Shown here piece after piece: positions 1 to 33,928 of a stretch of 33,928 bases of DNA. The DNA lies in contig JAVBXM010000047.1 of assembly GCA_030824585.1 (NCBI GenBank), positions 1 through 33,928 on the forward strand. The letters run 5' to 3'. Source of the DNA: Phaeospirillum sp. (GTDB lineage Bacteria; Pseudomonadota; Alphaproteobacteria; Rhodospirillales; Magnetospirillaceae). The position numbers were made by a program, and so were the translations under genes. How positions within the stretch are numbered: position 1 is the first letter of the stretch; the number at the start of each line of letters is the position of its first letter. The notes under the pieces were generated by a model. It did no database searches and was not told the DNA's origin. It saw only the letters and a list, made by a program, of their open reading frames with translations.

Positions 1-2
1 AA

Positions 3-1367
<1,365 letters not shown>

Positions 1368-1378
1368 GGAGGTGAACG

Positions 1379-1411
1379 ATGATCCGGCTAAGGGAGTTCA
1401 GGCCGGATCAT
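1379..1411. terminator. Inverted repeat between convergent genes, possible bidirectional terminator
   Basis: A perfect 10-bp inverted repeat (ATGATCCGGC at 1379-1388 and GCCGGATCAT at 1402-1411, 13-nt loop) sits just after the RND stop codon and spans the stop codon of the convergent 59-aa gene. There is no T-tract on either side, so intrinsic termination is only a guess. Confidence 0.3.
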
Positions 1412-1577
1412 CCTGCAACCGCTCCGACTCGGCAGGTGTCGATGGCAATTTCGGATCGGTCGGAGACAACACCAGCCAGTCGAAGCGGTCCGGATGGAAG
1501 TAGATATAGGCGTTGTAGGCCACGAAGGCGATCAACAGGCCGATGCCGATCAGCAGACCCAGCAGATCCTTATCCAT
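1398..1577 (-). CDS. Small single-pass membrane protein (59 aa), putative KdpE-regulon member
   Basis: I do not recognise this family. Translation on the minus strand from ATG 1577 gives 59 residues. After 'MDKD' comes one hydrophobic segment (about residues 5-27, 'LLGLLIGIGLLIAFVAYNAY'), followed by an aromatic boundary and a soluble acidic, Pro-rich tail ending 'SERLQDDPA'. A good ribosome-binding site (GGAGGA, 4 nt from the ATG) precedes it. It lies downstream of kdpE on the same strand with a 136-bp gap. That gap carries an element nearly matching the region upstream of the kdp operon (see 1632-1690), so expression under K+ limitation is likely. A role as a Kdp accessory or sensor-associated peptide is inference from position and promoter only. 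It is shorter than typical annotation cut-offs and may be unannotated. Confidence 0.72.
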   Translation of the reverse strand: MDKDLLGLLIGIGLLIAFVAYNAYIYFHPDRFDWLVLSPTDPKLPSTPAESERLQDDPA

Positions 1578-1631
1578 GACATCCTCCGTCCCGCCGAGCC
1601 GCGCGGGCGCGGCCCTTAAGGCGATGGAGTC

Positions 1632-1690
1632 ATTGTCCCGCCGATGGACGTTAAGGATCGAGACGAGAGGCTATAAAGGCTTCTTTATGG
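1632..1690 (-). promoter_or_regulatory. KdpE-like promoter region of the 59-aa gene
   Basis: Positions 1647-1679 match 10478-10510 upstream of the kdp operon at 25 of 33 positions without gaps, in the same orientation relative to the downstream gene. Shared cores on the minus strand are CCTTTAT and CCTTAACG. The promoter-proximal half-site TTTATA (1672-1677) is intact. The distal half-site, 11 bp away, reads ATAAAG, so the pair forms an inverted repeat (ATAAAG-AAGC-CTTTAT) and not the direct repeat seen at kdp. A possible -10 GACAAT is at 1632-1637; no good -35 is visible, which would fit an activator-dependent promoter. Confidence 0.6.
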
Positions 1691-1713
1691 GCGAGGCGGA
1701 AAGGCCGTCCGGA

Positions 1714-2397
1714 CTATTCCCCCCGCTTCAGGCGGTAGCCCACCCCGGCATCGGTGACGATCAGGGTCGGCGCCGCCGGATCGGTCTCCAGCTTCTGGCG
1801 CAACTGGTTGACGTAGACCCTTAAGTAAGCGGTGTCCTCGCCATGGGCCGGCCCCCAGACTTCCTTGAGGATCTGCTTGTGGGTCAGCACATGGTCGGGC
1901 CGGCTGGCCAGGAAGGCCAGCAGGCCCCATTCCCGCTTGGATAGATGCACCTCGGCACCGTCGCGGGTGACGATTCGCCGGCTCAGATCGATCAGCACCC
2001 CACCGACCTCGACCACGTCGTCATTGCCCTTGGCGGCGCGCTGGCGCAGCACGGCGCGGACCCGGGCCATCAGCTCGGCCACCCCGAACGGCTTGACGAT
2101 GTAGTCGTTGGCGCCCCGGTCGAGAGCCTCGACCTTATCCAGCTCTCCCGCCCGCACCGACAGCACGATAATGGGAACGTCGGAACGCTCGCGCACCGCG
2201 CTGATCACCTCCTGGCCATCGAGATCGGGCAGGCCGAGGTCAAGGATCAGCAGATCGGGTTGCTGGCTGTTGGCCGCTTCGATGCCCTGGGCGGCATTCT
2301 CGGCCTCGATCACCTCGTAGCCGTTGGCGGCAAGCGAAATCCGCATGAACTTGCGGATCTGCCGCTCGTCGTCGATCACCAGGATACGGGTACTCAT
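1714..2397 (-). CDS. kdpE: KdpE, response regulator of the Kdp K+ transport system
   Basis: OmpR/PhoB-type transcription factor, activated by phosphorylation from KdpD, that switches on the kdp operon at low K+. It is 227 aa, normal for KdpE. The receiver domain (about 1-120) has the acidic pair D9/D10, the phospho-acceptor D53 in 'LILDLGLPDLDG', S80 and the conserved K102 in 'YIVKPFG'. The winged-helix DNA-binding domain (about 130-225) contains 'LSKREWGLLAFLASRPDHVLT' and ends 'GVGYRLKRG'. The start ATG overlaps the kdpD stop (ATGA), indicating translational coupling. It is the last gene of the kdp run before the separately promoted 59-aa gene. A direct target is suggested by the KdpE-like repeats at 10503-10519. 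Confidence 0.95.
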   Translation of the reverse strand: MSTRILVIDDERQIRKFMRISLAANGYEVIEAENAAQGIEAANSQQPDLLILDLGLPDLDGQEVISAVRERSDVPIIVLSVRAGELDKVEALDRGANDYIVKPFGVAELMARVRAVLRQRAAKGNDDVVEVGGVLIDLSRRIVTRDGAEVHLSKREWGLLAFLASRPDHVLTHKQILKEVWGPAHGEDTAYLRVYVNQLRQKLETDPAAPTLIVTDAGVGYRLKRGE

Positions 2398-5111
2398 GGG
2401 CTCCCCTCCGGTTCGCCATCGGCGCTGATCCGCGCCGCCAGGACATCGATATCACCCTGTTGCGGCAAATGGATGATGATGGCGGTTCCGGCGCCGTGCA
2501 GGCCGGGTTCAGCCTTGATGGTGCCGCCATGAGCCTCGACGATGCCCCGGCAGATGGCCAGCCCCAGGCCGGTTCCCGCACTCTTCGAGTCACCCTGATC
2601 GACCCGATAGAACATGTCGAAGACCTTCTCGCTGGCCTCGGGCGGGATGCCGGGGCCCTGGTCGACCACCTCGATGGTGACGTAATCCGGGGCTCGCCGG
2701 GCCCAGACCTTGACCGCACTGCCCGGTGGCGAATACTTGCAGGCATTGTCGAGCAGGTTGAAGAACACCTGCTCCATCAGCACCGGATCGACGCAAAGCA
2801 GGGGAACTCCCGGATCGATCTCGATCCTGATGCTGTGGGCGCGGGCCAGACGCCGCATCCGGGTGACGGCGGCACCGACGATGTCGTTGAGGTCGGCCCA
2901 GTCGGCGCGGGGCTTCAGGGCGCCGGCCCCCAGCTTGGTCATGTCCAGCAGGTTCTGGACGAAGCGGTTGAGGCGGTCGGCCTCGTCCTGGATGGTCTGG
3001 GTCAGGTCGCGGCGGGCGGCATGGTCCATCATCTCGTCGTAGTTCTGCAAGGACGACGCCGCTCCCATGATGGAGACCAGCGGCGTCCTGAGATCGTGGG
3101 ACAGGGACGACAGCAGGGCGGACCGCAGGCGCTCGCGCTCGGTGGCGACGCGGGCGGTCTCGATATCGGCGACCAGGGTGGTGCGCTCGATGGCGACGGC
3201 AGCCTGATCGGCCAAGGTCTCCAGCAGACGCATCTGGGCCGGAGACGGAATGTCGGCATCCTCCGTCATCTGGACCCCCAGCACTCCCACCGGCCCGCGT
3301 CCGGTCTTCAGCGGCAGGAACAGCCACAGCGAGGCCGGCAGGGTCGCCGATCCCCGCCCCGCCAGCTTGCCATGGGCCCAGGCCCAGTCGGCGGCGGCGG
3401 CGGAGCGTTCATCCAACTGATCCTCGGGCGGGTAGCCGGCGACGATGGCCAGACCGGTCTCTCCCGGCAGCAGGACCAGCGACTTGGCCGTCATGGTGGT
3501 GGCGACGTGATGGACCACCGCCCACAGCACGTCGTCCTGGGTCGCCGCCGCCGTGACCTTGCGGCCGAAATCATAGAGATTGGTGGTGCGCCTGGCGCTT
3601 TCCCGCGTCGCCAGGATCTGGGCGCGCAGCCGCGACGCCATGTTGGAGACGATCACGGCGGCGATCAGGAAAAACACCAGGGTCAGCACGTTCTGGGTGT
3701 CGGTGACGGCGAAGGTCCATCGCGGTTCAGTGAAGAAGAAGTTGAAGGCGAAGAAGCAGCCCACCGAGGCCAGGATGGCGGGACGCAGGCCCGACCGCAT
3801 GGCCACCACCATCACCGCCAGCAAAAAGGCCACCGAGATGGAAGCGGTGGGAAGCCACCTGTCGATCAGAAAGCCGATTCCGGTGGCGATACCCGTGCAC
3901 AGCAGGGCGAAGGCAAGGTTGAGCCAGTCGGGTGGAACCTCGGCCTTTGGCCGCCGGATCGCCGGAACCGGCTTGTCCTCCTCCTCGCCTCCCACCACGA
4001 ACACGTTGAAGTCGCCGCTTTCGGCGAACAGCCGCTCGGTCACCGACTTGCCCAGCCGCCAGCGGCGGGGCCGGGCGCGACCGACCACGATCTGGGTGGC
4101 GTTGCGCTCGCGGGCATGGTTCAGAATGGTGGCGACCACGTCGTCGCCCTGCAGCAGAGCGGTTTCGCCCCCCAATTGCTGGGCCAGGCGCAGGGCCTCG
4201 GCGAGACGGTCCTTGTCGGCTTCGCTCAGCCCATGCGAACTCGACGTCTCCACCGTGACCACCACCCAGGCCGCCCCGCGCCGGTCGGCGGCCCGCTTGG
4301 CCACCCGCACCAGCTTGGCGGCGTCCACCCGCTCGTCGATGCAGACCATGATCCGCTCCCGCGTCGGCCACGGCCCCGGAATGGCGTGCTCACGCATGTA
4401 ATCGACCATCTGGGCGTCGACCCGCTCGGCGGCGTGGCGCAGCGCCATCTCACGCAGCGCGGTGAGGTTGCCGGGCGAGAAGAAATTGCCGACCGCCCGC
4501 TTGGCCTGCTCCGGGACATAGACCTTGCCTTCGTGCAGGCGCTTGATCAGTTCCTGGGGCGGCAGGTCGATCAACTCGATCTCGTCGGCCGAGGACAGCA
4601 CGCTGTCGGGCAAGGTCTCCCTCACCTTGACCCCGGAAATCTGCTCGACGATATCGTTGAGGCTTTCCAGGTGCTGGATGTTCAGCGTGCTGTAGACGTC
4701 GATGCCGGCGGCGAGGATTTCTTCAACGTCCTGCCAGCGCTTGAGATGGCGCGACCCCGGCACGTTGGTGTGGGCCAGTTCATCCACCAGCACCGTCTGG
4801 GGGCGGCGGGCGAGAATGACGTCCAGGTCCATCTCGCGGAAATCCTTGCCGCGATACTCCATCAGGCGGGGCGGCAGCACGTCGATATCGACCAACTGCG
4901 CCTCGGTCTCGCGCCGTCCATGGGTTTCGACCACCCCGGCGACCAGATCGACGCCGTCCCGCCGCCGTTCGCGCGCCGCTTGCAGCATGGCATAGGTCTT
5001 ACCCACGCCCGGGGCGGCGCCGAGAAAAATCTTCAGCCGCCCGCGCGATTCGCGCTGGGCGGCGGCCAGCAGGGCATCGGGGGACGGGCGTTCCTCGCGG
5101 TCATCGGTCAT
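2394..5111 (-). CDS. kdpD: KdpD, osmosensitive K+-channel sensor histidine kinase
   Basis: Membrane sensor kinase that phosphorylates KdpE under K+ limitation. With ATG 5111 it has 905 residues, close to E. coli KdpD (894). In order: N-terminal KdpD domain with Walker A 'GAAPGVGKT' (31-39) and 'VDELAHTN'; a universal-stress-like domain (about 255-375) with 'QIVVGRARPRRWR'; four closely spaced membrane helices (about 405-510, DUF4118 type); a GAF-like region; HisKA with phospho-acceptor H672 in 'LSHDLRTPLVSIMGA'; and a HATPase domain with 'FFNLLDNACKYSPPGS', 'DQGPGIP' and 'GTGLGLAICRGIVEAHGG'. ATG 5111 was chosen because it aligns with family N-termini; the frame extends upstream but would overlap the preceding gene. 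No clear ribosome-binding site is visible. The start is 10 nt after the upstream stop, so coupling is likely. Confidence 0.95.
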   Translation of the reverse strand: MTDDREERPSPDALLAAAQRESRGRLKIFLGAAPGVGKTYAMLQAARERRRDGVDLVAGVVETHGRRETEAQLVDIDVLPPRLMEYRGKDFREMDLDVILARRPQTVLVDELAHTNVPGSRHLKRWQDVEEILAAGIDVYSTLNIQHLESLNDIVEQISGVKVRETLPDSVLSSADEIELIDLPPQELIKRLHEGKVYVPEQAKRAVGNFFSPGNLTALREMALRHAAERVDAQMVDYMREHAIPGPWPTRERIMVCIDERVDAAKLVRVAKRAADRRGAAWVVVTVETSSSHGLSEADKDRLAEALRLAQQLGGETALLQGDDVVATILNHARERNATQIVVGRARPRRWRLGKSVTERLFAESGDFNVFVVGGEEEDKPVPAIRRPKAEVPPDWLNLAFALLCTGIATGIGFLIDRWLPTASISVAFLLAVMVVAMRSGLRPAILASVGCFFAFNFFFTEPRWTFAVTDTQNVLTLVFFLIAAVIVSNMASRLRAQILATRESARRTTNLYDFGRKVTAAATQDDVLWAVVHHVATTMTAKSLVLLPGETGLAIVAGYPPEDQLDERSAAAADWAWAHGKLAGRGSATLPASLWLFLPLKTGRGPVGVLGVQMTEDADIPSPAQMRLLETLADQAAVAIERTTLVADIETARVATERERLRSALLSSLSHDLRTPLVSIMGAASSLQNYDEMMDHAARRDLTQTIQDEADRLNRFVQNLLDMTKLGAGALKPRADWADLNDIVGAAVTRMRRLARAHSIRIEIDPGVPLLCVDPVLMEQVFFNLLDNACKYSPPGSAVKVWARRAPDYVTIEVVDQGPGIPPEASEKVFDMFYRVDQGDSKSAGTGLGLAICRGIVEAHGGTIKAEPGLHGAGTAIIIHLPQQGDIDVLAARISADGEPEGSP

Positions 5112-5121
5112 GTGGTCATGA

Positions 5122-5496
5122 TCACTTGTTCGGCCACCGGGAGTCCAATGCCTGATTGAGGGCTCGAATATCGAGGCCCGGGCCATTCACAATCAAGGCG
5201 TTCACCATTTGCCGCACCGAATCGGCGGGGATCCCGCGAGCGGCGGCGACACGCTTGATCTGGCCGGCAACCTCCTCGGGGAGAACCGTCGCGGATGCTC
5301 CGCCCGACCGGGCCTGGAAATAGCGGGAATCACCGGCCGCCCAATTGGTATCGGCGGATTCGGGTAGCCTGGGCGGGGCTTCGGCCTGCCGTGCGGACAT
5401 CTCATGGAGCAGAAACGTGGTGCCGGAGGCGAGAATCACCAGGACGACAAGCCGCCAGACGGACCGCAGTTGCTCATCCCGATAGGGATCGGTCAT
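5122..5496 (-). CDS. KdpC-like mini-protein (124 aa): membrane anchor plus KdpC-type C-terminal region
   Basis: Encoded between kdpC and kdpD, and not a standard Kdp subunit. A short cytoplasmic N-terminus ('MTDPYRDEQLRS') precedes one membrane helix ('VWRLVVLVILASGTTFLL'), a Pro/Ala/Ser-rich linker, and a C-terminal stretch resembling the end of KdpC. 'QIKRVAAARGIPADSVRQMV' parallels the KdpC 'Q..RVA.AR....A.LR.LV' helix, and the terminal 'ALNQALDSRWPNK' parallels 'KLNVVLDERWPRAK' of the KdpC encoded just upstream. KdpC's central domain, including 'ASGSGLDPHIS', is missing. At 124 aa against 205 it is neither a duplicate nor an obvious frameshifted fragment: the frame is intact, has GGGAG ahead of the ATG, and ends 10 nt before kdpD. 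It might modulate KdpFABC or link the pump to KdpD; this is inference. Confidence 0.75.
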   Translation of the reverse strand: MTDPYRDEQLRSVWRLVVLVILASGTTFLLHEMSARQAEAPPRLPESADTNWAAGDSRYFQARSGGASATVLPEEVAGQIKRVAAARGIPADSVRQMVNALIVNGPGLDIRALNQALDSRWPNK

Positions 5497-5587
5497 TGGC
5501 CTTCACTCCCTGTCGAAAGCACGATGATGGGCACAGTCGACTTTGCGTCCCCGACCGAGGCGAAAGCCCTCGGCCATGCTGCCGGCC

Positions 5588-6205
5588 CTATTTCGCCCGC
5601 GGCCAGCGCTCGTCCAGGACGACGTTAAGCTTCAGCACATTGATCCGGGCCTCGCCGAGAATGCCGAGCACCCGACCCTCGGTATGGCCTGCCACCAGGG
5701 CCCGCAACTCGGCCTCGGCCACATGGCGGGCCTTGGCGACGCGGGGAAGCTGGTATTCGACGGCAGCCGGGGAAATGTGCGGATCGAGGCCCGAGCCCGA
5801 GGCGGTGACCAGATCCACCGGTACCGGGATGCGGGCATCGGGATTCTCGGCCTTGAGCTGATCCACCAGGGCCTGGGTCGCCTCGATATAGGCCTTGGAA
5901 CTGGGCGAGGCGTTGGAACCCATGGAGTTGGAGGCGTTGTAAGGCGCCGGCACCGTCTTGGTCGCATCCGCCGGATCGGCACCGGTAGTGGCCGAGGGAC
6001 GCGGATGGAAGTAGTCCGGCCTGTCGAAGCCCTGGCCGATCAGGGCCGAGCCCACTACCCGGCCGTTCCTCTCGATCAGACTGCCGTGGGCCTGGGTCGG
6101 AAACAGGGTTCCGGCGATGCCGGTCATGGCCAGGGGATAGCCCAGACCCAGCAGCACGGTCAGCAGCAGGGTCAACAGGATGGCGGGAAGGATTTGCTTG
6201 ATCAT
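5588..6205 (-). CDS. kdpC: KdpC, K+-transporting ATPase subunit C
   Basis: Single-pass inner-membrane subunit that stabilises the KdpFABC complex and supports ATP-driven K+ uptake. It is 205 aa, in the family range. There is one N-terminal helix ('ILPAILLTLLLTVLLGLGYP'), then the periplasmic domain with 'NGRVVGSALIGQGF', 'YFHPRPSA', the signature 'ASGSGLDPHISPAA' and the C-terminal 'GEARINVLKLNVVLDERW'. A strong ribosome-binding site (GAGGAGAG) lies in the 17-nt gap after kdpB. About 91 bp separate it from the next gene, with only a weak 6-bp hairpin between. Confidence 0.96.
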   Translation of the reverse strand: MIKQILPAILLTLLLTVLLGLGYPLAMTGIAGTLFPTQAHGSLIERNGRVVGSALIGQGFDRPDYFHPRPSATTGADPADATKTVPAPYNASNSMGSNASPSSKAYIEATQALVDQLKAENPDARIPVPVDLVTASGSGLDPHISPAAVEYQLPRVAKARHVAEAELRALVAGHTEGRVLGILGEARINVLKLNVVLDERWPRAK

Positions 6206-6222
6206 GTGAGTCTCTCCTCAGA

Positions 6223-8295
<2,073 letters not shown>

Positions 8296-8385
8296 GAAAG
8301 ATTTCCTTTGTTGTCCCTCAGGCGCCGGGCGCACGCCTCCGCGTGCTTGGCTCCCGCGCCACGGGGCGCGACGCGCGTTGCGCTT

Positions 8386-8409
8386 GCCGGTGAAGAAATC
8401 TCTTCACCG
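8386..8409 (-). other. Stem-loop in the kdpA-kdpB intergenic region
   Basis: A perfect 10-bp stem (CCGGTGAAGA and TCTTCACCGG) with a 4-nt loop starts 3 nt after the kdpA stop on the transcribed strand. It lies in a 117-bp spacer that holds further GC-rich self-complementary sequence around 8350-8380. No T-tract follows, so it is more likely an mRNA processing or stability element, or an attenuator, than a full terminator. Confidence 0.6.
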
Positions 8410-8412
8410 GAG

Positions 8413-10140
8413 TTAGAACAGGGTGCCGGCGGTGAGCGCAAAGTGCTCGACGATGGGACCCAGGGCGAGAACGGGGAAGAAGGTCAGGCCGCCGATCACC
8501 ACGATCACCGCGATCAACAGGCCGATGAACAGCGAGCCGTGGGTGGGGAAGGTGCCCGCCGACGGCGGCACGATCCTCTTGGCCGCCAGCGACCCGGCGA
8601 TGGCGAGCGTCGGCACGATGATCAGGAAGCGGCCGATCAGCATGGCCGCCGCCAGGGTGGTGTTGTAGAACAAGGTGTTGCCCGACAGCCCACCGAAGGC
8701 CGAACCGTTGTTGCCGGTGGCCGAGGTATAGGCATACAGCACCTCGGACAGGCCATGCGGCCCGGGAGCGGCGATGGAGGCCAGCCCCACCGGCAGCACC
8801 ATGGCCAATGCCCCGAAGCCCAGGATGGACAGCGGGAAGATCAGGATGCACAGCACCGCCAGCTTGACCTCGCGGGCCTCCATCTTCTTGCCCAGGTATT
8901 CCGGGGTGCGGCCCACCATCAACCCGGCGATGAACACCGCGACGATGACGAAGACGATCATGCCGTGCAAACCTGCGCCGACGCCGCCGAAGATCACCTC
9001 GCCCAGCATCATGTTGACCATCGGCACCATGCCGCCCAGCGGCATGAAGCTGTCATGCATGGAATTGACCGCGCCGGTGGAGGTGCCGGTGGTGACGGCG
9101 GCGAACATGGCGGAATTGGCGATGCCGAACCGCACCTCCTTGCCTTCCATGTTGCCGCCCGGCGCCGTGTCGGTGGAGGCGATATCAACGCCCATGGCCT
9201 GGACCCGCGGATTGCCGCCGGCCTCGGCCCAATAGGCGAATCCGATGCCGGTCGCCAGCATCAGGGCCATGGCGATGTACAGCGCGCGGGCCTGCTTGCG
9301 GTCGCCGATCATGCGGCCGAAGGCGAACACCAGCCCGGCCGAGATCAGCAATTGCCCGGCCATTTCGATCAGATTGGTGAGCGCGGTGGGGTTCTCGAAG
9401 GGATGGGCGGAATTGGCGTTGAAGAAGCCGCCGCCATTGGTGCCCAGATGCTTGATCGCCACCTGGCTCGCCACCGGCCCTTGGGCGATCACCTGCCTGG
9501 CGCCCTCCAGCGTCGTCGCCTCGGCATAGGCGTCGAGGTTCTGCGGCATGCCCTGCCAGACCAGGGCCAGGGTGACCACCACCGCCAGCGGCAGCAGGAC
9601 GTAGAGGATGGAGCGGATGGAATCCACGTAGAAATTGCCCACCGTCTTGGCCTGCTTGCGCGCGAAGCCGCGCACCAGCGCCACCAGCACCGCCATGCCC
9701 GTCGCCGCCGAGGTGAAATTCTTCACCGTCATGCCCAGCATCTGGGTGAGGTAGGCCATGGTGCTTTCGCCGCCATAATTCTGCCAGTTGGTGTTGGTGG
9801 TGAAGCTGACGGCGGTGTTGAAGGCCAGATCGGGGGCGACGGCTGCCATCTCCGCCGGGTTGAGCGGCAGCAGCGCCTGCAGGCGCATCACCGCATACAT
9901 CAGCAGCAGCCCGATCACGCTGAACACCAGGGCCGAGAAGGCGTAGACCGTCCAATGCTGCTCCTGGTCGGGCTTGATCAGGCAGATCTTGTAGACGAGG
10001 CGCTCGATGGGACCCAGCACCGGATCGAGCCAGGTCTTCTCGCCCGTATAGACCCGGGCCATGTAGGCCCCCAAGGGGATCGCTCCCGCCGTGACCACGG
10101 CGAAAAAGATGACGATTTGCAGAATGCCGGCGGCGTTCAC
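8413..10140 (-). CDS. kdpA: KdpA, K+-binding and translocating subunit
   Basis: Channel-like inner-membrane subunit related to the SKT superfamily that binds K+ and passes it through the KdpFABC complex. I place the start at GTG 10140, which gives '[16 protein letters not shown]' (575 aa; E. coli KdpA is 557) and has GGGGAGAA ahead of it. An in-frame ATG at 10182 would put the intergenic hairpin inside the gene. Selectivity-filter regions are recognisable as '[20 protein letters not shown]', '[20 protein letters not shown]', '[14 protein letters not shown]' and '[15 protein letters not shown]'. About ten membrane helices are apparent. Two hairpins lie between kdpF and this start. Confidence 0.96.
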
Positions 10141-10153
10141 GGCCGTTCTCCCC

Positions 10154-10180
10154 GTGCAAACGGTGTTGCGCCGTTTGCAC
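10154..10180 (-). other. Stem-loop immediately upstream of kdpA
   Basis: A perfect 10-bp stem (GTGCAAACGG and CCGTTTGCAC) with a 7-nt loop ends a few nucleotides before the kdpA ribosome-binding site on the transcribed strand. Its position would allow it to affect kdpA translation initiation or protect a processed 5' end. No ligand-binding RNA class was recognised. Confidence 0.6.
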
Positions 10181-10207
10181 AATTCAATACGTTGGTGGGC
10201 CGATTCA

Positions 10208-10234
10208 CCCGCCCCCGGCGGATCCGGGGGCGGG
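10208..10234 (-). other. GC-rich stem-loop downstream of kdpF
   Basis: A perfect 11-bp GC stem (CCCGCCCCCGG and CCGGGGGCGGG) with a 5-nt loop starts 9 nt after the kdpF stop. No T-tract follows on the transcribed strand. Together with the next hairpin (10154-10180) it forms a tandem structured spacer between kdpF and kdpA, possibly a pause or attenuation site. Confidence 0.6.
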
Positions 10235-10243
10235 ATCGGGCCA

Positions 10244-10333
10244 CTAGAAGCGTTCGGGACGGACGAGGGCGTAGACCAGATAGGCCGCCAGACCCATTGC
10301 GGTGATGCCCCCCAGGATCAGATCGAGAGTCAT
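10244..10333 (-). CDS. kdpF: KdpF, small stabilising subunit of the Kdp ATPase (29 aa)
   Basis: One-helix peptide that stabilises the KdpABC complex in the inner membrane. Translation from ATG 10333 gives 29 residues, '[20 protein letters not shown]' followed by 'YALVRPERF', closely matching the KdpF pattern (hydrophobic helix, then 'GYLVYALxxxExF'). GAGGGGGG upstream serves as the ribosome-binding site and overlaps the stop region of the preceding 27-aa ORF. It is easily missed because of its length. Confidence 0.92.
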
Positions 10334-10344
10334 GGATACCCCCC

Positions 10345-10428
10345 TCAGATGCGCTCGCAGGCGCGGACGAACAGGCCGCTCAGGGCGAAGAAGGCAAGCG
10401 CGGCGGCGATGAACACGATGTCGAACAT
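10345..10428 (-). CDS. 27-aa hydrophobic mini-protein at the head of the kdp operon
   Basis: First ORF after the kdp promoter. ATG 10428 is preceded by GGAGA, and the peptide reads 'MFDIVFIAAALAFFALSGLF' followed by 'VRACERI'. It is one membrane helix with a short basic and acidic C-terminus carrying a single Cys. Its stop is 11 nt before kdpF. From memory, short peptides of this style ending in 'ACDRL' or 'ACERI' precede kdpF in several proteobacteria under vague names, so it is probably a real conserved micro-protein of the operon. Function is unknown; it could be a second KdpF-like stabiliser or a regulatory peptide. Confidence 0.72.
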   Translation of the reverse strand: MFDIVFIAAALAFFALSGLFVRACERI

Positions 10429-10464
10429 CGGTGTTCTCCGGTTGAAATTGCGGATGGTGATGAC

Positions 10465-10519
10465 CCTATGCCCGGGGGGCGTTAAGGGTCCAAGCGGGAG
10501 TCCATAAAGGAATCATAAA
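10465..10519 (-). promoter_or_regulatory. kdp operon promoter with KdpE-type direct repeat
   Basis: On the minus strand TTTATG (10514-10519) and TTTATG (10503-10508) form a direct repeat with an 11-bp period (N5 spacer). This is the arrangement of the E. coli KdpE site (TTTATA-N5-TTTACA). Nine bp further on is a possible -35 TTGGAC (10488-10493), then 17 bp, then a weak -10 CATAGG (10465-10470). The first ORF starts at 10428. The region 10478-10510 is repeated with changes at 1647-1679. Confidence 0.75.
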
Positions 10520-10528
10520 AATCGCCCG

Positions 10529-10750
10529 ATCCGCGCAGCCCGGGGGCCGCACGGCGGCACTCGGTGGCGATCGGCGGATCACCCCCGGACGGGCGATCGC
10601 AGCGCATCAGGGTGATGCCTGCCAACGCGAAAGCGTTTGTCGGTGAAGTCGGGCGCTATCTGGGCGAGATGCGCCGGATGAAGCTTGCCGGCACCGGCCA
10701 TATCCGCCTGCGTGCGGCTGTCGGTTTCAGTTCGGCCATTGCCGTCGCGT
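10529..10750. other. Gene-free stretch upstream of the kdp promoter
   Basis: Between the kdp control region and the hairpin at 10753 I see no convincing gene. A plus-strand frame (10564-10752, GTG start, internal ATG 10615) is open and ends right before the hairpin. It has no good ribosome-binding site, a lower GC bias at third positions than its neighbours, and no recognisable domain, so I do not call it. Confidence 0.5.
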
Positions 10751-10752
10751 GA

Positions 10753-10788
10753 AGGAGGAGTGCCGGCCCGCACTCCTCCTCCATATTT
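10753..10788. terminator. Hairpin terminator after the OFA carrier gene, possibly bidirectional
   Basis: An 11-bp perfect stem (AGGAGGAGTGC and GCACTCCTCCT, 6-nt loop) lies 15 bp beyond the carrier stop codon. The T-rich tail (ATATTTT) is on the plus-strand side. On the minus strand, where the upstream operon would need it, only TT follows. The A/T arrangement allows bidirectional use. Confidence 0.5.
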
Positions 10789-10795
10789 TCCATCC

Positions 10796-12448
10796 TCAGC
10801 GGAACAACAGCAGCGTCTTCTGCAAGGTGATCCAGATACCCCAGGCCAGCGGAATCCACACCGCCGACCAGGCCATGGTCACCTTCCAGGAATGGCTGGC
10901 CTCCACCGCCAGGGCCTCCACGTCGGCGACGAAATGCTGGTGGGTGTCGTCGGCGGCCTTTTTCTCCTCGGCCAGTTCCTCGTCGCTCATGTGATGCTCC
11001 TCGGCCACCGAGGTCACCAGCCAGTTGCAGACGAAGCCGACGGCCAGCAGGCCCGCCAGGATGTACATGGTGATGGAATAGGCGTCGGCGCGCGCCACGC
11101 CGTGCTCCAACTGGTATTCGCGGATATAGTTCACCAGCACCGGCCCCAGCACGCCCGCCGTGGACCAGGCGGTCAGCAGGCGGCCGTGGATGGCGCCCAC
11201 CATCTTGGTGCCGAACATGTCGGCGAGATAGGCGGGCACGGTGGCGAAGCCGCCGCCATACATGGACAGGATGATGCAGAAGCTTGCCACGAACAGGGCC
11301 AGGCTGCCCGACCTGGCCGTCCACGGCACCGAGGCGTAGAGGATCAGCCCCAGGGCGAAGAAGGTGTAATAGGTGGCCTTGCGCCCCAGCTTGTCCGACA
11401 GCGAGGCCCAAAAGAAGCGGCCGCCGATGTTGAACAGGGACAACAGGCCGGTAAAGCCGGCGGCCACGGCGGCGATCTGCCCTTTTTGCGCGGCGGTCAG
11501 CTCGTTGAAGGCGACGTCGATGCCGATCAGCTTGCCGGCGAACACTTCCTGCAACAGGGGCGAGGCCATGCCCAGGATGCCGATGCCGGCGGTGACGTTC
11601 AGGCACAGCACCGCCCAGACCAGCCAGAATTGCCGGGTCCGCCACGCCTTGTCCAGATGGACGTGCTTGGTGGTGATCATGGAATTCTGGGTGGCAGGAT
11701 TGGGCGGGGTCCAGCCGGCGGGCTTCCAGCCCTCGATCGGCACCCGGTAGCCCATGGCCCCGGCCATCATGAAGACGAAATAGATGGCGGCCAGGGTGAC
11801 GAAGGTCTGCCAGACACCCACCGACTGGGGGGTGGCGAAGAACCTCATCAGGCTGTCGGCCAGGGGCGCGCCGATCATGGCGCCGCCGCCGAAGCCCATG
11901 ATGGCCATGCCGGTGGCCATGCCGCGCCGGTCGGGAAACCATTTGATCAGGGTGGAGACCGGCGAGATATAGCCCAGCCCCAGGCCGATGCCGCCGATGA
12001 CGCCCGAGCCCAGCCACATCAGCCAAATCTGATGCAGATACACCCCCAGGGCGGAGATCAGCAGGCCGCCGCACCAGCACAGGGCGGAGACGATGCCGGC
12101 CTTGCGCGGGCCGGCGCGCTCCAGCCAGCCGCCCCAGATGGCCGCCGAGGACCCCAGGAAGACGAAGAACAGGGTGTACATCCAACCCAGCATGGAGATC
12201 TTCCAGTCGCAATGGGTGGCGAACACCTCCTGGAAGAAGCTGAGGTCCTTGGAGCAGGCCACGGTTTCGGTGATGCCCACCGCCCGCGACAGGGGCAGCC
12301 AGAAGACCGAGAAGCCATAGGCCATGCCGATGCACAGATGGATGGCCAATGCCGCAGGAGGCACCAGCCAGCGATTGAAATCGGGACGGGCGATGGTGCG
12401 CTCCCGGGACAGAAAGCCGGGACTGAAGGGTATGGCCAACTCGGTCAT
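10796..12448 (-). CDS. OFA-family MFS transporter (oxalate/formate antiporter-like)
   Basis: Inner-membrane carrier of the major facilitator superfamily, 550 aa, longer than usual for the family (about 400-430). Typical features are 'GMAYGFSVFWLPL' at helix 1, the loop 'WLERAGPRKAG', 'GIGLGLGYISPVSTLIKWFPDRRGMATGMAI' and 'NIGGRFFWASLSDKLGRKATY' as the second-half loop 2/3. Extra length comes from a periplasmic insertion between helices 1 and 2 with two Cys ('ACSKDLSFFQEVFATHCDW') and a C-terminal acidic helical stretch ending in one more hydrophobic segment. The ATG follows GGGAGG. It lies 63 bp after fdhD in the formate dehydrogenase operon, so formate or a related small carboxylate is the probable substrate; this rests on context and family. 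Confidence 0.82.
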   Translation of the reverse strand: MTELAIPFSPGFLSRERTIARPDFNRWLVPPAALAIHLCIGMAYGFSVFWLPLSRAVGITETVACSKDLSFFQEVFATHCDWKISMLGWMYTLFFVFLGSSAAIWGGWLERAGPRKAGIVSALCWCGGLLISALGVYLHQIWLMWLGSGVIGGIGLGLGYISPVSTLIKWFPDRRGMATGMAIMGFGGGAMIGAPLADSLMRFFATPQSVGVWQTFVTLAAIYFVFMMAGAMGYRVPIEGWKPAGWTPPNPATQNSMITTKHVHLDKAWRTRQFWLVWAVLCLNVTAGIGILGMASPLLQEVFAGKLIGIDVAFNELTAAQKGQIAAVAAGFTGLLSLFNIGGRFFWASLSDKLGRKATYYTFFALGLILYASVPWTARSGSLALFVASFCIILSMYGGGFATVPAYLADMFGTKMVGAIHGRLLTAWSTAGVLGPVLVNYIREYQLEHGVARADAYSITMYILAGLLAVGFVCNWLVTSVAEEHHMSDEELAEEKKAADDTHQHFVADVEALAVEASHSWKVTMAWSAVWIPLAWGIWITLQKTLLLFR

Positions 12449-12511
12449 TGTGGATGTCCTCCCTGGACTGGGGCGATTGTTTCCCCTGGTTTGAATGGTG
12501 GTCCGCGCTGC

Positions 12512-13342
12512 TCAGAAAATGACGACCTCTCCCTCTTCCCCCTGGGCGCCCAGGACCATCCCCGCCCGCCGCGCGGTGGCGATGGCCAGGGTCGTCGGCG
12601 CCGAAACCGAAACCAGCAGGCCGATTCCCGCCCGCGCCGCCTTTTGCACCAGCTCCAGGCTGCACCGGCTGGACAGAACGGCGAAGCCGCCTTCGGAAGC
12701 GATCCCGTCGCGCGCCATGGCGCCGATCAGCTTGTCCAGGGCGCAATGGCGCCCCACATCCTCGCGGGCCATGCGGATGCGCCCGTCGCGCCCGGCCCAG
12801 GCGGCGGCATGGACGGAGCGATTGAGCGTACGGCCCGGCTGATGCCGGCTCAGCTCCGCCAGGGCCGCGCCAATGGCCTCGGGCGCCACGGTCGGCGCCG
12901 CCACCCGGCCGACGGGCGCCAGCACCGCCTCCAGGTTCTCCAATCCACAGATGCCGCAGCCCGACCGGCCCTCCATGGCGCGGCGGCGCCCCACCAGCGC
13001 AGCCGCCCGCACCGAGGGAATGGTCATGCTGACCGCAAGGCCGGCTTCCAGGCGTTCCACCGTCACCTCGCCGATCTCGGCCAGGTTCTCCACGATGCCC
13101 TCGGCCAGGGTGAAGCCCAGGCCGAAATCCAGCAGGTCCGCCGGACTGGCCAGCATCACGGCGAAACTGCGCCGGTTGTAGACCAGGGCCACCGGCTCCT
13201 CCTCCGGGATATGCCATTGGCGCGGACTTTGCCGACCATCGACGGCAAAACTTTCACAGGCCATGGTCACCGACGAGGAACGCGGCCCCGCCTCGGGAGG
13301 CAGGGGATCGTCGGAATCGGCGATTTCGGCCGGCGCGCTCAT
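12512..13342 (-). CDS. fdhD: FdhD/FdsC, sulfurtransferase chaperone for formate dehydrogenase
   Basis: Accessory protein that passes sulfur from a cysteine desulfurase to the molybdenum cofactor, needed to activate formate dehydrogenase. It is 276 aa, normal for the family. Visible are 'EEPVALVYNRRSFAVMLASP', 'LGFTLAEGI', the conserved Cys pair C129/C132 in 'RSGCGICGLENL', 'AREDVGRHCALDKLIG', and 'SSRCSLELVQKAARAGI' near the C-terminus. The start lies 18 bp after the fdsA stop behind a GGAGGGG sequence. An N-terminal extension of about 40 residues precedes the core domain. Confidence 0.94.
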   Translation of the reverse strand: MSAPAEIADSDDPLPPEAGPRSSSVTMACESFAVDGRQSPRQWHIPEEEPVALVYNRRSFAVMLASPADLLDFGLGFTLAEGIVENLAEIGEVTVERLEAGLAVSMTIPSVRAAALVGRRRAMEGRSGCGICGLENLEAVLAPVGRVAAPTVAPEAIGAALAELSRHQPGRTLNRSVHAAAWAGRDGRIRMAREDVGRHCALDKLIGAMARDGIASEGGFAVLSSRCSLELVQKAARAGIGLLVSVSAPTTLAIATARRAGMVLGAQGEEGEVVIF

Positions 13343-13360
13343 GGTGTCCCCCTCCCCTCC

Positions 13361-16144
13361 CTATTCCGCCACGTCGAGTTGGTAGTTGGTGCGGCTGACC
13401 TGCACCGCCGTCACCTTGTATTCCGGGCAATTGGTGGCCCAATCCGACTGGTCGGTGGTCACCACGTTGGCGCCGGTCACCGGATGGTGGAAGGTGGTGT
13501 AGACCACCCCCACCGGCACCCGCTCGCTGATGCGGGCGCGCAGGCTGGTGGCGCCCATGCGGCTGGCCAGGGAAATCATGTCGCCGTCGCGCACGCCCCG
13601 GTCCTCGGCATCGTGGGGATGAATCTCCAAGATGTCCTCGGGGTGCCAGGCCACGTTGTCGGTGCGCCGGGTCTGGGCGCCCACGTTGTACTGGCTGAGG
13701 ATGCGCCCGGTGGTCAGGATCAGCGGATAGTAGCGCGAGGCCCGCTCGGTGGTGGGGACGAACTCGGTCAGCACGAAATGCCCCTTGCCCCGCACGAAGC
13801 CGTTCACATGCATGATGGGCGTGCCGCCGGGAGCCTCGTCGTTGCAGGGCCATTGCAGGCTGCCCTCGCGGTCCAGGCGCTCGAAGCCGACGCCCCGGAA
13901 GGTGGGCGTGACGTGGGCGATCTCGTCCATGATCTCGGCGGCGTTGTTCCAGTGCATGGGATAGCCCAGCGCACTCGCCAGCTCCGCCACGATCTGCCAT
14001 TCGTGCTTGCCCGGCTTGGGCGCCATGGCCGGCCGGACCCGGTTGATGCGCCGCTCGGCATTGGTGAAGGTGCCGTCCTTCTCCAAGAAGGAGGTGCCGG
14101 GCAGGAACACATGGGCATAGGCCGCCGTCTCGTTGACGAACAGATCCTGCACCACCAGCAGTTCCAGGGATTCCAGGGCCGAGACCACATGGGTGGTGTT
14201 GGGATCGCTCTGGGCGATGTCCTCGCCATGGACGAACAGGCCCTTGAACTGTCCCGACAGGGCGGCGGTGAACATGTTGGGAATGCGCAGGCCGGGCTCG
14301 GAATCCAGCTCGCGGCCCCAGACCACCTCGAACAGGGCGCGCACGGAATCGTCGCCCACGTCGCGATAGCCCGAGAATTCGTGGGGAAAGGACCCCATGT
14401 CGCACGAGCCCTGGACGTTGTTCTGGCCGCGCAGCGGGTTCACGCCGACACCGTCGCGGCCCACATTGCCGGTGGCCATGGCCAGGTTGGCGATGCCCAT
14501 GACGGTGGTCGAGCCCTGGGAATGCTCGGTGACGCCCAGGCCGTAATAGATGGCGGCATTGCCCCCGGTGGCATAGAGCCGGGCGGCGGCCCGCACCTCG
14601 GCGGCGGCAACGCCGGTGATGGCTTCCAGCGCCTCGGGCGAGTGGCGCGCATCGGCGACAAAGGCCCGCCATTCATTGAAGGCCTCGGTCTCGCAGCGCG
14701 CGGCCACGTAGGCCTCGTCCACCAGTCCCTCGGTGACCACCACATGGGCCAGGGCGTTGACCATGGCCACGTTGCTGCCCGGCATCAGTTGCAGGTGATG
14801 CACCGCCTTCACATGGGGCGAGTCCACCAGATCGATGCGGCGGGGATCGATGACCACCAGCTTGGCGCCCTGGCGCACCCGGCGCTTGAGGCGCGAGGCG
14901 AAGACCGGATGGCCGTCGGTGGGATTGGCCCCCATGACGATGATGACGTCGGCCTTGTCCACGCTCTTGAAGTCCTGGGTCCCGGCCGAGGTGCCGAAGG
15001 TCTGCTTCAGCCCGTAGCCGGTGGGCGAATGGCAGACGCGGGCGCAGGTATCGACGTTGTTGTTGCCGAAGGCGGCGCGGATCATCTTCTGGACGGCGAA
15101 GATCTCCTCGTTGGTGCAGCGCGACGAGGTGATGCCGCCGATGGAGCGGGTGCCGTGCCGGGCCTGGATCTCCTTGAAGCGCCGCGCCGTGAAGGCGATG
15201 GCCTCGTCCCACTCCACCACCCGCCAGGGATCGGTCAGACGCTCGCGGATCATGGGAGTGGTGACGCGGTCCTTATGGGTGGCATAGCCCCAGGCGAAGC
15301 GGCCCTTGACGCAGGAATGGCCCTCATTGGCGCCGCCGTTCTTGGAGGGCACCATGCGCACCACGGTGTCGCCCTGCATCTCGGCGCGGAAGCTGCATCC
15401 CACGCCGCAATAGGCGCAGGTGGTCTCCACCGCGTGCTCGGGCTGGCCCAGGCGCACCACCGACGACTCGATCAGGGTCGCCGTCGGGCAGGCCTGGACA
15501 CAGGCGCCGCAGGAGACGCATTCCGAGCCCAGGAAGTCGGCGGACGCACCGGGCTTGATGCGCGAGTCGAAGCCGCGCCCCTCCACCGTGATGGCGAAGC
15601 TGCCCTGGACCTCGGCGCAGGCGCGAACGCAACGCGAGCAGACGATGCATTTGGAAGGGTCGTAGGTGAAATAGGGGTTGCTGGTATCCTTGGCCTCGGC
15701 GGTATGGCTGGCGCCGTCGAAGCCATAGCGCACCTGCCGCAGCCCCACCGTGCCGGCCATGGTCTGCAACTCGCAATCGCCGTTGGCGGCGCACATCAGG
15801 CAGTCCAGGGGATGATCGGAAATATAGAGTTCCATCACCCCCTTGCGCAGGGCGGCGAGCCGGGCGGTGGCGGTTGAAACCGCCATGCCCTCGGCCACCG
15901 GCGTGGTGCAGGAGGCGGGGGTTCCCTTGCGGCCGCTGATCTCCACCAGGCACAGCCGGCAGGACCCGAAGGCGGGCAGGCAGTCGGTGGCGCACAGGCG
16001 CGGGATGGCGATGCCGATCTCGGCGGCGGCGCGCATGATGGAGGTGCCCTCCGCCACCTGGACGGCATGGCCGTCGATGGTCAGGCCGACCAGCTTGGTC
16101 CCGGCGACGGCGGGGGTTCCGAAATCCTTGGGCTTGGTGATCAT
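13361..16144 (-). CDS. fdsA: NAD-dependent formate dehydrogenase, alpha (molybdenum) subunit
   Basis: Catalytic subunit oxidising formate to CO2 at a bis-MGD molybdenum centre in the cytoplasm. It has 927 aa. Cofactor ligands are visible in order: N-terminal [2Fe-2S] cysteines C51, C62, C65, C79; the His/Cys cluster H111, C115, C118, C124; two ferredoxin-like clusters (C166-C176 and C209-C219 groups); and the domain cluster C243, C246, C250, C278. The active-site residue is Cys (C371 in 'CARVCHSPTGYG'), so this is not a selenocysteine enzyme. The start ATG overlaps the fdsB stop (ATGA). A longer open frame runs upstream through fdsB, but it has no family support there. Electrons pass to FdsB and FdsG for NAD+ reduction. 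Confidence 0.95.
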   Translation of the reverse strand: MITKPKDFGTPAVAGTKLVGLTIDGHAVQVAEGTSIMRAAAEIGIAIPRLCATDCLPAFGSCRLCLVEISGRKGTPASCTTPVAEGMAVSTATARLAALRKGVMELYISDHPLDCLMCAANGDCELQTMAGTVGLRQVRYGFDGASHTAEAKDTSNPYFTYDPSKCIVCSRCVRACAEVQGSFAITVEGRGFDSRIKPGASADFLGSECVSCGACVQACPTATLIESSVVRLGQPEHAVETTCAYCGVGCSFRAEMQGDTVVRMVPSKNGGANEGHSCVKGRFAWGYATHKDRVTTPMIRERLTDPWRVVEWDEAIAFTARRFKEIQARHGTRSIGGITSSRCTNEEIFAVQKMIRAAFGNNNVDTCARVCHSPTGYGLKQTFGTSAGTQDFKSVDKADVIIVMGANPTDGHPVFASRLKRRVRQGAKLVVIDPRRIDLVDSPHVKAVHHLQLMPGSNVAMVNALAHVVVTEGLVDEAYVAARCETEAFNEWRAFVADARHSPEALEAITGVAAAEVRAAARLYATGGNAAIYYGLGVTEHSQGSTTVMGIANLAMATGNVGRDGVGVNPLRGQNNVQGSCDMGSFPHEFSGYRDVGDDSVRALFEVVWGRELDSEPGLRIPNMFTAALSGQFKGLFVHGEDIAQSDPNTTHVVSALESLELLVVQDLFVNETAAYAHVFLPGTSFLEKDGTFTNAERRINRVRPAMAPKPGKHEWQIVAELASALGYPMHWNNAAEIMDEIAHVTPTFRGVGFERLDREGSLQWPCNDEAPGGTPIMHVNGFVRGKGHFVLTEFVPTTERASRYYPLILTTGRILSQYNVGAQTRRTDNVAWHPEDILEIHPHDAEDRGVRDGDMISLASRMGATSLRARISERVPVGVVYTTFHHPVTGANVVTTDQSDWATNCPEYKVTAVQVSRTNYQLDVAE

Positions 16145-17691
16145 GCGGTCCTCCCGGACACGAAATCCTCGGGGAAATGTTCGAGGGCGCTGCGCACCGG
16201 CAGCGGCGTCAATCCCCCCATGGCGCACAGCGAGGCCTCGGCCATCACCGCGCACAGATCCTCCAGCAGGGCCAGATCGGCCTCGGAATGCCCTCCCCCG
16301 GCGAGCCGGTCCAGGATCTCCACCCCCCGGATGGAGCCGATACGGCATGGCGTGCACTTGCCGCACGATTCCTTGGCGCAGAACTCCATGGCGAAGCGGG
16401 CCATGCGCTCCATGCGCACGCTGTCGTCGAACACCACCATGCCGCCGTGGCCGAGCATGGCTCCGGCCTCGGCCATGGATTCGTAGTCGGCCGAGACCTC
16501 CAGGCGGCCGGCCGGAATATAGGCTCCCAGCGGCCCGCCCACCTGCACCGCCCTGACCGGCCGGCCCGAGGCGGTGCCGCCGCCGTAGCGGTAGATCAGA
16601 TCGTGCAGCGAGACGCCGAAGGCCAGTTCGACCAGCCCGCCATAGCGGATATTGCCGGCCAGTTGGAACGGCTGGGTGCCGTGGGAGCGGCCGGCGCCGA
16701 AATCGCGGTAGAAGGCGGCGCCCCGGGCCAGCACCACCGGCACCGAGGTCAGAGTCAGCACGTTGTTGATGGCGGTGGGCTTGCCGAACAGCCCCTCCAT
16801 GGCCGGCAGCGGCGGCTTGGCACGGACCATGCCGCGCTTGCCCTCCAGGCTTTCCAGCATGGCGGTCTCTTCGCCGCAGACATAGGAACCGGCGCCGAGC
16901 CGGACCTCCAGATGGAAGGCGCGACCCGATCCGTGGATATCCTCCCCCAGCCAGTCCTGCCGGTAAGCGATACGGATGGCGTCGCGCAGGGTCGCCGCCG
17001 CATGGGGATATTCCGAGCGCAGATAGACAAAGCCCTGCCGGGCCCCCACCGCCAGGGCGGCGATGGTCATGCCCTCGATCAGCAGGAAGGGATCGCCCTC
17101 GATGATCATGCGGTCGGCGAAGGTGCCGCTGTCGCCCTCGTCGGCGTTGCAGCAGATGAACTTCTCGTCGGCCCGGGCGTCGAGCACGGTCTTCCACTTG
17201 ATGCCCGTGGGAAAGCCGGCGCCGCCGCGTCCGCGCAGGCCCGACTGGGTAACCTCGGCCACGATCTCGTCCGACGACAGGGCCAACGCCCGCTCCAGCC
17301 CGGCGAAGCCGCCATGGGCGCGGTAATCCTCCACCGACAGGGGATCGGTGACGCCGCAGCGGGCGAAGGTCAGCCGGTTCTGATGCTTCAGATAGAGGAT
17401 ATCCTCGGTCGGGCCGTGACAGAGGGGATGGGACGCGCCTTCCAGGAAGCCGGCATCGAACAGTTCGGCCACCTTGTCGGGGGTGACCGGGCCATAGGCC
17501 ATGCGGCTGTTCGCGGTAACCACCTCCACCAGGGGCTCCAGCCACAGCATCCCGCGCGAGCCGTTGCGGATCAGCCGCACCGGCAGGTGGCGGGCCTCGG
17601 CCTCGGCCAGGATGGCGCGGGCCACCGCGTCGGCGCCCACCGACAGGGCGGCGGCATCGCGGGGAACGTAGACGGTGATGGGCCGGCTCAT
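16141..17691 (-). CDS. fdsB: NAD-dependent formate dehydrogenase, beta subunit (NuoF-like flavoprotein)
   Basis: FMN- and [4Fe-4S]-containing subunit that transfers electrons to NAD+. It has 516 aa from ATG 17691. A thioredoxin-like N-terminal domain (about 1-90) lacks the cluster cysteines. It is followed by the NuoF core with 'LRGRGGAGFPTG' (152-163, nucleotide-binding loop), 'NADEGDSGTFADRMIIEGDP' and 'YVCGEETAMLESLEG', and by the C-terminal cluster motif 'ESCGKCTPCR' (C443, C446, C449) with a fourth Cys in 'SLCAMGG'. The start overlaps the fdsG stop (ATGA) and the stop overlaps the fdsA start, so the three subunits are translationally coupled. Confidence 0.95.
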   Translation of the reverse strand: MSRPITVYVPRDAAALSVGADAVARAILAEAEARHLPVRLIRNGSRGMLWLEPLVEVVTANSRMAYGPVTPDKVAELFDAGFLEGASHPLCHGPTEDILYLKHQNRLTFARCGVTDPLSVEDYRAHGGFAGLERALALSSDEIVAEVTQSGLRGRGGAGFPTGIKWKTVLDARADEKFICCNADEGDSGTFADRMIIEGDPFLLIEGMTIAALAVGARQGFVYLRSEYPHAAATLRDAIRIAYRQDWLGEDIHGSGRAFHLEVRLGAGSYVCGEETAMLESLEGKRGMVRAKPPLPAMEGLFGKPTAINNVLTLTSVPVVLARGAAFYRDFGAGRSHGTQPFQLAGNIRYGGLVELAFGVSLHDLIYRYGGGTASGRPVRAVQVGGPLGAYIPAGRLEVSADYESMAEAGAMLGHGGMVVFDDSVRMERMARFAMEFCAKESCGKCTPCRIGSIRGVEILDRLAGGGHSEADLALLEDLCAVMAEASLCAMGGLTPLPVRSALEHFPEDFVSGRTA

Positions 17692-18143
17692 TCCAAGACT
17701 CCGTCCAGGCGCGAGGCGTGGAACAGGCCATGCAGCCGGTCGTCCACCATCACCGAGGGGCCCAGGGCGCAATTGCCCAGGCAATAGACCGCTTCCAGGG
17801 TGAAGGAGCCGTCGGCGGCGGTCTCGCCAAGATCGATGCCGAGCCTCGCCTTCAACCCCTCGACCAGGCTTTCCGAACCCCGCGCCTGGCAGGCCTCGGC
17901 GACGCAGACCTTGACCACATGGCGGCCGGGCCGGCTGCGGCGGAATTCATGGTAGAAGGTGACCACCCCGTGAATTTCCGCCTGGGACAGGGTCAGGGCC
18001 GAGGCCAGCAACGGCGTGGCCGCCGCGTCGATATAGCCGAACTCCTCCTGCAACGCGTGCAACACCGGCAGCAGCGCGCCGCGCAGGGCGCGGTGCTCGT
18101 CGATGATGGCGCCGGCACGCTCGGCATTCCAGGCGATGGTCAT
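17688..18143 (-). CDS. fdsG: NAD-dependent formate dehydrogenase, gamma subunit (NuoE-like)
   Basis: Small [2Fe-2S] subunit of the thioredoxin-like NuoE family, 151 aa. Ligands are C80 and C85 in 'VKVCVAEACQARGS' and C121 and C125 in 'YCLGNCALGPS'. The N-terminal helical part has 'LLPVLHALQEEFGYID' and 'VVTFYHEFR'. It is the first gene of the fds operon. Its start is 63 nt from the proposed -10 and the LysR gene lies just upstream on the same strand. The upstream ribosome-binding sequence is weak. Confidence 0.94.
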   Translation of the reverse strand: MTIAWNAERAGAIIDEHRALRGALLPVLHALQEEFGYIDAAATPLLASALTLSQAEIHGVVTFYHEFRRSRPGRHVVKVCVAEACQARGSESLVEGLKARLGIDLGETAADGSFTLEAVYCLGNCALGPSVMVDDRLHGLFHASRLDGVLE

Positions 18144-18209
18144 GAAACAAGGGGCTCCCGCGACGTCGATTCCTCACCCTAAACTGGGATGAGCGGCCGT
18201 CCCGGTTCA

Positions 18210-18247
18210 AATACAAAATGCCCATGCTGCGATAGCAAAAAACTATC
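18210..18247 (-). promoter_or_regulatory. fds operon promoter with LysR-type box
   Basis: The 15-bp box ATAG-N7-CTAT (18232-18246, symmetric out to GATAG...CTATC) fits the T-N11-A rule for LysR regulators. It overlaps a possible -35 TTGCTA (18233-18238 on the minus strand), which is 17 bp from a possible -10 TGTATT (18210-18215). The box also overlaps the stop codon of the upstream LysR gene, so it is the likely target of that protein. Confidence 0.65.
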
Positions 18248-19217
18248 AACGCCCGCCCATTCGGGGAGGAACGGAGGCTGCCCAGGCGATGCCCCGTTCG
18301 GCCAGGGTCTCCCTCACCATTTGGGGGATGCGCGAGGCCAGCTTCTCGGCGGCGGCGGCTCGCGCCAAGGCCTGGGCCACCGGAACCGGCGGCAAACGAT
18401 CGGCATAGACGATACCCACCACATAGGTCACATCGGGCAATGACAACGGAAAAGCTATCAAGTCATCGGGCAGCGGCATCAGCGCCAGAAGCTGGCCGGG
18501 GACGATGCTGGACCAGGGGCCATTCTTGACGAAGGTGAAGATGTTGATGATGGAATTGGTCTCCACCGCCGGCAGCACCGTATGACCGGCCATGGTGAAG
18601 GCGGCGTCGGCGATGCGACGGTTCTGCATGTCCGGAGTCAGCAGGCAGAGCGGCAGCGAGGCCGCCTCGGCCCAGGTGAACTCGGTGCGCCCGGGATCGG
18701 CACCGGAGCGTTGGGTCAGCAGGAAATAACGCTCGGAATACAACGGCTGCATGCGCACCCCGGACAGCGGCTCGTTGTCCAGATAGGTAATGCCGGCATC
18801 CAGCTCGAAATTGTCCAGCCCGCTTTGAATCTGGCGGGAACTGAGCGAGGAGATGGAGATGCGGATGCCCGGATGACGCCGGGCGAAGGGTGCGGCCAGA
18901 TGGGCCACCATGGGCAGGGCGGTGGGGATGACGCCCAGACGCAGGCGGCCGGATAAGTCCTGGCCGGGGGCGCCGATATCCTGCTTCAGGCTCTCGAAGT
19001 CGCCATGGACCCGCCGGGCGCAGTCCAGCACCTTCTCGCCCTCGGGGGTGAACTTCAAGAAGCGATGGCCGCGTTCGACGATGGGCACGCCCATATCCTG
19101 TTCCAACTGCCGGATGGCGTTGGACAAGGTGGGCTGGGCGACGTTGCAGGCCGCCGCCGCGCGGCCGAAATGGCGTTCGCGCGCCAGGGCCAGCAGATAT
19201 TGGAATTTACGGAACAT
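18246..19217 (-). CDS. LysR-family transcriptional regulator, probable regulator of the fds operon
   Basis: 323-aa regulator. The N-terminal winged helix-turn-helix (about 1-60) shows 'FQYLLALARERHFGRAAAAC' and 'NVAQPTLSNAIRQLEQDMG'. A substrate-binding domain (about 90-300) follows, with 'LRLGVIPTALPMVAHLAAPF' and 'DAGITYLDNEPLSGVRMQPLY'. It is encoded 102 bp upstream of fdsG in the same direction, an arrangement known for fds clusters, and a LysR-type box lies in that gap. The effector is probably formate or a related signal; this is inference. The ribosome-binding site is weak (GGCGG). Confidence 0.88.
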   Translation of the reverse strand: MFRKFQYLLALARERHFGRAAAACNVAQPTLSNAIRQLEQDMGVPIVERGHRFLKFTPEGEKVLDCARRVHGDFESLKQDIGAPGQDLSGRLRLGVIPTALPMVAHLAAPFARRHPGIRISISSLSSRQIQSGLDNFELDAGITYLDNEPLSGVRMQPLYSERYFLLTQRSGADPGRTEFTWAEAASLPLCLLTPDMQNRRIADAAFTMAGHTVLPAVETNSIINIFTFVKNGPWSSIVPGQLLALMPLPDDLIAFPLSLPDVTYVVGIVYADRLPPVPVAQALARAAAAEKLASRIPQMVRETLAERGIAWAASVPPRMGGR

Positions 19218-19382
19218 GGGCCGCCGGGTCCAACCAAAGACACCGTGGCAGTGTCGGGTGTCCGCCGTGAAAACGAAAGAACCTTGTTGCGGTCACGCCC
19301 CTGGCCGCGCCCCACCCATGCCCGGCACTGGACCAGACCCGGGACGTAATTTTCTGGCCGGACGCCCCGGCCGATGATACGC

Positions 19383-19402
19383 TATACTAAATTGAGTATA
19401 GA
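19383..19402. promoter_or_regulatory. Inverted repeat upstream of the TonB-domain gene
   Basis: A perfect 7-bp inverted repeat (CTATACT and AGTATAG, 6-bp centre) lies about 50 bp before the next start codon, in an AT-rich patch of a GC-rich intergenic region. TATACT within it could be a -10 box, but no -35 is evident. It is likely an operator for an unknown regulator. Confidence 0.5.
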
Positions 19403-19453
19403 TATGCGCTACCGCGCCGCGAGTTTGGATGGCCCCAAAACAGAGAAACCATC

Positions 19454-19804
19454 ATGACGAGCATACGACGCCCTGCCCCATCGCCCTTCGCCTTGATGCG
19501 AAACGGGGTCTCCGGCGATGTTCTTGACCGCTACCTGGACAAGGTTGGACAGAAGCTGCTGGCCAACCTGGAATATCCATCCACAGCCCGCGGGACGAAC
19601 CTTGCCGGCACCGTTCATATTCGCCTGCATATCGATAATCACGGCACGGTGGACGGCCGAACCATTTCCGTGACGCGCCGCAGTGGCGCCGCGATTCTCG
19701 ACGAGGCCGGAATTGCCACCGTCCGACGCGCCGCGCCGTTCCCGCCGCCGCCGGGCGGCGAAAGCCTGTTGATTGTCGTGCCGGTGATATTCGAACCCAG
19801 CTAG
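19454..19804 (+). CDS. TonB C-terminal-domain protein without membrane anchor (116 aa)
   Basis: The region from about residue 25 to the end matches the TonB C-terminal fold: 'YLDKVGQKLLANLEYPSTAR', 'GTVHIRLHIDNHGTVDGRTI', 'RRSGAAILDEAGIATVRRA' and 'FPPPPGG', ending in 'VVPVIFEPS'. TonB proteins normally have an N-terminal helix and a Pro-rich spacer; here only a short polar N-terminus ('MTSIRRPAPSPFALMRNG') precedes the domain and no signal peptide is visible. The start has a weak ribosome-binding site (AGAGAAA). It may be a fragment of a larger transducer, a protein acting in the cytoplasm, or a decoy domain. No ExbB or ExbD gene is nearby. Confidence 0.75.
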   Translation: MTSIRRPAPSPFALMRNGVSGDVLDRYLDKVGQKLLANLEYPSTARGTNLAGTVHIRLHIDNHGTVDGRTISVTRRSGAAILDEAGIATVRRAAPFPPPPGGESLLIVVPVIFEPS

Positions 19805-19841
19805 AATCCACCTGGGTTTGGTGGAATCACCTTGTTCCCTT

Positions 19842-19912
19842 CGTCACCCTCGGGCTTGACCCACCGGCGTATACGCCGACCATGGATGGCCGGGTCAGGC
19901 CCGGCCATGAGG
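19842..19912. repeat. Intergenic repeat of a type common in alphaproteobacteria
   Basis: It contains the palindrome CGGCGTATACGCCG (19865-19878) and a 9-bp inverted repeat ATGGCCGGG / CCCGGCCAT (19886-19908, 5-nt loop), with flanking 'CACCCTCGGGCTTGACCC'. Similar units occur many times in alphaproteobacterial genomes and, read on the opposite strand, give the recurring false peptide 'MAGPDPAIHG'. Only one copy is seen here, so the identification relies on remembered sequence type. The rest of the 19805-20116 gap, other than this unit and the terminator at 20061, shows nothing clear. Confidence 0.6.
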
Positions 19913-20060
19913 AGTGGAGAGAGCGCTTCCGCCTGAGAATCCGCGGGCTCTGGGCTACCCCCTATGGCGAAGCGCTTATTAATATCCATGCAGATATAGA
20001 TATCGACTCCACCGCCAGGACGACGTGGGACGCCTTGAACAGGGCCCGGACCGGAGGAGC

Positions 20061-20093
20061 AAAAAAATAGGGCGGGTAGTTGCCTACCCGCCC
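20061..20093 (-). terminator. Rho-independent terminator of the envelope lipoprotein operon
   Basis: On the minus strand a perfect 10-bp stem (GGGCGGGTAG and CTACCCGCCC, 4-nt loop) is followed by TATTTTTTT. It lies 24 bp after the stop codon of the lipoprotein gene. This is a textbook intrinsic terminator. Confidence 0.92.
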
Positions 20094-20116
20094 CGGTGTT
20101 TCGGTTGAAAGCCGGA

Positions 20117-20938
20117 TTACTTGGCGGTCTTGTAGCCGGAGCCGCCCCAGCCCCAATGGTCGTGATGGCCCCAGCCATCCCGGTGCCAGGTATAGGCATA
20201 GGGGTTGAGCATCTGCGGCTTGATGGAGGTCACCGAGGACACGGGAAGGGCTTCCATCGCCTGGCCGGGCTTGCCCGCCTGGATCTTGGAGAAGGGCACG
20301 ACGCTGACCGTCAGGTAGCGGCCGTCCCTGAAGCTCTCGGTCCGGGCATAGGTCTTGGCGTTGTAGACCACCACGCCCTTGTTCGCGCTCCAGCCGCTAT
20401 GCTCCTTGGCGGTCAGCAGGGCGGCGTTGAAGTGACGCTGCCAGGCCTCGGCCACATAGACGATCTCTTCTTGCTGATTGGTCGGACGGTAGCGGCTGCC
20501 GATATAGCTCAGGATATCCACCGAGTAGCCGGGCACCATGGCGTGCGCCTCGTCGACGATGGTGACCTCGAGGTTCTCCCCGCCGGCATCCTTCAAAGCC
20601 GCATTGATCAGCGGAATGTCGGTCTGCATGGACTGGTCGACCACCGACTTGTAGAGCGTCTGCTTGACGCTCTCGACCACGGGGCGGGTCCGGGGGTCGT
20701 AGGGATTGGCCACCGGCTCGAGCACCTGCAGCGACTGATCGGCCTTGTTGTAGACGGCGAAGGTGCCGACCAGGGCGGTCAGGTCGTTCTGATAGCTGCC
20801 GGCGGGCACCACGTAGCGCATTTCCGCCGGCGGAACGAGATTGGTCGGCTTGGCCTCGCTGGCGTAGTGGATGCCCGAGCACCCGGCCAAGGCGGGCAGG
20901 ACACAGGCAATCATCATGGTGATACGGGACTTGTTCAT
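20117..20938 (-). CDS. Hypothetical lipoprotein with His/Trp/Gly-rich tail
   Basis: 273 aa from ATG 20938 (GGGAG upstream). The signal peptide ends in a lipobox 'LAGC' with C20, so the mature protein is lipid-anchored. I do not recognise the domain. The middle region is mixed alpha/beta, with segments such as 'LTALVGTFAVYNKADQSLQV', 'VDEAHAMVPGYSVDILSYIG' and 'GVVVYNAKTYARTESFRDGR'. The C-terminus is a low-complexity stretch, 'WHRDGWGHHDHWGWGGSGY', that could bind metal ions. It is downstream of and probably co-transcribed with the OmpA-domain lipoprotein, which carries a similar Gly/Tyr/His-rich stretch. A cell-envelope structural or stress role is inference. Confidence 0.82.
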   Translation of the reverse strand: MNKSRITMMIACVLPALAGCSGIHYASEAKPTNLVPPAEMRYVVPAGSYQNDLTALVGTFAVYNKADQSLQVLEPVANPYDPRTRPVVESVKQTLYKSVVDQSMQTDIPLINAALKDAGGENLEVTIVDEAHAMVPGYSVDILSYIGSRYRPTNQQEEIVYVAEAWQRHFNAALLTAKEHSGWSANKGVVVYNAKTYARTESFRDGRYLTVSVVPFSKIQAGKPGQAMEALPVSSVTSIKPQMLNPYAYTWHRDGWGHHDHWGWGGSGYKTAK

Positions 20939-21014
20939 CGTGTTTGCTCCCACATCTCATTGTGCGATGGGGCGACCGTCCGGATCGTATGTCCGCCGGT
21001 CACCACCTGGCTGA

Positions 21015-22238
21015 TCAGTAGTCGAAAAGAATCTCGACGCGGCGGGCACGCCCATCATGGGACATCCCCCAGGTCTCGCCGGGACGGGCCTCGACCGAAG
21101 TGGTGGTGCCACCCAGCTTGGCGATCTCGGCGGCCACCGCCTGGGCGCGTTCGCGCGAGAGGCGGGCATTGGTCGCGGCCGAACCGGTGCGGTCGGTGAA
21201 GCCGATGACCCTGACGGCCTTGGGCTTCATGTTCTTCTCGGCGGCGACCACCAGCTTCAGCCGCTCGATGGCTTCCGCGCTCAGCTTGCTGGAGCCGGGA
21301 GCGAAGAACACGGCATGGCCGTTGGCCCCGTAATAGCCGCCCCTGCCGTGGCTGCCATAGGCGTAGCCGCCATAGCCGCCGTGAGTCCAGGCAGCCCCCG
21401 CCAGAGTGACCTCGACGCGGCGGTTCTTGGCTTCGGCGGTGTTGTCGCCGGTCTTGACCGCCAGATTGGTCTCGCCAAGGGCATTCTCGGCGATGATGGC
21501 GGGATTGACGCCCTGCTTGACCAGTTCCGCCGTCACCACGTCGGCGCGGTGGCGGGCCAGCCGCAGGTTGGCGTCGGCCGAGCCGACGGTATCGGTGAAG
21601 CCGGACACCGACACCACGGGAGCCCGCATCTGTGCCTGGGCGACCGCCACTTCCTTCAGGGTCTGCACCGCCTGGGCCGAAAGCTGGGACGAACCGAGGC
21701 CGAAAGTGACGACGAAATTGCGGCGCGTGTCGGCGGCAACCTCGGTCACCCCGACCGACTTCTTCAGCATGGGTTCGTGGGCCAGGAAGACCGTACGACA
21801 GGTCTTGTTCACGTTGGATTGGGCTTCCTGCTCGAGCCAGCAGTCGAAGGCCACCTGGGCCTTGGCCGCGGCGGCCGGAACCCGCTGGGTGGCTCCCCCC
21901 TCGAAATAGCCCATCAGGCGCGCCCGGGCGGCGGTCAGCTCGGGAACGGCCGAAGCGGGAACGTTGCGCCGGCTCAGCTCGTCGGGCAGAACCGCCTCGC
22001 CGTTGCCGGCCCTCAGGCCCTTGCGGGCCGTCTCGGAGGCGTCGACCCATTCGACTTCCGACTGGATCTGCTGCCTGGTGTAAGCCTGATATTCCTGGAA
22101 GAGAGCCTGGGCAAAGGGCGTGCCCGTCGTCGCCCGGGTGCCGAGAATCTTGTGTACATCAGAAACATCAGACGGTGTTGCGCAAGCAGCCAAGGCTGCG
22201 GCGGCAGCCAAACCCACCCAGCGTGTGATCTTCATCAT
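21015..22238 (-). CDS. Lipoprotein with two OmpA-type peptidoglycan-binding domains
   Basis: 407 aa. The signal peptide ends at lipobox 'LAAC' (C19). An Ala-rich helical region (about 45-165) follows, then a first OmpA_C-like domain (about 175-280, 'NFVVTFGLGSSQLSAQAVQT', 'SGFTDTVGSADANLRLARHR', 'EAKNRRVEVTLA'). After a Gly/Tyr/His-rich linker ('HGGYGGYAYGSHGRGGYYG') comes a second OmpA_C-like domain ('HAVFFAPGSSKLSAEAIERL', 'GFTDRTGSAATNARLSRERA', 'GRARRVEILFDY'). Both keep the Asp/Asn and Arg pattern used to hold diaminopimelate, so both may bind peptidoglycan, anchoring the outer membrane to the wall. Tandem domains are unusual. GAGGAG precedes the start. Confidence 0.88.
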   Translation of the reverse strand: MMKITRWVGLAAAAALAACATPSDVSDVHKILGTRATTGTPFAQALFQEYQAYTRQQIQSEVEWVDASETARKGLRAGNGEAVLPDELSRRNVPASAVPELTAARARLMGYFEGGATQRVPAAAAKAQVAFDCWLEQEAQSNVNKTCRTVFLAHEPMLKKSVGVTEVAADTRRNFVVTFGLGSSQLSAQAVQTLKEVAVAQAQMRAPVVSVSGFTDTVGSADANLRLARHRADVVTAELVKQGVNPAIIAENALGETNLAVKTGDNTAEAKNRRVEVTLAGAAWTHGGYGGYAYGSHGRGGYYGANGHAVFFAPGSSKLSAEAIERLKLVVAAEKNMKPKAVRVIGFTDRTGSAATNARLSRERAQAVAAEIAKLGGTTTSVEARPGETWGMSHDGRARRVEILFDY

Positions 22239-22568
22239 TTCTCACTCCTCATCCGGTGAATGGCATTGGTTATCGTCATGCCCGACCACTGCCCCGGCAT
22301 GTAAGCCGGAGAAGCAGAAGAAGTTTCGAAAAAGCGAGATTTCTAGAGCTAGTGAATGGGGATTCTTAACGCTACAGTCGTCCGTATGAACGCCCCTCCA
22401 GAGGTACTGGAACTGACTAGAGTAATTCAGATTTTCCATCCCGGCTACCGGGTAAATACCGGAGGGCGATACATCATGGAAGGCAGTAACCTTCGTGGGG
22501 TTTTTCACTTCTCACCCCGCCGTCTGGCGCTATATCCTGGCCTCGGCTCAGGATGGGGAGGATTGGCG
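22239..22568. promoter_or_regulatory. Divergent control region and long leader of the Tsx-like gene
   Basis: A 330-bp gap between divergent genes, more AT-rich than its surroundings. It holds short hairpins: CCGGC/GCCGG near 22292-22307 in the leader of the OmpA-domain gene, and CCCGG/CCGGG near 22440-22452 plus GGGGT/ACCCC near 22497-22518 ahead of the Tsx-like gene. I could not match it to a known riboswitch class and saw no strong promoter boxes. A longer in-frame start at 22356 exists but would place about 70 non-family residues before the signal peptide. Confidence 0.4.
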
Positions 22569-23423
22569 ATGGTGCAGGCCGTCAGGCTAGCCGCCGGGAT
22601 CGCGGTTGTTTTGTTGTCGTTTCCCGCCCTGTCCTCGCCCTTCGACTGGACCGACAACTCGGTCGCCTATCGCTATTCCCCCTATTTCCGCGAACCGGGA
22701 ATTTCGAAGAACGGCAAGGCCCGGGACATCCCAAAGCACGTCATCTCGCTCAGCCATTCCGACGGCTGGGAGTACGGCGGCAATCTCGTCATCCTGGATA
22801 TCTTGAAATCGTCCAGCGCCGATCCGGCCAAAAACAGTTCCGACGGCGCCGTCGAGCTTTACGGCGTGCTGCGCTCGGATTTCTCCATCCCGCGCATCCT
22901 GGGCGACAAGAGCTTCAGGCTTGGGCCCGTCAAGGACGTGATGATCGAGCTGGGCGGCGACCTCAACACCAAGGACACCACCTTCGGCTCACGCAAGCGC
23001 ATGCCGGTGGCGGGGCTGGCGGTGGCGCTGGACGTGCCCGGCTACTGGACCCTGGCGGCGCTGTGGGACAAGGAATGGAACCACAACGGCGTGGTGGGGC
23101 GCCCGGTGACCTTCAACAGCACGGCACGTTTCGAGACCTCGTGGGGCATCCCCTTCCGGGTCGGCGAGGCGGGCTTCACCTTCACCGGCTTCGGCATCGT
23201 CAACGGCCCCAAGGGGCGCGACGGCTTCAACCAGCCGACCCGCACGGAAACGCTGCTGCACGCCAAGCTGCTCTACGACCTGGGAGCCCTGTTCAACGAC
23301 CCCGGACGGCTGAAGGCCGGCTTCGGCTGGCAATACTGGCATTCCAAGTTCGGCTCGGACCACACCGCCAACCAGGGCTCCATCGAAAGCGCGCCTTTCC
23401 TCGAGGTCCAGGTGCATTTCTGA
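22569..23423 (+). CDS. Tsx-like outer-membrane channel ('outer envelope protein' family)
   Basis: 284 aa from ATG 22569, chosen because GGGGAGGA lies 6 nt upstream and a signal peptide follows ('MVQAVRLAAGIAVVLLSFPA', cleavage near 'ALSS'). The mature part is a beta-barrel type sequence with 'DWTDNSVAYRYSPYFREPGI', 'KHVISLSHSDGWEYGGNLV', 'KRMPVAGLAVALDVPGYWTL', 'TSWGIPF' and 'FGWQYWHSKFG'. It ends in Phe ('EVQVHF'), as outer-membrane barrels do for BAM-dependent insertion. These motifs recall the Channel_Tsx/outer envelope protein family. The natural solute is not known; nucleosides are transported by E. coli Tsx but this branch is distant. Confidence 0.72.
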   Translation: MVQAVRLAAGIAVVLLSFPALSSPFDWTDNSVAYRYSPYFREPGISKNGKARDIPKHVISLSHSDGWEYGGNLVILDILKSSSADPAKNSSDGAVELYGVLRSDFSIPRILGDKSFRLGPVKDVMIELGGDLNTKDTTFGSRKRMPVAGLAVALDVPGYWTLAALWDKEWNHNGVVGRPVTFNSTARFETSWGIPFRVGEAGFTFTGFGIVNGPKGRDGFNQPTRTETLLHAKLLYDLGALFNDPGRLKAGFGWQYWHSKFGSDHTANQGSIESAPFLEVQVHF

Positions 23424-23516
23424 GAATCGGCAGGGGCTTATCCATTATCCCGATTTGTGGAGTGCCTCATTCAGGTTATCCTGGCCAACGCCTGATGCTG
23501 AAGGGGAGGAACGTCG

Positions 23517-23948
23517 ATGCTCGTTTCCGAAATCCTGAACAAGAAGGGTGGCAAGATATTCAAGATCCTGCCGTCCAAGGTCATGATCGAGGCCGTCCAG
23601 GGCATGGCCGCCTTCAAGGTGGGGGCCGTGCTGGTGGTGGACGAAAAGGACAAGACCCTGGGTATCTTCACCGAACGCGACGTCACCCGCTGTCTGGCGG
23701 CCCATGGCGCCGCCGTTCTGGAGGAGCCGGTAGGCAACCACATGACCCGCGATCCGCTGACCTGCCAGGCCGGCGATACGGTCGCCTCGGTGATGAGCAC
23801 CATGTCCACCCACCATTTCCGCCACATGCCGGTGGTGGATGGCGGTCAGTTGAAGGGTATCGTCTCCATCCGCGATCTGGTGTCCAACAGCCTGGAACGG
23901 GCCGAGTTCGAGGCCGAGGCCCTGCGGGCCTACGTCACCGCCGGCTGA
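23517..23948 (+). CDS. Two-CBS-domain protein
   Basis: 143 aa made almost entirely of a CBS pair (Bateman module). CBS1 is about 10-65, with 'VMIEAVQGMAAFKVGAVLVV' and 'LGIFTERDVTR'. CBS2 is about 75-130, with 'HMTRDPLTCQAGDTVASVMS' and 'RHMPVVDGGQLKGIVSIRDLV'. Such stand-alone pairs bind adenine nucleotides or related ligands and sense energy state. A strong GGGGAGGA site lies 6 nt before ATG 23517. It sits 93 bp after the Tsx-like gene and converges on purC with a 19-bp gap. No partner enzyme is obvious from position. Confidence 0.9.
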   Translation: MLVSEILNKKGGKIFKILPSKVMIEAVQGMAAFKVGAVLVVDEKDKTLGIFTERDVTRCLAAHGAAVLEEPVGNHMTRDPLTCQAGDTVASVMSTMSTHHFRHMPVVDGGQLKGIVSIRDLVSNSLERAEFEAEALRAYVTAG

Positions 23949-23967
23949 GCCGTCGGCATGGCCGGAC

Positions 23968-24945
23968 CTAGGCGAAATACCGCGACAGATTGCGGCGGAT
24001 GCGCTCCTTGACCGGCTCGGCGGCGGACGGGACCTCGAAGGCCTGGCCGGTCACCGTCTCGAACAGCGAGATGTACTTGGCCGAGAACTCCACCAGGGTA
24101 TCGTCGGGAATCACCGGAATCGGCTGGGTATAGGGATCGCAGCGCGCCGCGATCCAGATGCGCAGGAATTCCTTGTCCAGGCTTTCCGGTTCCTCGCCCC
24201 TGGCATGGCGCCCGGCATAGCTGTCAGCCTTCCAGTAGCGGCTGGAATCGGGGGTAAGGATTTCATCGGCCAGGGTGATCCGCCCCTCGCCGTCCACCCC
24301 GAACTCGAACTTGGTATCCACCAGGACCAGGCCGTTCCTGGCCGCGATCTCACGCCCGCGGGCGAACAGGGCCAGCGACAGGCGCGCCAGCTCATCCCAC
24401 TGGGCCTGGGACAACAGGCCGCGTTCGACCACCTCCCGGGGCGAGACCGGGGCATCGTGACCGCCCACATCGGCCTTGGTGGTGGGGGTGAGGATGGTGG
24501 CGGGCAGCTTGTCGTTCTTCACCATGCCGTCGGCGAAGTCGAGACCGTACATGGTGCGGCGCCCCGCCTTGTACATGGACCAGATGGAGGTGTCGGTGGA
24601 GCCGGTGAGATAGTCGCGCACCACCATCTCGATGGGCAGCATGTCCAGCCGACGCCCCACCACCACGTTGGGATCGGGATATTCGATCACGTGGTTGGGA
24701 CAGATATCCTTGGTGGCCTCGAACCAGAAGCGCGCCGTCTGGGTCAGCACCTGGCCCTTGAACGGCACCGCCGCCAGTACCTGGTCGAAGGCGCTCTGGC
24801 GGTCGGTGGAGACCAGGATGCGCCGCCCGTCGGGCAGGTCGTAGTTCTCGCGCACCTTGCCCCGGTAATAGTTGGGCAGTTCGGGGAACTCGGCTTCGGT
24901 AAGAACGCCGGGGATGGCGGCGCGGATCGCGGCGGCGGAGAGCAT
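23968..24945 (-). CDS. purC: PurC, SAICAR synthase (phosphoribosylaminoimidazole-succinocarboxamide synthase)
   Basis: Cytoplasmic ligase of de novo purine synthesis: CAIR, aspartate and ATP give SAICAR. It is 325 aa, the longer form of the family, related to yeast Ade1 rather than the approximately 240-aa bacterial type. Motifs are 'YRGKVRENYDLPDGRRILVS', 'TDRQSAFDQVLAAVPFKG', 'PIEMVVRDYLTGSTDTSIW', 'LVDTKFEFGVDGEG', 'LADEILTPDSSRYW' and 'SLDKEFLR'. It stands alone on the minus strand, divergent from the ABC transporter operon. A consensus -10 (TATAAT, 25033-25038) lies 88 bp upstream of the start. The ribosome-binding site is weak. Confidence 0.95.
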   Translation of the reverse strand: MLSAAAIRAAIPGVLTEAEFPELPNYYRGKVRENYDLPDGRRILVSTDRQSAFDQVLAAVPFKGQVLTQTARFWFEATKDICPNHVIEYPDPNVVVGRRLDMLPIEMVVRDYLTGSTDTSIWSMYKAGRRTMYGLDFADGMVKNDKLPATILTPTTKADVGGHDAPVSPREVVERGLLSQAQWDELARLSLALFARGREIAARNGLVLVDTKFEFGVDGEGRITLADEILTPDSSRYWKADSYAGRHARGEEPESLDKEFLRIWIAARCDPYTQPIPVIPDDTLVEFSAKYISLFETVTGQAFEVPSAAEPVKERIRRNLSRYFA

Positions 24946-25032
24946 GTCCAGACATCCAAGAAAAGGGGATCGCCTTTATCGCATTCCCGAGGGCGGCGGG
25001 CAAGGGAACCGCCCAAGCTCAAACCGGCGCCG

Positions 25033-25056
25033 ATTATATTGTTGTGCAGCACAACA
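25033..25056. promoter_or_regulatory. Palindromic operator next to a consensus -10, purC / ABC-operon divergent region
   Basis: TGTTGTGC-A-GCACAACA (25040-25056) is a perfect 17-bp odd-centred palindrome. On the minus strand it is followed directly by TATAAT (25033-25038), so a protein on the palindrome would occupy the -35/-10 spacer of a purC-directed promoter. No good -35 is visible for that promoter. The palindrome is 115 bp before the start of the transporter operon and could serve either gene. Confidence 0.6.
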
Positions 25057-25170
25057 GTTTTTATGCCCAACAATGCTCTTGACGAACGAAGACGACTGCC
25101 TCACAGTCTTAAACATCAAAGTCGCCGCAGAGCGACCCAGGAGGCTTTCGAACGCGAAAGGGACGTCCCA

Positions 25171-26424
25171 ATGTCTGACAACACCACGAGTCTGTCCGCG
25201 TCACGGACCATTACCCGCCGCCAGTTCACCACGGCCGCGGCGGCCGGCGCCTTGGTCACCACCACCGGATTGCCGCTGCGATCCGCCCGGGCGGCCACCC
25301 CGCTCAAGCTGGGCGTGCTGCTGCCCCGTTCCGGACACCTGGCCCTGATCGGCCAGGCCTGCCAGCGCGGTGCCGAAATCGGCCTGCCCATGCTGCGCGA
25401 TATGGGCTATTCCGTCGAACTGATGAACGCCGATACCGAGTCCAATCCGGACGTGGGGCGCACCCAGGCGGAAAAGCTGATCCGCGAAGGCGCCAACATG
25501 CTGATGGGCTGCTTCGATTCCGCCACCACGCTCGCGGTGGCCGGCGTCGCCGAGCAGAAGGGCGTGCCCTTCGTCGTCAACATCGCGTCCGAGCCCAAGC
25601 TCACCGAGCAGGGGTTCAAATACGTGTTCCGCAACTTCCCTTCAGCCGGCATGCTGGGCAAGGGCGGGCTGCTGCTCTACAAGGACATCTTCGCCGCCAC
25701 CGGCGTGACGCCCAAGACCGCCGTGCTGCTGCATATCAACGACAGCTTCGGCATGGCCATGCTGGGCGGCATCAACGCCCTGATGCCCAAGCTGGACATG
25801 CCGTTCACCATCGTCGAGACCATCGCCTACGACCCCAAGGCCCGCGACCTCTCCATCGAGGTGGCCAAGGCCAAGGCGGCCAAGGCCGATTTCGTCATGA
25901 CCGTCACCCGCCTGAACGACGCCATCCTGCTGGTCCGCGAAATGGTCAAGCAGCAGGTGGAGACCATGGGCATCATCAGCCCCGGCGCCCCGGGCATGTA
26001 CGACAAGCAGTTCTTCAAGGCCTTGGGCAAGTACGCCGAATTCTGCACCACCAACGTGCCGTGGTTCGATCCCAAGCAGGAGATGGCCAAGACCCTCGAA
26101 AAGACCTTCGAGAAGGCTTTCCCCGACGAAAGCTGCGACCTCAACGTCGGCTTCACCTTCGAGGCCGTGCTGATCGCCGCCGACGCCCACAAGCGGGCCG
26201 GAGCCAATGATCCGCAGGCGCTGACCGAGGCGCTGCGCGCCACCAACCTGACCAAGCGCGCCATGCTGGGGGGCGCGATCAAGTTCGAGGCCAACGGCCA
26301 GAACATGAACCTGATCTCCGCGGCGGTGCAGAACCTGGGGGGCAAGCCGACGGTGACCCTGCCTTCGGCCTCGGCCGAGGCCAAGCCGGTCTTCCCGATG
26401 CCGCCGTTCAAGGGCCGCACCTAA
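25171..26424 (+). CDS. Periplasmic substrate-binding protein, branched-chain amino-acid type ABC transporter
   Basis: 417 aa from ATG 25171 (AGGGA upstream). The N-terminus carries a Tat-type signal: 'TRRQFT' with R16/R17, a hydrophobic Ala-rich stretch and likely cleavage after 'RSARA' (residue 41). The mature protein is a type-1 periplasmic binding fold of the LivK/ANL family: 'LKLGVLLPRSGHLALIGQAC', 'NADTESNPDVGRTQAEKLI', 'GCFDSATTLAVAGVAEQKGV', 'FVVNIASEPKLTEQGFKYVF' and 'GFTFEAVLIAADAHKRAG'. It leads an operon with two permeases, two ATPases, an acyl-CoA ligase and an acyl-CoA dehydrogenase, so the ligand is probably a carboxylic acid (aromatic or phenylpropanoid-like) rather than leucine. 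The frame is open far upstream; the Tat signal fixes the start. Confidence 0.88.
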   Translation: MSDNTTSLSASRTITRRQFTTAAAAGALVTTTGLPLRSARAATPLKLGVLLPRSGHLALIGQACQRGAEIGLPMLRDMGYSVELMNADTESNPDVGRTQAEKLIREGANMLMGCFDSATTLAVAGVAEQKGVPFVVNIASEPKLTEQGFKYVFRNFPSAGMLGKGGLLLYKDIFAATGVTPKTAVLLHINDSFGMAMLGGINALMPKLDMPFTIVETIAYDPKARDLSIEVAKAKAAKADFVMTVTRLNDAILLVREMVKQQVETMGIISPGAPGMYDKQFFKALGKYAEFCTTNVPWFDPKQEMAKTLEKTFEKAFPDESCDLNVGFTFEAVLIAADAHKRAGANDPQALTEALRATNLTKRAMLGGAIKFEANGQNMNLISAAVQNLGGKPTVTLPSASAEAKPVFPMPPFKGRT

Positions 26425-26460
26425 AGCAGCAATATCGGCAATGCTTGGCGGGGAGCCGGG

Positions 26461-27330
26461 ATGGACGCCACCTTCTTCATGAACGTGATCAGCGCCGGTC
26501 TTCTGACCGGCCTGGTCTACGGCCTGATGGCCCTTGGGCTGTCGGTCATCTTCGGCGTCATGCGCGTGGTCAATTTTGCCCATGGCGACATGATGGTGGT
26601 GGCGATGTATGCCGCCTTCCTGCTCTACACCAAGCTGGGGATCGAACCGGTCCCCGCCCTGCCGCTGGTGGCCGGCGGCCTGTTCGTCGTCGGCTACCTG
26701 CTGCAGCGCTTCCTGATCAACCACTTCCTGGGCGTCACCGAGCACATCCAGTTCCTGCTGCTGCTCTCGGTGGCCATGATCATCACCAACGTGGTCCTCA
26801 TGGTGTTCGGCCCCGATGCCCGCAACATCCAGCTCGATGCCAGCTTCGAGAGCTACAGCCTCGGATTCCTGGTGCTGGACAAGGTCCGCGTCATCGCCGC
26901 CTTCACCGCCGGCGGCGTCGCCGCCCTGCTGTGGGCCTTCTTCCGCTACACCACCACGGGAACCGCCATCCGCGCCTGCGCCGACAATCCGGTGGGCGCG
27001 CGGGTGGTGGGCCTCAACGTGGAAAAGCTCTACGCCATCACCTTCGGCATCGGCACCGCCTGCGTCGGCGCCGCCGGCTGCCTGCTGCTGCTGCTGGTGG
27101 ACGTGCATCCGCACCTGTCGTCGGACTACACCCTGCTGGGCTTCATCATCGTCATCCTGGGCGGCCTGGGCAGCCTGGGCGGGGCGCTGCTGGGCGGTAT
27201 CCTGGTCGGCCTGTCCGAGGCGCTGTCGGGCGTGCTGATCGCCCCCAGCCTGAAAAGCATGTTCAGCTTCGGCCTGCTGATCCTGGTCCTGCTGCTGCGC
27301 CCGCAAGGCATCCTGGGGAAGAAGCCATGA
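26461..27330 (+). CDS. LivH-type ABC transporter permease
   Basis: 289-aa inner-membrane permease. Family marks are 'GLLTGLVYGLMALGLSVIFG' at the N-terminus, 'VMRVVNFAHGDMMVVAMYAA', 'TTGTAIRACADNPVGARVVG' (the cytoplasmic coupling region) and 'GFIIVILGGLGSLGGALLGG'. GGGGAG lies 5 nt before the ATG. It starts 36 bp after the binding protein, and its stop overlaps the next start (ATGA). It would pair with the LivM-type permease to form the transmembrane channel. Confidence 0.93.
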   Translation: MDATFFMNVISAGLLTGLVYGLMALGLSVIFGVMRVVNFAHGDMMVVAMYAAFLLYTKLGIEPVPALPLVAGGLFVVGYLLQRFLINHFLGVTEHIQFLLLLSVAMIITNVVLMVFGPDARNIQLDASFESYSLGFLVLDKVRVIAAFTAGGVAALLWAFFRYTTTGTAIRACADNPVGARVVGLNVEKLYAITFGIGTACVGAAGCLLLLLVDVHPHLSSDYTLLGFIIVILGGLGSLGGALLGGILVGLSEALSGVLIAPSLKSMFSFGLLILVLLLRPQGILGKKP

Positions 27331-28316
27331 CCGCGCTGCTTCAAGACCGCCGCGCGGTCCTGCTTCTCGGCCTGCTGGCGATCCTCGCCCTGGCCCCCCT
27401 GGCGGCGGGGGACTACATGCTGTCCATCCTGATCACCGTCCTGCTCCAGGCCTATCTCGGCATGAGCTGGAACGTGATGATGGGCTTCGCCGGCCAGTTC
27501 TCGCTGGGCCACGCCCTCTATGTGGGCCTCGGGGCCTATGCCGGCGGCGCCCTGTTCGTTCATTACGGCACGCCGCCGTGGATCGGCGCCTTCGCCGGCA
27601 TGGCGGTCTCGGCCGCCGTGGGCGCGGTGATCGGCACGCTGGGCTTCCGCTTCAAGGTGATGGGCGTCTACTTCGCCCTTTTGACCATCGCCTTCGCCGA
27701 ATTCACCCGCGTGCTGTTCGACCATTGGGGCTGGGTGGGCGCCTCGTCGGGGCTGTTCCTGCCCCCTGCCGCCAACAACAGCCCGGACAATCTGTGGCTG
27801 CTGCGCGGTTCGACCACCATGTTCTACTACGTGGCCCTGGCCATGACCGCCGCCGCCTTCTGGTTCTGCCGCGCCCTGCTGATGCGCCGCATCGGCTATT
27901 ACTGGCAGGCCATCCGCGAGGATCAGGACGCCGCCGACGCCCTGGGCATCGACGTGTTCAGGAACAAGATGATCGCCGTGCTGATCTCGGCGGCCATGAC
28001 CAGCCTGGGCGGCGTGTTCCTGGCCTTCTTCAACAACAACCTCTACCCCGAGAGCATCTTCTCCATGCATCGCTCCATCGAGCTGATGCTGGGCACCATC
28101 ATCGGCGGCATCGGCACCCTGTTCGGGCCGATCCTCGGCGCCGTGGTGCTGACCGCGCTGGGCGAGGGCCTGACCATCCTGGGCGCCCATATCGGCATCG
28201 ACGGCGTCAAGCAGATCGCCTACGGCATCTGTCTGATGCTGATCCTGGTGCTCAAGCCGGGCGGGCTGTGGCCGTGGCTGCGCAAGCTCCTGCGCCTGGA
28301 GGGAGACGCGCGATGA
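27327..28316 (+). CDS. LivM-type ABC transporter permease
   Basis: 329-aa inner-membrane permease, the second channel subunit. It shows 'AYLGMSWNVMMGFAGQFSLG', 'HALYVGLGAYAGG', 'YYWQAIREDQDAADALGIDV' (coupling helix region), 'MTSLGGVFLAFFNNNLYPES' and 'ELMLGTIIGGIGTLFGPILG'. ATG 27327 overlaps the preceding stop by 4 bases and the gene's own stop overlaps the next start in the same way, so the transporter genes are tightly coupled. Confidence 0.93.
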   Translation: MTALLQDRRAVLLLGLLAILALAPLAAGDYMLSILITVLLQAYLGMSWNVMMGFAGQFSLGHALYVGLGAYAGGALFVHYGTPPWIGAFAGMAVSAAVGAVIGTLGFRFKVMGVYFALLTIAFAEFTRVLFDHWGWVGASSGLFLPPAANNSPDNLWLLRGSTTMFYYVALAMTAAAFWFCRALLMRRIGYYWQAIREDQDAADALGIDVFRNKMIAVLISAAMTSLGGVFLAFFNNNLYPESIFSMHRSIELMLGTIIGGIGTLFGPILGAVVLTALGEGLTILGAHIGIDGVKQIAYGICLMLILVLKPGGLWPWLRKLLRLEGDAR

Positions 28317-29046
28317 CCGCCACCACTCCCATGTTGACCGTCGAGAATCTGGGCAAGAGCTTCCGCGGCCTGCGCGCCGTCAACCAGGTGGCCTTCACGG
28401 TGCCCCGGGGCGACATCGTCGCGCTGATCGGCCCCAACGGGGCGGGCAAGACCACCACCTTCAACCTGATCGCCGGGGCGCTGCCGCCCAGCGACGGCCG
28501 TGTGGTGCTGGACGGCGAGGACGTCACCGGCCTGGGCCAGGCGGCCATCTGCCGCGCCGGCGTCGGCCGCACCTTCCAGATCGTCAAGCCCTTCGCCGGG
28601 CTGACCGTGGAAGAGAACGTCATGGTCGGAGCGCTCCGCCATGACAACGGCGACGTGGAAAAGGCCCGTGCCGCGTCCCGCGCCATCCTCGACCTGCTGG
28701 AACTGGGTGACCGCGCCAAGGACCCGGCCCAGACCCTGACCCTGCCCGACCGCAAGCGGCTGGAAGTGGCCAAGGCCCTGGCGACGCGGCCCAAGCTGCT
28801 GCTGCTCGACGAGGTGATGGCCGGCCTGCGCCCGGTGGAATGCGACCGCATGGTGGCGATCCTCACCGGCCTCAACAAGGAGACCGGGCTGACCATCTTG
28901 CTGATCGAGCACGTCATGCGCGCTGTCATGGCGCTGTCCCACCACGTGGTGGTGCTGCACCACGGCGAGAAGATCGCCGAGGGTACCCCCGCCGAGGTCA
29001 CCAGCCATCCCAAGGTGCTGGAATGCTATCTGGGAGAGGATCACGG

Positions 29047-29050
<4 letters not shown>
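28313..29050 (+). CDS. LivG-type ABC transporter ATPase with divergent signature motif
   Basis: 245-aa cytoplasmic ATPase. Walker A is 'GPNGAGKTT' and the Q-loop region is 'VGRTFQIVKPFAGLTVEENV'. Walker B is 'KLLLLDEVMAGLRP' and the switch His is in 'LIEHVM'. The usual LSGGQ/LAYGDQ signature is replaced by 'LTLPDRKRLEVAKAL', which lacks the Ser-Gly-Gly core. I recall other LivG-like proteins with 'LPDRKRLE', so this is probably a subfamily trait and not decay. Its ATP site partner would be the LivF-type protein, whose signature is normal, which implies two unequal ATP sites. Confidence 0.92.
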
Positions 29051-29754
<704 letters not shown>

Positions 29755-29818
29755 AAACCAGGGCCCCCGCGGGGACGACAAAAAAGAAACGGTCCAAGAA
29801 GGCGGCGAGGAGAACATT

Positions 29819-31657
29819 ATGAATTCGGTTGCTTGGGCACCCATCAATTTCGCGCCCGCGCGGGTGGAAGTGGAAAAGCTGGAAGACGGCGCCTTCATCA
29901 TCCGCTCGCCCGACAGCCTCAAACCCTATTCGCGCTGCCTCGGCGACCTGCTGGTGCATTGGGCCGAGCGCATCCCCAACCGGACCTTCCTGGCCCAGCG
30001 GGACGGCGACGGCTGGCGCCGGGTGACCTGGGCCGAGACCCTGGACAAGGTCGAATCCATCGCCCAGTCCCTGCTGGATCGCGGATTGAACAAGAACCGG
30101 CCGGTGATGATCCTGTCGGACAACAGCATCGAACACGCCTTGCTCGCCCTGGCCGCCATGTATGTGGGCATCCCGGTGGCGCCCATCTCGCCGGCCTATT
30201 CGCTGGTCTCCCAGGACCATTCCAAGCTGAAGTACATCGCCGATCTCCTGAAGCCCGGCCTGGTCTATGCCGCCGACGGCGCCCGCTTCGCCGACGCCCT
30301 GGTCATCCCCGAACTGGCCCGCGTCGAGGTGGTCACCAGCACCAATCCCATCGCCTGCGGCGTGACCTTCGACGCGCTGCTGGCCGCCACCCCCGGCCCC
30401 GAGGTGGAGAACGCCTTCGCCGCGGTGCGGCCCAGCACGGTGGCCAAGATCCTGTTCACCTCGGGTTCCACCGACATGCCCAAGGGCGTGATCAACACCC
30501 AGAAGATGCTGTGCTCCAACCAGCAGGCAGTCCGCCAGGCCTGGCCCTTCCTGCTGGAGAGCCATCCGGTGCTGGTGGACTGGCTGCCGTGGAACCACAC
30601 CTTCGGCGGCAACCACAACTTCAACATGATCCTGCGCCACGGCGGCACGCTGTATATCGACGAAGGCAAGCCCATGCCGGGCCTGGTGGACAAGACGGCG
30701 GCCAACCTCAAGGAGGTCTCGCCCACCCTCTATTTCAACGTCCCGCGCGGCTTCGACATGCTGATCCCGCTGCTGGAGAAGGACGACGCCCTGCGCGAGA
30801 ACTTCTTCAAGGACCTGAAGATCATCTTCTACGCGGGCGCCGCCCTGCCCCAGAACCTGTGGGACAAGATGGAGCAACTGTCCATCCGCACGCTCGGCCA
30901 CAAGGTGCGCATGGTGTCGTCGTGGGGTTCCACCGAGACCTCGCCCATGATCACCACCGTGCATTTCGACATTCCCCGCGCCGGCATCATCGGCCTGCCC
31001 GCCCCCGGCTGCGAGGTCAAGATGATCCCCAACGGCGGCAAGCTGGAGATGCGCATCCGGGGTCCCAATGTCACCCCCGGCTATTTCAAGCGCGCCGACC
31101 TGACCGCCAAGGCTTTCGACGAGGACGGCTGGTACATCATCGGCGACGCCGGCAAGCTGGCCGATCCCGATGACCCGTCCAAGGGCATCGTGTTCGACGG
31201 CCGGGTGGCCGAGGACTTCAAGCTGACCTCGGGCACCTGGGTGCATGTGGGAGCGCTGCGCATGTCGGTGATCGACGCCGCCGCGCCGATCCTGCAGGAC
31301 GCCGTGATCACCGGCCACGACCGCGAGGAGGTGGGGCTGCTGGGCTTCGCCAGCCTGCCGGGCTGCCTGCGCCTGTGCCCCGACGCGGCGCCCGACACGC
31401 CGCTCGGCGAACTGATCAAGCGCCCCGAGGTACGGGCCAAGATGCAGGCGGCCATGGCCACCCTGGCCGCCGAGGCCAAGGGCAGTTCGCACCGCATCGG
31501 CCGGGTCGTGCTGATGGACGTTCCGCCTTCCATCGACGCCAACGAGATCACCGACAAGGGCTATATCAACCAGCGGGCCGTGCTGACCAACCGCGCCCAT
31601 CTGGTGGAGAAGCTTTACGCCCCCGGTAACGATCCCGACGTGATCCGGATGGGTTGA
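29819..31657 (+). CDS. Acyl-CoA synthetase of the feruloyl-CoA synthase-like group
   Basis: 612-aa AMP-forming ligase that would join a carboxylic acid to CoA using ATP. It contains the P-loop 'LFTSGSTDMPKG' (from residue 212), 'VDWLPWNHTFGGNHNFNM', 'SSWGSTETSP' (367-376), 'DGWYIIGDAGKLAD' with D443, and the C-terminal 'EITDKGYINQRAVL' with K580 as the likely adenylation lysine. The motifs 'PWNHTFGGNHN' and 'ITDKG.INQRA' resemble feruloyl/coumaroyl-CoA synthases rather than fatty-acid ligases. GAGGAG precedes the start. Position between the transporter and an acyl-CoA dehydrogenase suggests it activates the imported acid. The exact substrate is unproven. Confidence 0.85.
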   Translation: MNSVAWAPINFAPARVEVEKLEDGAFIIRSPDSLKPYSRCLGDLLVHWAERIPNRTFLAQRDGDGWRRVTWAETLDKVESIAQSLLDRGLNKNRPVMILSDNSIEHALLALAAMYVGIPVAPISPAYSLVSQDHSKLKYIADLLKPGLVYAADGARFADALVIPELARVEVVTSTNPIACGVTFDALLAATPGPEVENAFAAVRPSTVAKILFTSGSTDMPKGVINTQKMLCSNQQAVRQAWPFLLESHPVLVDWLPWNHTFGGNHNFNMILRHGGTLYIDEGKPMPGLVDKTAANLKEVSPTLYFNVPRGFDMLIPLLEKDDALRENFFKDLKIIFYAGAALPQNLWDKMEQLSIRTLGHKVRMVSSWGSTETSPMITTVHFDIPRAGIIGLPAPGCEVKMIPNGGKLEMRIRGPNVTPGYFKRADLTAKAFDEDGWYIIGDAGKLADPDDPSKGIVFDGRVAEDFKLTSGTWVHVGALRMSVIDAAAPILQDAVITGHDREEVGLLGFASLPGCLRLCPDAAPDTPLGELIKRPEVRAKMQAAMATLAAEAKGSSHRIGRVVLMDVPPSIDANEITDKGYINQRAVLTNRAHLVEKLYAPGNDPDVIRMG

Positions 31658-31681
31658 GCCGCCAGTTCTGAGGACAAGACC

Positions 31682-33349
31682 ATGATCGATTACCGCACCC
31701 CGCTCGCGGACATGCTGTTCGTGCTGCGCCATGGGGCCGAGGCTGCTCGCCTGCCCCATTGGGACGACGAGACCGCCGAAACCGTACTGACCCACGCCGG
31801 CGCCATGGTGGACGGGGTGATCGCCCCCCTGGACCCGGTGGGCGACATCGAGGGGACCAGGCTGGTCGATGGCCGCGTGGTGATGCCCCAGCCCTTCGTG
31901 GATGCCTACCGGCAGTTCGCCGGGGACGGCTGGCAGGGGCTGGCCGTGCCGGAGGAGGACGGCGGCCAGGGCCTGCCCCATATTCTCGCCTCGGCCCTGT
32001 CCGAGATGCTGTCGGGGGCCTGCATCACCTACCAGATGGTGCTGTCCCTGGCCCACGGCGCCATGCGCACCCTGGCGGCCAGCGGCTCGGCGGAACAGCG
32101 CGCCACCTGGATTCCCCGCCTCGCCGCCGGTGAATACCTCGCCACCATGTGCCTGACCGAGGCCCAGGCCGGATCGGATCTGGGCCTTGTCCGCACCATG
32201 GCGACGCCCCAGCCCGACGGCTCGTGGAGCATCTCGGGCGGCAAGATCTTCATCTCGGGCGGCGACCAGAACCTCACCGAAGGCCGGATCATGCATCTGG
32301 TGCTGGCCCGCACCCCCGACGCCCCGCCCGGCGTCAAGGGGCTGTCCCTGTTCCTCGCCTCCTCCCTGCTGCCCGACGGCTCGCGCAACGCCATCTCGGT
32401 GGTGCGCCTGGAAGAGAAGATGGGCATGCATTCGTCTCCCACCTGCCAGGTGGCGTTCGACGGGGCCAAGGCCGAGATCATCGGGGCGCCCGGCGAGGGA
32501 CTGGCCCGCATGTTCACCATGATGAACGCCGAACGGCTGGACGTGGCGGTCCAGGGCGTTGGCCTGGCCGAGGTGGCGCTGCAGCGCTCGCTGGCCTACG
32601 CCAACGAGCGCAAGCAAGGCAAGGCCGGCAAGGGGGGCGACGGGCCGGACTTCATCGCCAAGCACGGCGACGTGCGGCGCATGCTGCTGGCCCAGATGGC
32701 CCTGGCCATGGGCTGCCGCGCCATGGTGATGCGCACCCTGGTCGACCTGGAACTGGGCGACCGGCCGGCCCTGATGGAGCTGATGACCCCGGTGTGCAAG
32801 GCCTTCGCCACCGAGGCCGCCATGGAGGCCGCCGACCACGCCATCCAGGTGCATGGCGGCTACGGCTTCCTGCGCGAGTATCGCGTCGAGCAGATTCTGC
32901 GCGACGGCCGCATCACCCGCATCTACGAGGGCACCAACGGTATCCAGGCCGCCACCGTGGCCGGGCGGGTGATCCGCCTGGACAATGGCCGCGCGCTGTC
33001 CGAGTTCAGGGCGGAGGTGGAATCCGCCATGTCCATCGCGTCTCCCGCCTTCTCCGGCGCCTTGGGCCGGGCGCTGGCCGCCTGGGACAAGGCCGGCACC
33101 GCCATGCTGGCACGCCGGGATATCGGGCTGACCGCCACATCCTACCTGCGGCTGACCGGCTTGCTGGCCTTCGGAGCGGCCTGGGCGCGGCTGGAGGCCA
33201 AGGCCGACCAGGCCGTCAACCCGGCCCGCATCCGGACCGTCGCCGCATTCGTACGCGACTGGATGCTGCCCGAGACCCGGCATTTGGCGGATCTATGCGA
33301 AAATTCGTCAGAACTAGGGTCTTTACCCGATGAAGTGTTCGTCGCCTGA
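31682..33349 (+). CDS. Acyl-CoA dehydrogenase, large (DmdC-like) type
   Basis: 555-aa FAD enzyme, longer than the usual 380-400 aa acyl-CoA dehydrogenases and nearer the group that includes methylmercaptopropionyl-CoA dehydrogenase. It shows the N-terminal helical domain, 'GWQGLAVPEEDGGQGLPHIL', 'TMCLTEAQAGSDLGLVRTMA' (FAD/substrate region), 'EEKMGMHSSPTCQVAFDGA' and the catalytic E416 in 'IYEGTNGIQA', preceded by 'QVHGGYGFLREY'. A C-terminal helical extension follows. It begins 24 bp after the ligase stop. It would introduce a double bond into the CoA ester made by the ligase. Electron-transfer flavoprotein genes are not in the window. Confidence 0.9.
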   Translation: MIDYRTPLADMLFVLRHGAEAARLPHWDDETAETVLTHAGAMVDGVIAPLDPVGDIEGTRLVDGRVVMPQPFVDAYRQFAGDGWQGLAVPEEDGGQGLPHILASALSEMLSGACITYQMVLSLAHGAMRTLAASGSAEQRATWIPRLAAGEYLATMCLTEAQAGSDLGLVRTMATPQPDGSWSISGGKIFISGGDQNLTEGRIMHLVLARTPDAPPGVKGLSLFLASSLLPDGSRNAISVVRLEEKMGMHSSPTCQVAFDGAKAEIIGAPGEGLARMFTMMNAERLDVAVQGVGLAEVALQRSLAYANERKQGKAGKGGDGPDFIAKHGDVRRMLLAQMALAMGCRAMVMRTLVDLELGDRPALMELMTPVCKAFATEAAMEAADHAIQVHGGYGFLREYRVEQILRDGRITRIYEGTNGIQAATVAGRVIRLDNGRALSEFRAEVESAMSIASPAFSGALGRALAAWDKAGTAMLARRDIGLTATSYLRLTGLLAFGAAWARLEAKADQAVNPARIRTVAAFVRDWMLPETRHLADLCENSSELGSLPDEVFVA

Positions 33350-33355
33350 TGATTC

Positions 33356-33372
33356 TTGGGGAAAAACCCCAG
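33356..33372 (+). terminator. Weak hairpin after the acyl-CoA dehydrogenase
   Basis: TGGGG-AAAAA-CCCCA lies 7 bp after the stop codon, with one extra wobble pair and no T-tract. It may end the transporter operon with Rho help; evidence is slight. Confidence 0.3.
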
Positions 33373-33573
33373 CGATTCGGGACAGGACCGTTGTATTGTT
33401 GCGGAAAACGCGACACATTGCTTAACTCCCCGCTGGCCGGAAGCCCACCTGTGACTAGGGTTTCCAGTCTGGGGTTCGGGTTCAGGCCGGACGGCGTCCT
33501 TGCAACAGAGTTGTTGACGTCCGCAACGGTCATGTCATTTTCAACCGGTCACGACAATTCCATTGGGGGTCTC

Positions 33574-33849
33574 ATGAACAAGCAGGATCTGGTGAACAAG
33601 GTTGCCGAGCTCAGCGGTCTGTCCAAGGCTGCCGCCGACAACGTGATCGACGCCACCTTCACCGCCATCACCTCGGCGCTCAAGGCCGGCGACGATGTCC
33701 GCCTGGTCGGTTTCGGTTCCTTCTCGGTGACTCAGCGCGCCGCCAAGGAGGGTCGCAATCCCCGCACCGGCGCCACCATCAAGATCGCGGCCTCGAAGGC
33801 CCCGAAGTTCACCGCCGGCAAGGGCCTGAAGGACGCCGTCAACGGCTAA
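33574..33849 (+). CDS. hup: HU family DNA-binding protein
   Basis: Nucleoid-associated histone-like protein, 91 aa from ATG 33574, the standard HU length. It shows 'MNKQDLVNKVAELSGLSKAA' (helix-turn-helix dimer part), 'VRLVGFGSFSV' and the DNA-clasping arm 'RAAKEGRNPRTGATIKIAAS', ending 'PKFTAGKGLKDAVNG'. The conserved Pro of the arm tip is in 'RNPRTG'. The frame is open upstream to 33349, but the family start is clear and GGGGG lies just before it. A possible -35 TTGACG is at 33514-33519, with no convincing -10. The gene stands alone, with a strong terminator after it. Confidence 0.95.
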   Translation: MNKQDLVNKVAELSGLSKAAADNVIDATFTAITSALKAGDDVRLVGFGSFSVTQRAAKEGRNPRTGATIKIAASKAPKFTAGKGLKDAVNG

Positions 33850-33875
33850 GTCCTTCGCCTACGGGTGGAAATGCC

Positions 33876-33913
33876 AAGGCCCCCGGAGATCTCCGGGGGC
33901 CTTTTGCGTTTTG
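33876..33913 (+). terminator. Rho-independent terminator of the HU gene
   Basis: A perfect 28-bp palindrome (33876-33903; arm GGCCCCCGGAG) about 26 bp after the HU stop is followed by TTTTGCGTTTT. Because it is a full palindrome with A-residues at its left edge, it could also work on the other strand. Confidence 0.9.
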
Positions 33914-33928
33914 GGCCCCCTCCCGGCC

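Follow-up and report, generated by a model that had tools for sequence, protein, structure and literature searches.

Why should an operon that already carries a full-length kdpC encode a second, much shorter KdpC-like protein between kdpC and kdpD? This question is raised by the kdp locus on contig JAVBXM010000047.1 of a Phaeospirillum sp. assembly (GCA_030824585.1), of which we analyzed a stretch of 33,928 nucleotides (here called the window). The kdp genes of the window lie on the minus strand, in the order kdpF, kdpA, kdpB, kdpC, mini gene, kdpD, and kdpE. From sequence and place, we take 10244..10333 to be kdpF, a 29-aa single-span peptide, and 8413..10182 to be kdpA, the channel-like subunit, which probably starts downstream of the TTG listed for it; both were named from sequence. 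The genes for the P-type ATPase subunit (kdpB, 6223..8334) and the response regulator (kdpE, 1714..2397, a normal copy of 227 aa) were presumptively named from their sequences and neighbors. The sensor kinase gene kdpD spans 2394..5111, with a conserved start ATG at 5111. We also observed a 59-aa single-span frame at 1398-1577 on the same strand, downstream of kdpE.

The mini gene itself occupies 5122..5496 on the minus strand, starting with ATG and ending with TGA. The initial annotation had described an intact 124-aa frame with one membrane helix, and both features were confirmed: there is a single hydrophobic stretch at about residues 12-30, lying within an AlphaFold helix of residues 5-38. 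A YF motif follows at residues 59-60, and a three-helix KdpC-like C-terminal domain extends over residues 73-120. Upstream, a spacer of 91 bases (5497..5587, minus strand) separates the gene from kdpC and contains an RBS-like AGGGAG, at -15 to -10 relative to the mini-gene ATG, together with the relic of a second kdpE. The neighboring kdpC (5588..6205, minus strand) is full length and encodes a normal pump subunit of 205 aa (239.9 bits in the comparison with Pfam KdpC), so that the mini gene represents an extra gene rather than a broken kdpC. Its stop codon lies 10 bases before the kdpD ATG at 5111, so that the two genes do not overlap; the suggested coupling to kdpD translation is nevertheless plausible.

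The parallel to the C-terminus of KdpC is real. Against the KdpC of the window, the C-terminal likeness of the mini protein reached a BLASTP E value of 9e-6 in one pairwise comparison. Searched alone, the mini protein matched Pfam KdpC (PF02669) at E 8e-4 and 19.7 bits, below the curated cutoff of 24.1 bits, and its best match in the PDB had an E value of 0.71. The profile search proposed in the initial annotation gave a 98.8% probability of relationship with KdpC, and 11 of the 13 members of the mini family matched Pfam KdpC at E 0.01 or better (best, 1.6e-10), one of them, from genome G001, scoring 30.8 bits and thus exceeding the cutoff. The family as a whole matched PDB KdpC at E 4.6e-6. 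The seven best solved-structure matches to the AlphaFold model were all KdpC; the EF-hand proteins that entered the list at rank 8 and beyond we regarded as fortuitous resemblances. Both profile and structure therefore uphold the homology of the C-terminal domain to KdpC.

Like KdpC (PF02669; PDB entries 5mrw, 6hrb, and 7bgy, chain C), the mini protein has a single N-terminal membrane helix, the initial Y-F of YFHPRPSA, and a C-terminal domain of three helices with the form Q...VA..R ... LN..LD, where LN..LD and, from the Q..RVA.AR helix, the Q and R are kept; its gene also stands in the same place before kdpD. The likeness had been located at the C-terminus, where it is indeed found, but it is not confined to that end, because the YF of the mid-KdpC motif is retained as well. 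Unlike KdpC, the mini protein has 124 rather than 205 residues, stands beside a full KdpC, and lacks most of the invariant motifs. Tyr-Pro at the end of the membrane helix, GSL, and RPSA each occur in 45/45 KdpCs, SGLDP occurs in 44/45, G.LGE occurs in 41/45, and GS.LI and PY.A..S likewise occur in 41 to 45 of the 45, whereas each of them is found in 0/12 mini proteins. The absence of the KdpC center with GSGLDPHIS, as originally reported, was thus borne out; the sole GLD match among the mini proteins, the PGLDI near the end of the window's protein, differs from the KdpC motif. At the place of KdpC Asn189 (Asn in 44/45 KdpCs; pairing taken from the profile comparison), 13/13 mini proteins carry Asp.

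With invariant columns taken over 13 sequences, the mini-KdpC group is characterized by a length of about 98-124 aa, an N-terminal helix, the F of YF, Q-x-K, R, and D...LN..L near the C-terminus, all of which the protein of the window has. Q-x-K was dropped as a group signature, as the same Lys is found in 15/45 KdpCs (the facing KdpC column holds Pro 21, Lys 15, Ala 6, Gly 2, and Asn 1). Because most KdpC invariant motifs are missing, the mini proteins form a separate group and are better described as KdpC-derived paralogues than as second KdpC subunits. The earlier idea that the mini protein competes with KdpC as a subunit is weakened by the loss of the helix-end Tyr-Pro, GSL, RPSA, PY.A..S, SGLDP, and G.LGE from all 12 proteins.

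How far the gene extends beyond the window was assessed in sets of genomes, designated by G numbers. In the window's family, kdpC was matched at E 1e-15 or better in 40 of 55 genomes and at 46 places, of which 44 were examined (two partial loci of G007 were left out); kdpD lies beside kdpC at 40 of these 44. The mini gene is present between kdpC and kdpD at 10/44 loci, four of them in the window's genus (G000, G041, G046, and G048) and six in another genus (G020, G023, G024, G025, G029, and G032); G039 and G021 are among the genomes that have kdp but no mini gene. Two genomes of another family of the same order (G314 and G315; 317 genomes searched) carry it in the same layout, and the remaining matches in the order were taken as KdpC on the basis of the length of the frame and the extent of the match. 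The expectation that the small gene is conserved between kdpC and kdpD thus holds, and a chance open frame can be ruled out, since the homologues have both protein and position in common. Conservation is incomplete among the closest relatives, where broken frames would have spoken against the annotation: within the genus, the mini gene of G035 is truncated, that of G046 lacks a start codon of its own (ATG, GTG, or TTG) upstream of the helix, and G037 and G038 are without it. G001 carries a free-standing 98-aa copy away from kdp (frame at ∼2773-3066 of locus L076, G001:C257), next to a gene that we take from its sequence to be lexA-like.

Profile searches revealed no further mini gene in 385 genomes of the class (E up to 1e-6) or in 398 genomes of the phylum (E up to 1e-8); besides the mini gene of the window, the matches were frames of at least 192 aa, which we interpreted as KdpC by the same two criteria. 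Plasmids yielded no mini-gene match, and the gene was likewise not detected in the spacers (208-307 bases) of G050, G052, and G054. In the window's family, 15 genomes gave no kdpC match, and an intact mini gene is missing from all of them. One of these genomes has a weak match to the free-standing copy (G005:C61:7168-7404, E 8.5e-4) with two internal stops. In a contig scan, the single-sequence query gave no matches and the profile query returned seven named relatives. The kdp locus of VBWB01000009.1 (L104), titled "Stygiobacter sp.," equals that of G025, with an identical mini protein; since G025 is assigned to the family of the window, the title suggests a mislabelled metagenome bin.

The spacer between kdpC and the mini gene bears on the origin of the latter. 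In several genomes, a further kdpE, whole or in remnants, follows kdpC and precedes the mini gene or kdpD. Its frame is intact in G035 and G004a, whose operons, as read from their sequences, each encode two response regulators; these second KdpEs (loci L035 and L038) are divergent, being 56% and 50% identical to the KdpE of the window. Elsewhere the second kdpE is represented by its start (G008a, where the locus ends at the contig end), by a copy with an internal deletion (G046), by a C-terminal tail (G020), or by a possible start read by eye (G029). The spacer of the window agrees with the intergenic second kdpE of G046 at 47 positions over 51 bases, a match that 0 of 500 shuffles equalled. 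The deletion in G046 (L034) joins the receiver half of the second kdpE in frame with the mini gene, and the resulting fused frame of 250 aa comprises receiver, linker, membrane helix, and mini-KdpC, with Glu at the place of the usual phosphate-accepting Asp. Four second KdpEs formed one clade (support, 99/95) with long branches. We excluded from this group a G006 regulator encoded after a second kdpC; it is 37% identical, sits on a very long branch of the tree, and has no adjacent kdpD that we could detect.

We infer that the mini gene arose, probably, from a tandem duplication of the segment kdpC-kdpD-kdpE. The inner kdpD would then have been lost, the extra kdpE would have decayed in most lineages, and the second kdpC would have shrunk through loss of two blocks (roughly residues 30-60 and 75-140 of KdpC), with the membrane anchor, the YF of YFHPRPSA, and the C-terminal three-helix domain being retained. 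The order kdpC-kdpE'-mini-kdpD-kdpE is the one expected from such a tandem copy minus its inner kdpD. In a tree built on 76 columns, 13/13 mini proteins fell on one side of 45 KdpCs (support, 94/96), which fits a single origin of the group, although the small number of columns and the length of the branches leave some doubt. The spacers of G004a and G037 encode tail-like peptides that, although very short, hint that the mini gene was lost in those lines. A second kdpE and a mini gene that are both intact occur at 0/44 loci, the locus of G008a ending at a contig end.

We then estimated selection on the mini gene as dN/dS (NG86) in 13 pairs, with the first 1398 bases of kdpD used for comparison. 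Values for the mini gene ranged overall from 0.15 to 0.50, compared with 0.14-0.44 for kdpC and 0.06-0.17 for kdpD in the same pairs. They were 0.15-0.20 among G023, G024, and G032, 0.20 for G314 and G315, 0.26-0.36 among G020, G025, and G029, and 0.30-0.50 in the window's genus, with 0.46 for the window and G041. In neutral simulations of seven pairs (2000 runs each, two transition rates), the observed dN/dS lay below neutral in all seven, with P values of 0.0005 or less for six and of 0.002-0.006 for window-G041. For the latter pair, differences at the three codon positions numbered 20, 20, and 33, and this simple test (p 0.056) counts against constraint; the absence of stop codons is by itself uninformative there, because 23-26% of the neutral runs were free of stops. 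The mini protein is thus under constraint, strong in two lineages and weak in the window's genus.

What, then, does the protein do? The reading that we favor, with a probability of about 0.4, is that a trimmed second copy of kdpC became an accessory protein with a single membrane span, which would dock on the Kdp pump and tune it. By analogy with KdpC, it would sit in the inner membrane with its C-terminal domain in the periplasm, could dock on KdpFABC via that inherited domain, and might adjust the stability, K+ affinity, or shut-off of the pump; because it shares the operon, it would be made in step with pump and sensor. Passages of two papers describe the role of KdpC itself in the pump as elusive or uncertain and liken it to beta subunits that raise ion affinity (PMC8385062, PMC6255902). 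The mini protein might instead act on KdpD, binding the membrane part of the sensor or a KdpD-pump complex and reporting pump state or external K+. In line with this, the mini stop lies 9 or 10 bases before kdpD in 12/12 in-operon cases (10 bases in 9, 9 bases in 3), and the extra KdpE receiver of G046 is encoded in the same frame as the mini protein. Contact between pump and sensor does occur, since KdpD is reported not only to drive transcription but also to inhibit the pump by phosphorylating KdpB Ser162 directly (PMC11018627). However, under the duplication route the place beside kdpD would simply be inherited, and it is therefore no argument for a function with KdpD. Indeed, among the 30 loci without a mini gene, the kdpC stop lies exactly 10 bases before kdpD in 10 (11 bases to more than 2 kb in the other 20), and, at the threshold applied, neither kdpC nor kdpD was matched in the 5850 bases read around the free-standing copy of G001. 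The relay to KdpD proposed in the initial annotation was drawn from position, which descent would explain, and we regard an adaptor of this kind as unlikely. In a bolder version, duplication of kdpC and kdpE would have given a P-type ATPase a new, small regulatory subunit, consisting of the KdpC C-terminal domain with an anchor of its own, which binds the pump or a pump-KdpD assembly and exerts feedback on it, with the receiver fusion of G046 as a trace of that partnership; this appears more doubtful still.

Somewhat more weight, though well short of that given to pump docking, goes to a functionless leftover of the duplication, at least in the window's genus, that has so far escaped destruction. 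The extra kdpE decays alongside, the gene is truncated, startless, or absent in the four congeneric genomes mentioned above, and the genus values of 0.30-0.50 compare with 0.08-0.34 for kdpC and kdpD in the same pairs. Against such decay, the window and G041 differ by 0 indels in 372 mini-gene bases while the preceding spacer measures 91 versus 21 bases, their dN/dS lies below neutral as noted, and the values of 0.15-0.20 in G023/G024/G032 and G314/G315 are comparable to those of kdpC (0.14-0.27). The near-constant distance to kdpD could also mean that the frame merely hands ribosomes from kdpC to kdpD, the protein being unimportant; yet no relay is needed at the 10 mini-less loci where kdpD directly follows kdpC at equal distance, and amino-acid constraint and the copy elsewhere in G001 make a role purely in cis very improbable. 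That same copy, the loss of most pump-specific motifs, and the Asp in place of Asn189 would suit recruitment of the KdpC C-terminal domain for another periplasmic task. Such a function outside the pump seems improbable to us, however, given that 12 of the 13 copies in the alignment (A5) reside in kdp operons and that no intact mini gene occurs in the 15 family genomes without a kdpC match, where the weak match in G005 is interrupted by stops.

Small accessory proteins are familiar from other pumps. Phospholamban and the FXYD proteins are small single-span partners of P-type ATPases, and like them and KdpF, mini-KdpC is small, single-span, encoded with or acting on a pump, and possibly involved in tuning it. 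Unlike them, it includes a folded soluble domain that descends from a different subunit of the pump, and we know of no sequence relation to any of them. KdpQ, KdpN, and other variants likewise represent extra or altered genes in kdp operons, but to our knowledge they are not KdpC-derived. Among the matches listed in the open-access literature (subscription papers lying outside the scope), we saw no second, truncated, or KdpC-like small protein.

A naturally shortened KdpC, maintained by selection alongside the complete protein, reveals which portion of KdpC can persist without the rest. Living relatives display the likely intermediates, with the extra KdpE intact, broken, fused, or gone, and they suggest a route by which a small pump-associated protein may arise, through operon duplication followed by trimming. 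Mini-KdpC is therefore a ready-made probe for asking if the C-terminal domain is sufficient, by itself, to bind the pump or to tune it.
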